The translations under genes were made by a program, and so were the position numbers. Under the pieces are notes generated by a model, which worked only from the letters and a program-made list of their open reading frames with translations, was not told the origin of the DNA and ran no database searches. Positions 1 through 64,000 of a DNA stretch of 64,000 nt are shown here, piece after piece. Positions within the stretch are counted from its first letter, which is position 1. Each line of letters begins with the position of its first letter. The DNA is taken from NCBI RefSeq assembly GCF_002197985.1, contig NZ_NBYK01000001.1, forward strand, positions 729,191 to 793,190. The letters run 5' to 3'. Source of the stretch: Halopseudomonas aestusnigri. Lineage in GTDB: Bacteria > Pseudomonadota > Gammaproteobacteria > Pseudomonadales > Pseudomonadaceae.

Positions 1-2
1 CT

Positions 3-24
3 GCGAAGCGCACAAGCGCTTCGC
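3..24. terminator. Hairpin, probable 3' end of the gene upstream of the window
   Basis: A perfect 9-bp inverted repeat (GCGAAGCGC / GCGCTTCGC) with an ACAA loop lies at the very edge. It has only a weak TTAACA tail. In Pseudomonas the gene before ihfB is usually rpsA, so this may end rpsA transcription; that gene is not visible here. Confidence 0.45.
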
Positions 25-104
25 TTAACAGGCTGTTCAAACCTAGTCAAGCATGGTACAACCTTGTAAAACGAGTCTACTCGCTTGATAAGAAAGGGAA
101 AACC

Positions 105-398
105 ATGACCAAGTCGGAGTTGATCGAGCGCATTGTCGAGCAGCAGGGGCAGCTGTCGGCGAAGGATGTCGAGTTGGCAATAAAAACCATGCTGGAGCAT
201 ATGTCCCAGGCGCTGGCTACCGGGGAACGTATCGAGATTCGCGGGTTTGGCAGCTTCTCACTGCATTACCGTGCGCCTCGGGTCGGTCGTAATCCGAAAA
301 CCGGGGACTCTGTCGAGTTGGACGGCAAGTTCGTTCCGCACTTCAAGCCGGGCAAGGAGTTACGTGACCGGGTTAACGAGTCGCTCGAAAACGCCTGA
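105..398 (+). CDS. ihfB: Integration host factor subunit beta
   Basis: This 97-residue protein is a DNA-bending, HU-family nucleoid protein that pairs with IhfA and shapes promoters, recombination sites and replication origins. The length fits the family. The first half holds the helical dimerisation part ([10 protein letters not shown] start). The DNA-clamping arm follows, with the conserved RNPKTG turn near residue 65 whose proline intercalates between base pairs. The ATG is preceded by AGGGA at a good distance. It is followed by lapA and lapB on the same strand, and the 69-bp gap to lapA may carry its own signals. Identification is firm. Confidence 0.97.
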
Positions 399-467
399 TC
401 CCATACCTCGCCGCCGACACCCTGGGTTATACTTCGCAAACACTCAACGGATGCGGAGTCGTCTCAC

Positions 468-767
468 ATGCTGTGGTTAAAGCGCGTGTTGCTGATCCTG
501 GTTTTCCTGCTGGTCGCACTGGCAACCATGGATTTCATGCTGGAAAATCAGCAAAGCATTTCGCTGCAGTTTCTCGAAATGCAGTCTCCTGCTCTTCCTC
601 TTTCCCTCTATGTTGTACTTTCGTTCATTCTCGGCAGTGTGCTGGGCATCTTCGTTGGCTGGCTGATCACCACGCGTCTGCGTTTGAAGCTGATGGTGCA
701 AAGCAATGAGCTCAATCGCTACCGCAAGGAAATAGACAAGCTGCGCACTCAGGCTGTCAAAGGCTGA
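468..767 (+). CDS. lapA: Lipopolysaccharide assembly protein LapA domain protein
   Basis: A 99-residue inner membrane protein of the LapA (DUF1049) family. It has two membrane spans, about residues 5-24 and 40-65, and a short cytoplasmic tail with a coiled-coil look (NELNRYRKEIDKLR). In enterobacteria LapA works with LapB in controlling LpxC turnover and so lipopolysaccharide synthesis. The stop codon lies four bases before lapB, which suggests translational coupling. GGAG sits upstream of the ATG. The family call rests on hydrophobic pattern, size and the lapB neighbour. Confidence 0.9.
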   Translation: MLWLKRVLLILVFLLVALATMDFMLENQQSISLQFLEMQSPALPLSLYVVLSFILGSVLGIFVGWLITTRLRLKLMVQSNELNRYRKEIDKLRTQAVKG

Positions 768-771
768 TCCC

Positions 772-1941
772 ATGCAGGAACTGATGTTCCTGGGCCTGTT
801 TGTGCTGGCCCTTGCCATAGGCTGGTTTCTGGGCCGCAGGGAGGCAATCAAGGTGGGCTTTATGCTCAAGCCTCACGGGAGCGCTGTCGATCGGCAGTAC
901 TTTATCGGCCTTAATTATCTCCTGAATGAGCAGCCGGACGAGGCGATAGAGACCTTTATTCGCGCCCTGGAGGTCAACCCGGAAACTGTCGAGACACATA
1001 TCGCTATTGGCAAGCTGTTTTGCCAGCGTGGTGATGTGGAGCGGGCGATCAAGGTGCATCAGAATCTGCTGGCGCGGCCCAATCTCACCGATCTGCAGGC
1101 GGACCGTGTCCAGCTTGAGTTGGCAAGGGACTATCTGGCCGTTGGCATGCACCAGCGTGCTGAACGCCTGCTTGAGGGGTTGGCCGATTCCAAGTCATCG
1201 CTGCGCGCCGAGGCGTTGGGTGATCTGGTTACGGTCTACGAGCAGCAGCATGAATGGCAGCAGGCTATTGCTATCGGGCGCAGATTGCTGCGTGAGCAGC
1301 CCTGCTTTGCCGTGACACTGGCGCAATATCACTGCGAGATGGCGGTTGTGGCCCTCGCCTCCAGAGAATTCGAGCAAGCACGCAGCTGGTTGCAGGCTGC
1401 CTTAAAGGTAGATGCCGGATGCGTTCGGGCGCTTATCCTGCTGGCAGAGCTGGAGGAGCGTTTGGGTAATCTCAAGGCGCTACCCGGGTTGCTGCGTCGA
1501 ATTGCTCTGGATTCTCCCGAGTTTGTGCCGGAGGTGCTGGCATTGGCGGAGCGCTGTGCGGATAATGGCGCGCTGAATTTGACCGAGTATCTGGATCAGG
1601 CGCTCGACCGGGCGGACTCGCCGCCGATCAGAATACTCCTGGCCCGTGCGCAGCACATGCGACGAGCTGAGGGCCGGGAAGCGGCAGAGGGATTCCTGCT
1701 TCAACACCTTGAGCGACAGCCCTCGCTGGGCGGTGTGCTGGGATTATTGAGACTGGGGGATGAGGGTGAGGCCGAGACCGGTGTGTCAGCCTCTCGACGT
1801 TTGCTGGAAACGCTTCAGCGCGCTCGGCCGCAATACCGCTGTGAGCACTGCGGTTTTTCCGGTATCAAGTTGCACTGGCAATGTCCAGGCTGCCAGCAAT
1901 GGTCTACGGTCAAGCCGCTGAAAGGTCATGAGCTGACCTGA
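772..1941 (+). CDS. lapB: Lipopolysaccharide assembly protein LapB (YciM)
   Basis: A 389-residue membrane-anchored TPR protein. LapB adjusts degradation of LpxC by FtsH and so balances lipopolysaccharide against phospholipid. One N-terminal membrane span (about residues 4-20) is followed by a basic GRREA segment, then a long array of TPR helices (for example around NYLLNEQPDEAIETF). The C-terminus holds a rubredoxin-like metal knuckle with two CxxC pairs, CEHC and CPGC, near residues 358-376. Size equals the E. coli protein. No strong ribosome site is seen before the ATG, consistent with coupling to lapA, four bases upstream. Confidence 0.95.
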   Translation: MQELMFLGLFVLALAIGWFLGRREAIKVGFMLKPHGSAVDRQYFIGLNYLLNEQPDEAIETFIRALEVNPETVETHIAIGKLFCQRGDVERAIKVHQNLLARPNLTDLQADRVQLELARDYLAVGMHQRAERLLEGLADSKSSLRAEALGDLVTVYEQQHEWQQAIAIGRRLLREQPCFAVTLAQYHCEMAVVALASREFEQARSWLQAALKVDAGCVRALILLAELEERLGNLKALPGLLRRIALDSPEFVPEVLALAERCADNGALNLTEYLDQALDRADSPPIRILLARAQHMRRAEGREAAEGFLLQHLERQPSLGGVLGLLRLGDEGEAETGVSASRRLLETLQRARPQYRCEHCGFSGIKLHWQCPGCQQWSTVKPLKGHELT

Positions 1942-1980
1942 TGTCTGCCGAAAAATGTTATTACCAACAGGAAATATGTT

Positions 1981-2676
1981 ATGCCGACTACCAGCCCTAT
2001 TATCGTTGCCCTTGATTTTCCTGAGGCGAATGCAGCCCTGGAGATGGCTAAGGCGCTGGACCCGGGAAAATGTCGCGTGAAGGTGGGCAAGGAGCTGTTC
2101 ACCAGTGCCGGTCCGGCCGTTGTCGAGTCGCTGCAGGATCAGGGGTTTGAGGTTTTTCTGGACCTCAAGTTTCATGATATCCCCAACACGACCGCCAGCG
2201 CCGTTCGCGCTGCCGCCGAGCTGGGGGTTTGGATGGTCAATGTTCATGCCAGCGGCGGTCGAAGGATGATGGAAGCCTGCCGCGATATTCTGGAGCGCCG
2301 CGGTGGCCAGCGGCCATTGCTGACAGCGGTGACCATTCTGACCAGCCTGGAGCAGGAAGACCTGCAGGAAGTCGGAGTCGATATTGAGCCGATGGTCCAG
2401 GTACAGCGTCTGGCACGCCTGACCCAGGACTGTGGTCTTGACGGTGTGGTCTGTTCAGCTCGTGAGGCGCGCGCGCTGCGCGGTGCACTGGGTGAGGACT
2501 TCCTGCTGGTAACGCCGGGCATCCGCCCGGCTGATAGTGCAGCTGACGATCAGAAGCGCATTGTGACGCCCGCTCAGGCGCTGGAAAATGGCAGCAGCTA
2601 TCTGGTCATCGGGAGACCGATTACCCGTGCCGATGAGCCGGGTGCCGCACTTGAGGCGATTTTGGCCACGCTCTGA
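1981..2676 (+). CDS. pyrF: Orotidine 5'-phosphate decarboxylase
   Basis: This 231-residue TIM-barrel enzyme makes UMP from OMP, the last step of de novo pyrimidine synthesis. The N-terminal strand IIVALDF and the catalytic [10 protein letters not shown] segment (near residues 61-70) with its Lys and Asp pair are present. So are the phosphate-binding TPGIRP and GRPITRA segments near the C-terminus. AGGAAA precedes the ATG. It follows lapB by 39 bp, the usual order in gamma-proteobacteria, and ends at a strong hairpin shared with the convergent dehydrogenase. Confidence 0.97.
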
Positions 2677-2693
2677 GTGGCGGGGGTTGGACA

Positions 2694-2721
2694 ACAAAGG
2701 CCGGATTATTTCGGCCTTTGT
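2694..2721. terminator. Bidirectional terminator between pyrF and the alcohol dehydrogenase
   Basis: A perfect 10-bp stem, ACAAAGGCCG / CGGCCTTTGT, separated by eight bases, is followed by TCGTTTC. It lies between the convergent pyrF and dehydrogenase genes, 18 bp after the pyrF stop and just before the dehydrogenase stop. Confidence 0.75.
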
Positions 2722-2725
2722 CGTT

Positions 2726-3781
2726 TCAGGGCGTTATTGCGACTTTAAGTACGCCGTCCCGTTGGTGGCTGAACAGGTCGTAGGCCTCGACGATGTCATC
2801 CAGTGCAAAACGATGGGTGACCATGGGTGTCAGGTCTACTCGGCCGGAGGCGACCACCGCCATCAAGCGGCGCATGCGCTCCTTGCCTCCGGGGCAGAGC
2901 GTGGTAATGATCTTGTGATCTCCCAGGCCGGCGGCAAATGCATCGAGCGGCAGGGACAGTTTCCCCGAGTAGACTCCCAGGCTGGAAAGGGTACCACCGG
3001 GTTTCAGTGCGCGCAGACAGGATTCGAACGTCTGCTGGGTGCCCAGTGCTTCAATGGCAACGTCTACGCCCGCGCCACCGGTAATCTCCTGGATTCGCTG
3101 AAGCGGGTCTTGTTCCCGGAAGTTTATGGTGATGTCGGCACCGAGCTGGCGGGCGACCGCGAGCCGCTCGGGCACGCCATCAACGACGATGATGCGGGTT
3201 GCGCCCATCAGTTTTGCGCCAGCGGTTGCGCACAGGCCGATTGGTCCCTGGGCAAAAATCGCCACTGTATCGCCAATGCGGATATGACCACTCTCCGCTC
3301 CGCCAAAGCCGGTACTCATGATGTCCGGGCACATCAGCACCTGTTCGTCGCTCAGTCCGTCGGGTACGGGTGTGAGGTTGGCCTGGGCATTGGGGATGCG
3401 CACATACTCGGCCTGGCAGCCGTCGATACTGTTGCCCAGTTGCCAGCCACCCATGGCTTGCCCGCCACATTGGCTGGAATGCCCGTCAAGACACGGATGA
3501 CATTGGCCGCAGGGGGTGATGGCGCCGGCAATGACGCGCTGCCCGATCTCGTAAACGGTGACGGCGCTGCCCAGCTTTTCGATAATGCCTACGGGTTCGT
3601 GACCAACAATCAGGCCCGGTCGCACCGGATACTCACCCTTTAGAATATGGACATCGGTGCCGCAGATCGTCGTGGTGGTGACGCGGAGCAGGGCGTCGGT
3701 AGGCCCGATGTCAGGAATGGGGCGTTGCTGGAGTTCGATCTTGCCGGGTTCGACGAACACGGCGGCGCGCATGGTGCTCAT
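2726..3781 (-). CDS. Zinc-dependent alcohol dehydrogenase, medium-chain family
   Basis: A 351-residue member of the zinc medium-chain dehydrogenase/reductase family, related to Clostridium-type secondary alcohol dehydrogenases and Tdh-like enzymes. The catalytic zinc site is visible as CGTDVH near residue 40 and GHEPVG near residue 61. A structural zinc lobe with four cysteines (CGQCHPC then C) sits near residues 92-106. The nucleotide-binding fold begins near residue 165 (FAQGPIGLCA). Substrate and cofactor cannot be read from the sequence. The ATG is preceded by AGGAGG. The gene stands alone on the minus strand, convergent to pyrF. Confidence 0.88.
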   Translation of the reverse strand: MSTMRAAVFVEPGKIELQQRPIPDIGPTDALLRVTTTTICGTDVHILKGEYPVRPGLIVGHEPVGIIEKLGSAVTVYEIGQRVIAGAITPCGQCHPCLDGHSSQCGGQAMGGWQLGNSIDGCQAEYVRIPNAQANLTPVPDGLSDEQVLMCPDIMSTGFGGAESGHIRIGDTVAIFAQGPIGLCATAGAKLMGATRIIVVDGVPERLAVARQLGADITINFREQDPLQRIQEITGGAGVDVAIEALGTQQTFESCLRALKPGGTLSSLGVYSGKLSLPLDAFAAGLGDHKIITTLCPGGKERMRRLMAVVASGRVDLTPMVTHRFALDDIVEAYDLFSHQRDGVLKVAITP

Positions 3782-3907
3782 AATTCCTCCTTGACCAGGC
3801 AGTGAGGTGGAAATACGAGCATAGTCGATTGCGCGCGTGAGAGTTTGACCGGGATCAATTCAAGGCAAGCAGCACCTCTCGACGGTGCTGCAGGGGGAGG
3901 GCTTCAC

Positions 3908-4375
3908 TCAGCCGATCTGCGACTGCTGATAATTTTCCAGGCCGACAGCCTCAATCAGGCTCAGTTGGGTTTCCAGCCAGTCGACGTGCTCTTCTTCTGC
4001 TTCGAGAATGTCTTCGCAGACTTCACGGCTGCCGTAGTCGCCCGCGGTCTCGCAGAGCGCAATCGCTTCCTTCAGCGCTGGCAGAGCCTGCATCTGCAGT
4101 TTCAGATCGCAGTCGAGGATTTCCCTGGTGTTTTCGCCGATCTTCAGCTTGCCAAGGTCTTGCAGGTTGGGCAGGCCTTCCAGGAAGAGGATGCGCTTGA
4201 TCAGCCGATCCGCGTGCTTCATGACGTGAATTGACTCGTGGTATTCCTTGTCACCGAGCTTTTCCAGACCCCAGTCCTGCAGCATGCGGGCGTGCAGAAA
4301 GTACTGGTTGATAGCAATCAGTTCGAAACCGAGGACGGTGTTCAGGTGCTGGATGACTTTTTTGTCGCCTTTCAT
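3908..4375 (-). CDS. bfr: Bacterioferritin, subunit with altered ferroxidase site
   Basis: A 155-residue four-helix iron-storage subunit. The haem-ligand methionine M52 is present, as are ferroxidase ligands E18, H54, E127 and H130. However, position 51, normally Glu, is Val (HVMKH), and position 94, normally Glu, is Gln (KLQMQ). I checked both codons in the DNA. Such a subunit should bind haem but oxidise iron poorly, like the alpha-type subunits of mixed bacterioferritins in Neisseria and Pseudomonas putida. Its partner would be encoded elsewhere. bfd lies upstream on the same strand, and a Fur-like site lies between the two. Confidence 0.95.
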
Positions 4376-4460
4376 AGCGCTGCCCTCTGGACTGTTCAGT
4401 CTTGCAGTGTGGGCCGGCGCTAGCAGGTTGTCAAATCTAAGTGCTTGAAAAGAAAGGCGT

Positions 4461-4475
4461 TAAAAATGATTATCA
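4461..4475 (-). promoter_or_regulatory. Candidate Fur box upstream of bfr
   Basis: Read on the minus strand, TGATAATCATTTTTA matches the 7-1-7 Fur motif TGATAATnATTATCA at 12 of 14 positions. It lies about 86 bp before the bfr start, in the bfd-bfr gap. A further GATAATGAG word follows on the plus strand at about 4479-4487, so the site may be extended. Confidence 0.6.
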
Positions 4476-4495
4476 GGCGATAATGAGAGTCGCCA

Positions 4496-4705
4496 TCAGA
4501 CGGCGACGAATTGACCAGCGGCCATGCCTGCGCAGGCTTGGGCAGTAAGGCTTTCGTTCAGCAGCGATTTGCAGTCGCGCGCGCATTTGCCGCACTGCGT
4601 GCCCACATCAAGATCATTGCGCAGATCGCGCATCGAGCAGGCGCCGCCAGCGATAGCGTCCTTGATCTGGTTGTCGGTTACACCCTTGCAGAGACATACG
4701 TACAT
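4496..4705 (-). CDS. bfd: Bacterioferritin-associated ferredoxin
   Basis: A 69-residue [2Fe-2S] ferredoxin that docks on bacterioferritin and passes electrons to its haem to release stored iron under starvation. The four cluster cysteines are visible as CLC at residues 4-6 and CGKC at residues 38-41, in the order typical of Bfd. Length fits the family. The gene lies upstream of bfr on the same strand, 120 bp apart, with Fur-like sites before each gene. This arrangement fits separate control of iron release and storage. Confidence 0.95.
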   Translation of the reverse strand: MYVCLCKGVTDNQIKDAIAGGACSMRDLRNDLDVGTQCGKCARDCKSLLNESLTAQACAGMAAGQFVAV

Positions 4706-4756
4706 GCAATCACTCCTGAACAGCCATGGCTGACAATAAGTGCATGCTAATTCGAA

Positions 4757-4771
4757 TGAGAATGATTGTCA
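4757..4771 (-). promoter_or_regulatory. Fur box upstream of bfd
   Basis: The plus-strand string TGAGAATGATTGTCA matches the 7-1-7 Fur consensus at 12 of 14 positions, with symmetric changes. It lies about 50 bp before the bfd ATG, where a repressor would cover the promoter. Confidence 0.75.
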
Positions 4772-4878
4772 AAGGAAATAGCATCCATCTATCTGGCTGA
4801 TTGAGCGTGCTGGATGTCGCGCGATTGTGCCAGCGCGGTAGCGGCATGGCGGGCCCCAAGGCCCGCCTGCAGGGCAGA

Positions 4879-5364
4879 TCAGTCGAGAACGTCGTAGATG
4901 ATCGATTCAATAACGCCGGTGGTTACATCGGCGAGAACAACATCGCGGTCGATCTGTCGCCACTCATAGCCGTCGTAGTGGGGCAGTCTATCGGCCAAGC
5001 GCGGGTCCAGTTGCCTCGCTATGCCCGGAGGCAGGGGTTTGCCGCGTGCCAGGTTCTTGCGAATGCCCGGTGGCAGACTGCTGCCGCGTGTCACCAGATC
5101 GCGGTTATCCCGGAAGATGCGACGAATGACGTCTTCTTCAATACGGTCGTAGGGCCGACTGTAACGGTCCCGGTCCCGGTCTTCATAATGATCACGGTCA
5201 TGGTGTCGATCCCGATCTCGGTCGCGATCATCGCGGAACTGGCTCTGGTGCGGAGAGTGACCATTGTTGTCGTTGCCGCGCTCCTCCTGTCTGGCCTGGG
5301 TGGGAGTTGCGATGACCGCGGCGAGCAGGCCGGCAATCAGCATCGGCGTTATCTTAGGGTGCAT
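4879..5364 (-). CDS. CigR/RcnB-like exported protein
   Basis: A 161-residue protein with a signal peptide (MLIAGLLAAVIATPTQA, cleavage near residue 25). A strongly charged stretch of Asp-Arg pairs with histidines (RDRDRDRHHDRDHYEDRDRD) fills about residues 45-70. A C-terminal half with PPGI-R-K/Q-L repeats (SLPPGIRKNL, PLPPGIARQL) follows. This layout recalls RcnB / anti-virulence regulator CigR family proteins of the periplasm. The function is not known; metal or stress links for the family do not fix the role here. The gene sits alone between bfd and an MFS gene on the minus strand. Confidence 0.75.
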   Translation of the reverse strand: MHPKITPMLIAGLLAAVIATPTQARQEERGNDNNGHSPHQSQFRDDRDRDRDRHHDRDHYEDRDRDRYSRPYDRIEEDVIRRIFRDNRDLVTRGSSLPPGIRKNLARGKPLPPGIARQLDPRLADRLPHYDGYEWRQIDRDVVLADVTTGVIESIIYDVLD

Positions 5365-5427
5365 AGACCTTTCCTCAAGTCTGTTGTCATGAGCTTTGGA
5401 GCGCCAAACTGGCGTGGCGGTTCCCGG

Positions 5428-6606
5428 CTATTTACCCGCTTGCGGGGTCTTTGATGTCCAGATCAGACTCCAGAGCAGCGCGCCGGCACCAAGCCACAGG
5501 GTTTCCGGCAGCGCGCCGCCGCGACCCAGCCATTCGTGGGCCAGCCACGGGCCGATCAACTGAGTAACACTGTAGAGCGCAATCAGGGCGGCTGACAGTC
5601 TGGGGCCCTGATGCGGTTGCAGGCTGCGGCCCAGCCGCTGGGTCAGCAGCACTGCGCCGAGAAAGCTGCTGCCCATGAGCAGTGAGCAAAGTGCGATGCC
5701 CCATACGCCCGGCAGCAGCAAGGCAAAAACGACGCTGGCAAGCTGTGTTGCGTAATTGATCATCAGGGCTGGCTGGTCACCAAGGCGCTGTCCCAGATGA
5801 TTCCACAGCCAGGCTGCGGGCAAGGTCGTGCAGGCGACGATCAACCAGCTCTGGTGCACCATTGGATGAGCCTCGCCAAGCTGAATGCTGGCGATCATCG
5901 GCAGAAAGGTCATCGGCAAAATGTAGCCCAGACCGGCACCGGCATAGGCGAAGAACAGCGGCCGCGTTTGCTTGTCCAGTAGCGGGGAGCGGCCGCTGGC
6001 CGTTGGCGCAACAGATGGTGCTGGCTGGGCGCCAACCCGCAGACGCACGATGATCCAGCCGCCCCAGAGTGCCAGCGGAAGACTGAGCAGGGCTGCAGGC
6101 CACCAGCGTGCTGCCGCGGTCTGAGCGAACCCGGGCGGGTTGGCGAGTACGCCGGAAACCAGCAGCCCTGCACCGACCCCAAGGTATATCAGGCCGCTGA
6201 GGTTGATGCGCTGGCGCGCCGCCAACCACTCCATGACCAGTGCGGGGACCATGACAAAAATCAAACCGTTGCTCACGCCGTTGCCGAGCCGCAGCACAGA
6301 GATGCCGGTTGTTCGGTCGGTCAGTGCCAGACCAAGCAGGGTAAGGCAGTGCAAAGCCAAAGCCACAGGCACCGTGCGGGCAATCTGCGCCGGCTGGTGC
6401 CAGCGAATGGCGATCAGCGCACCAATCAGGTAGCCAATGTAGTTCCAGGTAGCCAGTGATGCCCCCTGGCTGGTGGTGAACTGACCGTCTCCCACAAGCA
6501 GTGGGAGCAAGGGGGTGAAGATAAATCGGCCGAGGCCATGTACCACCAGCAGCAGTATTGCAGCGGCGGCCACTGCCTGGAGGATGGATGGTGCGCGAGT
6601 CGGCAT
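5428..6606 (-). CDS. YbfB/YjiJ-family MFS transporter
   Basis: A 392-residue inner membrane protein with about twelve hydrophobic spans. The N-terminal pattern (LLVVHGLGRFIFTPLLPLL) and the motif GASLATWNYIGYLIGAL match the YbfB/YjiJ family of the major facilitator superfamily. The substrate is unknown. GGGAG precedes the ATG. The gene is divergent from the next MFS gene, with 362 bp between them that should hold both promoters. Confidence 0.85.
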   Translation of the reverse strand: MPTRAPSILQAVAAAAILLLVVHGLGRFIFTPLLPLLVGDGQFTTSQGASLATWNYIGYLIGALIAIRWHQPAQIARTVPVALALHCLTLLGLALTDRTTGISVLRLGNGVSNGLIFVMVPALVMEWLAARQRINLSGLIYLGVGAGLLVSGVLANPPGFAQTAAARWWPAALLSLPLALWGGWIIVRLRVGAQPAPSVAPTASGRSPLLDKQTRPLFFAYAGAGLGYILPMTFLPMIASIQLGEAHPMVHQSWLIVACTTLPAAWLWNHLGQRLGDQPALMINYATQLASVVFALLLPGVWGIALCSLLMGSSFLGAVLLTQRLGRSLQPHQGPRLSAALIALYSVTQLIGPWLAHEWLGRGGALPETLWLGAGALLWSLIWTSKTPQAGK

Positions 6607-6968
6607 CGGACAGCTCCCGATTCATGTTTGGAGGGGGCGGCATCTGGCTCTTCAGCAGAAGCTGGCTGCGCCATCAACACTGCGAATAGCCGATATACGC
6701 TTGACTGATGATGAGGCTGAAGTGGGGTTCTTGCTGCTGCAGGCCGCATGTGTTCTGGGTTTTGCGCTTTACGACGCGGCGGCAGCATAGCAGCGGCTGA
6801 AACAAATTGCATGAAGTTGGGTTGGGCCGCTGTGCTGGCAAGGGGTGCGACAGACACACTCTGCGATATAGAGTATACAAACGTACACCGGCACTCCCCA
6901 TGTCGGTGTGGGTGAGAAGACAAATATAAGAAAGCGGGCGATGCTCGCACGATTCTCTGGAGAGTGGC
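6607..6968. other. Intergenic region between two divergent MFS genes
   Basis: No convincing gene is seen in these 362 bp. Near the plus-strand gene there is an AT-richer stretch, GATATAGAGTATAC at about 6865-6878, that could serve as a promoter, followed by AAACGTACAC. Nothing else is distinctive. Confidence 0.5.
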
Positions 6969-8420
6969 ATGTCCCAGTCGAACACCGATGCAAATGGCGT
7001 TCTGAAACGCTCAACGATTCTGCTCCACGGGTCCATCGGCATGCCGCTGGCCATTATCGGCTACCCCCTGGTGGTCTACCTTCCCCCGTTCTACGCCCAG
7101 GAAGTGGGTCTGAACATGGCGCTGATGGCGCTGGTGCTGGTCATCGCTCGCCTGTCTGATGTGGTCACCGATCCGCTGATCGGTACCCTGAGTGATCGCT
7201 GGCGTACCCGCTTTGGCCGGCGCAAGCCCTGGCTGGTGATGGGGGTGCCGTTGATGCTGGTAGGAACGGTGATGATATTCATGCCCCCGGACGGTGCAGG
7301 AATTGGTCATCTATTGCTCTGGACGGTGTTGATGTACCTGGGCTGGACCATGGTGACCCTGCCATATGGCGCCTGGGGTGCGGAGCTGTCCAATCAGTAT
7401 CACCAGCGCAGTCGGGTGGTGGCCTCCCGTGAGGGGTTTGTGCTGATCGGGCTGTTTCTGGCGGCGCTGGCACCGGCGCTGGTGCAGGCGTTGGGCGCGC
7501 GTTATCAGGCAGGCCAGACTGACGGCTGGCTGATGGAAACGGCGGTACTGCTGTTTGGCAAGGATGGTGAACTGGGTATTGGCTACGGTCCGATTCTCGC
7601 CGTCATGGCCTGGATGCTTCTGATTCTGCTGCCGTTAACCGTGTTCTGGGTCGTGGGTGCGGTCAAGGAAGCGCCCCCACAATCGGCGCAGCGGACCGAT
7701 TGGAAGAAGGGCCTGCGGGTCATGAAGAACAACGGCCCGTTCAAGCGAATGATTCTGATGCTGCTGGTTGTGGTTACCGGCGAAGCGTTCCGCAATGCGC
7801 TGTCGGTATTTTTCATGCAGCACGTCATTCAGATTCAGGGCCAGATCGGTCTGATGTATCTGCTGTACTTTGGCATCGGCATTGTCGGCATTCCGTTCTG
7901 GCTGCATGTGGGCAAACGCATCGGCAAGCATCGTGCGTTCTGTGCCGCGCTGGCCATCTCCAGCACCAGTATCCTCGGCATGTTTTTCCTTGGGGCTGGG
8001 CAGCTGTTGCCCTTTGCCGTGCTGTTTGCGATCAAGGGCTTTTGCTTTGCCGCGTTCCAGTTCCTGCCGCTGTCGATGCTGGCCGATATTGTCGACCTGG
8101 ATACCGCCCGTAGCCGGGAGCATCGCACCGGCCTGTTCTTCGCCATCAGCGGCATGGCGCAGAAAGCGGCGATGGCGCTGGGCCTGGGCTTGTCGCTAGG
8201 CCTGCTGTCGCTGGTGGGCTTTGACGCCAAGGCTGTTGAGCACAGTGCCCATCAGTTGTTATCGCTGCGCGTGCTGTACATCCTCGGGCCGGTTCTGCTC
8301 TACATGACGGCGTTCTTCATCGCCTGGCGCTACCCGCTCACCGCCGCGCGGCAGGAGCGCATTCACGGCTGGGTTGTGCGCCGTGAGGCACGGCTGAGCG
8401 TGACGGCTGTCTCTCGCTGA
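6969..8420 (+). CDS. GPH-type MFS transporter (cation:sugar symporter-like)
   Basis: A 483-residue protein with about twelve membrane spans. It carries the family signature of glycoside-pentoside-hexuronide symporters: an early SDVVTDPLIGTLSDR segment (about residues 60-75) followed by RFGRRKPW, and a central PYGAWGAEL segment. Members move sugars or other small organic solutes with sodium or protons; the substrate here cannot be assigned. GGAGAG lies before the ATG. A strong hairpin without a T-run follows the gene. Confidence 0.85.
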   Translation: MSQSNTDANGVLKRSTILLHGSIGMPLAIIGYPLVVYLPPFYAQEVGLNMALMALVLVIARLSDVVTDPLIGTLSDRWRTRFGRRKPWLVMGVPLMLVGTVMIFMPPDGAGIGHLLLWTVLMYLGWTMVTLPYGAWGAELSNQYHQRSRVVASREGFVLIGLFLAALAPALVQALGARYQAGQTDGWLMETAVLLFGKDGELGIGYGPILAVMAWMLLILLPLTVFWVVGAVKEAPPQSAQRTDWKKGLRVMKNNGPFKRMILMLLVVVTGEAFRNALSVFFMQHVIQIQGQIGLMYLLYFGIGIVGIPFWLHVGKRIGKHRAFCAALAISSTSILGMFFLGAGQLLPFAVLFAIKGFCFAAFQFLPLSMLADIVDLDTARSREHRTGLFFAISGMAQKAAMALGLGLSLGLLSLVGFDAKAVEHSAHQLLSLRVLYILGPVLLYMTAFFIAWRYPLTAARQERIHGWVVRREARLSVTAVSR

Positions 8421-8438
8421 GCGGTCTGTTGGCGATTT

Positions 8439-8471
8439 TGTCGGCACATTCCGCGCGCGGATGTGCCGACA
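8439..8471. terminator. Strong hairpin after the GPH transporter gene
   Basis: An 11-bp perfect inverted repeat (TGTCGGCACAT / ATGTGCCGACA) encloses a further CCGC/GCGG pair. There is no T-run after it, so intrinsic termination would be weak. It could instead protect the mRNA 3' end. Confidence 0.5.
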
Positions 8472-8558
8472 TTGGGTATGCTGATGTCCTGAACAGGAAG
8501 CGGGTGGTGCCGGTATGCCACCCGAGTCGCACATCTGACCTGAAGGACGCGCAGGATC

Positions 8559-10436
8559 ATGTCGGAACACTCGCAGTTTCGTTTGCTGGGCAGCAAACGG
8601 TTTCTCCCTTTTTTCCTCAGCCAGCTGCTTGGCGCCTTTAATGACAATCTCTTCAAACAGGCGCTGATTCTGGCGATCCTGTTCAAGCTCAGTTTCAACG
8701 CCGACCGCGATCTGCTGATCAACCTCAGCGCATTGCTGTTTATTCTGCCTTTCTTCCTGTTTTCGGCGCTGGGTGGACAGTTTGGCGAGAAGTTTGACAA
8801 GGATATGCTGATCCGCCGCATCAAGCTCGGCGAGGTCGGTATCATGTTGCTGGGAGCGCTCGGGCTCTGGCTTGGCAGCCTGCCGCTGTTGCTGGTGGTG
8901 CTGTTTGCGATGGGCACGCAATCGGCGCTGTTTGGCCCGGTCAAGTATTCGATCCTGCCGCAGGCGCTGGCAGAGGACGAGCTGGTCGGCGGTAACGCGC
9001 TGGTCGAGATGGGCACCTTTCTGGCGATTCTGGGTGGCACACTCTGCGCAGGTATTCTCATGGCCTCGGGCGGCTGGGCTGCGCTGGTGGGTGGCTCGGT
9101 GGTGCTGGTCGCCATCGGTGGCTATCTGGCGGCGTGCCGAATTCCTGCGGCTAGCGCCGGCCTGCCGAACCTGGCCATCGACTGGAATATTTTCCGTCAG
9201 TCTTGGGTGATTCTGCGATTGGGCCTGAAAGAGCAGGTGCCGTCGGTGTCGCGCTCGATTCTCGGCAACTCCTGGTTCTGGTTCCTCGGCGCAACCTATC
9301 TGACCCAGATCCCCGGTTTTGCCAAGGATTACCTGCACGGGGATGAAAGCGTGGTGACGCTGATTCTGACCGTCTTTTCGGTAGGTATAGCGCTGGGCTC
9401 GGTGCTGTGCGAGCGGTTGTCCGGGCACAAGGTCGAGATTGGCCTGGTACCCTTCGGCTCCCTTGGGTTGAGCGTGTTTGGCCTGCTGATCTGGAGTCTT
9501 TCAGGCAGCATTGCCGTCGGGGCTTCGCCCTATGACTGGATAGAATTGCTCAAGCAGCCGGGCGCCTGGGGTGTGATGGGCAGTATTCTCGGGTTGGGCG
9601 TGTTTGGCGGCTTTTACATCGTGCCGCTGTATGCACTGATTCAATCACGCAGCCATGAGGATGAGCGCGCGCGCGTCATTGCCGCCAATAACATCCTCAA
9701 TGCCTTGCTGATGGTGTGCTCGGCGATTCTCGCGATCGTCATGCTCAGTGTGCTGGAGCTGTCGATCCCGACCCTGTTCCTGACCATTTCGCTGCTTAAC
9801 CTGCTGGTCAACGGCTACATCTTCAAGGTGGTGCCCGAGTTCAGCATGCGCTTTCTCATCTGGCTGCTGGGCCACTCCATGTACCGGGTTGAGCACCGTA
9901 ATCTGGAAGCGATTCCGGATGAGGGAGCCTGTGTGCTGGTCTGCAACCACGTGTCGTTTGTGGACGCATTGCTGATTGGCGGCGCAGTGCGCCGCCCCGT
10001 GCGTTTTGTCATGTATTACAAGATTTACCAGCTGCCGGTGCTCAACTTTGTTTTCCGCACCGCCGGTACGGTCCCGATTGCTGGCCGTCAGGAAGATGAG
10101 GCAGTGTATGAGGCTGCCTTCAAGCGTATTTCCGAGTACCTGCGGGCGGGGGAGGTGGTGTGTATCTTCCCGGAGGGCAAGCTGACCGCCGATGGCGAGA
10201 TGGATGCGTTTCGTGCCGGCATCACGCGGATTCTGGAAGGCGACCCGGTACCGGTCATCCCAATGGCATTGCAGGGGTTGTGGGGCAGCTTCTTCAGCCG
10301 TGACCCGAAAAAGGGCTTCTTCCGCCGCTTCTGGTCGAGGGTTGGGCTGGTTGCGGGCGAGCCTGTTGCTCCCGAAGATGCATTGCCCGAGCGCCTGCAT
10401 CAGCAGGTATTGGCGTTGCGCGGGGCACGGCGTTGA
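8559..10436 (+). CDS. LplT-PlsC fusion: lysophospholipid transporter / acyltransferase
   Basis: A 625-residue two-domain protein. Residues 1 to about 410 form an MFS transporter of the lysophospholipid LplT type (start RLLGSKRFLPFF, FNDNLFKQ). Residues about 425-620 form a PlsC-type acyltransferase with the HX4D motif (NHVSFVD) and FPEG motif. It probably moves lysophospholipids across the inner membrane and re-acylates them. In E. coli these jobs are split between LplT and Aas, and some bacteria add an acyl-ACP synthetase domain; here none follows. The gene stands alone, with a palindromic element downstream. Confidence 0.88.
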   Translation: MSEHSQFRLLGSKRFLPFFLSQLLGAFNDNLFKQALILAILFKLSFNADRDLLINLSALLFILPFFLFSALGGQFGEKFDKDMLIRRIKLGEVGIMLLGALGLWLGSLPLLLVVLFAMGTQSALFGPVKYSILPQALAEDELVGGNALVEMGTFLAILGGTLCAGILMASGGWAALVGGSVVLVAIGGYLAACRIPAASAGLPNLAIDWNIFRQSWVILRLGLKEQVPSVSRSILGNSWFWFLGATYLTQIPGFAKDYLHGDESVVTLILTVFSVGIALGSVLCERLSGHKVEIGLVPFGSLGLSVFGLLIWSLSGSIAVGASPYDWIELLKQPGAWGVMGSILGLGVFGGFYIVPLYALIQSRSHEDERARVIAANNILNALLMVCSAILAIVMLSVLELSIPTLFLTISLLNLLVNGYIFKVVPEFSMRFLIWLLGHSMYRVEHRNLEAIPDEGACVLVCNHVSFVDALLIGGAVRRPVRFVMYYKIYQLPVLNFVFRTAGTVPIAGRQEDEAVYEAAFKRISEYLRAGEVVCIFPEGKLTADGEMDAFRAGITRILEGDPVPVIPMALQGLWGSFFSRDPKKGFFRRFWSRVGLVAGEPVAPEDALPERLHQQVLALRGARR

Positions 10437-10474
10437 GCTCGGTGGTACGCAACAACACTTGACCACAACCCTGC

Positions 10475-10570
10475 GTAGGGACGCAGCATGCTGCCTCCGG
10501 CTTGACTGCCGCACTTGGTTGGAAACTCACCATGACGCTGGGCGACGGACGCGACATGTCGCGTCCCTAC
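10475..10570. repeat. REPIN/MITE-like element with GTAGGGACGC ends
   Basis: The element is bounded by perfect 10-bp inverted ends, GTAGGGACGC and GCGTCCCTAC, 96 bp overall. The right end contains a 20-bp perfect palindrome at 10547-10566 and the left end a GCAGCATGCTGC palindrome. It has no coding capacity and lies between two convergent genes, where it might also act as a transcription stop. The GTAGGG head recurs in the element cluster at 13.7-13.9 kb. Confidence 0.65.
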
Positions 10571-10594
10571 AGCAGCAGATAGGCGCGCCGGCGA

Positions 10595-11074
10595 TCAGTG
10601 GTTGTGGCCACCGACGCCATGGGCGTGGCCGTGGGCCAGCTCTTCTTCGGTAGCTGCGCGCACGTCAAGGATCTCGACGTTGAAGGTCAGCTCGCGGCCG
10701 GCCAGCGGGTGGTTGGTATCAACCAGAATCTGGGACAGCCCGGGCTTGACCACCACAACCTGACGCGGGCCTTGCTCGGTCTGCAGCACGGCGATCATGC
10801 CCGGCTTCCACTTTTTGGCGCCTTGCAGGTACTTGGCCTGCACTTTCTGCAGTGCGTCTTCACGCGGCTGGCCATAGGCCTTCTCAGGCGGGATGGTGAC
10901 GCTGAAGGATTCGCCTGCGCTGCGACCCTCCATGGCTTCCACCAGACCATCAATCAGACCTGTCTGACCATGCAGATACAGCACCGGCTCATGCTCGCGA
11001 GAGGATTCGATCGGGCCATCGGCATCGGACAGGTCGTAGTGAAACTGGACAACGGTTTTCTCGGCAATCTGCAT
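10595..11074 (-). CDS. SlyD-like FKBP-type peptidyl-prolyl isomerase
   Basis: A 159-residue cytoplasmic prolyl isomerase and chaperone of the SlyD class. The FKBP half-domain start (VVQFHYDLSDADG) is followed by the flap domain insert (IPPEKAYGQPRED). The domain then returns with NHPLAGRELTFNVEI near residues 120-134. The tail is short but histidine-rich (HGHAHGVGGHNH), fitting nickel or other metal binding as in SlyD. The sequence gives no operon partner; msrA lies further upstream on the same strand. Confidence 0.9.
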   Translation of the reverse strand: MQIAEKTVVQFHYDLSDADGPIESSREHEPVLYLHGQTGLIDGLVEAMEGRSAGESFSVTIPPEKAYGQPREDALQKVQAKYLQGAKKWKPGMIAVLQTEQGPRQVVVVKPGLSQILVDTNHPLAGRELTFNVEILDVRAATEEELAHGHAHGVGGHNH

Positions 11075-11148
11075 GGTTCAATTCGCTTGGGTTGAGTGAT
11101 CAAAGGCCGTCATTATCCAGACTCGAGCAGTATATTTCCATCCGCGCT

Positions 11149-11751
11149 TCAGTTGCCCCAGAGTTCCTCCAGGCGTGCATCACGGCCGCAGGTGGTGCGG
11201 TAGAAGTTATAGCGCAGCGGATTTTTCTGGTAGTAGTCCTGGTGGTACTCCTCGGCCGGGTAAAATGGCTGACGCGGCAGAATCAGCGTGGCGATCGGCT
11301 GCTCGAATCGGCCAGAACGCGCCAGGGCCTCGCGCGAGGCATCCAGTAACGCCTTTTGTTCGTCGTTGGCGTAGTAGAGCGCACTGCTGTACTGACTGCC
11401 ATGATCACAGAACTGGGCATTGGGTGTGATCGGGTCGATGGTCTTCCAGAAGGCGTCGACCAGTTTGGCGTAGCTGGTCTTGCTCGGGTCGAAGAACACG
11501 GCCACCGATTCGATATGGCCGGTGCCACCAGCAGACACTTGCTGGTAATCAGCGGTGCTGGCTTCGCCGCCGGTGTAGCCCGAAATGGTCTCGACGATGC
11601 CGGGCATCTTGTCGAAATCTGACTCGGTGCACCAGAAACAGCCTCCGGCAAACACCGCCATTTCCGTGCCGGCAGGCCCTTCGGTAATCGCCTCATTGGC
11701 AAAGCTGGCCGGCGCAATCAACAGCAGACCAAGCAGTATAGAGCGGATCAT
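11149..11751 (-). CDS. msrA: Exported peptide methionine-(S)-S-oxide reductase MsrA
   Basis: A 200-residue methionine sulfoxide reductase for the S form. A signal peptide (MIRSILLGLLLIAPASFA) predicts a periplasmic location. The catalytic GCFWC motif is near residue 38, the HGSQY segment follows, and a resolving cysteine sits near the C-terminus (YRTTCGR). Its ATG overlaps the msrB stop by four bases (ATGA), so the two are translated together. Which thioredoxin-like reductant supports them in the periplasm is not shown in this window. Confidence 0.93.
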   Translation of the reverse strand: MIRSILLGLLLIAPASFANEAITEGPAGTEMAVFAGGCFWCTESDFDKMPGIVETISGYTGGEASTADYQQVSAGGTGHIESVAVFFDPSKTSYAKLVDAFWKTIDPITPNAQFCDHGSQYSSALYYANDEQKALLDASREALARSGRFEQPIATLILPRQPFYPAEEYHQDYYQKNPLRYNFYRTTCGRDARLEELWGN

Positions 11752-12269
11752 GCGTCACCTCGCAGGGCCGGCAGTGGCTCGCCGGCGGCAATGAACTTGA
11801 GGGCCACGCCGTTGTTGCACCAGCGCTCACCGCGCGGCGGTGGCCCATCATTGAATACGTGCCCCTGATGCCCGCCACAGCGACCGCAGTGGTACTCGGT
11901 GCGCGGCCAGATCAGCGCGTAATCCTGTTTGGTGCCCATGTGGCCAGCTATCGGCTGGGTAAAGCTGGGCCAGCCGGTACCGCTGTCAAACTTGTGCTCG
12001 GATAAGAACAGCGGCAGTTGGCAGGCGGCGCACACATAGGTGCCGTCGTCGTACAGCTTGTCCAGCGGGCTGCTGCGTGGGCGCTCGGTATCTTCCTCGA
12101 AGAGCACTTTCCAGGCGGCTTCCGAGATCTTGTCACGCCAGTAATCCGGGCTGAGATCCAGAGCTTGTACTGTCGATTCATGGAAGGCGTCGGCAGCCTG
12201 GGCGTTGGCGGTCAACAGGGGCAATGCCGGTGCGGCCAGCAGGCCGGAAAGCAGGGTGCGGCGTTTCAT
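11748..12269 (-). CDS. msrB: Exported peptide methionine-(R)-S-oxide reductase MsrB
   Basis: A 173-residue reductase for the R form of methionine sulfoxide, first gene of the msrB-msrA pair. The N-terminus MKRRTLLSGLLAAPALPLL has a twin arginine and hydrophobic stretch, so Tat or Sec export is likely. Two CxxC zinc pairs (CAAC, CGRC) and the HQGHVFNDGP segment are present. The catalytic cysteine lies in RWCNN near the C-terminus. Together with MsrA it should repair oxidised envelope proteins. Confidence 0.93.
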   Translation of the reverse strand: MKRRTLLSGLLAAPALPLLTANAQAADAFHESTVQALDLSPDYWRDKISEAAWKVLFEEDTERPRSSPLDKLYDDGTYVCAACQLPLFLSEHKFDSGTGWPSFTQPIAGHMGTKQDYALIWPRTEYHCGRCGGHQGHVFNDGPPPRGERWCNNGVALKFIAAGEPLPALRGDA

Positions 12270-12432
12270 GGTCGTTCCTGTGCTGTGAGTTCAATTATCA
12301 GACGTCTTTCAGGGGCATTTGTTACATCGAGTCTGAATGATCATTCGGAATGATTGTGCCTGAGACAGCTTGGCGGTGTGTCCCATGATAGGTAAATTAG
12401 CCATCCCAATCCCATAACAGAGTAGAACAACA

Positions 12433-13683
12433 ATGATCGGATTACGGATACGTACCCTGTTGGGCGGGATGTTGCTCGCCGGCGGCCTCGTCTCTGGCAG
12501 TTGGGCTGACAGCGCGCCCGAGGCGTTCTCGCAGCAGCGTCTGGATGCCTTTGGTGCGACGATGGCCGAGGAAGTCCAGCAGGGGCGAATCGCGGGCATT
12601 GCAACGCTGGTTTACCAAAACGGTGAGGTGGTACAGCGTGGCCAATACGGGTTTGCGGATCGCGAGCAGGGCAAACCACTGACGCCCGACAGCCTCTACA
12701 AGATTTTCTCGCTGACCAAGCTGGTGACGGGCACTGCGCTGCTGACGCTTTACGACGAGGGTCGTTTCGAGCTGGATGATCCGGTCGGTAAATACATTCC
12801 CGAGCTGCAAGATCTTCAGGTTGCCATCGCCGATGGCCCGGACGGTATGCCCGAGACGGAGCCGTCAGCGCACCCGGTGACCATTCGTGAGCTGATGACC
12901 CATACCGGCGGCTTCACCTATGGTCGCTTCGGCAATACCCAGGTCGATCAGCTGTATGTCAAGGCGGATATTCAGAACCCTGATTCCACCTTCGCCGACA
13001 TGATGGCCAAGCTGCAGCACATTCCGCTGCTCTATCAGCCGGGCACCGTATGGAACTACAGCATCTCGGTTGATATCCAGGCCTATCTGGTTGAGGTGCT
13101 GTCGGGCAAATCGTTTGATGTCTATCTGCAGGAGCACCTGTTCGATCCGCTGAAGATGGTCGATACCGACTTCTATGCGCCGGCAGGCAAGGCCGAGCGA
13201 CTGGCGCTGTCCTACAAGCCACAGGAAGACGGTTCGCTGGCGCCGTTGCCCAATACACCATTTCTCAGCAAGCCGCGGTTTCTCAATGGCGGTGGCGGGC
13301 TGATCTCGTCAATGGACGACTATCTGCGGTTTGCGCGCATGTTGCTGGCTGGCGGCGAGCTGGACGGGGTGCGGATTCTCAAGCCAGAAACGGTCGAGTT
13401 GATGCGTCAGAACCAGCTGCCGGAGGGCGTGGAGAATATCGGCCCGTTCTTTCCCGGTAACCAGTTTGGCCTGAACGTGGCGGTGGTCAACGACTCGCCC
13501 GCTGCGGGTTATTTGCCCGAAGGCACTTATTGGTGGTGGGGAATTCAAGGAGCCTGGTGCTGGATTGATCCGGCCAATCAGGCGATTGTGATCGGCATGA
13601 TGCAGAATACCGACTATCGTCTGTCACGGATGATTCACGGCAAGGCGAGTCGTGCGCTGTATGGGCCGGCTGCGGGGCAGTGA
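12433..13683 (+). CDS. Serine hydrolase of the class C beta-lactamase family
   Basis: A 416-residue protein with an N-terminal signal peptide (LLGGMLLAGGLVSGSWA). The nucleophile motif SxxK is visible as SLTK (near residue 94) and the second-motif tyrosine in WNYSISVDIQ. Members include EstB-type esterases and D-aminopeptidases as well as AmpC. The sequence does not show which reaction applies, and most such proteins are not antibiotic-resistance enzymes. It is divergent from msrB and followed by palindromic repeats. Confidence 0.85.
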   Translation: MIGLRIRTLLGGMLLAGGLVSGSWADSAPEAFSQQRLDAFGATMAEEVQQGRIAGIATLVYQNGEVVQRGQYGFADREQGKPLTPDSLYKIFSLTKLVTGTALLTLYDEGRFELDDPVGKYIPELQDLQVAIADGPDGMPETEPSAHPVTIRELMTHTGGFTYGRFGNTQVDQLYVKADIQNPDSTFADMMAKLQHIPLLYQPGTVWNYSISVDIQAYLVEVLSGKSFDVYLQEHLFDPLKMVDTDFYAPAGKAERLALSYKPQEDGSLAPLPNTPFLSKPRFLNGGGGLISSMDDYLRFARMLLAGGELDGVRILKPETVELMRQNQLPEGVENIGPFFPGNQFGLNVAVVNDSPAAGYLPEGTYWWWGIQGAWCWIDPANQAIVIGMMQNTDYRLSRMIHGKASRALYGPAAGQ

Positions 13684-13692
13684 GGTTCCCGT

Positions 13693-13779
13693 GTAGGGTG
13701 GACACGCCGTAGGCTTGTCCACCGTCTGGCGGAGGTCCAGACTGTTTGGTGTACACGCCTTTGGCTTAGTACACCCTAC
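13693..13779. repeat. Palindromic element pair with GTAGGGTG / CACCCTAC ends
   Basis: The 87-bp element begins GTAGGGTGGACACGCCGTAG and ends in GTACACCCTAC. Each end is itself an imperfect hairpin (GTGGACA/TGTCCAC; GTGTAC/GTACAC). The two ends are inverted copies of one another, as in REP doublets. It is non-coding, lying between two convergent genes. Confidence 0.65.
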
Positions 13780-13792
13780 GGTTCAGCGCGCC

Positions 13793-13825
13793 GGTAGGGC
13801 GGATTAAGCGCAGCGTATCCGCGGG
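13793..13825. repeat. REP-like palindrome, GTAGGGCGGAT type
   Basis: GGTAGGGCGGATTAAGCGCA followed by GCGTATCCGCGGG forms a short hairpin with GCGGAT/ATCCGC arms. This GTAGGGCGGATTA pattern is a widespread proteobacterial intergenic repeat. It shares the GTAGGG head with the neighbouring elements. Confidence 0.6.
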
Positions 13826-13861
13826 TGCCGACACACGGGTTGCAGTCTTGTGCAGGTTGAT

Positions 13862-13895
13862 TGGTGTACACGCCGTTGGCTTAGTACACGCTACG
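13862..13895. repeat. Second copy of the GTGTACACGCC / GTACAC palindrome
   Basis: The 34-bp unit TGGTGTACACGCC ... GGCTTAGTACACGCTACG is nearly identical to 13747-13780, with two substitutions. It lies in the same orientation, 33 bp before the ABC ATPase gene's stop. Confidence 0.65.
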
Positions 13896-13927
13896 TGGAA
13901 TGGGCGCTGCGGGTGACGTCAGGCTGA

Positions 13928-15025
13928 CTAGTTGGCGTTGAGGACCTGCTCCAGCGGCAGCTGGGCGTGCAGGTTGACGCTGCCCTGGGCTGGGAACACG
14001 ACCAAATGCTCCGCCGCGACCCGCAGCCCGACCTCGTCGCCGGGCTGATGATCGGCGTGGCTGGGAAACAGGGCTTCCAGCTGGGTGCCGGTCTGCAGTT
14101 GCATGCGGTAGAGGATGGTTGCGCCCTGGAAGGTGCGATCAATAATTCGCGCCCGCAATTCGCTGTGAGCATCTCCCACCAGGTCGTCCGGCCGCAACAG
14201 GACATCGACCGCACCACCTACCGGTAACTGGTAAGCCCGGTTGCCGTGAATGACTCCCAGCTCGGTCTGTACCGTGTCGCTGGAGAGCAGCTGGCCGCGA
14301 ATGAAATAACCCTGACCGATGAAGCTGGCAACAAAGGGCGTCGCCGGTTCGTGGTAGAGGTTGTACGGGGTGTCCCATTGCTGCAGTTGGCCGTCTTTCA
14401 GCACGCCGACGTGATCGCACACGGCAAAGGCCTCGGCCTGATCATGGGTCACCAGCATGGCGCTGATACCGCGGGACTTGAGAATGTCGCGCACTTCAGC
14501 CGAGAGCCGGCGGCGCAGTTCACCATCGAGATTGGAGAAGGGCTCATCCAGCAGCAACAGCCGTGGGTTGGGGGCCATGGCCCGGGCCAGCGCAACGCGC
14601 TGCTGTTGACCGCCGGATAGCTCATGCGGATAGCGTGAGCCCAGCTTGTCCAGCTTTACCAGAGCCAGAAGCTCTTCGACGATGCGTTTGCGATCCGGAC
14701 TCTTGTGAATGCCGAAGCCGACATTTTCGGCGACGGTCAGGTGCGGGAATAGCGCATAGTCTTGAAACACCATGCCAATTTGCCGCTGCTCGGGGGCAAC
14801 TCGCAGGGTTGGGGTGCTCAGGGCCTTGCCATCCAGCAGGATTTCGCCGCCGCTGATGGGTTCAAACCCGGCGATGGCGCGCAGAGTCGTGGTTTTGCCA
14901 CAGCCGGACGGCCCCAGCAGACAGCCTATGTCGCCTTCTCGCAGGCGAATGCTCAGGTCGTTGACGATCAACTGCCGGCCATAGCCGCATTTGAGGTTGT
15001 TCAGCTCTAATACCGGGCTGGACAT
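13928..15025 (-). CDS. ABC transporter ATP-binding protein, FbpC/PotA-like
   Basis: A 365-residue ATPase. Walker A GPSGCGKTT lies near residues 38-46, followed by the Q-loop (VFQDYALFPH), signature LSGGQQQRVA, Walker B LLLLDEP and an H-loop (VTHDQAEA). A C-terminal TOBE-type domain runs from about residue 240. This layout fits importers of iron(III), spermidine/putrescine or similar solutes. No permease or binding-protein gene is adjacent, so the partner is encoded elsewhere. The start lies six bases after the argF stop on the same strand with GTGAGG before it, so argF and this gene are probably co-transcribed. Confidence 0.88.
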   Translation of the reverse strand: MSSPVLELNNLKCGYGRQLIVNDLSIRLREGDIGCLLGPSGCGKTTTLRAIAGFEPISGGEILLDGKALSTPTLRVAPEQRQIGMVFQDYALFPHLTVAENVGFGIHKSPDRKRIVEELLALVKLDKLGSRYPHELSGGQQQRVALARAMAPNPRLLLLDEPFSNLDGELRRRLSAEVRDILKSRGISAMLVTHDQAEAFAVCDHVGVLKDGQLQQWDTPYNLYHEPATPFVASFIGQGYFIRGQLLSSDTVQTELGVIHGNRAYQLPVGGAVDVLLRPDDLVGDAHSELRARIIDRTFQGATILYRMQLQTGTQLEALFPSHADHQPGDEVGLRVAAEHLVVFPAQGSVNLHAQLPLEQVLNAN

Positions 15026-15031
15026 GCTGCC

Positions 15032-15937
15032 TCACTCAACCAGCAAAAATTCGACCAGCGCCTTTTGAGCGTGCAGGCGGTTTTCGGCCTGATCCCAGAC
15101 AACGCTGCGCGGATCGTCCATCAGTTCGTCGCTGACTTCCTCGCCGCGGTGGGCCGGAAGGCAGTGCATAAACAGCACGGACTCGTCGGCCGCATCGAGC
15201 ATCGCAGGCGTGACCTGATAGGGCGCGAACTGCTTCAGGCGTGCTTCCGCTTCGTCTTCCTGGCCCATGGACGCCCAGACATCGGTATTGACCAGATGGG
15301 CACCGGCAACGGCTTCCATCGGATCGCGCATTACGGTGACACGGTCACCAGCCTGTTCAAGGAACTGCGCCGAGGGCTCGTAGCCTTCCGGGCAGGCGAC
15401 GCGAAGCTGGAAATCAAACTGGATGGCAGCCTGAATAAAGGTATTGCACATGTTGTTGCCATCGCCAATCCAGGCCACCGTCTTGCCCTTGATCGGGCCG
15501 CGGTGCTCCAGATAGGTCTGCATGTCGGCCAGCAGCTGGCAGGGGTGCAGGTCGTCGCTCAGGCCATTGATGATCGGCACCTTGGAGTACTGGGCAAAGG
15601 TTTCCAGCGTGCTGTGGGCGAAGGTGCGGATCATGATCGCATCGCACATGCTGGACAGTACACGGGCGCTGTCTTCGATCGGTTCGCCGCGGCCCAGTTG
15701 GGTGTCACGCGGGGACAGGAAGATAGCCTGGCCACCCAGATGAATCATGCCGGCTTCAAAGGATACGCGGGTACGGGTCGAGGCCTTTTCGAAGATCATC
15801 CCCAGTACGCGGTTTTTCAGCGGCTCGTACACCACGCCCTGACGATGCAGTGACTTCAGTTCGATGCCGCGTTTGATCAGGCCAATGAGTTCTGCTTCGG
15901 AGCAGTCCATCAGCGATAGAAAGTGCCGTGTAGTCAT
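15032..15937 (-). CDS. argF: Ornithine carbamoyltransferase
   Basis: A 301-residue anabolic enzyme that makes citrulline from ornithine and carbamoyl phosphate in arginine synthesis. The carbamoyl phosphate motif STRTR (near residue 49) and the [11 protein letters not shown] segment with the reactive Cys near residue 263 are present. I place the start at [11 protein letters not shown]. The reading frame extends 28 codons further upstream, but that extension does not resemble the family. The ABC ATPase gene follows directly. Confidence 0.95.
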
Positions 15938-16201
15938 ATGTGTACTACCTGAGTTACCTCGGTCGCCCGGCGACCGGAAACAGTGACCCGTACCACGACC
16001 TGACGGCCTGGTATCAGCCACAGCAAATAAAGAGAAGCCGGGATCTTATAGGGAAATTCCGGGCAAAGGCAAATAAAGCGGTCTGGCCGGCAGATTCAGT
16101 GGCTGAATAGACCCGTATTCTGCCGCGCGCGGCGCGGTGGCGAGCCAGCCGCAACAGCCCCTAGAATGGTTGATCATAATAATATCTGCCTGGTGAATGA
16201 C

Positions 16202-18295
16202 ATGTCTGTGACCCACTACCGCGCCTGCCACCTGTGCGAGGCCATCTGTGGCCTGGCGATTGAGACCGAAGGTGACCGCATTCTCTCAATCAAGGGCGAC
16301 CCGAAAGACCCCTTCAGCCGCGGCCACATCTGTCCCAAGGCGATTGCCCTGCAGGATATCCAGGATGATCCGCAGCGCCTGCGCCGGCCGGTGAAGCGGG
16401 TTGACGAGCGCTGGGAAGAGATCAGCTGGGACGAGGCGTTTGCACTGGTGACAGAGCGTCTGGCGGAGATCCAGCAAAAGCATGGCAATAACGCCGTGGG
16501 CGTCTACATGGGCAACCCGAATGTGCATAACTACGGCTCCATGACCCATGGCAACTACTTCCTGGGGCAACTGCACACCCGCCAGCGCTACTCGGCCACC
16601 TCGGTTGATCAACTGCCGCACCATCTGGTGTCGCTCTGGCTCTATGGCCACATGCTGATGATCCCGATCCCTGATATTGACCACACCGATTACTTCCTGA
16701 TGCTCGGCGCGAACCCGCTGGCCTCCAATGGCAGCATCATGACCGTGCCGGACGTGACCAAGCGCATCAAGGCACTGCAGGGGCGGGGTGGCAAGCTGGT
16801 GGTGGTCGATCCGCGACGCAGCGAAACGGCTGCCATTGCCAGTGAGCACCTGTTCATTCAGCCGGGTACCGACGTTGCATTGCTGCTTGGCTTGCTCAAT
16901 ACCCTGTTCAGCGAGCAGTTGACCCGCCAGAGCCCGGTGCTGGACAGCACTGCCGGGCTGGCAGAGGTGCGCGATGCGGTTGCCGAGTTCACCGCTGAGC
17001 GGATGGCTCCTGCGTGCGGCATTCCAGCCGAACAGATCCGCCAATTGGCACGAGACTTTGCCGGCGCCGAGCGCGCGGTCTGCTACGGGCGCATGGGCGT
17101 GTCGGTCCAGCGTTACGGCACCCTCTGCCAGTGGCTGATTCAGGTCATCAATCTGGTCACCGGCAATGTGGATGTGCCCGGCGGTTCGCTGTTTCCAGAG
17201 CCTGCGTTTGAGGTGGCATCGGCCCGGCGCCCCGGCCATTTCGACAAGTGGCGCTCGCGGGTCTCCGGGCTTCCGGAGTTTAACGGGGAGCTGCCGGTTG
17301 CTGCGCTGGCCGAGGAGATTCTTACCCCGGGCGAGGGGCAGATCCTCGCACTGGTCACCTCGGCGGGCAATCCTGTGCTGTCCACGCCCAACGGTCGTCA
17401 GCTTGATGCAGCGCTGGAGAGTCTGGAGTTCATGGTCAGTGTGGACCTCTATATCAACGAGACCACCCGTCACGCCGACGTGATTCTGCCGCCCACCGCA
17501 TCGCTGGAACACGATCACTACGACATCACCTTCAATAACTTCGCTGTGCGCAACGTCACCCGCTATAACCAGCCGGTGTTGAGCAAGCCCGAGGGCGCGC
17601 TGCACGACTGGGAGATTTTTGTTGGTCTTGGCAAGGCGTTTGCTGCTGCGACCGGGCAGCCGGCGCGGCCAACGCAGCCACCGCATGAACTGGTCGATAT
17701 GGCGGTGCGTGCCGGCCCCTATGGCGACCGCCTGTCGCTGGACGTACTCAAGGAAAACCCGCACGGTATCGATCTTGGCCCGCTGCAGCCCAACCTGTTG
17801 CGTCGAATTCAGACCGAGAGCCGGCGCATTGAACTGGCGCAGCCCGCCATGCTGCAGGATCTGCAGCGGGTTGCCGCCGAGCTGACAGAACTGGCACCGG
17901 CCGCTGGTGAGTTGCGCCTGATCGGCCGTCGCCATGTGCGCAGCAATAACTCCTGGATGCATAACTATCGGCGTCTGGTGAAGGGTAAGCCGCGTGATCA
18001 GTTGCTGATGCATCCGGACGACCTGACCGCGCGCAATCTGCAGGATGGGCAGCAGGTGACCGTGCGCTCGCGGGTGGGTGAGGTGCAGGTGGCGGTCTGC
18101 GCCAGCGATGAAATGGCACCGGGCGTGGTCAGTCTGCCCCACGGTTGGGGGCACAACCGTCCCGGCATTCAGATGGATGTTGCCGAGCAGCATGCCGGTG
18201 TCAGCGTCAACGACCTGACCGATGAGCGCTTCCTTGACCCGGTCACGGGCAACGCCGCGTTGAACGGTCTGCGGGTTGAGGTGGTGGCAGCATAA
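16202..18295 (+). CDS. Molybdopterin oxidoreductase family protein
   Basis: A 697-residue protein of the bis-molybdopterin guanine dinucleotide (DMSO reductase) superfamily. An N-terminal [4Fe-4S] motif CHLCEAIC with a fourth Cys in GHICPKA is followed by the Mo-binding core (LMLGANPLAS, VVDPRRSETA). The C-terminal cofactor-binding domain ends near residue 690 (LPHGWGHNRPG). In the usual Mo-ligand region I read YSATSVDQ, with no Cys or Sec. The substrate is unknown. I prefer the start at MSVTHYRACHLC; an in-frame ATG lies 12 codons upstream. mobA, moaB and moeA lie 11-13 kb downstream. Confidence 0.88.
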   Translation: MSVTHYRACHLCEAICGLAIETEGDRILSIKGDPKDPFSRGHICPKAIALQDIQDDPQRLRRPVKRVDERWEEISWDEAFALVTERLAEIQQKHGNNAVGVYMGNPNVHNYGSMTHGNYFLGQLHTRQRYSATSVDQLPHHLVSLWLYGHMLMIPIPDIDHTDYFLMLGANPLASNGSIMTVPDVTKRIKALQGRGGKLVVVDPRRSETAAIASEHLFIQPGTDVALLLGLLNTLFSEQLTRQSPVLDSTAGLAEVRDAVAEFTAERMAPACGIPAEQIRQLARDFAGAERAVCYGRMGVSVQRYGTLCQWLIQVINLVTGNVDVPGGSLFPEPAFEVASARRPGHFDKWRSRVSGLPEFNGELPVAALAEEILTPGEGQILALVTSAGNPVLSTPNGRQLDAALESLEFMVSVDLYINETTRHADVILPPTASLEHDHYDITFNNFAVRNVTRYNQPVLSKPEGALHDWEIFVGLGKAFAAATGQPARPTQPPHELVDMAVRAGPYGDRLSLDVLKENPHGIDLGPLQPNLLRRIQTESRRIELAQPAMLQDLQRVAAELTELAPAAGELRLIGRRHVRSNNSWMHNYRRLVKGKPRDQLLMHPDDLTARNLQDGQQVTVRSRVGEVQVAVCASDEMAPGVVSLPHGWGHNRPGIQMDVAEQHAGVSVNDLTDERFLDPVTGNAALNGLRVEVVAA

Positions 18296-18364
18296 GCGAG
18301 CGCTTTGCTGTAGAATGCCCGGTCAGCAACGCGTTCGAACGCCCTTTACGTTACGAGGAATACC

Positions 18365-18685
18365 ATGGATATCATCGATACCATCAAAGAACAGATCGCC
18401 AACAACCCGGTGCTGATCTACATGAAAGGCGCGCCGAATGCTCCGCAGTGCGGCTTCTCTGCTCGTGCCGTGCAGGCGCTGATGGCCTGTGGCGAGAAGT
18501 TTGCCTATGTGGATATCCTGCAAAACCCGGAAATTCGCGCCAACCTGCCGGCTTACGCTAATTGGCCGACGTTTCCGCAGCTGTGGATCAACGGTGAACT
18601 GGTTGGTGGCAGTGACATTATTCTGGAACTGCACGAATCCGGTGAGCTGCAGGAAATGATCAAGGCTGCCCAGCCGGCAGCCTGA
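18365..18685 (+). CDS. grxD: Monothiol glutaredoxin, Grx4 type
   Basis: A 106-residue monothiol glutaredoxin with the CGFS active site (PQCGFSARAV, near residue 30). The glutathione-binding NWPTFPQLWINGELVGG segment follows. Proteins of this type bind a [2Fe-2S] cluster with glutathione and deliver it in iron-sulfur assembly. ACGAGGAATACC precedes the ATG. A classic terminator follows. Confidence 0.96.
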   Translation: MDIIDTIKEQIANNPVLIYMKGAPNAPQCGFSARAVQALMACGEKFAYVDILQNPEIRANLPAYANWPTFPQLWINGELVGGSDIILELHESGELQEMIKAAQPAA

Positions 18686-18705
18686 AGGTCTTCCACTACT
18701 GCAGT

Positions 18706-18740
18706 AAAACGCCCGGGCGCTTCAAGCCTCGGGCGTTTTT
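18706..18740 (+). terminator. Intrinsic terminator after grxD
   Basis: AAAACGCCCG and CGGGCGTTTT form a perfect stem with a 14-base loop, followed by TTTGTTTTT. The A-rich left side means it might also serve the minus strand, where the dehydratase gene ends some 70 bp away. Confidence 0.85.
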
Positions 18741-18813
18741 GTTTTTCCTGCCTGATCAAATCAGTGGCAGTGGTGGGGAGGGGCGTGAAACCAGCACGCC
18801 TGCTCCGCAGGGA

Positions 18814-20841
18814 TTATCGCTGGGGCTGGCTCAGAGCTCCGAGTGAATGTTGCCGCTGTTCGTGGATCAGATCGACAATGCCGTTGCTGGGCTGGTAACC
18901 GTTGACGGTATCCAGCAGCAAGGCCCGGACATCATCATAGGCATCTGCTTTCACCGCCTGACTCATACGGTTCAGTACGTCACGCAGGGTTGGCCAGTCG
19001 ATGAACTCCTCGTTTGCCCGATGGATCTTGGGGTGCGCGGTCGGTTCTGGGTTGTCGCCGATCAGCAGCTCTTCGTAGAGCTTTTCCCCGGGGCGCAGGC
19101 CAGTGAAGGTAATGGCGATATCGCCGTTGGGGTCTACCTCGTCCCGTACGGTCAGACCCGACAGCATGATCATCTTGTGTGCCAGTTCGATAATGCGCAC
19201 TGGCTCGCCCATGTCCAGCACAAACACGTCGCCGCCTTCTCCCATGGAGCCTGCCTGAACAACAAGCTGCGCAGCCTCGGGAATGGTCATGAAGTAGCGG
19301 GTAATATCGGGATGGGTGACGGTAATCGGTCCGCCGCGCTTGATCTGTGAGCGAAACAGCGGGATCACCGACCCAGACGAGCCCAGCACATTACCAAAAC
19401 GCACCATGGTAAAGCGGGTGCGGTTGAGCACCGGCACGCCGCTATCGTCGCCCCACAGATTCGGTGCAGACTCGGCGCTGAGCGCCTGCAATACCATTTC
19501 CGCCAGGCGTTTGGTCGCACCCATCACATTGGTTGGACGAACGGCCTTGTCGGTAGAGATCAGTACACAGTTCTGCACGCCGCAGCGAATCGCCGCCTGA
19601 GCGACTTTCAGAGTGCCGAACACGTTGTTCATGATCCCTTCGGCCACATTGTGCTCGACCATGGGAACATGCTTGTAGGCGGCGGCATGGTAGACCGTGT
19701 TCACCTTCCAGGCAGCCATGGCGTCGACCAGGCGGCCACTGTTGCGCACCGAGCCCAGAATCGGGATCAGTTCTATTGGCAGCTGCTGGGCGTTGATCCA
19801 GCCCTGCAGCTCGGTATGAATGGCATACAGACCGAACTCGTTGTGCTCAAACAGGACAAGCTTGGTCGGACCGGCATTGACGATCTGGCGGCACAGCTCA
19901 CTGCCGATGGAGCCACCGGCGCCCGTTACCAGCACGACCTTGTCCCGAATGCAGAAGTCCATCAGTTGCTCGACCGGTTCGACAGGGTCACGCCCCAGCA
20001 GATCGGCAATGTCCACTTCCTGCAGGTCGTCAACCTTCACCTTGCCGCTGGCAATATCCATGATCCCCGGGATACTGCGCACGTGAACCTGAAATCCGGC
20101 CAGGCGATACAGGATCTGTTGCCGGGTTGCTCGCGTCGCGGACGGAATGGCCAGCAGGACTTCCTTGATATCCGCCTCGGCGATCAATTTTGCAATGTGC
20201 TCGGAGGAGTACACCGGCAACCCGCCTATCACCCGCCCGACCAGACTGGGATCGTCGTCAATGAAGGCCTTGGGTTTATACATTCGCCCCAGACGCAGCG
20301 ACGCCAGCAACTGATTGCCTGCCGCCCCGGCACCGAAAATCGCTACCGGCACGCCGGCCTCCTGATCGACAGCGGTCTGCTGCGGTCGAGGACCCGCGCC
20401 CATAAGCCAGTCGCCCATGAAGTACTCACGGGCAGCAAGGCGCAAGCCGCCGATCAACAGCAGCGATAGCCACCAGTATGAAACCATGGCCGAGCGCGGA
20501 AACAGGATATCCCAGCCGCTGTCGCGCGCTGCCAGTACCACCATTACCAGGGCCAGGAACGACAGCGTTACCGCCTTGAAAATACACAGCAGCGCCTGAC
20601 TGCCGAAGTAGCGCATTACCGCGCGGTACATGCCCATGCGAATGTAGATAGGCAGTGCGAGTGCCGGCGCGAGGACAAACAGCAGACGTTGTTCGCTCGT
20701 GGGGAATACCCAGTTGGTTTCGCCACCCAGGCGCAGGAACAGTGCCAGCCACAGGGCAGCCCAGATCAGAAGCAGGTCCGCAACAATCTGGATAGAGCGC
20801 TTCTGGGCGTAACTCAATCCAATCAGTCTTTCCTTGAGCAT
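18814..20841 (-). CDS. CapD/WbpM-type nucleoside-diphosphate sugar 4,6-dehydratase
   Basis: A 675-residue membrane-anchored enzyme of surface polysaccharide synthesis. Four hydrophobic spans occupy about residues 12-115. A first nucleotide-binding fold (VAIFGAGAAGNQLL) is followed by the catalytic SDR domain from about residue 285 with TGAGGSIGSELCRQ. WbpM-type enzymes convert UDP-GlcNAc to a 4-keto-6-deoxy sugar for O-antigen or capsule. The start is placed at MLKERLIGL because GGAGAG lies just upstream of this ATG. galE and glmS, also on the minus strand, lie upstream. Confidence 0.92.
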   Translation of the reverse strand: MLKERLIGLSYAQKRSIQIVADLLLIWAALWLALFLRLGGETNWVFPTSEQRLLFVLAPALALPIYIRMGMYRAVMRYFGSQALLCIFKAVTLSFLALVMVVLAARDSGWDILFPRSAMVSYWWLSLLLIGGLRLAAREYFMGDWLMGAGPRPQQTAVDQEAGVPVAIFGAGAAGNQLLASLRLGRMYKPKAFIDDDPSLVGRVIGGLPVYSSEHIAKLIAEADIKEVLLAIPSATRATRQQILYRLAGFQVHVRSIPGIMDIASGKVKVDDLQEVDIADLLGRDPVEPVEQLMDFCIRDKVVLVTGAGGSIGSELCRQIVNAGPTKLVLFEHNEFGLYAIHTELQGWINAQQLPIELIPILGSVRNSGRLVDAMAAWKVNTVYHAAAYKHVPMVEHNVAEGIMNNVFGTLKVAQAAIRCGVQNCVLISTDKAVRPTNVMGATKRLAEMVLQALSAESAPNLWGDDSGVPVLNRTRFTMVRFGNVLGSSGSVIPLFRSQIKRGGPITVTHPDITRYFMTIPEAAQLVVQAGSMGEGGDVFVLDMGEPVRIIELAHKMIMLSGLTVRDEVDPNGDIAITFTGLRPGEKLYEELLIGDNPEPTAHPKIHRANEEFIDWPTLRDVLNRMSQAVKADAYDDVRALLLDTVNGYQPSNGIVDLIHEQRQHSLGALSQPQR

Positions 20842-21151
20842 CTTGCTCTCCAATGTAACAAAACAGGTGCGAGTATACGTGATGCTAAATGGCTATTATC
20901 CGATACAGTTTGAGGTCAATTTTGTGCATTGCCCATTGCCCATTGCCCATTGCCTGTCGGCACATCAATCTGTCGGTTATCCAGACCCGGAAATAGCCCG
21001 ATATTATTGGTGCGATAAAGAATCGAGTCGGCAAGCGCTCCGCATGCAGTGCTTCCTGGTGAGGATAGCCGGGCGCGCAGCATCATGCCTTCGAACTCAT
21101 CACACTATTGGTCTGCGTGAGATTGTTGTGACCCGATATGCCCTAGGCAGT
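20842..21151. other. Leader of the wbpM-like gene
   Basis: These 310 bp contain no convincing gene. They should hold the promoter of the dehydratase gene and the end of the galE transcript. The one distinctive element is the fourfold CATTGCC repeat listed separately. Confidence 0.5.
20927..20954. repeat. Four tandem copies of CATTGCC
   Basis: Four perfect 7-bp copies lie end to end, 86 bp before the start of the wbpM-like gene. Short tandem repeats of this sort can change copy number by slippage. Here they would lie in or near the promoter. Confidence 0.9.
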
Positions 21152-22177
21152 TCACCGGTAGCCGTTGGGGTTCTGCTGTTGCCAGCGCCAGGCGTCAACA
21201 CACATGGCGTCGACATCGCGCTCCGCGCGCCAGCCGAGTTCACGAGCAGCGAGGGCAGGGTCGGCATAGCAGCTGCCTACGTCGCCGGGACGCCGGTCGA
21301 CAATCTGGTAGGCCAGCGTCTTGCCGCAGGCTCGTTCGAAGGCATGCAGCATGTCGAGTACGGAGTATCCGTTGCCGGTGCCCAGGTTGAAGGCAGCCAG
21401 ACCCTGCCGGCGTGCAAGCCATTGCAGCGCCTTGACGTGCCCCTCTGCCAGGTCCATGACGTGGATATAGTCGCGCACGCCGGTGCCATCGGGGGTGTCG
21501 TAGTCGCCGCCAAAGACGCTCAGATGATCGCGGCGGCCGACGGCAACCTGGGCGATGTAAGGCAGCAGGTTATTGGGAATCCCTGCCGGGTCTTCACCGA
21601 TCTGCCCGCTTGGGTGTGCCCCGACGGGGTTGAAATAGCGCAGCAGTGCCAGATTCCAGCTGGCGTCACTGCGGTAGAGATCACGCAGCATCTCCTCGAT
21701 CATCAGTTTGGAACGGCCGTAGGGATTGGTGGCGCTGGTGGGGAAATCTTCGGTGATTGGCAGGCTGACCGGGTCGCCATAGACAGTGGCCGATGAACTG
21801 AACACCAGGTCATGCACCCCGGCTTTCTGCATGGCCTGCAACAGGGTGACCGCACCGCTTACGTTGTTGTGGTAGTACGTCAGCGGCTCTGCAACCGACT
21901 CGCCCACCGCCTTGAGCCCCGCAAAGTGAATCACGGCGTCAATCTGCGTTGTTGCGAGCAGACGGTCCAGCAGATCGCTGTCGTTGACATCGCCGGTGAC
22001 GATGTCGAGCGTCTTGCCGGTGAGAGCCTGCACGCGTTTCAGGGCCTCGGGCGAGCTGTTGCTGAAGTTGTCCAGCACGATGACCTGGTAGTCGCTTTCG
22101 AGCAGGCGCAGGCAGGTATGCGAGCCGATATAGCCGGCGCCGCCGGTGACCAGAATGGTGTCTGTGTCGGTTTTCAT
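21152..22177 (-). CDS. galE: UDP-glucose 4-epimerase
   Basis: A 341-residue SDR enzyme that interconverts UDP-glucose and UDP-galactose (some also the N-acetyl forms). The NAD-binding GGAGYIGSHT is at the N-terminus. The catalytic Ser/Thr segment SSSATVYGDP and YxxxK (YGRSK, near residue 150) follow. GGAGAC precedes the ATG. It lies 56 bp downstream of glmS on the same strand, so the two sugar-nucleotide genes may be co-transcribed. Confidence 0.94.
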   Translation of the reverse strand: MKTDTDTILVTGGAGYIGSHTCLRLLESDYQVIVLDNFSNSSPEALKRVQALTGKTLDIVTGDVNDSDLLDRLLATTQIDAVIHFAGLKAVGESVAEPLTYYHNNVSGAVTLLQAMQKAGVHDLVFSSSATVYGDPVSLPITEDFPTSATNPYGRSKLMIEEMLRDLYRSDASWNLALLRYFNPVGAHPSGQIGEDPAGIPNNLLPYIAQVAVGRRDHLSVFGGDYDTPDGTGVRDYIHVMDLAEGHVKALQWLARRQGLAAFNLGTGNGYSVLDMLHAFERACGKTLAYQIVDRRPGDVGSCYADPALAARELGWRAERDVDAMCVDAWRWQQQNPNGYR

Positions 22178-22233
22178 GCTTGTCTCCGGTAGCGGCGCAT
22201 GTGGTCAGACATGCGCCGCAGTCTCAACCGCCA

Positions 22234-24060
22234 TTACTCGACGGTAACGGATTTGGCCAGATTGCGCGGCTTGTCGACGTCGGTCCCCTTGACCAGCGCG
22301 ACGTGGTAACTCAGCAACTGCAGTGGCAGGGTGTAGATGATCGGCGAGATGCAATCTTCCACCCAGGGTAGCCGGATATTGCTGACTTCCGGGTCAGCGC
22401 TCTGCTCAATGGTTTCGCAGGCAAAGTTGATCAGCTGGCCACCGCGGGCACGTACTTCTTCCAGGTTTGACTTGAGCTTTTCCAGCAGGCTGTCGCTCGG
22501 CGCAACGGAGACTACCGGCATATCTTCATCCACCAGTGCCAGCGGGCCGTGCTTCAGCTCGCCGGCGGCGTAGGCCTCGGCGTGAATATAGGAAATTTCC
22601 TTGAGCTTGAGCGCACCTTCCATCGCAATGGGGTAGTGCGGGCCACGGCCCAGAAACAGAGCGTGGTGCTTGTTGGCAAACTGTTCGGCCAGCGCAATGA
22701 TGGCCGGCTCCAGCGCAAGCACCTGTTCTGTCAGTGCCGGCAGCTTGCGCAGGGCATCGACGTTACGGGCGACGAACTGGCTCTGGCCGCGCGCCTGTGC
22801 CAGAGCGGTGGTCAACCACAGCAGCGAAACCAGCTGGGTAGTAAAGGCCTTGGTTGAGGCGACGCCAATTTCCGGGCCGGCATGGGTCAGCAAGCGCCAG
22901 TCGGCTTCGCGCACCAGCGAGCTGCCGGCGACGTTGCAGATTGCGAGGGTGGCCAGGTAGCCCTGATCCTTGGCGTAACGCAGCGCGGCCAGGGTGTCTG
23001 CGGTCTCGCCAGACTGGGAAATCGTTATCAGCAGGGTATTGGCCGGAACCACGACACTGCGGTAGCGGAATTCGCTGGCAACTTCGACCTGGCAGGGAAT
23101 ACCGGCCTGTTCTTCGATCCAGTAGCGGGCGACCAGACCGGCATGGTAGCTGGTGCCGCAGGCAACGATATGGATGTTGGCGATGTCTGCCAGACGGGTT
23201 TCCGCCTCAGGGCCGAGGATCGCGGTCAGTACGTGATCGTCGCCCAGTGTGCCGGCCAGGGTGTCGCTGATGGCCTGTGGCTGCTCGAAGATTTCCTTGA
23301 GCATGAAGTGGCGGTATTCGCCCTTGTCCAGGCTGTGGGCTGCGTGTTCATAGCGAACGACCGGTCGATCGGCTGAGTTGCCGGCGCGGTCCCATATCTC
23401 GCAGTTGGTCAGCGTGATGCGGGCGTAGTCGCCTTCCTCCAGATAGCGGAAGCGATCGGTAACCTGCAGCAGTGCCAGCGGGTCGGAGGCAAGATAATGT
23501 TCGCCGCTGCCTTCACCGATCACCAGCGGGCTGCCCATGCGAGAGCAGTAAAGAGTCCCGGGTTCGGAGTCGTGAATCACGGCGAGTGCGTAGGCGCCGT
23601 GAATCTCGCTCAGGGTGCTGCGGAACGCGCTGAGCATGTCACCGGTTTCGGCAAAATGGTGCGCCAGCAGGTGAGCGACGACCTCGGTATCGGTCTCGGA
23701 CGTAAAGCTGTAGCCCAGATCCTGCAGCCGTTTGCGCAGCGGCGCGTGGTTCTCGATGATGCCGTTGTGGACGATGGCCAGTCCGCTGGACAGGTGAGGG
23801 TGTGCGTTGTGTTCTGCCGGTTTGCCGTGAGTGGCCCAGCGTGTGTGGGCGATACCGAGGTGGCCGCTTACCGGCTTGGCCTGCAGTGCGTTTTCCAGCT
23901 CGATAACCTTGCCAACGGCACGTATGCGCTGAATGCTGCCGGCACTGTCTACGACTGCGACGCCAGCCGAGTCGTAGCCGCGGTACTCAAGACGCCGCAG
24001 ACCCTCAAGCAGGATGGGAGTGATGTCACGCTGGGCGGTGGCACCGACGATTCCGCACAT
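22234..24060 (-). CDS. glmS: Glutamine--fructose-6-phosphate aminotransferase (isomerizing)
   Basis: A 608-residue enzyme for the first step of amino-sugar synthesis, supplying UDP-GlcNAc for peptidoglycan and lipopolysaccharide. MCGIVG at the start puts the nucleophile Cys at position 2 after Met removal. The glutaminase domain runs to about residue 240. Two SIS sugar-isomerase domains follow (SQSGETADT) up to the conserved C-terminal PRNLAKSVTVE. Length equals the family. AAGGAT precedes the ATG. glmU is not next door. Confidence 0.97.
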   Translation of the reverse strand: MCGIVGATAQRDITPILLEGLRRLEYRGYDSAGVAVVDSAGSIQRIRAVGKVIELENALQAKPVSGHLGIAHTRWATHGKPAEHNAHPHLSSGLAIVHNGIIENHAPLRKRLQDLGYSFTSETDTEVVAHLLAHHFAETGDMLSAFRSTLSEIHGAYALAVIHDSEPGTLYCSRMGSPLVIGEGSGEHYLASDPLALLQVTDRFRYLEEGDYARITLTNCEIWDRAGNSADRPVVRYEHAAHSLDKGEYRHFMLKEIFEQPQAISDTLAGTLGDDHVLTAILGPEAETRLADIANIHIVACGTSYHAGLVARYWIEEQAGIPCQVEVASEFRYRSVVVPANTLLITISQSGETADTLAALRYAKDQGYLATLAICNVAGSSLVREADWRLLTHAGPEIGVASTKAFTTQLVSLLWLTTALAQARGQSQFVARNVDALRKLPALTEQVLALEPAIIALAEQFANKHHALFLGRGPHYPIAMEGALKLKEISYIHAEAYAAGELKHGPLALVDEDMPVVSVAPSDSLLEKLKSNLEEVRARGGQLINFACETIEQSADPEVSNIRLPWVEDCISPIIYTLPLQLLSYHVALVKGTDVDKPRNLAKSVTVE

Positions 24061-24184
24061 GGATATATCCTTGTTTCACAGGCAAAGGCAGGCAGTTTAG
24101 CACCGTCGCCAGACGGGTGGGTAACGTCGGAGTGACGGCAGCATAAGGTGGTCGGAAAGCTGGGGTATGGGGGCAGTGAGGTCG

Positions 24185-24209
24185 GCCGGCCGAGCTTGGC
24201 TCGGCCGGC
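24185..24209. terminator. GC-rich hairpin between the Aer-like gene and glmS
   Basis: An 11-bp perfect inverted repeat (GCCGGCCGAGC / GCTCGGCCGGC) with a TTG loop has no T-run on either strand. It lies just past the 3' end of the chemoreceptor gene, upstream of glmS. Its arms resemble the GGCCGAGC / GCTCGGCC hairpins in the array at 31.5 kb. Confidence 0.45.
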
Positions 24210-24227
24210 GCTGGCTGGGCTGGCTGA

Positions 24228-25787
24228 TTAGCGTCGGTTGAAACGATCGACCAGATTAACCTGGCGTTGCGCGGTATTGGCCAGCTCGCCACTGAGTTCG
24301 GCGCTGCGGCTGGCCTGCTTCTCGGTGCTGTCTGCCAGGGTAGCGATATTGGTGACGTTACGGTTGATCTCTTCGGCAACGCTGCTCTGTTCCTCGGCTG
24401 CGCTGGCGATTTGACCGGCCATCTCATTGATGCGCTCGATAGCCTGGCGAATCCCCTCCAGTGCTTCGTCGGCTTCAGCGACCTGAGCGACACCGCGCTC
24501 GGCCTGCTCGTTGCCGGCCTGCATGGTGTCGACGGTGCTCTGGGCTGCCTGCTGCAGATTGGCGATCAGGCTGTGAATCTGCTCTGTCGATTCAGCGGTA
24601 CGGCTGGCCAGGGCACGAACCTCGTCGGCAACCACGGCGAAACCGCGCCCCTGCTCACCAGCGCGCGCCGCTTCGATGGCGGCGTTAAGAGCCAGCAGAT
24701 TGGTCTGCTCGGCGATGCCCTTGATGACGTCCACCACGGTGCCGATCTCGCGAGCATCGGAAGCCAGCTTATTGGTGACAGTACTGGCTGAATCAACTGC
24801 GCCGGAGAGGTTCTCGATGGCGATGCGTGCATTGCTGGCGAGCCGCTTGCCCTGTACCGCCAGATCGGCCGCGTCGCGGGTTGCATCAGCAGCGCTTTGC
24901 ACGTTGCCGGAGACCTGCAGAGTCGCGGCTGCCATCTGGTTGATAGCGGTTGCGACCTGGTCGGTTTCGGCGCGCTGCTGGGCCAGACCTTCGCTGCTGC
25001 GACGGGCAATCTCGCTGGCCTCCTGCGCCTGTTCTTTGAGGCGTGCCGCGCTGTCACCAACCCGGGTAAGACAGGTCTGCAGGCGAGCCTGCTGGCTGTG
25101 AATGGCCATCTCCAACTGGCCCATTGCGCCGCGAAACGGGGTATACATTTGCGCCAGCAGGGGATCGCTGATGCTGTTGCCTGCCATTTTGACGATGCGC
25201 TGCAGGCGGTGTTCCAGTGCCGATTTCATCGCATAGCCTGCCGGCAGGCCGGCAAGGGCAGCGACGGCTACGCCCGGCCAGCCGAACAGGGTGCCAGCGG
25301 CACCGCTGGCTGCCATGGCCAGGACCGATGGCAGGACCTGAAGGGCCATACCCGCAAAGTCGCCCTGAACTGCATTGCCGCCCCGAGCCAGGCGCTGGTA
25401 AAGCGCGGCAGCGCGTTCGATCTGACCGGCAGTGGGTTTGACCCTCACCGATTCATAGCCGGTAATCTGGCCGTTTTCCCAGATCGGTGTGACGAAGGCA
25501 TTGACCCAGTAATGGTCGCCGTTCTTGCAGCGATTCTTGACGATGCCCATCCACGCCTTGCCGGCTTTCAGGTCGGCCCACATATGAGCGAAGACCGCTG
25601 GCGGAACGTCAGGATGGCGCACGAGGTTGTGAGATGTGCCGACCAGCTCTTCGCGGGTAAAACCACTGATCTCGACGAAAACGTCGTTGCAATAGGTGAT
25701 GACGCCCTTGAGATTAGTGGTCGAGATCAGACGCTGGTCCGCCGCAAAGCTTCGTTCACGCTGGGTTACGGGTTGATTGTTACGCAT
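24228..25787 (-). CDS. Aer-like PAS-domain methyl-accepting chemotaxis protein
   Basis: A 519-residue energy-taxis type receptor. The N-terminal PAS domain (residues about 15-120) has the Aer-type wording LVRHPDVP and [15 protein letters not shown], suggesting FAD binding. Two close membrane spans follow near residues 150-190, with no large periplasmic domain. The signalling domain carries the conserved hairpin tip ([20 protein letters not shown]). In Pseudomonas such receptors steer cells by redox or oxygen state. It is the only chemotaxis gene in its neighbourhood. Confidence 0.9.
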
Positions 25788-26029
25788 CGGCGAATGTCCT
25801 TGAGTGTCTGTCCGGGAGCAGTAGCGGACTGACTGTTGTCTAAGCTGGTATATCGGCAGTGAGTTCGATGGCTGTAGGGCGGCATTTCAAATGTTATGCG
25901 GCGTTTTGTCTGCTAGCTTTGGAAGATCACGTGCCATCGTCGCGGGCCTCTGCCAGAGGCCTCGCCGAACCGTGCAGCAGAGTATAGCAATCCATACCGG
26001 CAGCGTGCCGGTGCAAGGAGGTTTATCGC

Positions 26030-28759
<2,730 letters not shown>

Positions 28760-28850
28760 AGCCTGTCGTCGTTGCGTTCACCTGCCTGCCGGAGACCCTT
28801 CTTCGGCCAGGCAAGGCGAAGCGGCAACAGACCTCAGATGGCAGAAAAAG

Positions 28851-28882
28851 AAAAACCCCTGACTCAATGAGTCAGGGGTTTT
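28851..28882. terminator. Bidirectional terminator between acnA and tRNA-Pro
   Basis: CCCCTGACTC, AAT, GAGTCAGGGG forms a perfect 10-bp stem flanked by AAAAA on one side and TTTT on the other, so it works for acnA on plus and for the tRNA on minus. Confidence 0.9.
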
Positions 28883-28887
28883 GCTGT

Positions 28888-28964
28888 TGGTCGGAGCGAC
28901 TGGAATCGAACCAGCGACCTTCTCGTCCCGAACGAGACGCGCTACCAGGCTGCGCTACGCTCCG
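28888..28964 (-). tRNA. tRNA-Pro, anticodon CGG
   Basis: Read on the minus strand, a full cloverleaf of 77 nt is seen. The acceptor stem is CGGAGCG / CGCTCCG, followed by the D arm with AGCCTGGTAG. The anticodon stem is TCTCG / CGAGA with loop TTCGGGA (anticodon CGG), and the T arm includes GGTTCGATTCC. The CCA end is encoded. It reads CCG codons. No other tRNA is next to it. Confidence 0.96.
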
Positions 28965-29040
28965 TTGTGGGCGGCATTTTACCTAAAGTTTGTCATCGCA
29001 CAAGAGGCAAACAAAAAAAAATCGACTGTTTTTCACAGGG

Positions 29041-29616
29041 TTACTGCAACGCCTGCCACAGGGCAGGGGTATTGGCGCTGGTCAGGCGTGGTTCGTCAGC
29101 GGCCAGATCGATGCAGATTGCGCCCACTGCCCGCAACCATCGCAGCGGGCTGCGCGCCCCTTGCAGCCAGGCGTCTTCCAGCACCGGCAGCAACTTGCAC
29201 GGGATCAGGCAGGGCAGCGGCTGGGGCTGTTCACCGGTGCGAAAAAACACCGGTCGGTCAGGATCGGTTTGGCCAAGCAGTTGCTCAAGCAAGGCTTGAT
29301 CGATCAGCGGCATGTCACAGGGCAGCACCAGAAGCTGATCGCCGTGCGCCTCACGCAGGCCGCTCAGAATGCCGGCCAACGGGCCAGGATAGTCGGTGCT
29401 GCTGTCGGTCACGAGTCGGTCAGCCCATTGCCGGTATTGCTCAGCATTGCGATTGCAGCTGATCAGCAGCTCATCGGCCACGCTGCGCAACAGCGCGCTC
29501 AAATGAGCGCTGACAGGGCCGCCGCGGTAGGCGAGCAGGCCCTTGTCTGCACCGCCGACGCGACGGCCCTGGCCGCCGGCCAGTAGCAGGGCGCTGATAC
29601 GGGGTGACGCTGACAT
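29041..29616 (-). CDS. mobA: Molybdenum cofactor guanylyltransferase
   Basis: A 191-residue enzyme that adds GMP from GTP to molybdopterin-Mo to make the guanine dinucleotide form used by DMSO-reductase-type enzymes. The nucleotide-binding LLAGGQGRRVGGADKGL is at the N-terminus, and the VLPCDMPLID segment near residue 97 fits the family. I choose the ATG at MSASPRISA; a TTG two codons upstream is possible. It is divergent from moaB. Confidence 0.93.
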   Translation of the reverse strand: MSASPRISALLLAGGQGRRVGGADKGLLAYRGGPVSAHLSALLRSVADELLISCNRNAEQYRQWADRLVTDSSTDYPGPLAGILSGLREAHGDQLLVLPCDMPLIDQALLEQLLGQTDPDRPVFFRTGEQPQPLPCLIPCKLLPVLEDAWLQGARSPLRWLRAVGAICIDLAADEPRLTSANTPALWQALQ

Positions 29617-29729
29617 GTTCAATGCTCTGGCTGGTGTGGTCTGTGTTATAACACCGGGCCTGTAGCGGACGAAAGCAGCGCCTCTGCTGATTGCCGTCCG
29701 GCTTTATCCGAACGCAAGGAACCCCATCC

Positions 29730-30269
29730 ATGAGCTGCTCACCTGATACTCCCTTTGCTGCCCTTGGCATCGCCGTGCTGACCGTCAGCGACACCCGTAC
29801 CCTGGAAACGGATACCTCTGGCCAACTGCTGGTGGACAGTCTGACCGCTGCCGGCCATCGTTTGGCCGATCGCCAACTGCTGCCCGACGACCGTTATCAG
29901 ATGCGCGCACTGGTGTCGGCCTGGATCGCAGACCCGGCAGTTGAGGTGGTGTTGATCACCGGTGGCACCGGCTTTACCGGCCGTGACAGCACCCCTGAGG
30001 CCATCGCGCCGCTGCTGGACAAGCAGGTCGATGGCTTTGGTGAGCTGTTCCGTCAGGTGTCCTATGAAGATATCGGCACGTCCACGCTGCAGTCCCGCGC
30101 GCTGGCTGGCTTGGCCAACCGCACGCTGGTGGTCTGCATGCCGGGCTCATCCAATGCCTGCCGTACCGCGTGGACGCGGATTCTCGAAACCCAGCTGGAC
30201 AGCCGCACCCGCCCGTGCAATTTCGTGCAGCATCTGGGCAATCCGGACCAGGACGGTCGCCGCGCATGA
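29730..30269 (+). CDS. moaB: Molybdenum cofactor biosynthesis protein B
   Basis: A 179-residue MogA/MoaB-family protein acting in molybdopterin adenylylation. The binding motif [14 protein letters not shown] is near residues 77-90, and [11 protein letters not shown] follows in the last third. The ATG with AAGGA about nine bases upstream is preferred; a longer frame begins 13 codons earlier. The stop overlaps the moeA start by four bases (ATGA), indicating coupled translation. Confidence 0.94.
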
Positions 30270-31471
30270 GCCTGATGCCGGTTGCCGAGGCCCTGCAGCG
30301 ACTGCTCGCCAGCGCGGCCGCCCATCAGCAGCCCGTGCGGGTGTTGTCGCTGACCGATGCGCTGGGCCAGGTTCTGGCCGAGCCGGTCTGTTCTGCCATC
30401 GACGTACCGCCCTGGGACAACAGTGCGATGGACGGTTACGCGCTGGCCGAGGCTGATCTGGCGCAGGCGATGGCTGATGGCCTGCCGGTCAGTCAACGCA
30501 TCACCGCCGGGGTTGCGCCGGCGGCGCTGCAACCTGGCACCTGCGTACGCATCTTTACCGGTGCACCCTTGCCTGCTGGCGCCAATGCTGTGCAGATGCA
30601 GGAGAATGCCGAGCCGCTGGCGGATGGCCGGGTGCGCCTGCTGGAACCGGTGGCTGCAGGCGACAACGTCAGACGCCAAGCGCAGGACGTTGTTGCCGGT
30701 CAGCCGTTGCTGGCCGCCGGAACCCGGCTGCGGCCGCAGGATCTGGGGGTGATTGCCTCGGTTGGGATAGATCAGGTCAGGGTGCGCAAGCCGCTGCGAG
30801 TAGCAGTGGTATCGACCGGGGATGAGCTGGTCGAACCGGGACAGCCGCTGAGCCCCGGGCAGATCTACAACAGCAATCGCTTCACCCTGATCGGTCTGCT
30901 GCAGGGGCTGGAGCAGACGGTGATCGACGCCGGCATACTGCCGGACGATCTCGATGCCACCCGCAGCCGGTTGCAGCAATTGGCAGAGCAGGCCGACGTG
31001 ATCATTTCCTCCGGCGGGGTGTCGGTCGGTGAGGCGGATTGCCTCGGGCAGGCGTTGCGCGAGGCCGGTGAGGTCGCTCTGTGGAAGCTGGCGATCAAAC
31101 CGGGCAAGCCGTTTACGCTGGGGCATTACGCCGGTGTACCCGTGCTCGGTCTGCCCGGAAATCCGGCGGCAACGCTGGTCACGTTTTTGCTGCTGGTGCG
31201 CCCCTATCTGTTGACTCGCCTTGGCGCAGCGGAGGTGGCCGCGCCCGCCTATACCTTGCCTTCCGGGTTCCCCTGGAGCCGCGCTGGCAGTCGTGAGGAG
31301 TACCTGCGTGCGCATGTCGAAGACGGCCGCGTAATGCTGTCGGGCAATCAAAGCTCCGGTGTGCTCAGCAGCGCCAGTCGCGCCAGTGGCCTGTTACGGG
31401 TGCCAGCCGGGCAAACCTTCAGCCCCGGTGATCTGGTCGCGTTTCTGCCATTCTCGGGCCTGCTTGGCTGA
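30266..31471 (+). CDS. moeA: Molybdopterin molybdenumtransferase
   Basis: A 401-residue enzyme that inserts molybdate into adenylylated molybdopterin. It contains the N-terminal PPWDNSAMDGYAL segment, the central VSTGDELVEPG and SSGGVSVGE binding motifs, the PGLPGNPAA-like segment (VLGLPGNPAATLV) and the C-terminal beta domain. The start ATG overlaps the moaB stop. The tandem repeat array begins within 30 bp of the stop. Confidence 0.95.
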   Translation: MSLMPVAEALQRLLASAAAHQQPVRVLSLTDALGQVLAEPVCSAIDVPPWDNSAMDGYALAEADLAQAMADGLPVSQRITAGVAPAALQPGTCVRIFTGAPLPAGANAVQMQENAEPLADGRVRLLEPVAAGDNVRRQAQDVVAGQPLLAAGTRLRPQDLGVIASVGIDQVRVRKPLRVAVVSTGDELVEPGQPLSPGQIYNSNRFTLIGLLQGLEQTVIDAGILPDDLDATRSRLQQLAEQADVIISSGGVSVGEADCLGQALREAGEVALWKLAIKPGKPFTLGHYAGVPVLGLPGNPAATLVTFLLLVRPYLLTRLGAAEVAAPAYTLPSGFPWSRAGSREEYLRAHVEDGRVMLSGNQSSGVLSSASRASGLLRVPAGQTFSPGDLVAFLPFSGLLG

Positions 31472-31497
31472 GTGGAAGACAAGATGCTGTCTGGAAA

Positions 31498-32010
31498 GAC
31501 CGAGCTCCTGCTCGGCCGTGGGTTGGCGCACAGGTCCGCCGGTCGAGCGGGAGTTCGACCCTCCCGTAGTCTGCATTTTCCGGAAAGGCCGAGCTCCTAC
31601 TCGGCCATGGGGTGGCGCACAGGTCCGCCGGTCGAGCGGGAGCTCGACCCTCCCGTAGTCTGCGTTTTCCGGGAAGGCCGAGCTCCTGCTCGGCCATGGG
31701 TTGGCGCACGGGGCTGCCAGTAGAGCGGAAGCCGACCCTCCCGTAGTCTGCATTTTCCGGGAAGGCCGAGCTCCTGCTCGGCCATGGGTTGGCGCACAGG
31801 TCCGCCGGTCGAGCGGAAGCCGGCCCTTCCGTAGTCTGCGTTTTCCGGGAAGGCCGAGTTCCTGCTCGGCCATGGTTTGGCACACAGGTCTGCCAGTCGA
31901 GCGGGAGCTCGACCCTCCCGGAGACTGCGATTTTCGGGAAGGCCGAGCTCCTGCTCGGCCATGGTTTGGCACACAGGTCTGCCTATCGAGCGGGAGCCGA
32001 ACTTCCCGGC
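31498..32010. repeat. Tandem array of six 88-89 bp units with internal hairpins
   Basis: Copies begin at about 31500, 31589, 31678, 31766, 31854 and 31943 (spacing 89, 89, 88, 88, 89). Each starts with a hairpin GGCCGAGC-TCCT-GCTCGGCC. Some copies carry a second hairpin, GGTCGAGC-GGGA-GCTCGACC, followed by a TCCCGTAGTCTGC box. The first hairpin stays paired in all six copies, partly through wobble changes. The second is intact or nearly so in copies 1, 2 and 5 and decayed in 3, 4 and 6. Spacing is not a multiple of three, so long reading frames through it are not genes. No direct-repeat/spacer structure is present. Confidence 0.92.
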
Positions 32011-32193
32011 GCTGAAAGACCACACTCCAGCGTGGCCCGTGCCGTTGCCCGTTCGGCGGCCCTCTGCGGCTGATACCGGGCTATTCCTTGATGCTTCAGA
32101 TGAAAATCAGCGTTTCTGATCTGGATACGCTGAAGTGGTTTTTTACATATTTTGTTACATGTATGATCTGGTCGTATTCAAATTCATTCTCAA
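32011..32193. other. Leader region before the efe operon
   Basis: Non-coding in my reading. It contains a TTTTTACATATTTTG ... TATGAT stretch (32140-32167) that can be read as -35 and -10 boxes 16 bp apart. A Fur-like site overlaps its end. CTTCAG/CTGAAG arms near 32093-32135 could form a loose hairpin. Confidence 0.4.
32178..32192 (+). promoter_or_regulatory. Candidate Fur box at the efeU start
   Basis: TCAAATTCATTCTCA matches the 7-1-7 Fur motif at 10 of 14 positions, with a strong right half (ATTCTCA). It lies just downstream of the putative -10 box and right before efeU, an iron-uptake gene where Fur control is expected. Confidence 0.45.
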
Positions 32194-32208
32194 ATGCGAC
32201 TGATTTCC

Positions 32209-33051
32209 ATGCTTGTACCTTTCCTGATCATGCTGCGCGAAGGCCTCGAGGCTGCGCTGATCGTTGGCATCATCGCCAGCTACCTCCGTCAGACCGGGCG
32301 TGCCGCCTGGATGCCGGTTATCTGGACCGGCATTTTCCTCGCTGTCACATTAGCGCTGCTCGGTGGCGCGGTCCTGCAGTTCGTCAGCGCCGAGTTTCCC
32401 CAGCGTCAGCAGGAGATGTTTGAAGCGGCTGTCGGTTTGATTGCCGTCGGCGTGCTGACCTGGATGGTGTTCTGGATGCGGCGCGCGTCGCAGGGGCTGC
32501 GCAGTGAGCTGACTGGCGCGCTGGACCAAGCGTTTCAGGCCGGCCAGGGGCAAACCTGGGCGTTGATCGGCATGGTCTTTCTGGCGGTTGCCCGTGAGGG
32601 GCTTGAGTCGGTGTTCTTCTTGCTGGCCGTGTTTCAGCAGGGGCGGGGCACCGGCGCGCCGCTGGGGGCACTGCTTGGCGTTCTATGCTCGGTGCTGGGC
32701 GGTTGGGCGTTCTATCGTGGCAGCCTGCGCTTGAACCTGAAACACTTTTTCCGTGGCACCGGCCTGTTCATTCTGCTGGTGGCTGCTGGTTTGTTCTCGG
32801 GAGCGGTACGTGCATTGCACGAGGCGGGCCTGTGGAATCACGGCCAACGCATTGTCTTCGATCTGAGCGAATGGCTGCCGCTGGATACCCCGCTGGGCAG
32901 CCTGTTTGCCGGTATTTTCGGCTATCAGCCTGCGCCCAGTGTCAGTGAAGTCGTCGCCTATCTCGGCTTCTTGCTGATCACCCTGTTCTTCTTCTTCCGA
33001 CCCGGTACTGCGCAGCTCGCTAGACCTGCCGCAGCGCGGGTTGGTGGTTGA
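32209..33051 (+). CDS. efeU: Ferrous iron permease EfeU (FTR1 family)
   Basis: A 280-residue inner membrane permease with about seven spans. Two REGLE iron-binding motifs are seen, MLREGLEAALIVG near residue 9 and VAREGLESVFF in the middle. The segment EAGLWNHGQR near residue 210 also matches E. coli EfeU. I place the start at MLVPFLIMLREG by comparison with the E. coli protein; an in-frame ATG lies five codons earlier (32194). No strong ribosome site is present before either. It is the first gene of efeU-efeO-efeB-efeM. Confidence 0.93.
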   Translation: MLVPFLIMLREGLEAALIVGIIASYLRQTGRAAWMPVIWTGIFLAVTLALLGGAVLQFVSAEFPQRQQEMFEAAVGLIAVGVLTWMVFWMRRASQGLRSELTGALDQAFQAGQGQTWALIGMVFLAVAREGLESVFFLLAVFQQGRGTGAPLGALLGVLCSVLGGWAFYRGSLRLNLKHFFRGTGLFILLVAAGLFSGAVRALHEAGLWNHGQRIVFDLSEWLPLDTPLGSLFAGIFGYQPAPSVSEVVAYLGFLLITLFFFFRPGTAQLARPAAARVGG

Positions 33052-33088
33052 GTTTTACACCTGTCCAACACAGCCTGCGAGTGTCCTG

Positions 33089-34222
33089 ATGTCTGATCCT
33101 TCTGCTTCTGCTTCTGCTCCGTCGCCGCTTGCGTTGCGGGCTGGCATGGCTGGTGCTGCCGTGCTGATGCTCGGCGCGCTGGGTATTTTCTATTTGTCGC
33201 TGGGTTCGAAGTCGTCAACCGACACGGCTGATACCCACCAGATCACCATTGACGCCAGTGGTTGTACGCCGAACACGCTTACCGTGCCTGCCGGTGCTCA
33301 ACGCTTTACCGTGATCAACGAGAGTGAGCGTGGGATCGAGTGGGAAATTCTCGATGGCGTGATGGTGCTGGAGGAACGGGAGAACATCGCTCCCGGCCTG
33401 CATCAGCAACTGACAGCCAGGTTGCTGCCCGGTGAATACCAGATGACCTGTGGCCTGCTCAGTAATCCGCGCGGGACGCTGACGGTGACGGCGGTCGCCG
33501 GGCAGACCGTTGCCGCCGATCTGTCCGCACGCGCACTGATCGGCCCGTTGGCTGAGTACCGCGTCTATCTGACGCTGGAAGGCCGTGCGCTGGCGCGTGC
33601 GGTGGGTGACCTGCAGCAGCAAATTGCCGACGACAACCTGGACGCGGCGCAGCAAGCCTGGCTGCAGGCCCGAGCAATCGATCAGCACATGGCGCTGGCG
33701 GTGGGGCTGTTCAGCGATCTGGATCAGCGCCTGAATGCCCGCGCCGAGTACTTCGCCGAGCGCGAACAGGATGCCGATTTTCGCGGCTTTGAACGCCTGG
33801 CTTATGGCCTGTTCGAGCAGCAAAGCACTGCCGGGTTGCTGCCTGTGGTCAAGCAACTGAGCGCCGATGTGGGCGCTCTGCGGTCACGTTTGAGTGCCCA
33901 GGGTGTGCCGGCCTCCCAACTGGCCAATGGCGCCGGTCGGGTATTGCAGGCCTGGCACGACCAGCAGCAGAACAGCGAGCAGCTCAGCAGCAGGGCGCGC
34001 AGTGATCTGCAGGGCTTGCAGGCAGGCATCGACAAGGTCGTATCGCTGCTGCTTCCGGTTCTCCGGCAGGCGCACCCGCTGGAGTCTGAGGCCCTGCAGG
34101 CGGCCAATGCGTCGCTGGCCGAGCAGGTGCCCGCCGCTGACACCCAAATCCTATTGCAGGCCAGCCAGCAGTTGGCCGACCAGTTGGCCAGCGTTAACGC
34201 GTTGCTGGCCAGCGCCTACTGA
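33089..34222 (+). CDS. efeO: EfeO-like protein: cupredoxin plus degenerate M75 domain
   Basis: A 377-residue periplasmic protein of the Efe iron system. A membrane anchor or signal lies at residues 18-38. The cupredoxin domain (about 48-135) keeps C59, the EWEILDGVMVLEERENIAPG block and C121 in MTCGLL. The C-terminal imelysin-like M75 domain follows, but its metal motif HxxE is replaced by ERLA (E235, A238). The stand-alone EfeM two genes downstream keeps HRLE. The cupredoxin part may therefore be the working half here. The ATG at MSDPSASAS is chosen over an upstream GTG because the signal segment then begins normally. Confidence 0.88.
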   Translation: MSDPSASASAPSPLALRAGMAGAAVLMLGALGIFYLSLGSKSSTDTADTHQITIDASGCTPNTLTVPAGAQRFTVINESERGIEWEILDGVMVLEERENIAPGLHQQLTARLLPGEYQMTCGLLSNPRGTLTVTAVAGQTVAADLSARALIGPLAEYRVYLTLEGRALARAVGDLQQQIADDNLDAAQQAWLQARAIDQHMALAVGLFSDLDQRLNARAEYFAEREQDADFRGFERLAYGLFEQQSTAGLLPVVKQLSADVGALRSRLSAQGVPASQLANGAGRVLQAWHDQQQNSEQLSSRARSDLQGLQAGIDKVVSLLLPVLRQAHPLESEALQAANASLAEQVPAADTQILLQASQQLADQLASVNALLASAY

Positions 34223-34243
34223 CATTCCGCATCGGGAGTATTT

Positions 34244-35560
34244 ATGAGTGATCATGATGACCTTTCACCGGGCTGCCCGTTCTCGGGCCTTAATCGTCGC
34301 CGCTTTCTGCAAGGTCTGGGCGCTGCGGGTATCGGTGCTGCTGCGACGGCCCTGAGTGGCGGTGCGTTGGCCAGTCAGCAGCCGCGTACAGCGGACGTAA
34401 CCGATGCGCCGTCCAGCTCGGCAACCCATCAATCCCACCCGTTTTATGGCGTCCAGCAGCAGGGCATTACCACCCCGCGCCCGGCGGTTGGCATGTTGGC
34501 CAGCTTTGATGTGCTGGCGACAGATCAAGCCGGGCTGGAGCGCCTGCTGCGCACGCTGACCGAGCGCATTGCTTTTCTGACACAGGGCGGCACCTATGAG
34601 CAGCGCGACCCGCGCTACCCTCCGGTGGATTCCGGCATCCTCGGCCCCAGCATCGACCCCGACGGGCTAACCATCACGCTGTCGGTCGGCGCTTCGCTGT
34701 TCGATGACCGCTTCGGGCTGGACGCGGTCAAACCCCGTCACCTGCAGCGCATGGTCGCGTTCTCCAACGATGCGCTGGATGCGGATCGTTGCCACGGTGA
34801 TATTTCCCTGCAGTTCTGCGCCAATACCGAGGGCACCACCATTCACGCCCTGCGCGACATCATCAAGAACACCCCCGGCATGCTGATGCTGCGCTGGAAA
34901 CAGGAAGGCACGGTGCCGGTCATGGCGCCGCGCTCCGACGGCTCGACCGAGAGTGCGCGCAACTACCTTGGTTTCCGCGATGGCACTGCCAACCCGCCGG
35001 CAGACAACAGCGGCCTGATGCAGAAAGTGGTGTGGGTCGATCACAGCAACCAGGAGCCCGAATGGGCACGCAACGGCAGCTATCAGGCCGTGCGCATCAT
35101 CCGCAACTTCGTCGAACGCTGGGACCGCACACCGCTGCAGGAGCAGGAAGCCATCTTTGGTCGTCGTCGCGATAGCGGCGCGCCCATGCACGGTGGCATC
35201 GAACACGATCTGCCGGTCTACGACAACGACCCCGACGGCAAGGTGACGCCACTGGACTCGCATATCCGTCTGGCCAACCCGCGCACCCGTGGCAGTGAGC
35301 GCAACCTGATTCTGCGCCGGCCGTTCAACTACTCCAACGGCGTCGAAGCCAACGGTCAGCTGGATATGGGCTTGCTGTTCATCGCCTATCAGGCGGACCT
35401 GGAGGCCGGTTTCATTACCGTGCAGAAGCGCCTGGATGGTGAACCGCTGGAGGAATACATCAAGCCCGTGGGCGGCGGCTACTTCTTCACGCTGCCGGGC
35501 GTACAAGCCGGGGACTACCTCGGTAGCAGCATGCTGGCTGCCAGCCAGCGCCATTCGTGA
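34244..35560 (+). CDS. efeB: Iron uptake DyP-type haem peroxidase EfeB
   Basis: A 438-residue peroxidase exported by the Tat route: the N-terminus holds [12 protein letters not shown] with a hydrophobic stretch ending at ALA. DyP features are GFRDGTANP (GxxDG motif with the catalytic Asp) and the proximal haem His in GGIEHDLP near residue 318. In E. coli EfeB handles iron(II) for EfeU by oxidation. GGGAG precedes the ATG, and the 21-bp gap after efeO suggests one transcript. Confidence 0.94.
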
Positions 35561-35593
35561 TTGGCCTTAATACGTCTATTCAGGAGCAGGACA

Positions 35594-36427
35594 ATGTCTA
35601 ACCTTCGCACCGTCATTACCGCCGCTGCCTTCGGGCTGGTTGCCATGCAGGCACAGGCTACTGTGGCACCGCAGGATCTGGTCAATCCGATTACCGACTA
35701 CAAGCTTTACGTGCTCGACAACCTGGAGCAGTTCAGCAGCCACACCCGTGAGTTCACCGATGCCATCAAGGCCGGCGACCTGCAGCGTGCCCAGCAGCTG
35801 TACGCACCGACCCGCGTTTACTACGAGCGCATCGAACCAATTGCCGAACTGTTTGCCGATCTGGATGCCAGCATCGACGCCCGTGACGACGACTACGAGC
35901 ATGGCGTGCAGGACCCGACCTTCACCGGTTTTCACCGTTTGGAGTACGGGCTGTTTCACGAGCACAGCACTGCTGGCCTGGGCGACTATGCCGAGCGCCT
36001 GATGAGTGATGTCGAGACTCTGGAGCAGAGTGTGCAGGACCTGACCTTCCCGCCGGAGAAAGTGGTGGGTGGCGCTGCCGCGTTGATGGAAGAGGTCGCC
36101 GCGACCAAGGTCTCCGGTGAAGAAGATCGCTACAGCCACACCGACCTGTGGGACTTCCAGGGCAATCTGGATGGCTCGAAGAAGATCTTCGAACTGGTCA
36201 AACCGCTGGCGGCGCAGGAAGATCCGGCGTTTGTTGCACGTATCGAAGAAAACTTCACCGCCATCGAACACACCCTGGCGCATTACTACCTGATTGAGGG
36301 TGATGCCAGCAGTGGGTATGCGTCCTACGACAAGGTCAGCGAACGTGATCGCCGTGCGCTGGTCGGGCCGGTGACGGTGCTGGCGGAAGAGCTGTCGACC
36401 CTGCGTGGGTTATTGGGGCTGAACTAA
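35594..36427 (+). CDS. efeM: EfeM: stand-alone imelysin (M75) iron-uptake protein
   Basis: A 277-residue periplasmic protein with a signal peptide (VITAAAFGLVAMQAQA) and one M75 imelysin-like domain. The metal motif HxxE is intact as FHRLEYGLF (H114, E117). There is no cupredoxin domain. AGGAGCAGG precedes the ATG at MSNLRTV; a TTG eleven codons upstream is less likely. Proteins of this type (EfeM, AlgP7) work with EfeU-EfeB in some Pseudomonas. Here it complements the EfeO whose own motif is lost. Confidence 0.9.
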   Translation: MSNLRTVITAAAFGLVAMQAQATVAPQDLVNPITDYKLYVLDNLEQFSSHTREFTDAIKAGDLQRAQQLYAPTRVYYERIEPIAELFADLDASIDARDDDYEHGVQDPTFTGFHRLEYGLFHEHSTAGLGDYAERLMSDVETLEQSVQDLTFPPEKVVGGAAALMEEVAATKVSGEEDRYSHTDLWDFQGNLDGSKKIFELVKPLAAQEDPAFVARIEENFTAIEHTLAHYYLIEGDASSGYASYDKVSERDRRALVGPVTVLAEELSTLRGLLGLN

Positions 36428-36504
36428 CCCCCGGGCACGGCGTGCCGTGCCCGAGCGGATGTACCTTGCGCCGATCGTTGCGGGGGGCGTGGTATGCGGC
36501 GTTA

Positions 36505-37986
36505 TTACTCCCGCACCCGCCGAATCGCATCCAGCCAGCCTTCATACAAGGCATCGCGCTGGGTTTCCGCCATCTCGGGCGCGAAGGTGCGCTCGCAGGC
36601 CCAGTGGCTGGCGATATCGTCGAGGTCTTTGAATATGCCGAGCTGCAGGCCGGCCAGATAGGCCGCACCGAGCGCCGTGGTTTCGGTGACCTGCGGGCGG
36701 TCGACGGTGACGCCCAGGATATTGGCCAGCTCCTGTACCACCCAGTTGTTGATCACCATTCCGCCGTCCACACGCAGGGCGGCTGTGCTCTGTGCGCCAT
36801 CGGCCTGCATGGCTTCGAGCAGGTCGCGGGTCTGGAAACAGACCGATTGCAGGCCAGCCGCGACGATCTGGGCGATGCCGGTATCGCGAGTCAGGCCGAA
36901 GATGGCGCCGCGGGCGGTCGGGTCCCAGTAGGGTGCGCCAAGGCCGGTAAAGGCGGGCACCAGATAGACACCGGTGTGCTCACCAGCCTGGCGGGCGAGG
37001 GCTTCGGTTTCGCCCGCGTGCTGGATCAGCTTGAGACCGTCGCGCAGCCACTGGATGGCTGCGCCGGCGACGAAAATGCTGCCCTCCAGCGCGTAACTGG
37101 TCTGACCGTTAAGACGATAACCGACCGTGGTCAGCAGGCGATTCTGCGAGCGAATCGGCGTGTTGCCGGTGTTCATTACCATGAAGCAGCCGGTGCCGTA
37201 GGTGCTCTTGACCATACCCGGCTGGAAGCAGGCCTGGCCAATCAGGGCAGCCTGCTGGTCGCCGGCGATGCCGCAGACCGGAATGCTGGCGCCAAGTACA
37301 TCGGGCGCGGTCTTACCAAAGTCGGCGGCGCTGTCCATGACCTCGGGCAGCAGGCTGGCGGGGATATCGAGCAATTGCAGCAGGTCTTCATCCCACTGCT
37401 GCGTGTGGATATTGAACAGCATGGTGCGTGAGGCGTTGGTGGCGTCGGTGCGGTGGACCTTGCCGCCGGTCAGGCGCCAGAGCAGGAAGCAGTCTACGGT
37501 GCCGAAACGCAGTTCATTGCGCTCGGCACGCGCGCGTGCGCCCGGCACGTTATCCAGAATCCAGCGCAGCTTGGTGGCGGAAAAATACGGGTCGATCAGC
37601 AATCCGGTGCGCTCGCTGATCATCGCCTCATGGCCGGCGGCCTTGAGTTCGGCACAGTAGCTGGCGGTGCGGCGATCCTGCCAGACAATGGCGCGATAGA
37701 GCAGCTCGCCGCTGGCGGCGTCCCACACCAGGGTGGTTTCGCGCTGGTTGGTGATGCCGATCCCGGCTACCTCGCTGGCGCTGATGCCGGCTTTTTCCAG
37801 CACCTCGCGGCAGACCGCGAGCGTTGAACTCCAGATCTCTTCGCCATCGTGTTCCACCCAGCCGTCGTTCGGAAAGTGCTGGGCGAATTCCTGCTGGGCA
37901 ACGTGCTCTGGGCGGCCGCTTGCGCTGAACAAAATGGCGCGGCTGCTGGTGGTGCCCTGGTCGATGGCGAGGATCGGCTTGGCCAT
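36505..37986 (-). CDS. glpK: Glycerol kinase
   Basis: A 493-residue sugar-kinase-fold enzyme that phosphorylates glycerol. The N-terminal phosphate loop [16 protein letters not shown], the TNQRET motif near residue 80 and the C-terminal ATP-binding [10 protein letters not shown] segment are all present. It is convergent with efeM and has ybaK upstream. No glpF or glpR is seen next to it. Confidence 0.96.
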
Positions 37987-38021
37987 GGAGGTGTCCTGTT
38001 ATTGGTTTTGTCTGGAAGTGG

Positions 38022-38492
38022 TCAGTCGCGGCACAGCTCGCAGAGCAGGGCGCTGGTCTGTTGTTGCAAATCGGCTGCCGCAAGTTCGATTTCGAGCCCA
38101 CGGCGGCCGCCACTGATGTACATGCTGGGCCAGTTGGCAGCGCTGGCGTCGATAAAGGTGCGCAGGCGTTTTTTCTGCCCGAGCGGACTGATGCCGCCGA
38201 CCAGATAGCCGGTGCTGCGCTGGGCGGCGGCGGGATCCGCCATCGCGGTTTTCTTGGCCCCGGCGGCAGTGGCGAGCGCCTTGAGGTTCAGTTTGTCGGA
38301 GACCGGCACTACGGCGACCAGCAGTTCGCCGGTTTCGGTGGCGGCCAGCAGGGTCTTGAATACGCGCCCGTGCTCCAGCCCTAGCTTGTCGGCGGCTTCG
38401 GTGCCGTAAGACTCTGCCTGAGGATCGTGGGTGTAGCGATGTAACTGATAGGCAACCTTGGCCTTGTCGAGCAGTTTGGTGGCAGGAGTCAT
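38022..38492 (-). CDS. ybaK: Cys-tRNA(Pro)/Cys-tRNA(Cys) deacylase YbaK
   Basis: A 156-residue trans-editing enzyme that removes cysteine from mischarged tRNA-Pro. The conserved VFKTLLA block, with its catalytic lysine, is near residue 45. The C-terminal GGISPLGQKKR and SGGRRGLEIEL segments also match the family. The start at MTPATKLLD is chosen; an upstream extension of 13 codons lacks similarity. It sits between glpK and glpD, an unrelated place for a translation-quality gene. Confidence 0.92.
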   Translation of the reverse strand: MTPATKLLDKAKVAYQLHRYTHDPQAESYGTEAADKLGLEHGRVFKTLLAATETGELLVAVVPVSDKLNLKALATAAGAKKTAMADPAAAQRSTGYLVGGISPLGQKKRLRTFIDASAANWPSMYISGGRRGLEIELAAADLQQQTSALLCELCRD

Positions 38493-38667
38493 GTCGCGTC
38501 CGCGGTACTTTGAGAAAACAGTGCTTCCCAAGGGTAAACCGCGCGCGGGAAACGGCCAAGGGGCGGGTGCATACTGAGTGCACCGTCACAGCGGGTGTCT
38601 TGTCGCTGACACAGTCCTCGTTGCACACTGCTGCGTGCGGTTGAAAACGAATAACAAAGGAGCCCCC

Positions 38668-40218
38668 ATGCTGCCACCCCATCCGGATGAGCGCCAAGCT
38701 GCGCAAACAAGATCCTCCAAACTAGTGGATCTGGTCGTCATTGGTGGCGGTATCAATGGCAGTGGCATCGCGGTGGATGCGGCAGGCAGGGGGCTTTCGG
38801 TGCTGTTGTGCGAGCAGCACGACCTTGCCGCCCATACCTCGTCGGCCAGCAGCAAGCTGGTGCACGGGGGGCTGCGCTACCTCGAACAGTTCGATTTTCG
38901 TTTGGTGCGCGAGGCGCTGGGCGAGCGCGAGGTGCTGATGGCCAAGGCACCGCACCTGATCTGGCCGCTGCGCTTTGTGCTGCCGCACCGACCCCATTTG
39001 CGTCCGCGCTGGATGCTGCGTGCGGGGTTGTTTCTCTACGACCATCTGCATCGGGGGATCACTCTGCCGCGCTCCAAAGCGCTGGAGCTGAACGGGCAGG
39101 GCATTCTCAATCCGGTGATCAGTCACGCCTTCGAGTATTCCGACTGCTGGGCTGACGATTCGCGGCTGGTTGCGTTGAATGCGGTGCAGGCAGCCAGTCT
39201 GGGTGCTGACATTCGCCTGCATACCCGCTGCGAGTCGGCGAGGCGTCGTAACGATCTCTGGGAAATCGACCTGCTGGGCCCTGACGGCAAGCTTGAGCGG
39301 GTGACCGCTCGGGCGCTGGTCAATGCCTCCGGCCCCTGGGCTGCGCGGGTGATGGAGCGGGTGATCGACCAGCGCTCGCCGCATGGTGTGCGGCTGGTCA
39401 AGGGCAGTCATATCGTGGTGCCGCAGATCCATCGCGGCAAAGAAGCCTATATTCTGCAGAACGAGGACAAGCGCATTGTGTTTGTTCTGCCCTACGAGGG
39501 CGCGTTTTCGCTGATCGGCACGACCGACGTCGACTTTCAGGGTGATCCATCGGAGGTCAAGCCGGATGCGTCTGAGGTCGACTACCTGATCAGCGTGGTC
39601 AATGCCCACTTCAAGCGTCAGTTGCGTGCCGGGGATGTGGTGCACAGCTTTGCCGGGGTCCGGCCGCTGATCAGCACCGACACCGCCAAGCCCTCGGAGG
39701 TCAGCCGAGACTACAGTCTGACGCTGGACGGAGGGATCGATCAGGCACCGCTGCTCGCCGTGTTTGGCGGCAAGCTGACAACCTACCGGCGGTTGGCAGA
39801 GAACGCGGTGGACCAGTTGGCCCGCTGGTTCCCGCAGGCCGGCAAGGCCTGGACGGCTGAGCACGCGCTGATTGGCGGAGACTTCGAATCGCAGACCAGC
39901 CTGCACGCCGAACTGCGCGCCGAGTATCGCTGGCTGGATGAGGCGCAGATTGCCCGTTACGTGCGCAGCTACGGCACCCTGTGTCGGGTCTTTTTGCGGG
40001 GTATGCGCTGTGCCCCGGACATGGGCGAGGAGTTTGGCGCCGGGCTGACCGAGCGCGAGGTGAAATACCTGCGTGAGCACGAGTGGGCGCTGGATGCCGA
40101 AACGCTGCTCTGGCGGCGCAGCAAACTGGGCTTGCACCTCAGTGCGGACCAGCAGGCACGACTGAGCGCCTATCTAGAGGAGCTCAACACGGCCGAACGG
40201 GACGTCTGCCCGTCCTGA
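38668..40218 (+). CDS. glpD: Aerobic glycerol-3-phosphate dehydrogenase
   Basis: A 516-residue FAD enzyme on the inner membrane surface. It oxidises glycerol 3-phosphate to dihydroxyacetone phosphate and passes electrons to ubiquinone. The FAD motif VIGGGINGSGIA is near residue 23, and SSKLVHGGLRYLE and the C-terminal RCAPDMGEEFG block fit the family. AAAGGAG lies right before the ATG at MLPPHPDER, so I reject the 30-codon upstream extension. Divergent from ybaK-glpK. Confidence 0.95.
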   Translation: MLPPHPDERQAAQTRSSKLVDLVVIGGGINGSGIAVDAAGRGLSVLLCEQHDLAAHTSSASSKLVHGGLRYLEQFDFRLVREALGEREVLMAKAPHLIWPLRFVLPHRPHLRPRWMLRAGLFLYDHLHRGITLPRSKALELNGQGILNPVISHAFEYSDCWADDSRLVALNAVQAASLGADIRLHTRCESARRRNDLWEIDLLGPDGKLERVTARALVNASGPWAARVMERVIDQRSPHGVRLVKGSHIVVPQIHRGKEAYILQNEDKRIVFVLPYEGAFSLIGTTDVDFQGDPSEVKPDASEVDYLISVVNAHFKRQLRAGDVVHSFAGVRPLISTDTAKPSEVSRDYSLTLDGGIDQAPLLAVFGGKLTTYRRLAENAVDQLARWFPQAGKAWTAEHALIGGDFESQTSLHAELRAEYRWLDEAQIARYVRSYGTLCRVFLRGMRCAPDMGEEFGAGLTEREVKYLREHEWALDAETLLWRRSKLGLHLSADQQARLSAYLEELNTAERDVCPS

Positions 40219-40227
40219 GACGGGCAG
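40206..40227. terminator. Hairpin overlapping the glpD stop codon
   Basis: CTGCCCGTC / GACGGGCAG is a perfect 9-bp stem whose CTGA loop holds the glpD stop. The next gene, on the other strand, ends 10 bp further on. No T-run follows. Confidence 0.55.
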
Positions 40228-40236
40228 AGGGGTTGA

Positions 40237-41271
40237 TCAGTCGGCGATCTTGACCACCAGCTTGCCAAAGTTCTTGCCTTCGAGCAGGCCCATGAATGCT
40301 TCGGGGGCGTTCTCCAGACCGTCCACGCGGTCTTCCTTGACGCGCACCTTGCCTTCGGCCACCCAGGGCGTCATCGCCTTGAGGAAGTCCGGGTAGCAGT
40401 GGCCGTAGTTGTCGAAAATGATGAAACCCTGCATGCGGATACGCTGGCTCAGCATCAGGCGCATCAGTTGCGGCATGCGGTCCGGGCCGTCTGGCAGCGA
40501 GGTCATGTTGTACTGGGCGATCAGACCGCACAGCGGGATGCGGGCGTGGGCGTTGAGCAGCGGCATCACCGCGTCGAACACCTTGCCTCCAACGTTCTCG
40601 AAATACACGTCAATGCCATCCGGGCAGGCGGCCGCCAGTTTCTCGGCCAGTGCCGGATCCTTGTGGTCGATGCAGGCGTCAAAGCCCAGTTCCTTCACTG
40701 CGTAGTCACACTTCTCCGCGCCACCGGCCACGCCAACTGCACGGCAGCCCATCAGCTTGGCAACCTGGCCGACCACGGTGCCGACCGGGCCGGTGGCCGC
40801 GCCAACTACGACGGTTTCACCCGGCTTGGGCTGGCCGATGTCGGTCAGGCCCATATAGCCGGTAAAACCGGGCATGCCCAGCACGCCGAGTGCCAGCGAC
40901 GGTTCAGCCATGTTCGGATCAAGGCGGAACACCATGCTGCCGTCGGACAGGGTGTAGTCCTGCCAGCCGGAGGCAAAGCACATCACCAGATCGCCGACCT
41001 TATAACCGTCGAGTTCCGAGGCGATGACCTCGCTGACCGTGCCGCAGGTCATCACGCCGCCAACCGGCACCGGGTCGGCGTAGGACTTGGCGTCGCTCAT
41101 GCGTCCGCGCATGTAGGGGTCAAGCGACATCCAGCGGTTGCGCAGCAGCATCTGCCCCGGGCCAGGCGTGGGCACTGGGGATTCAACCATCTGGAAGTTG
41201 GCCGCCGTTGGTGCGCCGACGGGGCGGGAGGCAAGAAGGATCTGGCGATTGACGTTTGCTGTCTGGGGCAT
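40237..41271 (-). CDS. NADP-dependent oxidoreductase, PTGR/CurA-like
   Basis: A 344-residue zinc-free medium-chain reductase of the leukotriene B4 12-hydroxydehydrogenase / CurA group, which reduces activated double bonds with NADPH. The family block RNRWMSLDPYMRGRM is near residues 45-60. The nucleotide-binding AATGPVGTVVGQ and the GGAEKCDYAV segment that grips NADP follow. AAAGGA precedes the chosen ATG (MPQTANVN). The true substrate is unknown. Confidence 0.9.
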   Translation of the reverse strand: MPQTANVNRQILLASRPVGAPTAANFQMVESPVPTPGPGQMLLRNRWMSLDPYMRGRMSDAKSYADPVPVGGVMTCGTVSEVIASELDGYKVGDLVMCFASGWQDYTLSDGSMVFRLDPNMAEPSLALGVLGMPGFTGYMGLTDIGQPKPGETVVVGAATGPVGTVVGQVAKLMGCRAVGVAGGAEKCDYAVKELGFDACIDHKDPALAEKLAAACPDGIDVYFENVGGKVFDAVMPLLNAHARIPLCGLIAQYNMTSLPDGPDRMPQLMRLMLSQRIRMQGFIIFDNYGHCYPDFLKAMTPWVAEGKVRVKEDRVDGLENAPEAFMGLLEGKNFGKLVVKIAD

Positions 41272-41397
41272 TGTTGTTTTCCTTTGACCAGGTGGATGCC
41301 GGTGTCGTCCGCAGACGACCGTGTCCGGCACAATGCCCCTGTGTACAGGCCGCGGTCAAGCTGACCCCGGCCTGGTTGATAGTGCGCTATAGATGGC

Positions 41398-41949
41398 TCA
41401 GTTTCGCGCTTTGCAACGCTGTCGAAATGCCTGCCGCCAGGCCTGCAGGAAGTCGCTCGCCTGCCCACCCCGATGGGGGTAGGAGGTCTCCCAGATTCGC
41501 GCTAGGCTAGCGGGGTCGCAGTGCTCGGGCAGTCGCAGCTGCTGATGCTGGTACACCAGCCAGGCTATCGCGGTGGCGTAAGCCAGGTTGTAGCCGAGCT
41601 CCGCATGCGGGTCGCGCAGAAAGCAGTGCTGGCTGGCGAGGCCTCTGATGCGGCTGGCCAGATCGGGTTGCCGGGCCAGATACTCGTCCCACAGGCGGGT
41701 GTGCAGTCGGGGGCTGATACCATAGGGGCCGATAGCCAGCTCGACGCGCTTGGCCTCGGGCAGGCGAGCAGTGCAGAGCAGGGTGCCCAGCAGCAGCTGG
41801 CCGGTGTGCTGGCAGCTGATGCCGAGGTAGTCGAGGGTTGGCTGCAGGATGTTTTGCTGCAGAGTGGCCGTATCACCGAGTTGAAAGAGGTTGAAGGCTG
41901 CACCCTGTACGGGCTGCTCATGTGTATGCGGTGCTGCAATGGCGGACAT
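41398..41949 (-). CDS. Protein of unknown function
   Basis: A 183-residue protein I cannot place with confidence. No signal peptide or membrane span is visible. It is rich in Leu, Gln and His, with segments ELAIGPYGISPRLHTRLWDEYL (middle, shown here as two parts in spirit) and YNLAYATAIAWLVYQ. The alternation of these blocks recalls lysozyme-like or transglycosylase-like helical domains, but I see no clear catalytic site and do not assign one. It stands alone between the CurA-like gene and the divergent histidine kinase gene. Confidence 0.7.
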   Translation of the reverse strand: MSAIAAPHTHEQPVQGAAFNLFQLGDTATLQQNILQPTLDYLGISCQHTGQLLLGTLLCTARLPEAKRVELAIGPYGISPRLHTRLWDEYLARQPDLASRIRGLASQHCFLRDPHAELGYNLAYATAIAWLVYQHQQLRLPEHCDPASLARIWETSYPHRGGQASDFLQAWRQAFRQRCKARN

Positions 41950-42104
41950 CGGTTTACGTCCTGTAGGTTACCGTCATGTTTTAAAGCATAGCGGCAGTTT
42001 TTTCCGGTAATACGTTGTTTTTAAATTATTTTGAATGCTGCGGCTCGTCGCATATAACGGGTCGTCATAACGGCTGTATTCATAACAACAATGGGCTTTG
42101 AGCC

Positions 42105-43955
42105 ATGCAGGAATCGACCTCCCGGAGCAGTTCTGCTCCGATTGATGAGCCGGCCTTTCTGGCCGAGCAGCGGGGCTTGAGGCGGCTGCGCTTCAGCAAG
42201 ACGATTGAAGACGCATTTCAGCATTATCTGCATGCCAAGATGGCGAGTCGGGTCGTGGTCGTGGCGACCTCGTCCATCGTGTTCATGTTGCTTTTCATGT
42301 GGCTGGATTACGTCTATCTGCCCCCGGAGCTTGCAACGTACACGCTGAGTATTCGCGCTGTTGGCCTGGGCGTGATCTGTTTTGCCATCTGGTATTCCAA
42401 CCGACCCGGAAGGGTGCCTCCTCGCTATGCCTTTGCGATGGCGACGGTCGGGTACATCTGTGTCGGTATCATGGTGGCCATGGTGATTACCATGGCCCGT
42501 GCCGCTGAGGTTTCCATTCGGGTCACCCACGACGGCCTGTATCTGGTTCTGCTGTCCGGGATGTTTCTGCTGGCCCTGCCGATGCGGCATGCCGTGCTGG
42601 GTTCCTGGACTATCGTGCTGAGTTATCTGTTTGCCGAGATGATGATGAGTGCGCCGGCAAGGATGCTGATTTCCGATGGCATTTTCCTGTCCAATTTCGC
42701 GGTCATGGGCTCGCTCGGCACCTATCTTTACGAGTATATGCAGCGTCGTGCCTATCTCAACGAGCAGTTGCTGGAAGCCGCCCGCCGCCGCGCCGAACGC
42801 GAGAGTCAGAGCAAAACGCACTTTCTGGCGACCGCCAGCCATGACCTGCGTCAGCCGCTGCATGCCATGCTTCTGTTCATTCAGCATTTGCAGGAGCAGC
42901 CGCTTAATGGCGAGGCACAGCGCACTGTCGGGCGCCTGAGCGACTCGACCCAGTTGCTGCAGGCCATGCTCAACTCGCTGCTGGACATCTCGCGGCTGAG
43001 TGTCGGTATGGTGCGCCCCCAGATACGCTCCTTCAACCTGGCGCCCTGGCTGCAGCGGCTGATTGCCAGTCTGGACAGTGTTGCCCTGCGGCGGGGAATT
43101 CAACTCGAGTTGCACTGTGCACCTTATCTCGCGGTGCGCAGTGACACGTTGCTGCTTGAGCGGCTGCTGCGCAACTATCTGAACAATGCGCTGCTGCACG
43201 CCGATGCCACAGTGGTACGCGTTGAGGTGAGCCGCAATGAGGATCATCTGCGGATCGCGGTAATCGATAACGGCTGCGGCCTGGAGGAGGCCGACCAGGA
43301 GCGGATCTTCGAGGAGTTCACCCAGTTGCGCAACCCGGCTCGAACGCTCGACAAGGGCGTTGGCCTTGGGCTCAGTATCTGTCGTCAGATATTGCACCTG
43401 CTGCAGTACCCCTCCGGGGTGAATTCGCGCCCAGGGGAGGGTGCCTGCTTCTGGGTCGAGGTGCCCGTCGGCGAGTGGCAGGCTCAGCCCGAGGAGCCCA
43501 TGCAGGCTGTTGTGCCCAATCTGCATGGGCAGGTGGCACTGATTGAGAATGACCGGGTCAGCCGGGAGGCGATGCAGTCGCTGCTGTCGAGCTGGGGCTG
43601 TGTGGTCTGGGCGTTTGCCAGCGCTGATGAGGCGCTGGCCGAACTCGGTACAGCAGGTGTGGACGTGGTGCTCAGTGACTATCGACTCGAAGGCGAGCTG
43701 AATGGTCTTGAGTTGATCCGGCAGCTGCGTGAACGGGGCATCTTTGGCGGTCCGGCAGCGCTGGTAACGGCCGATACGTCGGATGATCTGGTGGAGTCAG
43801 CGCGCCTGGCCGACCTGCATTTGCTCAACAAGCCGGTGCTGCCGGCGCGCCTGCGCCGGCTGGTTCACGAGATGCTGGAGCATGCTGGCCGGTCCGCTGC
43901 GGATGCCCGTTCCGGTGCTAGAAACTCACCAGGCCGAGCTTGCGAGCCTGAGTGA
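42105..43955 (+). CDS. Hybrid histidine kinase with C-terminal receiver
   Basis: A 616-residue inner membrane sensor. Residues about 40-205 hold roughly six hydrophobic spans with little outside. The HisKA domain has the phospho-acceptor in TASHDLRQPLH (His near 246). The HATPase domain shows NNALLHADA, DNGCGL and GVGLGLSI. A receiver domain from about residue 475 has the acceptor Asp in LSDYRL (near 525). The HDLRQPLHA wording groups it with Pseudomonas hybrid kinases that pair with LuxR-type regulators. Its 3' end overlaps the convergent regulator gene by 38 bp. Confidence 0.9.
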   Translation: MQESTSRSSSAPIDEPAFLAEQRGLRRLRFSKTIEDAFQHYLHAKMASRVVVVATSSIVFMLLFMWLDYVYLPPELATYTLSIRAVGLGVICFAIWYSNRPGRVPPRYAFAMATVGYICVGIMVAMVITMARAAEVSIRVTHDGLYLVLLSGMFLLALPMRHAVLGSWTIVLSYLFAEMMMSAPARMLISDGIFLSNFAVMGSLGTYLYEYMQRRAYLNEQLLEAARRRAERESQSKTHFLATASHDLRQPLHAMLLFIQHLQEQPLNGEAQRTVGRLSDSTQLLQAMLNSLLDISRLSVGMVRPQIRSFNLAPWLQRLIASLDSVALRRGIQLELHCAPYLAVRSDTLLLERLLRNYLNNALLHADATVVRVEVSRNEDHLRIAVIDNGCGLEEADQERIFEEFTQLRNPARTLDKGVGLGLSICRQILHLLQYPSGVNSRPGEGACFWVEVPVGEWQAQPEEPMQAVVPNLHGQVALIENDRVSREAMQSLLSSWGCVVWAFASADEALAELGTAGVDVVLSDYRLEGELNGLELIRQLRERGIFGGPAALVTADTSDDLVESARLADLHLLNKPVLPARLRRLVHEMLEHAGRSAADARSGARNSPGRACEPE

Positions 43956-44556
43956 CACACTCGGTTCGGTTGTGGCAGTCCAGTGAGGAGAACAGCGCCT
44001 TGAGGTGGGTCTTGACGGTATCTTCCGACAGTGAAAGACGCTGGCATATCACCTTGTTCGGCAGCCCCTCGGCGAGCAGGTCCAGTATCTCAAGCTGGCG
44101 TGGGGTAATGCCGACTTCTCGGGCACTGGTCTGGCGGTCAATCTTCAGTGCGGTGTCGCCGATCACCACTTGGGCGCCGTACAACAGTTGGGTTACAGCG
44201 TCCAGCAGGGTCTTGCCGTCGGTTGTCTTGCTGATGAAGCCGGCCGCGCCCAGCTGCAGGGCAGCTTCCAGATCGCTGGGACTGTTGCTGGCGCTGAGGA
44301 TGGCGATAGGCACCATGGCGTCCGCGGCCCGCAGCTTCTGCATCAGCGACAGGCCGCTGCTGTCCGGCAGCTGCAGGTCCAGGAGAATAAGGTCATAGGG
44401 GGTTTCCCTGACTTGTTGCAGGGCTTCGGCAGCATTGCGGGCGTGATCAAGCCTGACCCCCTCACACAGCGAGCCGAGTGTCAGGCTCAGGCCATCCAGG
44501 TAAATCTGATGGTCATCAATCAGCAATAACCGGGTGTCCGGTGGCAGGCTGCTCAT
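43918..44556 (-). CDS. LuxR-family response regulator
   Basis: A 212-residue two-domain regulator. The receiver domain has acidic DD at residues 14-15, acceptor D60 in LLDLQLP and a conserved Lys in FISKTTDG. A C-terminal LuxR/FixJ-type helix-turn-helix runs from ITPRQLEILDLLAEG to the end. The probable partner is the hybrid kinase encoded convergently, which it overlaps by 38 bp. Targets are not visible. Confidence 0.9.
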   Translation of the reverse strand: MSSLPPDTRLLLIDDHQIYLDGLSLTLGSLCEGVRLDHARNAAEALQQVRETPYDLILLDLQLPDSSGLSLMQKLRAADAMVPIAILSASNSPSDLEAALQLGAAGFISKTTDGKTLLDAVTQLLYGAQVVIGDTALKIDRQTSAREVGITPRQLEILDLLAEGLPNKVICQRLSLSEDTVKTHLKALFSSLDCHNRTECVTQARKLGLVSF

Positions 44557-44653
44557 GGCACGTCCTCGACTCAGGTGCCGCAGATCACCAAGCAGGCGTC
44601 GCGGCGTTTGTTATTGTTTGCCGCCTGATGATATGCAAAGCCCGCAGTGAGCA

Positions 44654-44676
44654 CCACCCCGATCATATCGGGGTGG
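44654..44676. terminator. Hairpin after the ion channel gene
   Basis: CCACCCCGAT-CAT-ATCGGGGTGG is a perfect 10-bp stem a few bases past the channel stop codon, upstream of the LuxR-type gene. No T-run follows, so its use as a stop is uncertain. Confidence 0.45.
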
Positions 44677-44680
44677 GATC

Positions 44681-45508
44681 TCAGTCGCGTGGTGGCAGCT
44701 GTTTGCGCAGTTCCTGAAGCTCGCTGCGCAGGGCTTGAAGTTCGCTCAACAGAGCCTGTGTCGAGGGTTGTTCGACCTCTGGCTCGGCGCTGCTGTTGGC
44801 TTCCCGCTGATGCTGGATGGCGTCCACAATGACCGCAATAAACAGGTTCAGCATCATGAAGGTAGCGATCAGAATGAATGGCACAAAATACAGCCAGGCG
44901 TAGGGAAACTCCTCCATCACCGGTCGAACTATGCCCATCGACCAGCTCTCCAGGGTCATCACCTGGAACAGGGTATACAAGCTGGCGCCCAGCGTGCCGA
45001 ACCACTCTGGAAAGTGGCTGCCGAACAGCTGAGTCGCGATCACGGCCGCGACATAGAAGATCAGGCCGAGCAGGGCAACGATGCTGCCCATGCCCGGCAG
45101 GGAAGACAGCAGTGACTGCACTACGATTTTCATGCTGGGGACGATGGAAATCAGGCGCAGCACCCGCAGCACCCGAAGAGCGCGCAGAACGGCTAGCGGG
45201 CCGCTTGCCGGTACCAGCGCAATGGCGATCACCAGCGTGTCGAACAGGCCCCACGGGTCACGCAGCAGTCGCCAGCCGTGGGCGATAAAGCGCAGACCGA
45301 TCTCGATTACGAAGCAGCCGAGTATCAGCTGATCCAGAAGACGCAGCACATGACCCCAGCGTTGCATCAGGGACGGTGCGGTTTCCAGTCCGAGAATCAC
45401 TGCGTTGATCAGAATCAGGGTGGTGATGAGGTATTGAAAGCGAGGGCGTTCCAGCCAGGCGGCCAGACGCTCGCGCCAGGGCGCGTTGAGTTCCAGGGTT
45501 GTGTTCAT
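44681..45508 (-). CDS. Voltage-gated sodium channel, BacNav type
   Basis: A 275-residue six-span ion channel that would assemble as a tetramer in the inner membrane. The S4 voltage sensor has arginines at every third position (R109, R112, R115, R118). The pore filter is TLESWSM (185-191), the sodium-selective wording of NaChBac and NavAb. The tail ends in a heptad-like coiled coil (LLSELQALRSELQELRKQL). The start at MNTTLELN is chosen; 23 upstream in-frame codons lack family resemblance. The gene sits alone on the minus strand. Confidence 0.9.
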   Translation of the reverse strand: MNTTLELNAPWRERLAAWLERPRFQYLITTLILINAVILGLETAPSLMQRWGHVLRLLDQLILGCFVIEIGLRFIAHGWRLLRDPWGLFDTLVIAIALVPASGPLAVLRALRVLRVLRLISIVPSMKIVVQSLLSSLPGMGSIVALLGLIFYVAAVIATQLFGSHFPEWFGTLGASLYTLFQVMTLESWSMGIVRPVMEEFPYAWLYFVPFILIATFMMLNLFIAVIVDAIQHQREANSSAEPEVEQPSTQALLSELQALRSELQELRKQLPPRD

Positions 45509-45557
45509 GGTGGTCTTCGGGAGAGGAGATAATGGCCCGCAGGGCGGGCCCTTGATG

Positions 45558-46106
45558 TCAGTGCTCGTTTTCTGCAAAGGCGCAGAGTGTGTAGGTGGGA
45601 ATGCCCGCGTCCTGCATCAGCTGAGATCCACCAAGGTCAGGCAGATCGATGATGGCGGCGGCTTCATAGACGCTGGCGCCGCATTGGCGAACCAGGCTGG
45701 CCGCGGCAAGGAAGGTGCCGCCGGTGGCAATCAGATCATCCAGCAGCAGTACCTGTTCACCGCCGGCGAGGGCGTCGCGGTGCATCTGCATGGTGGCTTC
45801 ACCGTATTCGGTGGCATAGCTGGCGCCGATGGTATCGGCTGGCAGCTTGCCGGCCTTGCGCAGCAGTACCAGAGGACGATTGAGTTCATAGGCCAGGATC
45901 GAGCCGATCAGAAAGCCGCGCGCGTCGATGGCGCCGATATGGGTTACCGGGCTGTCGATATAGCGCTGGATCAGGCTGTCGGCCACCATGCGCAGGCCCT
46001 TTGGCGACTGAAACAGGGGCGTAATGTCGCGGAAGGTCACGCCTTCCTTGGGAAAGCCGGGCACCGGCCGGATCAGCGATTTGATCGCATATTCGTCAAA
46101 GATCAT
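45558..46106 (-). CDS. apt: Adenine phosphoribosyltransferase
   Basis: A 182-residue purine salvage enzyme that makes AMP from adenine and PRPP. The [15 protein letters not shown]-like start ([14 protein letters not shown]) and the PRPP-binding [12 protein letters not shown] (near residue 127) are present. Length equals the E. coli enzyme. CAGGAC precedes the ATG at MIFDEYAIK. It lies 16 bp after anr on the same strand, so the two may be co-transcribed. Confidence 0.95.
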
Positions 46107-46122
46107 CGATGGGTCCTGAAAA

Positions 46123-46854
46123 TCAGTCGAGCTGGCCGCCAGCCAGCGCACACAGCTCGCCGTGGTTGAGAATCTCTACTTCCTTGCCCTCGGCGGCGAT
46201 TAGTCCCTGTTGCTGGAAGCGGGTAAATACACGGGATACGGTTTCCACCGCCAGACCCAGATAGTTGCCGATATCGTTACGCGACATGGCCAGCCGGAAA
46301 GAGCGGGCCGAGTATCCTCGGGCACGGAAACGCGCCGACAGGTTGATCAGCAGCGTAGCAATGCGCTCGTCCGCAGTCTTCTTCGACAGCAGCATCATCA
46401 TCTGCTGGTCATCACGGATTTCGCGACTCATCAGGCGCATTACCTGGCGGCGCAGGGTTGGCATGCTGGCAGTCAGATCATCCAGGCGCTCGAACGGGAT
46501 TTCACATACGGATGTGGTTTCCAGTGCTACCGCGGTAACCGGCTGGCGCTCACCGTCCATACCGGAAAGCCCAATCAGCTCACTGGCCAGATGGAAGCCG
46601 GTAATCTGTTCGACACCTGCATCATCAACGGTGAAGGTCTTGATGGTGCCGGAGCGCAGTGCATACAGGGAGTCAAATGAATCACCCTGTCGGAAAAGCA
46701 CCTCACCCTTGCGCAGCGGTCGGCCACGCTTGACGATGCTGTCCAGGCTGTCCAGCTCCTGATCCTGCAGCGCCAGTGGCAGGCACATGGCGGCGAGGCT
46801 GCAGTCCTTGCAGTGCGCTTCGGGTAGCGCTTTTAGTTTGATTGCATCGGTCAT
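46123..46854 (-). CDS. anr: Anaerobic regulator Anr (FNR family)
   Basis: A 243-residue oxygen-sensing activator. Cluster cysteines are visible at C15, C18, C24 ([11 protein letters not shown]) and C117 (TSVCEIP). With these it holds an oxygen-labile [4Fe-4S] cluster, dimerises and binds TTGATnnnnATCAA. The cNMP-like fold is in the middle and the helix-turn-helix near residues 185-215 reads [18 protein letters not shown], with E-x-SR recognition. The start at MTDAIKLKA is chosen, dropping 26 upstream codons. It lies next to the cbb3 oxidase genes it probably controls. Confidence 0.95.
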
Positions 46855-46870
46855 GACGGTCGTGGCTCTG

Positions 46871-46886
46871 TTTGTCGATGGACAAA
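46871..46886. promoter_or_regulatory. Inverted repeat TTTGTC-GATG-GACAAA before anr
   Basis: A perfect 6-bp inverted repeat with a four-base spacer sits 17-32 bp before the anr ATG. Spacing and outer bases (TTG ... CAA) resemble an FNR-type box (TTGATnnnnATCAA), but the inner bases differ. It could be a self-control site or an mRNA hairpin at the ribosome site. Confidence 0.4.
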
Positions 46887-46939
46887 GCGTACAACATGCG
46901 CGGCAAGGCTGCCACGCCCGGGTTTGTTGCAACAGGTGT

Positions 46940-47668
46940 TCAGCCGTGGGCGTGCTGCGCCGCAGTGGGCAGACTGAGCTGCTCTATCAGCCATTTCTGA
47001 TGCGGCCCGGGCAGGGTCCAGACGCCGAACAGAATCACCATCAGGGCGGCGCCAATCCGCAGACTGCGACGTCTGAGCAGGGCAGTCAGGCGTTCAGCAG
47101 CAGCGCCGGTTGCGAGTAACGTCGGCAGGGTACCAAGGCCAAAGGCAAGCATCAGCAGTGCCGAGGTGGCTGCATCACCGTGGCTGCTGCTCCAGATCAG
47201 GGTGCTGTAGACCAGGCCGCAGGGAAGCCAGCCCCACAGGCCGCCGAGCAGCAGGGCCTGGCCGGGGCGCTGCACAGGCAGCAGACGTCTGGCGTGGGGT
47301 TCGATTTGCCGCCAGAGGCCGCGGCCGATCCCTTCGATGCGGGTCAGGCCCGACCACCAGTTGGCCAGATACAGCCCCATGGCAATCATCAGCAGGCCGG
47401 CGACACCCCGCAGGACCAGGTCCAGGCCCAGACCATGCAAGGCCCAGCCGAGGCTGCCAATGATGGCACCGGCCAGGGTATAGCTGGCGATGCGCCCGGC
47501 GTTGTAGGCCAGCAACAGGCGCCAGAGCGGCCAGCCGCGTCGTTGCGCCGGCGGGATGGCCATGGTGAGCGCGCCCATCAGGCCGCCACACATGCCGATG
47601 CAGTGGCCACCGCCGAGCAGCCCCAGAGCCAGTGCAGTCAGTAGCTGGGCGACAAGCAGCTCACTCAT
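46940..47668 (-). CDS. TauE/SafE-family membrane protein linked to cbb3 oxidase assembly
   Basis: A 242-residue inner membrane protein with about six spans. [14 protein letters not shown] near the N-terminus is the mark of the cytochrome-biogenesis-linked branch of the TauE/SafE family. These proteins regularly follow ccoS and are thought to help supply copper or mature the oxidase. Its start overlaps the ccoS stop by four bases. The role is inferred from context. Confidence 0.85.
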
Positions 47669-47874
47669 CTGTCTTGATCGCTGTCGTCGCGCTCGGCGTC
47701 GCCTTCGCGCTTCTGGGCAGCGAGGTGGGCTGGATCGTCGTCATCAAACAGGATGCTGTGGGCAGGGCTGTCCAGGTCATCGTACTGGCCGTTATTGACT
47801 GCCCAGTTGAAGATCCAGATCGCGGTAATCACCAGGGCGATGGCGATCGGTACGAGGATGTAGAGAACGGTCAT
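47665..47874 (-). CDS. ccoS: cbb3-type cytochrome oxidase assembly protein CcoS
   Basis: A 69-residue protein with one N-terminal membrane span (residues 5-25, then FNWAVNNGQYDDLDSPAH), the CcoS/FixS signature. It helps incorporate haem and copper into the cbb3 oxidase. It overlaps ccoI at its start and safE at its end by four bases each. The C-terminal tail is acidic and variable. Confidence 0.93.
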   Translation of the reverse strand: MTVLYILVPIAIALVITAIWIFNWAVNNGQYDDLDSPAHSILFDDDDPAHLAAQKREGDAERDDSDQDR

Positions 47875-50324
47875 GCACTGGGCTCCGGTTGGGCGCTGTG
47901 GTGCTGCGCTGCGACTGGCGGGCGGATGCGCGTGAGTCGCAGGGCATTGAGCACCACCAGCAGCGAGCTGAGGGACATGCCAAGAGCGGCGAGGGCCGGC
48001 GTTACAAAACCGAACGCGGCCAGCGGCAGCACTGCGAGATTGTACAGCGTAGCCCAGCCCAAGTTCTCGATCATGATGGCGCGGGTCTTGCGAGCGATAG
48101 CCATGGCCTGCAGCAGCGCGCTGAGATGGCTGCCGAGCAGCACCGCATCGGCGTTGGTCTTGGCCAGATCGGAGGCGTTACCCATGGCAATGGAGATGTC
48201 GGCGCTGGCCAGCACCGGCACATCGTTGACACCGTCGCCGAGCATCAGCACCTTCTCGCCGGCTGACTGCCGCGCCTGTACGAACGCCAGCTTGTCATCC
48301 GGGGTGGCGTTGCCAATGGCCTGATCAATACCCAGCTCCCGGGCGACCCGGTCGACCACCCGCTGGTGGTCGCCGGAAAGCAGCACGATTTCCAGGCCAC
48401 GGGCCTTGAGACCGTCGATAAGTTCGTGCGCATCGCTGCGCAGGCGATCATTGAGAGCGAACCAGCACAGTGGGCCATCGGCTCCGGCCAGCAGCAGCCA
48501 CTGGCCGTCGCCGGCAGGACGCTCGGGCTCAGGCAGACCGGTCAGCGCCATCGCAAATGCCGGTTTGCCGATGCGCAGCGGCTGGCCGTCGCAGCGCCCG
48601 TCGAGCCCCTGTCCGGGTTCGTTGCTGCAGCGCTCGGCCTGCTCGCTGCTGCGGCCAAAGGCGCGGGCAATCGGGTGTTCCGAATGGCTTTCCAGCATTT
48701 GTGCCCAGCGCAGCGCCTGGTCAGCGTCGACACCGGGGAAGGGCAGTATCTGTTCAAGTGTCATGCGGCCCTCGGTGAGGGTGCCGGTCTTATCCAGGAT
48801 GACTGTCTGAATCTGCGGCAGGCCTTCAAGCACGTGCCCGCGGGTGATCAGCAGGCCGAGCTTGTGCAGGCTGCCTGTGGCGGTAGTCAGCGCAGTAGGC
48901 GTAGCCAGCGACAGGGCGCACGGACATGTCGCGACCAGCATCGCCAGCACGATCCAGAAGGCCGTGTGCAGGTCGGCAGCCCACCACCACGCGCCACCGA
49001 CTACAACCGCGGCCAGCAGCACGGTGAGCAGGAAGTACTGGGCCACATCGTCGGCAAGACGGCCGAGTCTCGGTTTGTCGGACTGGGCACGTTCGAGCAG
49101 GCGAACGATGGCGGACAATCGAGTCTGCTCTCCCAGTGCATCGATGCGCAGGCGCAGCGGCCCTTCGACATTCAGCGTGCCGGCGGTCACCTGATCACCG
49201 GCAGCCTTGGCAATCGGCAGGTATTCACCGGACAGGGCCGATTCGTCGACACTGCTCTGACCGCTGATGATGGTGCCGTCGGCCGGGATGCTCTCGCCGG
49301 GCTTTACCTCAACCACGTCACCGCAACGCAGCTCTTCAAGCATGATCCGTTGTGTGCTGCCATCGGCCTCGACTCGCAACGCGCTGGGCGGCAGCAGGTT
49401 GACCAGTTTTGCGGTACTTTCGACCGTGCGCTGGCGCGCGCGCCGCTCCAGATAGCGGCCGGCCAGCAGAAACAGGGCAAACATGGTGACCGAGTCAAAA
49501 TACACCTCGCCGCTGCCGATCAGGGTGGCGTAGATGCCGGCCAGGTAGGCGCCGCCAATGGCCAGCGAGACGGAAACGTCCATGCTCAGGCGGCGGTTGC
49601 GCAGGTCGCGCCAGGCGCCCTGGAAGAACGGTGCGCAGCTGTAGAACACCACGGGGGTTGTCATCAGCAGACTGGCCCAGCGCAGCAGGTCGGCCATGCG
49701 CTCGGTAACGTCCTGATTAAACTCCTCGGACAGCGCCATGGTCGCCATCATTACCTGCATGAACAGCAGCCCTGCCAGGCCAAGGCGACGCAGGTAACGG
49801 CGGTTTTCCGCGGCAATCTGTTCTGAGGCCTTGTCCGGCTCGTAGGGGTGAGCGGCGTAGCCGATTTTGCGCAGGCTCTTGAGCAGGCCGGAGAGACGGG
49901 TTTGGTTATCCTTCCAGCGCAGGCTAAGGCGCTGGTTGCCCATGTTCAGCGCGACATCGGTGACGCCGGGCTGAGCGCGCAGATGGCGCTCAATCAGCCA
50001 GCCACAGGCAGCGCAGCTGATGCCTTCCACCAGCAGAATGGCTTGGTGCTCTTCACCATCGCGCTGGGCGAAGCGCTGCTGCACGTCCTCGCGATCATAC
50101 AGCTCCAGCTCGTCCTGGAGCGCGCGCGGCATGGCCTCCGGGTTGGCCGAGGTTTCGGTGCGGTGGCGGTAGTAGGACTCCAGGCCGGCGCTGCAGATAG
50201 CCTGCGCAACAGCCTGACAGCCGGGGCAGCACATGTGGCGCTGCTCACCAAGAATGGTGACATGCCAGGGCGCGCCGGTGGGAACCGGCTCGCCGCAGTG
50301 GTAACAGGGGGTAGGGTGGGACAT
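47871..50324 (-). CDS. ccoI: Copper-transporting P-type ATPase CcoI
   Basis: An 817-residue P1B-type ATPase that supplies copper for cbb3 oxidase. The N-terminus has a Cys-rich stretch (PCYHCGEPV) and a heavy-metal domain with CAAC near residue 95. The membrane CPC motif (TCPCALSLATP), phosphorylation site DKTGTLTEG and hinge GDGVNDVPVL are all present. Its stop overlaps ccoS, and it starts three bases after ccoH. Confidence 0.95.
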   Translation of the reverse strand: MSHPTPCYHCGEPVPTGAPWHVTILGEQRHMCCPGCQAVAQAICSAGLESYYRHRTETSANPEAMPRALQDELELYDREDVQQRFAQRDGEEHQAILLVEGISCAACGWLIERHLRAQPGVTDVALNMGNQRLSLRWKDNQTRLSGLLKSLRKIGYAAHPYEPDKASEQIAAENRRYLRRLGLAGLLFMQVMMATMALSEEFNQDVTERMADLLRWASLLMTTPVVFYSCAPFFQGAWRDLRNRRLSMDVSVSLAIGGAYLAGIYATLIGSGEVYFDSVTMFALFLLAGRYLERRARQRTVESTAKLVNLLPPSALRVEADGSTQRIMLEELRCGDVVEVKPGESIPADGTIISGQSSVDESALSGEYLPIAKAAGDQVTAGTLNVEGPLRLRIDALGEQTRLSAIVRLLERAQSDKPRLGRLADDVAQYFLLTVLLAAVVVGGAWWWAADLHTAFWIVLAMLVATCPCALSLATPTALTTATGSLHKLGLLITRGHVLEGLPQIQTVILDKTGTLTEGRMTLEQILPFPGVDADQALRWAQMLESHSEHPIARAFGRSSEQAERCSNEPGQGLDGRCDGQPLRIGKPAFAMALTGLPEPERPAGDGQWLLLAGADGPLCWFALNDRLRSDAHELIDGLKARGLEIVLLSGDHQRVVDRVARELGIDQAIGNATPDDKLAFVQARQSAGEKVLMLGDGVNDVPVLASADISIAMGNASDLAKTNADAVLLGSHLSALLQAMAIARKTRAIMIENLGWATLYNLAVLPLAAFGFVTPALAALGMSLSSLLVVLNALRLTRIRPPVAAQHHSAQPEPSA

Positions 50325-50327
50325 GCC

Positions 50328-50846
50328 TTACTTTGCAGTCAGCTGGTATTGCTTGCCCTTGGCCAGGTGCACTTCGCCGGTCAGGCGCCAGCCATCATCG
50401 CCTGCGTTGGCTGGATCGCTGAGTTCGACATAGCGGCGCCCCTCGATACGGTTCTCGAGCTGGCCGGTGTAGGTAGTGCCCTGAATCTGGCGCAGCATGA
50501 CCGTGCGATCACGGGAGGCGTGTGTCGGTGAAATCAGGTCAAGCTTGAGGCCTGAAGGCAGCGCCTGCAGCTCACCGCTGAGCTGCAGGCTGATGTCGCC
50601 GGTCACGTCGTCAATGCTGAACTCGGCCGCAACGCCAATGGCACTGGCGTTGCGGTCCTGGTCCAGGTACAGGTTGATGGCCTTGCCTTCGCTGTAATAG
50701 TTGTCGCGGACCAGACTGTCGGGGTTAAGCCCGGCAATCATCAACAGCCCGAGACCGATCAGTACGGCAAAACCGAGAATGGCGATGATGAACCACGCCC
50801 AGAACTGCTTGTACCAGGGTGAGGCTGAGGTGTCGTGCTGCGTCAT
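50328..50846 (-). CDS. ccoH: cbb3 oxidase assembly protein CcoH (FixH)
   Basis: A 172-residue protein with one N-terminal membrane span (WFIIAILGFAVLIGLGLLMI) and a FixH periplasmic domain (SLVRDNYYSEGKAIN, near residues 45-60). CcoH stays with the assembling oxidase and stabilises it. It sits in ccoG-H-I-S order with tight spacing. Confidence 0.92.
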   Translation of the reverse strand: MTQHDTSASPWYKQFWAWFIIAILGFAVLIGLGLLMIAGLNPDSLVRDNYYSEGKAINLYLDQDRNASAIGVAAEFSIDDVTGDISLQLSGELQALPSGLKLDLISPTHASRDRTVMLRQIQGTTYTGQLENRIEGRRYVELSDPANAGDDGWRLTGEVHLAKGKQYQLTAK

Positions 50847-50863
50847 GCTTGATCCTGTGTCTG

Positions 50864-52273
50864 TCAGCGAACCTGTGGAGCCATAAACCGGCTTTCGGCT
50901 TCGGCCTGCACATCTTCGTCATCGGTTGCCGTCACGGTGAAGGTGATCGGGATGTTGGTCGCGCCGGCAAGCTCGACCGGATCCATCTGCACATTCAAGG
51001 GCAATTCCAGTTTTCGGCTGGGCGCGACGGTCAGACGGTTGTCCGGGAGTTCAAGCTGCAGGCCCGGATGCCCCTGAACTTCGACCCGATAGGTTCGCTC
51101 GGTCTGTGCCTTGTTGAAAATTTTGACAATGTACACGTTCTCGATAGCACCGGCACTGGTTTCTCGATACAGAACATTGCGGTCGCGCTCAATGTCCAGC
51201 GATACCTGGCTGAGGTTGCCCACGGTAATGATGAACAGGCTGATCATGGCCACCAGGGCGGCACCGTAGCCGATCAGGCGAGGGCGCAGCCAATGGGTGC
51301 TCTTGCCTTCCAGCGCGTGCTCGGTGGTATAGCGAATCAGTCCGCGCGGGTATTCCATCTTGTCCATGATCTCGTCACAGGCATCGACGCAGGCTGCGCA
51401 GCCGATGCACTCGTACTGCAGGCCATCGCGGATGTCGATACCGGTCGGGCAGACCTGTACGCAGACGTTGCAGTCGATACAGTCACCCTTGCCGACCTCG
51501 GCCGGGTCAACGCCTTTCTTGCGCGAGCCACGCGGTTCGCCGCGTTTGGCATCGTAGGACACGATCAGGGTGTCGGCATCAAACATGACACTCTGAAAGC
51601 GTGCATAGGGGCACATGTAGATGCACACCTGCTCGCGCATCCAGCCGGCGTTGAGGTAGGTCGCGGCGGTAAAGAAAAACACCCAGAACAGCGCCCAGCC
51701 GGCAATCTGCAGGGTGAAAATATCGGCAAACAGGCCGCGGATAGGGGTGAAATAGCCAACAAAGGTAATCGCGGTGATCAGTGATACCGCCAGCCAGATA
51801 CTGTGTTTTGCGGCCTTGCGCATCAGCTTGTTGGCGCTCATCGGCTCCTTGTTGAGCTTGATGCGGGCATTGCGCTCACCTTCGGTAACGCGCTCGGCCC
51901 ACATGAAAATCCAGGTCCAAACGGTTTGCGGGCAGGTATAACCGCACCAGACGCGGCCCGCGAACACGGTAATGAAGAACAGGCCGAAGGCGCAGATAAT
52001 CAGCAAAAACGAGAGCAGGAAGAAATCCTCGGGCTGGAAGGTAGCGCCAAAGATATGGAACTGGCGAGCTGGCAGGTCCCAAAGCACCGCCTGACGATCA
52101 CCCCAGGGCAGCCAGACCGTGCCAAAGTACATAAGGAACAGGAAGCCCACACCAATCAAACGAATGTTCTTGAACAGGCCCTTGTAGGAGCGGGTCTGGA
52201 TCTGGTCGCGTTTGGCGTATAGGTCAATGGTTTCGACCTTGGGAGTTACATCTTCGAGAGGGATCTTGCTCAT
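50864..52273 (-). CDS. ccoG: cbb3 oxidase accessory protein CcoG (RdxA/FixG)
   Basis: A 469-residue membrane protein with five or so spans and a ferredoxin-type cluster region with two CxxCxxCxxxCP sets (CIDCNVCVQVCPTGI and CIGCAACVDAC). A C-terminal periplasmic Ig-like domain follows. CcoG/RdxA reduces copper for the oxidase. It is the first gene of the assembly operon and has an ANR-like site upstream, beyond a terminator. Confidence 0.94.
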   Translation of the reverse strand: MSKIPLEDVTPKVETIDLYAKRDQIQTRSYKGLFKNIRLIGVGFLFLMYFGTVWLPWGDRQAVLWDLPARQFHIFGATFQPEDFFLLSFLLIICAFGLFFITVFAGRVWCGYTCPQTVWTWIFMWAERVTEGERNARIKLNKEPMSANKLMRKAAKHSIWLAVSLITAITFVGYFTPIRGLFADIFTLQIAGWALFWVFFFTAATYLNAGWMREQVCIYMCPYARFQSVMFDADTLIVSYDAKRGEPRGSRKKGVDPAEVGKGDCIDCNVCVQVCPTGIDIRDGLQYECIGCAACVDACDEIMDKMEYPRGLIRYTTEHALEGKSTHWLRPRLIGYGAALVAMISLFIITVGNLSQVSLDIERDRNVLYRETSAGAIENVYIVKIFNKAQTERTYRVEVQGHPGLQLELPDNRLTVAPSRKLELPLNVQMDPVELAGATNIPITFTVTATDDEDVQAEAESRFMAPQVR

Positions 52274-52410
52274 GGTCAGGCTAACCCTATCAGGCAGGTA
52301 GGATGGTTCGGCAGACTGGCCTCGCGTAGGGACAGACTTTGCCTTCAGTACAGAACATAGACTGCTTGGGCTATCAGAACAATGCGACCGGTAGTCGCGC
52401 GCAGGGTATG

Positions 52411-52424
52411 TTGATCTGGGTCAT
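52411..52424 (-). promoter_or_regulatory. Candidate Anr box upstream of ccoG
   Basis: TTGATCTGGGTCAT on the plus strand matches TTGATnnnnATCAA at 8 of 10 fixed positions. It lies about 140 bp before ccoG and just past the terminator of ccoP, so it could only serve ccoG. Anr itself is encoded 5.5 kb away. Confidence 0.5.
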
Positions 52425-52430
52425 AAAGCA

Positions 52431-52457
52431 AAACGGGGAGACATTGTCTCCCCGTTT
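52431..52457 (-). terminator. Terminator after ccoNOQP
   Basis: AAACGGGGAGACA / TGTCTCCCCGTTT is a perfect 13-bp inverted repeat with a single-base centre, so the real stem is about 11 bp. On the minus strand it is followed by TTGCTTT. It separates the structural operon from ccoG. Confidence 0.8.
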
Positions 52458-52478
52458 GCTGTCAGACCACCCTGCGGT

Positions 52479-53369
52479 TTACTGCGCGTCTTTGTGAGAC
52501 AGGCTGTAAACGTAGGAGGCAAGCATGTGGATCTTGTCCTCGCCCAGGTGGGCCTGGCTGGGCATGTGACCGTTACGACCGTAACGAATGGTCTGCTGCA
52601 CCTGCAGGAAGCTGGAGCCGTAGAGCCAGATGTCGTCGGTCAGGTTCGGTGCACCCAGTTGCTGGTTGCCCTTGCCATCACCACCGTGACACACCGCACA
52701 GGTGTTGGTGTAGGTGGTCTTGCCGGCAGCCAGGTCGACACCTTCGGTCTCCAGACCGGACAGGCTGCGAACATAACCGGAAACGTTGCGAACACCGTCT
52801 TCGCCGATAACCGCCAGCCAAGCAGGCATTGCGGCCTGACGGCCACCGCGCAGGGTGGTCTTGATGGTTTCCGGATCACCGCCGTACAGCCAATCGTTGT
52901 CGGTCAGATTCGGGAAGCCGAATGCACCGCGGGCGTCAGAACCGTGGCAAACCGAGCAGTTGGTGGCGAACAGACGCTGGCCGATGGCAACCGCTTCAGG
53001 CACCTTGGCAACGTCCTCAACCGGCATGGCCGTGTACTTGGCGAAGATGGGGGCGAAACGCTCTTCAGCGCGCGCCACTTCCGCTTCGTACTGGCTTTCC
53101 TGGGTCCAGTTCAGGTAACCCGGCCACTTGCCCAGACCCGGGAACAGGAACAGATAGACCGCAGAAAACACCATGGTCAGAATGAACAGGACAAACCACC
53201 AGCGGGGCAGGGGGTTGTCGTATTCCTCAATGCCGTCAAAGCTGTGGCCCATGGTCTCGTTGGTCGGACCAGGGCGCTGGGTTTTGCGGGTGGCCAGCAG
53301 CAGCCAGAGGATCAGGCCAAGGCAGGTCAGAGTCAGAATGACAATGTACCCGCTCCAGAAATTAGTCAT
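52479..53369 (-). CDS. ccoP: cbb3 cytochrome oxidase subunit III (dihaem c)
   Basis: A 296-residue subunit. Two N-terminal membrane spans are separated by the [17 protein letters not shown] segment typical of CcoP. Two c-type haem sites follow, CSVCHGSD and CAVCHGGD, near residues 138 and 224. It passes electrons from cytochromes to CcoO and CcoN. It overlaps ccoQ by four bases and ends at a strong terminator. Confidence 0.96.
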
Positions 53370-53557
53370 TGCTTGTTACTCCTAGCATCTTTGTGCTGCT
53401 CGTCCGAGGTCTCGTGCTCGTCTTCGTCGGCAAACGGCAGCTGAGCGGCTTCGTCGAAGTCCTTCTTCTTGTGTGAGCTGTAGGCCCAGATCACGACGCC
53501 GATAAAGGCGGCCATGGCGAAGACGGTACCGAGACCCTGGAGAGTGCTGTTATCCAT
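53366..53557 (-). CDS. ccoQ: cbb3 oxidase subunit CcoQ
   Basis: A 63-residue one-span protein ([17 protein letters not shown]), the usual size and position between ccoO and ccoP. CcoQ stabilises the complex. The tail is charged. It overlaps ccoP and lies six bases after ccoO. Confidence 0.92.
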
Positions 53558-53563
53558 GGTGGC

Positions 53564-54172
53564 TTACCGATCCGACAGGACAGTGCCCAGGTGCTGCAGG
53601 TAGGCGATCAGAGCATCCATTTCGGATACGCCCTGAACGGCTTCCTTGGCACCGGCGATGTCTTCGTCGGTATAGGGAACACCCAAGCCACGCAGCACTT
53701 CCATCTTCTTGGCGGTGTACTTGCCATCAAGTACAGCGTCCTGAAGCCACGGGAAGGGCGGCATCTTGGATTCCGGCACTACGTCCTGAGGTCTGATCAG
53801 GTGAGCGCGGTGCCAGTCGTCGGAGTAACGACCGCCGACACGGGCCAGGTCCGGGCCGGTACGCTTGGAGCCCCACAGGAAGGGATGCTCCCAGACGCTT
53901 TCACCGGCGACCGAGTAATGGCCGTAACGTTCGGTTTCGGCACGGAACGGACGGATCATCTGCGAGTGACAGCCTACGCAGCCTTCGCGGATGTAGATGT
54001 CACGGCCTTCCAGCTCGACCGCAGTGTACGGACGCAGGCCCTCTACCGGCTCGGTGGTTTCCGGCTGGAAGAACAGCGGGACGATCTGAACCAGACCGCC
54101 GAAGCTGATGGCGATGACAATCAGAACGACCATCAGGCCAAGGTTTTTCTCTACTGTTTCATGCAGTTTCAT
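53564..54172 (-). CDS. ccoO: cbb3 cytochrome oxidase subunit II (monohaem c)
   Basis: A 202-residue subunit with one N-terminal membrane span and a c-type haem site, [14 protein letters not shown], near residue 70. The later methionine ligand is in [11 protein letters not shown]. It is 12 bp after ccoN in the operon. Confidence 0.96.
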
Positions 54173-54184
54173 TTAACGCGTCCC

Positions 54185-55612
<1,428 letters not shown>

Positions 55613-55956
55613 GCGAGATTCCACGGATAGCAGTTGGTTTATGGGTATTAAAGCGCTGGCAAGTATGAGGAAAGCCCGCGCTCATTGCAATGACATAGGT
55701 CAGTGCTACGGCGCCTTGCAGGGCCTCTGGACTGGCCTCCCGATCGACGTCCGTGTACCGTGCCGAGTATTTTCGACCGACCTCGGATGGGTTCGGAACA
55801 GCTGTCCAACGTGCTGCGTCGTCCTGTCGTGCGTCCGGCGCAGCGCCTTCCAATTGAGCCTAGTCAGACTGGTGTCAGATGTGAAGCTGGCAGCGCTTGC
55901 AGGTGTGTGACATGGTGTCGCACGCTTTCGGTGCAACCGTTCAGACAGGTGAATAA
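55613..55956. other. Intergenic region between ccoN and the hydrolase gene
   Basis: I see no convincing gene in these 344 bp and no TTGATnnnnATCAA site. On the minus strand, TTTCCT then TAATAC 17 bases later, close to the ccoN start, could be a weak promoter. Confidence 0.4.
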
Positions 55957-56589
55957 ATGAAGGAAGATAAGACGCTTCCAGCTTTTCTGGTTAATGAACC
56001 ATCAACAGCGCCACTGGCGCAGTTGATGCTCGCTCATGGTGCGGGTGCGCCCATGGACAGTCCATTCATGAATCTGCTGGCCGCTGCGCTGGCAGCGCGC
56101 GGAGTGCGCGTGTTGCGCTTCGAGTTCCCTTACATGGCGGAGCGCCGACGTACCGGCGGCAAGCGCCCGCCCAACCCGATGAGCGTGCTGAAGCAGGCGT
56201 TTCGGCTCCAGGCGGCGCAGCTGCAGGGGCGATTCTTTGTCGGTGGCAAGTCGATGGGGGGGCGTGTTGCCAGCATGCTTGCGGCAGAGGTAGGGGCGGC
56301 GGGGTTTGTCTGCTTCGGTTATCCGTTCCATCCACCGGGCAAGCCCGAACGTATGCGCACCGAGCACCTTGGCGTGCTGCAATGCCCCGGCCTTATCGTT
56401 CAGGGGACCCGTGATCCGTTTGGCAAGCCCGACGAGGTCGCAGGGTATGACCTGGACCCGGCGCTGGGACTGCTTTGGCTGGATGGTGGCGAGCATGATT
56501 TCAGACCGCTGAAGTCCAGCGGTCTGACGCAGCATGATCTGATCGAGCAGGCGGCCGATGCGGCGGCCGCGTTCATGACGGGCCAGTGA
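55957..56589 (+). CDS. Alpha/beta hydrolase, KANL3/Tex30-like
   Basis: A 210-residue cytoplasmic alpha/beta hydrolase. The nucleophile elbow reads GGKSMGGRVA (Ser near residue 98), the oxyanion part LAHGAGAPMDSPFM near the start, and the acid and His in GTRDPFG and GEHDFRP. These blocks match small bacterial relatives of the Tex30/KANL3 family. The substrate is unknown. AGGTGA precedes the ATG. It is divergent from ccoN and convergent with the chemoreceptor gene. Confidence 0.85.
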   Translation: MKEDKTLPAFLVNEPSTAPLAQLMLAHGAGAPMDSPFMNLLAAALAARGVRVLRFEFPYMAERRRTGGKRPPNPMSVLKQAFRLQAAQLQGRFFVGGKSMGGRVASMLAAEVGAAGFVCFGYPFHPPGKPERMRTEHLGVLQCPGLIVQGTRDPFGKPDEVAGYDLDPALGLLWLDGGEHDFRPLKSSGLTQHDLIEQAADAAAAFMTGQ

Positions 56590-56647
56590 GGCGAGCCGGG
56601 CGGCAGGTGGCGGGCTGACCTGACCCGCGCCCTGCGCCCGATCCGGT

Positions 56648-58354
56648 TCAGACGCCGAGTGCTGCCGGCATCACCGCGGCAGACATGGTGCCCCAGCGGC
56701 GGCCTTTGACGAACAGTGGTACATACAGTACGAAGATCACGGTGCTGGTGCCAGGTAGTACGAAGGTACCCATGTTCAGGTAGGTGCAGCTGCTCATCAC
56801 GCGCAGGTCGCTCTCGCTGGCGACCGCAAAGCGCTTGTAATTGCTGCGGGCTGCATCGATGCGCGGGTCTCCGGTTGGCGGCTGTGAGGAGGCGCTGCGA
56901 CTGGTTGGCAGGTAGCCTTTTTCGTTCACCGCCGCCATGTACACGATGCCATCCTTGCCGCCCTGATCCCACTCATCCAGCAGGGGGCGAATGCGCTCGA
57001 TAAAGGCGTCAGCCCAGCGCACATCATGCTTCGGCGGGTTGGTGTTGGGGATGGCTGTGTAATTTTGCTCGAACAGATCGACGCCCCGATCCGCGATTTC
57101 GTCCAGGCGGGATTCGATTTCGTGACGACGGGCCATCAGCAGTTCGGTCACTGCCTCCATATGGCCTTCGCCAAGACGGAACCCGGCTAGGGCGCGCAGC
57201 GCGAGGTTGGTGTTGTCGCGCAGCGAGTCGGCCTGACGGAAGCTGGACTCCATGTGCTGACTGATAGTCAGGCTCAGATCTCGAATTTCGCTGCCATGCT
57301 TGAGGGTCTCGGCATTGCTGGCAGTCAGCTGCTCCAGCGCGCTGCTGACCATGAGCAGGTCGTCATTGGCTCGCTGGAAGTCATCAACCATCGCGTCGAA
57401 CTGATCTGCTGCGGTGCTGACTGCCATGCCGGTTGATGCGGTTTGCTCGAGCATGTTCTGGGTCTGGTGATCGGCGCCAGCCATCGCGGAGGTCATCTGC
57501 TCCATCAGCTGACTGATCTGGTCGGCGGCGTTACCGACCTTGGCAGACAGGTTGCGCACCTCATCGGCGACCACGGCAAACCCGCGCCCCTGCTCGCCGG
57601 CGCGCGCTGCCTCGATGGCCGCGTTGAGGGCCAGCATGTTGGTTTGGGCAGAGAAGTCCTGAACCGTGGTGAGAATCTCGCGGATGCGGGTCGAGCTGTT
57701 GTTCAGTGCGTTGACGTTGTCCTTGAAGCCGGTCATGGCGCTGCTGATCTGTTGCATCTGGCTGCGCGCATCGTTCATCTGCAGCCGAGACTGGCGGGCA
57801 ATGTCGAGATTGCGGGAATTGACCTCGGTAACGCCGGTGGCGCGGCTGGAAATGTCATGCAGGGCACTGGTGGTCTGTTCGCTGGCCTGAAAGATCAGTT
57901 CGGACAGCTGCTGTTGCACCTTGGCGTCCCGCGCTGCCTGCTCGGACAGCAGGCGGCTGTTGGCCGATGCCAGCGCTGTGCCAAGGCTGTTGAGCTGCAG
58001 CTCCATGATGATGCCGCGCAGGCGCTCGTTGAGGCTGACGAACGCCTGACTTGCCTCGTCCTGCTCAAGGTCGGCTGCGTTGACGCGCAGGTCAATCTGC
58101 TTGCTGTTGATGCGTTTGAACAGGGTGCCCAGCCCGCGTCCCTGGCGTGCTCCGGTGCGGCTCATCCAGGTGAAGGCTAGCGTCGGCGGGATCATGGCCA
58201 ACGCCGCCCAGAACAGCACGCCGGAGGCGCTTGAGATGACCGCTGCGAACAGGAAGGCTTCGCAGGCGAGCAGGCCGCTGAGCGTCAGGCGTTCCTTGCT
58301 GGATGGGCTGGTTGGATTGTCGGCAAGGGCGTTGCTTTGGTGTTGGGAAATCAT
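56648..58354 (-). CDS. Methyl-accepting chemotaxis protein with C-terminal sensor-like domain
   Basis: A 568-residue receptor. Two membrane spans (about 28-67) leave almost nothing outside. The signalling domain has the conserved tip [19 protein letters not shown] near residue 235. Unusually, about 170 residues follow the signalling domain ([13 protein letters not shown], then [11 protein letters not shown]). That module occurs in other MCPs of this family and may sense a ligand inside the cell. The ATG at MISQHQSN has GGAGG before it; the longer frame is rejected. Confidence 0.88.
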
Positions 58355-58524
58355 GCGGCCTCCGGGGCTGCCTGGCTTTCTTATTATCGTTATAGCATCG
58401 CGTTGCGCCTCTGGATCGGGCGTTTGCGGCATGCTTCGGGGTTCCTCACGCCAGCATATCGGCATTACTTCTCATTTTCGATAGGGCAAAAACGCCATAG
58501 TTGGAGGCATATTTGCTTTGCCGT

Positions 58525-59805
58525 CTAGGTGGCCAGTGAGGGTAGCCAGAGCGAGAGTTGCGGGAACAGCACAAGCAGTACGGTTGCCAGCAGCAGGATC
58601 AGGATGAACGGCGGGGTGCCACGTATGACATCGAAGTAGGGGCGACGGAAGATCGCCATCGCGGTGAAGATATCGCAGCCGAAGGGCGGTGTGGCCGAGC
58701 CGATGGCGGCCTGGAGTGTCACGATCACGCCCACATGAACGGGGTCAAGGCCGGCGGCCTCCACGGCGGGTTTGAACAGCGGGGTCAGAATCAGAATGAC
58801 GACGATCGGGTCGACGAACATGCATCCTATAAAGAAGGAAACAGCGATCAGACCCAGCACCAGGGTAGGGCTGTGACCGATGCTGCTGATAACGGGTTCC
58901 AGAATCGCCTGGGGAATGCCGGCGAAGGAAATGGCGTAGGTGAAGGCGTTGCCGGCTGCGACCAGAATGAACACCACAGCAGTAATCAGCCCGGTTGAAA
59001 GCGCGACGTCCCATAGCTCGCTGAGCTTGACCGCACGCAACACCACGACCTCCAGCACCAGGGCATACAGCACAGCGATGGCCGCTGCCTCCGTCGGGCT
59101 GAAGATGCCGCCGTAGATGCCGCCCACCACCACCAGCGGAAAGCCCAGCGGCAGTAACGCCTTTTTCAATGCGGTCAATCGGGTGGCCCAGTTGCTGCGT
59201 GGCTCCGGAGTGATACCCATGCGAATGGAGGCGATCCAGCAGTAGATGGAAAACAGCAGCAGAATCAGCAGGCCCGGAATGATGCCGGCGATAAACAGAT
59301 CGCCGATTGAAGAGCCGGAAATAACGCCGTAGATGATCATGCCGATACTCGGCGGGATCAGCAGGGCAATGTCGCTGGCATTGATGATCAGCGCCAGCGC
59401 AAAGGAGTCCGGGTAGCCTTTCTCAAGCAGCTTGGGCCGCATCGGCCCGCCCATGGCGACAACGGTAGCCTGGGTCGAACCGGAGACCGCGCCAAACAGC
59501 GTGCAACTGGCTGCCGTGGTGATCGGCAGGCCGCCGCGAAGGTGGCCGACAAAGCTTTGCACCAGATCCAGCAAGCGGTTGGCGGTATGCCCGCGTGTCA
59601 TCAGGTCTGCTGCAAAGATGAACAGCGGAACGGCAGCGAGGGCCCAGGATTGCACACCGCTGATCATCTGCCCCATCAGCAGTTCGACGTTGCCCAGCCC
59701 GATGACCAGAAACAGCAGCATCAGCGCCGCTACCAGCAGTGGCACCATCATCGGGAAGCCCAGGGCCAGCAGTACGATCATGGTTGTCAGGGTCAGGGTC
59801 AGCAT
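58525..59805 (-). CDS. dctM: TRAP transporter large permease (DctM family)
   Basis: A 426-residue, twelve-span protein, the ion-coupled pore of a tripartite periplasmic transporter for organic acids. The family segments GSTQATVVAMGGPMRPKL and LLIPPSIGMIIYG are present. It follows dctQ by 21 bp on the same strand. The substrate cannot be read; the dctP symbol reflects the family, not a proven C4-dicarboxylate. Confidence 0.92.
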   Translation of the reverse strand: MLTLTLTTMIVLLALGFPMMVPLLVAALMLLFLVIGLGNVELLMGQMISGVQSWALAAVPLFIFAADLMTRGHTANRLLDLVQSFVGHLRGGLPITTAASCTLFGAVSGSTQATVVAMGGPMRPKLLEKGYPDSFALALIINASDIALLIPPSIGMIIYGVISGSSIGDLFIAGIIPGLLILLLFSIYCWIASIRMGITPEPRSNWATRLTALKKALLPLGFPLVVVGGIYGGIFSPTEAAAIAVLYALVLEVVVLRAVKLSELWDVALSTGLITAVVFILVAAGNAFTYAISFAGIPQAILEPVISSIGHSPTLVLGLIAVSFFIGCMFVDPIVVILILTPLFKPAVEAAGLDPVHVGVIVTLQAAIGSATPPFGCDIFTAMAIFRRPYFDVIRGTPPFILILLLATVLLVLFPQLSLWLPSLAT

Positions 59806-59826
59806 CGGTGGTCCGTGTCAGAGCAA

Positions 59827-60420
59827 TCAGGGAGTGCTGTCGTCGGGGGCAGCGAGATACTCGTCCTTCTCGCTGAAGGACCGGTAGGTGTCGCGTGAGG
59901 TGAGGTTGCGCACGGCGGTCAGCCAGAACTGGATACCGGCCAGAAGCAGGCCGATCGGTGCCGCCAGGTAGGGTATCCATAGCGGGATTTGCAGCGCCGA
60001 AGACGTGCGTCCGCGCTCGGCCATGGTGGCGACGTACTCGCCTGCATACCAGGCCAGGTAGAACATCAGCGCGCCGGTTCCCAAACTGATGATGATCAGC
60101 AGGATCTTGCGCGGCCGGCCGCTGAGCTGATCAAAAAAAGCTGACATGCTGATATGACGGGCCCGGCGGACAGCGTAACCGAGGCCGGCAAAGGTCATGA
60201 TGACGAGGCTCATTTGGGTCAGTTCGACCTGGCCGGTGACGCCGTTGCCGAACAGCTGTCGGCCCAATACGTGAATGATCAGCAGGGCGGCCAGGAACAG
60301 CACGCTGGCACCGAGGACGCTCTTTTCCAGCCATTCGGTGAGGCGGTCCACGCCTTCAAGCAGGCGCAGCACCGGTGAAGCGGGGCGACGGTTTGCCGAG
60401 CTGTCGGCAGGTCGGGGCAT
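59827..60420 (-). CDS. dctQ: TRAP transporter small permease (DctQ family)
   Basis: A 197-residue, four-span protein with the DctQ pattern (spans about 38-60, 75-95, 120-140, 155-175) and a short basic N-terminus. It forms the membrane unit with the large permease. It is divergent from the binding-protein gene, with 237 bp between. Confidence 0.88.
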   Translation of the reverse strand: MPRPADSSANRRPASPVLRLLEGVDRLTEWLEKSVLGASVLFLAALLIIHVLGRQLFGNGVTGQVELTQMSLVIMTFAGLGYAVRRARHISMSAFFDQLSGRPRKILLIIISLGTGALMFYLAWYAGEYVATMAERGRTSSALQIPLWIPYLAAPIGLLLAGIQFWLTAVRNLTSRDTYRSFSEKDEYLAAPDDSTP

Positions 60421-60469
60421 CGGTTTGTTCCTTTTCGCGGCGCTAACGGTCGTATCGTGACCGAAAAGG

Positions 60470-60486
60470 CTAACTCAGGGAGTTAG
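60470..60486. promoter_or_regulatory. Inverted repeat CTAACTC-AGG-GAGTTAG
   Basis: A perfect 7-bp inverted repeat with a three-base centre lies about 50 bp before dctQ in the divergent TRAP control region. It has the shape of a repressor operator. The binding protein is unknown. Confidence 0.5.
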
Positions 60487-60657
60487 GCGCCGACTTCTGT
60501 CTGTAGATGGACGTAGTAGTCACATTCAGCTCAGAGGGTGAATTTGTACTCCTTTTTTGACCTTAACCGATATCAATCGTCTTTGCACGACGTGAACATG
60601 CGGGAATGCTGTGTTAGGGTTTGGCAGGAAACCAGAACAATTGAAAAGGAGTGTTCC

Positions 60658-61809
60658 ATGAATTTGCGTAATGGTTGCCTTCTTGCGGCTGCGGTAATGC
60701 TGGCTGCGTGCGGATCCGAGGAAGAACCTGTCGCCTCCGGTGGTAGTTCGGAGGCGCCCGAGCAAAGCGCTGTGGCCCAGGCCGATGCAGTGGAAACCGA
60801 AACCTGGGGTTTCGCCCTTGAAGAGATCGAAGGCAGCGTGCAGTACGAATACGGTGCCAGGTTTGCCGAGCTGATCAAGGAAAAGACCGACGGCGCTGTG
60901 GAGGTCAAACTCTACCCCTATGGCCAGCTGGGTGGTCTGACGGATATCTACGATCAGGTGCAGTCCGGCGCGATCCAGTTTGCCTTTGGCTCCGGCTTTC
61001 TCGGCGGCACGGTTCCCGAGTCGCAGCTCTTCAGCCTGAACTTCGTGCTGACCGACGACGAAAAGACCAATACGGAAATTCTCAACGCCCCTGAATTCCG
61101 CAAGAACGACGACCTGGTTGCCTCCTACCGCGACCGTGGTCTGCAGCCGCTGGCCATCGTGCCCGAGGGCTGGCAGGTCTGGAGTGCCAACAAGGCGATC
61201 CGCTCACCGGCTGACTTTGACGGCATGGCGATTCGTACCATGGACAACCGTCTGCTGCGCGAGACGTACAGCGCCTACGGCGCCGATCCCACCACCATGG
61301 AATACGGCGAGCTGTTCAGTGGCATGCAGCTGGGCCAGCTGGACGGTAATATTCAGCCCGTATTCGCCCATCAGGAGATGGACTTCTACAAGGTTCAGGA
61401 CTATCTGATCTTCGCCAATCAGGCGCAGTTCATCGCTACCTTTATGGCCAACAGCGACTGGTATGACGGCCTCACTGACGAGCGCAAGGCAATCATTGAT
61501 GATGCCGTAGTCGAGCTGGTGCCTTGGATCCACGACGTGCAGACTCGCCTCAATACCGAGCGCCTGGACATCATCACTGAAAACAGCGACATCGAGCTGG
61601 TGTACCTGACGCCGGAGGAACGCGAGGTGTTCCGTGAGCGCAGTCTGCCTGTGCGTGATGTGTTTGCCGAGATGGTGGGTGAGCGCGGCACCCGTCTGAT
61701 GAACACCCTGATCGAGCAGGTTGAGGCGGCATCTGCTGCCGAGCCGGCAGACGAGTCGGCCCAGACCGAGTCCGAAACGGCGCAGGAGCCGTTGAAAGAC
61801 GCTGCCTGA
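60658..61809 (+). CDS. dctP: TRAP transporter substrate-binding lipoprotein (DctP family)
   Basis: A 383-residue periplasmic binding protein. The signal MLAACGSEE places a lipid-modified Cys at residue 18. The DctP domain begins near residue 45 (WGFALEEIEGSVQYEYG) and includes the carboxylate-binding region with RTMDNRLLRETY near residue 195. The last 30 residues are an acidic Ala/Glu tail not typical of the fold. AAAAGGAG precedes the ATG. It is transcribed away from dctQM, and a perfect 11-bp hairpin follows. Confidence 0.92.
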   Translation: MNLRNGCLLAAAVMLAACGSEEEPVASGGSSEAPEQSAVAQADAVETETWGFALEEIEGSVQYEYGARFAELIKEKTDGAVEVKLYPYGQLGGLTDIYDQVQSGAIQFAFGSGFLGGTVPESQLFSLNFVLTDDEKTNTEILNAPEFRKNDDLVASYRDRGLQPLAIVPEGWQVWSANKAIRSPADFDGMAIRTMDNRLLRETYSAYGADPTTMEYGELFSGMQLGQLDGNIQPVFAHQEMDFYKVQDYLIFANQAQFIATFMANSDWYDGLTDERKAIIDDAVVELVPWIHDVQTRLNTERLDIITENSDIELVYLTPEEREVFRERSLPVRDVFAEMVGERGTRLMNTLIEQVEAASAAEPADESAQTESETAQEPLKDAA

Positions 61810-61825
61810 TTCATCCCGTAAGGCT

Positions 61826-61858
61826 GACGGCCCGCCCGGTGCAACTTGGCGGGCCGTC
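61826..61858 (+). terminator. Terminator after dctP
   Basis: GACGGCCCGCC / GGCGGGCCGTC is an 11-bp perfect stem with an 11-base loop, followed by TTGCGTTT. The T-run is weak. Confidence 0.65.
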
Positions 61859-61943
61859 TTGCGTTTGTCCTGCGCTCTTTCATCATCGCAGATGAGCCAG
61901 TAGCATAGCGGCCTGTTTCCGCCAGTCCTTACGGGATATCGCC

Positions 61944-63035
61944 ATGACTACGCTTGATCGTGCCGCCGTTGAGCAGGCCCTTGCTCAATATCAGGATCCT
62001 TACCTTCGTACCGACCTGCTCAGTGCCGGCTGTTTGCGCAGGCTGGATATCGACGGCGGGCGCGTCGAGGCCGAGCTGGTGCTGGGCTATGCCGCTGGCA
62101 GCCTGGTCGGTGGCATCGCCCAGATGATACAGATGGCGGTCGAGAATGTTGACGGCGTGACTGCGGCAAAGGTCAGCGTGCGCTGCGAGATTCAGGCCGG
62201 TAACGTGCAGGGGCAGGTGCCGGCACTGGAGAAGGTGAAGAACATTATTGCCGTTGCCTCGGGCAAGGGCGGGGTGGGCAAGTCCACCACAGCAGCCAAT
62301 CTGGCTCTGGCGCTGGCCCGTGAAGGGGCCAAAGTCGGGGTGCTGGATGCCGACATCTATGGCCCGAGCATGGGGCTGATGCTGGGTCTGCCGGAAGGCA
62401 CGCGTCCGCAGGTCAGTGATGGCAAGTGGTTTGTCCCGCCACGCGCGCATGGCCTGCAGGTCATGTCGATGGCGTTTCTGGTTGATGACAACACGCCGGT
62501 GGTCTGGCGCGGGCCGATGGTCTCGGGCGCGCTGATGCAGCTGCTGACCCAGACGGCCTGGGATGAGCTGGACTATCTGGTGGTCGACATGCCGCCGGGC
62601 ACTGGTGACATTCAGCTGACTCTGGCGCAGAAGGTGCCGGTGACCGGTGCGGTGATCGTCACCACGCCGCAGGACCTGGCGCTGCTGGATGCGCGCAAGG
62701 GCATTGGCATGTTCGAGAAGGTCAATATTCCGGTGCTGGGGGTGGTCGAGAACATGGCCATTCACATCTGCTCGAACTGCGGTCACGCCGAGCATCTGTT
62801 CGGTGAAGGTGGTGGCGAGCGCCTGGCGGCGGACTATGGCGTCGAGCTGCTCGGTTCCATGCCGCTGTCGATGATGATTCGCGAGCAGGCCGACGGCGGC
62901 AAGCCGACTGTTATTGCCGAGCCGGAGTGCCAGATCAGCATGGTCTATCAGGATATGGCGCGTCACGCGGCAGCGCGTATCGTTGAATTGGCGAATGCCG
63001 CACAAATGCCGGAAATCAGTATCAGCGACGACTGA
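61944..63035 (+). CDS. apbC: Iron-sulfur cluster carrier protein ApbC (Mrp)
   Basis: A 363-residue P-loop ATPase that carries [4Fe-4S] clusters to target enzymes. An N-terminal MIP18-like domain (residues 1-95) is followed by the deviant Walker motif GKGGVGKSTTAANL near residue 110. The cluster-binding CxxC (ICSNCGH) is near residue 278. It is followed by dcd on the same strand, a common order in gamma-proteobacteria. Confidence 0.94.
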   Translation: MTTLDRAAVEQALAQYQDPYLRTDLLSAGCLRRLDIDGGRVEAELVLGYAAGSLVGGIAQMIQMAVENVDGVTAAKVSVRCEIQAGNVQGQVPALEKVKNIIAVASGKGGVGKSTTAANLALALAREGAKVGVLDADIYGPSMGLMLGLPEGTRPQVSDGKWFVPPRAHGLQVMSMAFLVDDNTPVVWRGPMVSGALMQLLTQTAWDELDYLVVDMPPGTGDIQLTLAQKVPVTGAVIVTTPQDLALLDARKGIGMFEKVNIPVLGVVENMAIHICSNCGHAEHLFGEGGGERLAADYGVELLGSMPLSMMIREQADGGKPTVIAEPECQISMVYQDMARHAAARIVELANAAQMPEISISDD

Positions 63036-63113
63036 TCTCCGGACTTTTGTCGACGGGTATAACCCGGTAACATGCAGAGTCTTTTTTTCGCACCGCCTAT
63101 TTCAGGACACGCC

Positions 63114-63680
63114 ATGAGCATCAAATCCGACCGTTGGATCCGTACCCAGTCCCAGGAGCACGGGATGATCGAGCCCTTTGTCGAGCGCCAGATTCGCGGT
63201 GCGGAAGGTGATCGGGTGATTTCCTATGGTGTGTCGAGCTACGGCTACGACGTGCGCTGCGCTGACGAGTTCAAGGTGTTTACCAACATCCACTCGGCGG
63301 TGGTCGATCCGAAGAACTTTGACGAGAAGAGTTTCGTCGACATCCAGAGCGACGTGTGCATTATTCCGCCAAACTCCTTCGCGCTGGCGCGCACCGTTGA
63401 GTACTTCCGCATTCCGCGCAATGTACTGACGATCTGCCTTGGCAAGAGTACCTATGCGCGCTGCGGCATTATCGTCAACGTGACCCCGCTTGAACCGGAA
63501 TGGGAAGGTCACGTGACCCTCGAATTCTCCAACACCACCAACCTGCCGGCGAAGATTTACGCCAACGAAGGCGTGGCACAGATGCTGTTCTTTGAGTCGG
63601 ACGAGCCCTGCGAAGTGTCCTACCGCGACCGCGGCGGCAAGTATCAGGGCCAGCGCGGCGTAACCCTGCCGCGGGCGTGA
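63114..63680 (+). CDS. dcd: dCTP deaminase
   Basis: A 188-residue trimeric enzyme that makes dUTP from dCTP for thymidylate synthesis. The active-site segments [17 protein letters not shown] and [17 protein letters not shown]-type region are seen around residues 43-55, 110-118 and 124-140. AGGA precedes the ATG at MSIKSDRWI; a 14-codon upstream extension is rejected. Confidence 0.96.
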
Positions 63681-63693
63681 TGCCTGAGTAATG

Positions 63694-63720
63694 AAAAACC
63701 GGCTGCGTGCCGGTTTTTTT
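63694..63720 (+). terminator. Intrinsic terminator after dcd
   Basis: AAAAACCGGC-TGCGT-GCCGGTTTTTTT is a compact stem followed by a long T-run. Confidence 0.9.
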
Positions 63721-63750
63721 GTGCCTGAGTTTCAGTCGTAAGCTGACAGG

Positions 63751-63801
63751 CAAAAAGAAGCCGGTCTGCAAGCCTGCCGTGGTACAGGTTGCGAGACCGG
63801 C
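63751..63801 (-). terminator. Terminator after the porin gene
   Basis: GCCGGTCT / AGACCGGC arms with further inner pairs (CCTG/CAGG) form a long hairpin. On the minus strand it is followed by TTCTTTTT. It belongs to the porin gene that enters from the right edge. Confidence 0.8.
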
Positions 63802-63864
63802 GCAAGATGCCGCTTTAGCTGACGGGAACCCTCGGAGCAGGGCGCCCGTTTTCAGACTCGGTAC

Positions 63865-64000
63865 TTACAGGCTCTTGGAGACCGACAGGGTGACGTTGGC
63901 GTCGCAAGAGTCTTGATCGGAGTAGGCGCAGTCGTCACCCAGATCGGTGTCGCTGTACATGACAGCCCAGTCGAGGCCCAGCATGGTTTTGCCCAGGGTA
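63865..64000 (-). CDS. TorF-type putative porin, C-terminal fragment
   Basis: The 3' end of a minus-strand gene runs off the window. The 44 visible residues read TLGKTMLGLDWAVMYSDTDL, then two short Cys-containing loops, and end NVTLSVSKSL, an outer-membrane beta-barrel end with alternating residues. The wording resembles the Gcw_chp/TorF family of proteobacterial outer membrane proteins. The start lies outside the window. Confidence 0.7.
   Translation of the reverse strand, partial: TLGKTMLGLDWAVMYSDTDLGDDCAYSDQDSCDANVTLSVSKSL

Follow-up and report, generated by a model that had tools for sequence, protein, structure and literature searches.

Between the moeA and efeU genes of Halopseudomonas aestusnigri lies a tandem array of six repeat units, which is very probably a cluster of REPIN-like doublets, that is, non-autonomous mobile DNA once moved by a RAYT-type HUH/tyrosine transposase. 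The array is located in a 64,000-nucleotide stretch (the window) within contig C1 of the 3.83-Mb genome, which is assembled in 30 contigs. It is known in kind, as a tandem REPIN/BIME cluster, and is a variant in that it fails the GT[AG]G foot test: its units are REPIN-like doublets that have GGA-type feet and belong with a RAYT clade. A six-unit example joins the tandem REPIN clusters already known, with one decayed copy in a sister species and empty sites in four further species. A RAYT-linked REPIN-like cluster was not named in a preliminary description of this DNA and explains the array better than the readings given there. We found no published work naming Halopseudomonas together with REPs.

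Structure of the array

The array consists of six units of 88-89 bp each, arranged head to tail on the plus strand, with moeA upstream and efeU downstream. TRF called it at positions 31496-32008 with a period of 89, 5.8 copies, 89% matches and a score of 766, so that the six tandem units first described are real. Covariance model R1 also gave six matches here, of 62-87 bits, three of the six units having gone into building the model. Pfam and NCBIfam agree on the neighbours, which had been named correctly. The moeA gene (30170-31471, plus strand) contains the Pfam domains MoeA_N, MoCF_biosynth and MoeA_C, and in NCBIfam only the domain model TIGR00177 was above its cut-off, other matches being below. 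The efeU gene, for an FTR1/EfeU iron permease (32194-33051, plus strand), is above the cut-off of NCBIfam NF041756 and has the Pfam FTR1 domain. The first hairpin begins 26 bp past the end of the moeA stop codon, and efeU starts 186 bp downstream of the array.

Each unit contains a pair of inverted, similar palindromes of about 26 nt. Hairpin 2 read on the opposite strand resembles hairpin 1 (GGGAAGGCCGAGCTCCTGCTCGGCC and GGGAGGGTCGAGCTCCCGCTCGACC, by sequence reading), so the unit is a single inverted doublet plus a spacer of about 14 bp. The stems are 8 bp and the loop is 4 nt, like the palindromic stem and short loop of a canonical REP. Pattern search, model R1 and pairing count place the doublet of A1 at 31492-31566 (hairpin 1 at 31498-31517, hairpin 2 at 31541-31560) and that of A2 at 31581-31655 (hairpins at 31587-31606 and 31630-31649). 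Both hairpins are also present in A5 (31846-31920; 31852-31871 and 31895-31914). A3 (31670-31743), A4 (31758-31831) and the shortened last unit A6 (31935-32008) have hairpin 1 at 31676-31695, 31764-31783 and 31941-31960, respectively, while their hairpin 2, which carries a shared deletion, is broken in A3 and A6 and weakened in A4. The hairpin starts are 43 bp apart in the three array units where the pattern search detected both hairpins, and 42-43 bp apart in all 13 doublets where both were found (3 in the array, 10 dispersed), with a linker that diverges. If up to 3 mismatches are allowed, the window contains 7 matches to the 20-nt first hairpin, compared with 0.01 expected in shuffles; these are the six first hairpins and one second hairpin on the other strand, and a chance origin of the repeated hairpin is excluded.

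The pairing was counted unit by unit. The first hairpin had been described as keeping its pairing in all six units; this holds fully for four (8 of 8 pairs), and A1 and A2 have 7 of 8. The second hairpin is intact or nearly so in three units, as stated (8 of 8 in A1 and A2, 7 of 8 in A5), and has 3 to 5 of 8 pairs in A3, A4 and A6, where three separate decays are doubtful. Since these three units carry an identical single-base deletion (GAGCTCGA to GAGCCGA), the loss is probably one event spread by duplication. Selection on the first hairpin only, which the decay had seemed to hint at, does not follow: of the 11 dispersed full doublets, 10 have a fully paired hairpin 1 and 10 a fully paired hairpin 2, so the equal retention and the shared deletion together give no sign of special selection on hairpin 1. 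A box thought to be common to all units (TCCCGTAGTCTGC) is unaltered in A1-A3, while A4 differs from it by one change and A5 by two, and A6 lacks it. An alignment of 13 copies gave no covariation above that of column shuffles (235 of 500 reached the observed score), because the stems hardly vary. Sliding the pairing partner lowered pairing from 92% to 28-46%, which is weak support, as the structure was drawn from the same sequences.

A single-copy relative of the hairpin arm had been proposed at 24185-24209. It scored 16.7 bits (E 0.1) with the family model as against 62-87 bits for the array units, and the hairpin at 24182-24209 was ruled out as a family member. The same place has a perfect GC-rich hairpin, GCCGGCCGAGC-TTG-GCTCGGCCGGC, at window positions 24182-24227, just past the end of a minus-strand ORF (stop 24228) that is chemoreceptor-like by a reading of its translation.

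Four doublets folded as DNA gave z values of -3.2 to -4.1, and a 551-nt stretch over the array folded far better than its shuffles (z -9.3). Such folding, and a first hairpin so soon after the moeA stop codon, would suit a regulatory RNA element in the moeA 3' UTR, whose stacked hairpins stop exonucleases or read-through into efeU. REPs are reported, in the part of PMC12306157 cited here, as exoribonuclease barriers, and as translation regulators if located 15 nt or less from a stop codon. However, the distance of 26 exceeds those 15 nt, any inverted-repeat DNA folds strongly, and the array is not conserved between sister species. A scan of 31300-32300 for intrinsic terminators (GC-rich hairpin plus T run) gave 0 sites, which also speaks against the transcription stop proposed earlier, and a simple scan around the array gave no promoter. 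We consider the RNA element unlikely. Rfam had no match at the array, its sole match in the window above the gathering score being a tRNA at 28891-28964.

Most or all of the array is crossed by three minus-strand ORFs (142-209 aa) and one plus-strand ORF (104 aa), as a protein-coding minisatellite would be. These ORFs overlap each other on both strands and in several frames, the alternation of 88 and 89 bp shifts the frame from unit to unit, and GC-rich inverted repeats would produce such ORFs mechanically; on the overlaps and frame shifts we judged a coding minisatellite extremely improbable. At 5 of 12 sites, namely the array and the dispersed sites C21, C20, C7d and C17, the crude ORF caller predicts an ORF that overlaps the element, and we read these ORFs as spurious or over-extended. 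The earlier reading of a structured, non-coding tandem array is upheld, and the REPIN-like cluster is the form of it that we prefer.

Dispersed copies and the same site in relatives

The doublet is dispersed. A DNA search of the H. aestusnigri genome found 10 places besides the array. Model R1, built from 13 doublets of which 3 were from the array, found at least 18 places at E <= 0.001, namely the 6 array units, 11 dispersed full doublets and 1 partial one; this search scored 150 of 5,451 candidates, and 13 of the 18 places had built the model. The question of dispersal raised by the preliminary description is thus answered by eleven other genome sites, counting two neighbouring doublets on C7 as one site, the C8 doublet with its extra hairpin as one, and the partial doublet as C7d. 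Like REPINs and BIMEs, the doublets have dispersed extragenic copies and are repeated in tandem together with flanking bases; the copy number is low for a REP family. On C8 (L012, 2267-2372) three hairpins at an exact 43-bp spacing make up a doublet and one extra hairpin; a GC-rich hairpin in the adjacent gap is close by. Another dispersed repeat, about 200 bp long (L106, 1290-1520; L005 flanks near C5:10195) occurs at dozens of places in genomes G000, G033 and G002; it adjoins one doublet, and stretches there are masked as N.

Nine of the eleven dispersed sites are located 30 bp or less from a stop codon, compared with 16% of the intergenic positions of the window (P 3e-6), both figures resting on crude ORF calls of at least 100 aa. 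A placement at gene ends, which had been raised as a question, therefore holds for most sites. C7d was counted as near a stop by its clear hairpin, its model match overlapping the ORF end. The two sites off gene ends are C15, at 58 bp from a stop codon, and C5b, beside a masked stretch.

Array units have a mean identity of 88% to each other and 75% to ten dispersed copies, which are 79% identical among themselves (the eleventh, C15, is outside this set). As the units are closer to each other than to the dispersed copies, the array appears to have grown in place.

Strong relatives of EfeU are present in 9 of 37 genomes of the genus, and that of H. oceani is 98% identical to the H. aestusnigri protein. 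The moeA-efeU gap of H. oceani contains a single doublet, which is decayed (26 bits, E 0.002 when 173 kb was searched), with 8 of 8 pairs in the first hairpin and 5 of 8 in the second. Its identity to the array units is only 59-65%, so the case for homology is made by its position, by hairpin 1 and by the TTCCCG end. In four further species (G033, G016, G002 and G031) the moeA-efeU gap, with moeA recognised by eye, has no doublet. Copy number at this site, which we had been advised to compare, therefore differs between species: six here, one decayed in H. oceani and none in the four others. Another gene lies upstream of efeU in G009 and G012, where there was no model match, and in G037, which has a doublet of a type of its own.

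At the DNA level the right flank of the array is 85% identical to that of H. oceani and efeU 94%. The divergence of the flank is close to the mean divergence among the array units (12%), which suggests that the duplications are not recent. The site at C1:458397 has a doublet also in H. oceani, and its flanks are 47-48 bp apart in G033 and G002 as against 201 bp in the query; the C5 locus has doublets common to all four species. Some insertions are thus old and others lineage-specific.

From these comparisons we propose that a single doublet inserted just behind the moeA stop codon in the common ancestor with H. oceani. In the lineage of the window, the doublet and its spacer of about 14 bp would then have multiplied into six head-to-tail units, whether through slippage, unequal exchange or RAYT-dependent copying, so that the enzyme may have been unnecessary for this step, while H. 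oceani would have been left with one decayed copy. The tandem growth is suggested by the similarity of the units. Single-strand-based movement by a RAYT would be expected from the biochemistry of other RAYTs, as far as it is presented in PMC8266576.

Model R1 was also run on 29 genomes (H. aestusnigri, 18 others of the genus and 10 of other genera in the order) and matched in 15, none of them among the 10 from other genera. In a separate set of 18 further genomes of the genus it matched in 14. Up to 150 candidates were scored per genome in both sets. Many of the matches in the genus are related but distinct doublets of 50-65 bits. When 84,980 species genomes, a set that may leave out that of H. 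aestusnigri, were scanned for the exact pattern, four stretches were returned, from a Pseudomonas sp. MAG, P. abyssi, H. oceani and P. mendocina EF27, of which the last has four tandem matches. Five other species of Halopseudomonas (G005, G009, G010, G039 and G041) have related doublets in tandem arrays, with periods and copy numbers that include 89 x4.7, 88 x8, 84 x7.8, 106 x5.8 and 126 x5; two are at 88-89.

Recurrence of tandem arrays in the genus and the constant hairpin spacing would also be expected of a selected protein-binding array, with evenly spaced topological sites between moeA and the efe genes, like BIME-2 (gyrase) or BIME-1 (IHF) of E. coli. BIME-2 tandem doublets are reported as strong gyrase binders in the section of PMC2817692 used here. 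A mobile doublet itself explains the spacing equally, however, and neither the interspecies copy numbers given above nor the loss of the second hairpin in three of six units fits sites kept for binding, which makes such an array quite improbable. A present role as a structured 3' UTR or a protein-binding array is possible but unsupported, given that there is no terminator, that copy number is not conserved and that 3 of 6 second hairpins are broken. Any such role, as a structured moeA 3' UTR or a weak roadblock, would be incidental to a cluster of REPIN-like doublets and not the reason for its existence.

RAYT genes linked to the doublet

RAYT model NF047646 matched in 34 of the 37 genus genomes, above its cut-off in 31. 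H. aestusnigri has four RAYTs, two of them above the cut-off. The RAYT of P. mendocina EF27 has an open frame of 202 codons with intact HUH and Y..NP motifs, and the same doublet flanks it on both sides: a four-unit tandem array lies 11 bp past the stop codon and one doublet lies upstream. These five doublets score 79-95 bits with R1, similar to the dispersed copies of H. aestusnigri. The same REP on both RAYT flanks (REPtron) is thus found in P. mendocina EF27, and is not found at r659 (L019, 2628-3278, minus strand), the relative of the EF27 RAYT in H. aestusnigri.

R1 matched at E <= 0.01 at 9 of 20 distinct loci examined from the EF27-type RAYT clade, a tenth (L072) having E 0.035. The 32 other RAYT loci gave one match (L016), 3 kb from its gene. 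Fisher's test of clade against other loci gave 4.6e-5 without the L016 match and 3.5e-4 with it, for loci that were the best-scoring ones returned and chosen extras, mostly with flanks of 1.5-2 kb and some cut by contig ends. At eight of the nine clade loci with matches the doublets are related to those of the array and not the same (about 22-54 bits).

The examined flanks of the four H. aestusnigri RAYTs, of which the C16 gene is at a contig end, have no such doublet except 3 kb from the C20 gene. A link of the array to this C20 RAYT (L016, 5610-6310) was ruled out, as other palindromes flank that gene. These palindromes (GTTCCCACGCTCTGCGTGGGAAC) are a second, unrelated REP-like family in the genome. 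The best-scoring RAYT of H. aestusnigri belongs to another family (L097, C1:824908-825345) and has one in-frame TGA.

The r659 gene (C1:659759, outside the window) adjoins a PF00459-domain gene, which we take to be cysQ-like, in H. aestusnigri and in six other species, and in 6 of these 7 genomes a VanZ-like gene is adjacent as well. All seven orthologues (L019, L088, L089, L090, L091, L092 and L093) have another residue in place of the catalytic tyrosine of Y..NP, and five have also lost one histidine of HUH. Both motifs are kept in the 13 other clade members aligned. Pairwise dN/dS among five of the seven is 0.07-0.23, a rough estimate since dS is above 1 in 9 of 10 pairs, and the tyrosine-less RAYT seems to be kept under purifying selection. 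The dS between H. aestusnigri and H. oceani is 1.46 for r659 as against 0.26 for efeU, which counts against simple vertical descent, and the G033 orthologue has an in-frame stop. A search of titles, which was not exhaustive, found none on RAYTs with a lost catalytic tyrosine. Syntenic orthologues of this kind, mostly with an open frame, bear on the role that RAYTs and REPINs have in their hosts.

As far as the assembly shows, H. aestusnigri seems to be without an active enzyme for the doublet. As its only RAYT of the clade has no catalytic tyrosine, movement would now have stopped in this genome and the array is probably a relict. Lack of an active enzyme would fit the low copy number and the decay.

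The GGA-type foot and known REP systems

Canonical REPs are described in PMC3686654 and PMC6006769, in the portions cited, as having a 5' GT[AG]G tetranucleotide at the stem or 0-2 nt from it. None of the 34 REPs in the 17 full doublets of H. aestusnigri (6 in the array, 11 dispersed) has a GT[AG]G foot; the foot is GGA in 33 of 34, and [GT]GGA in 28. The guide-contact motif was obtained at 40 of 52 RAYT loci. The r659 group is among the 12 without it, because the motif asks for Y..NP. In an alignment to 4er8, the position of Gln95 in E. coli TnpAREP is occupied at these 40 loci by Gln (27 loci), Met (9), His (3) or Ala (1), and the RAYTs linked to doublets like those of the array mostly have Met or His at this guide-contacting position.

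Among loci with recurrent flanking hairpins, GT[AG]G feet are present at 6 of 10 Gln loci versus 0 of 10 Met or His loci, and [GT]GGA feet at 9 of 10 Met or His loci versus 2 of 10 Gln loci; L072 has neither foot. Fisher's test for GT[AG]G between the two groups gave about 0.01 (hand arithmetic), and since the loci are related the association may be a single change. The [GT]GGA foot is carried by most hairpins at five Met loci, by half or fewer at three His loci and by 1 of 9 at one locus.

A RAYT-REP lineage with a switched guide, having a [GT]GGA foot and Met, His or Ala in place of Gln95, in part of which, H. aestusnigri included, a tyrosine-less RAYT beside the cysQ-like gene would have turned into a non-cutting REP-binding protein acting on relict REPINs, is an explanation that we put forward tentatively. 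The GGA-type foot may instead be an eroded old foot, the canonical Pseudomonas GTGG-GA with two spacer bases also containing GGGA. The changed foot and the changed guide-contact residue make the RAYT guide code testable.

Like GT[AG]G-type REPs and their RAYT/TnpAREP, as characterised in the passages of PMC6006769 and PMC8266576 used here, the present system has an HUH/Tyr enzyme, hairpin DNA flanking its gene and dispersed copies. It differs from them in having no GT[AG]G foot and in having Met, His or (once) Ala at the Gln95 position. Structures without GT[AG]G are reported for subclass 2.6 and class 3 (CnGA foot), and the cited text of PMC6006769 states that none were found for 2.1 and 2.3. 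The TIRYT/TIRtron elements (PMC3733652) are an earlier description of RAYT-like genes whose flanking repeats, in dimers or clusters, are not GTAG-REPs. According to the part of that paper considered here, their TIRs are unrelated to REPs and some carry GGGGWSAS, our comparison being with the description only, and CGTC repeats are not linked to transposase genes.

Like E. coli BIME-2, which flanks the E. coli RAYT gene itself, the array has several intergenic doublets in tandem, although sequence, stem form and foot differ from those given in the excerpts of PMC2817692 and PMC3686654 consulted. The tandem REPIN clusters of Pseudomonas fluorescens SBW25 (Bertels and Rainey 2011, PMC3116915), as presented in the sections cited, are likewise inverted REP doublets arranged head to tail with flanking bases, extragenic and RAYT-linked, whereas the foot here is GGA-type. 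The largest ordered SBW25 cluster given there has four REPINs and one REP, compared with six doublets here, and the SBW25 neighbour distances peak at 71 and 110 bp, compared with 42-43 bp between the hairpin starts of the H. aestusnigri doublets.
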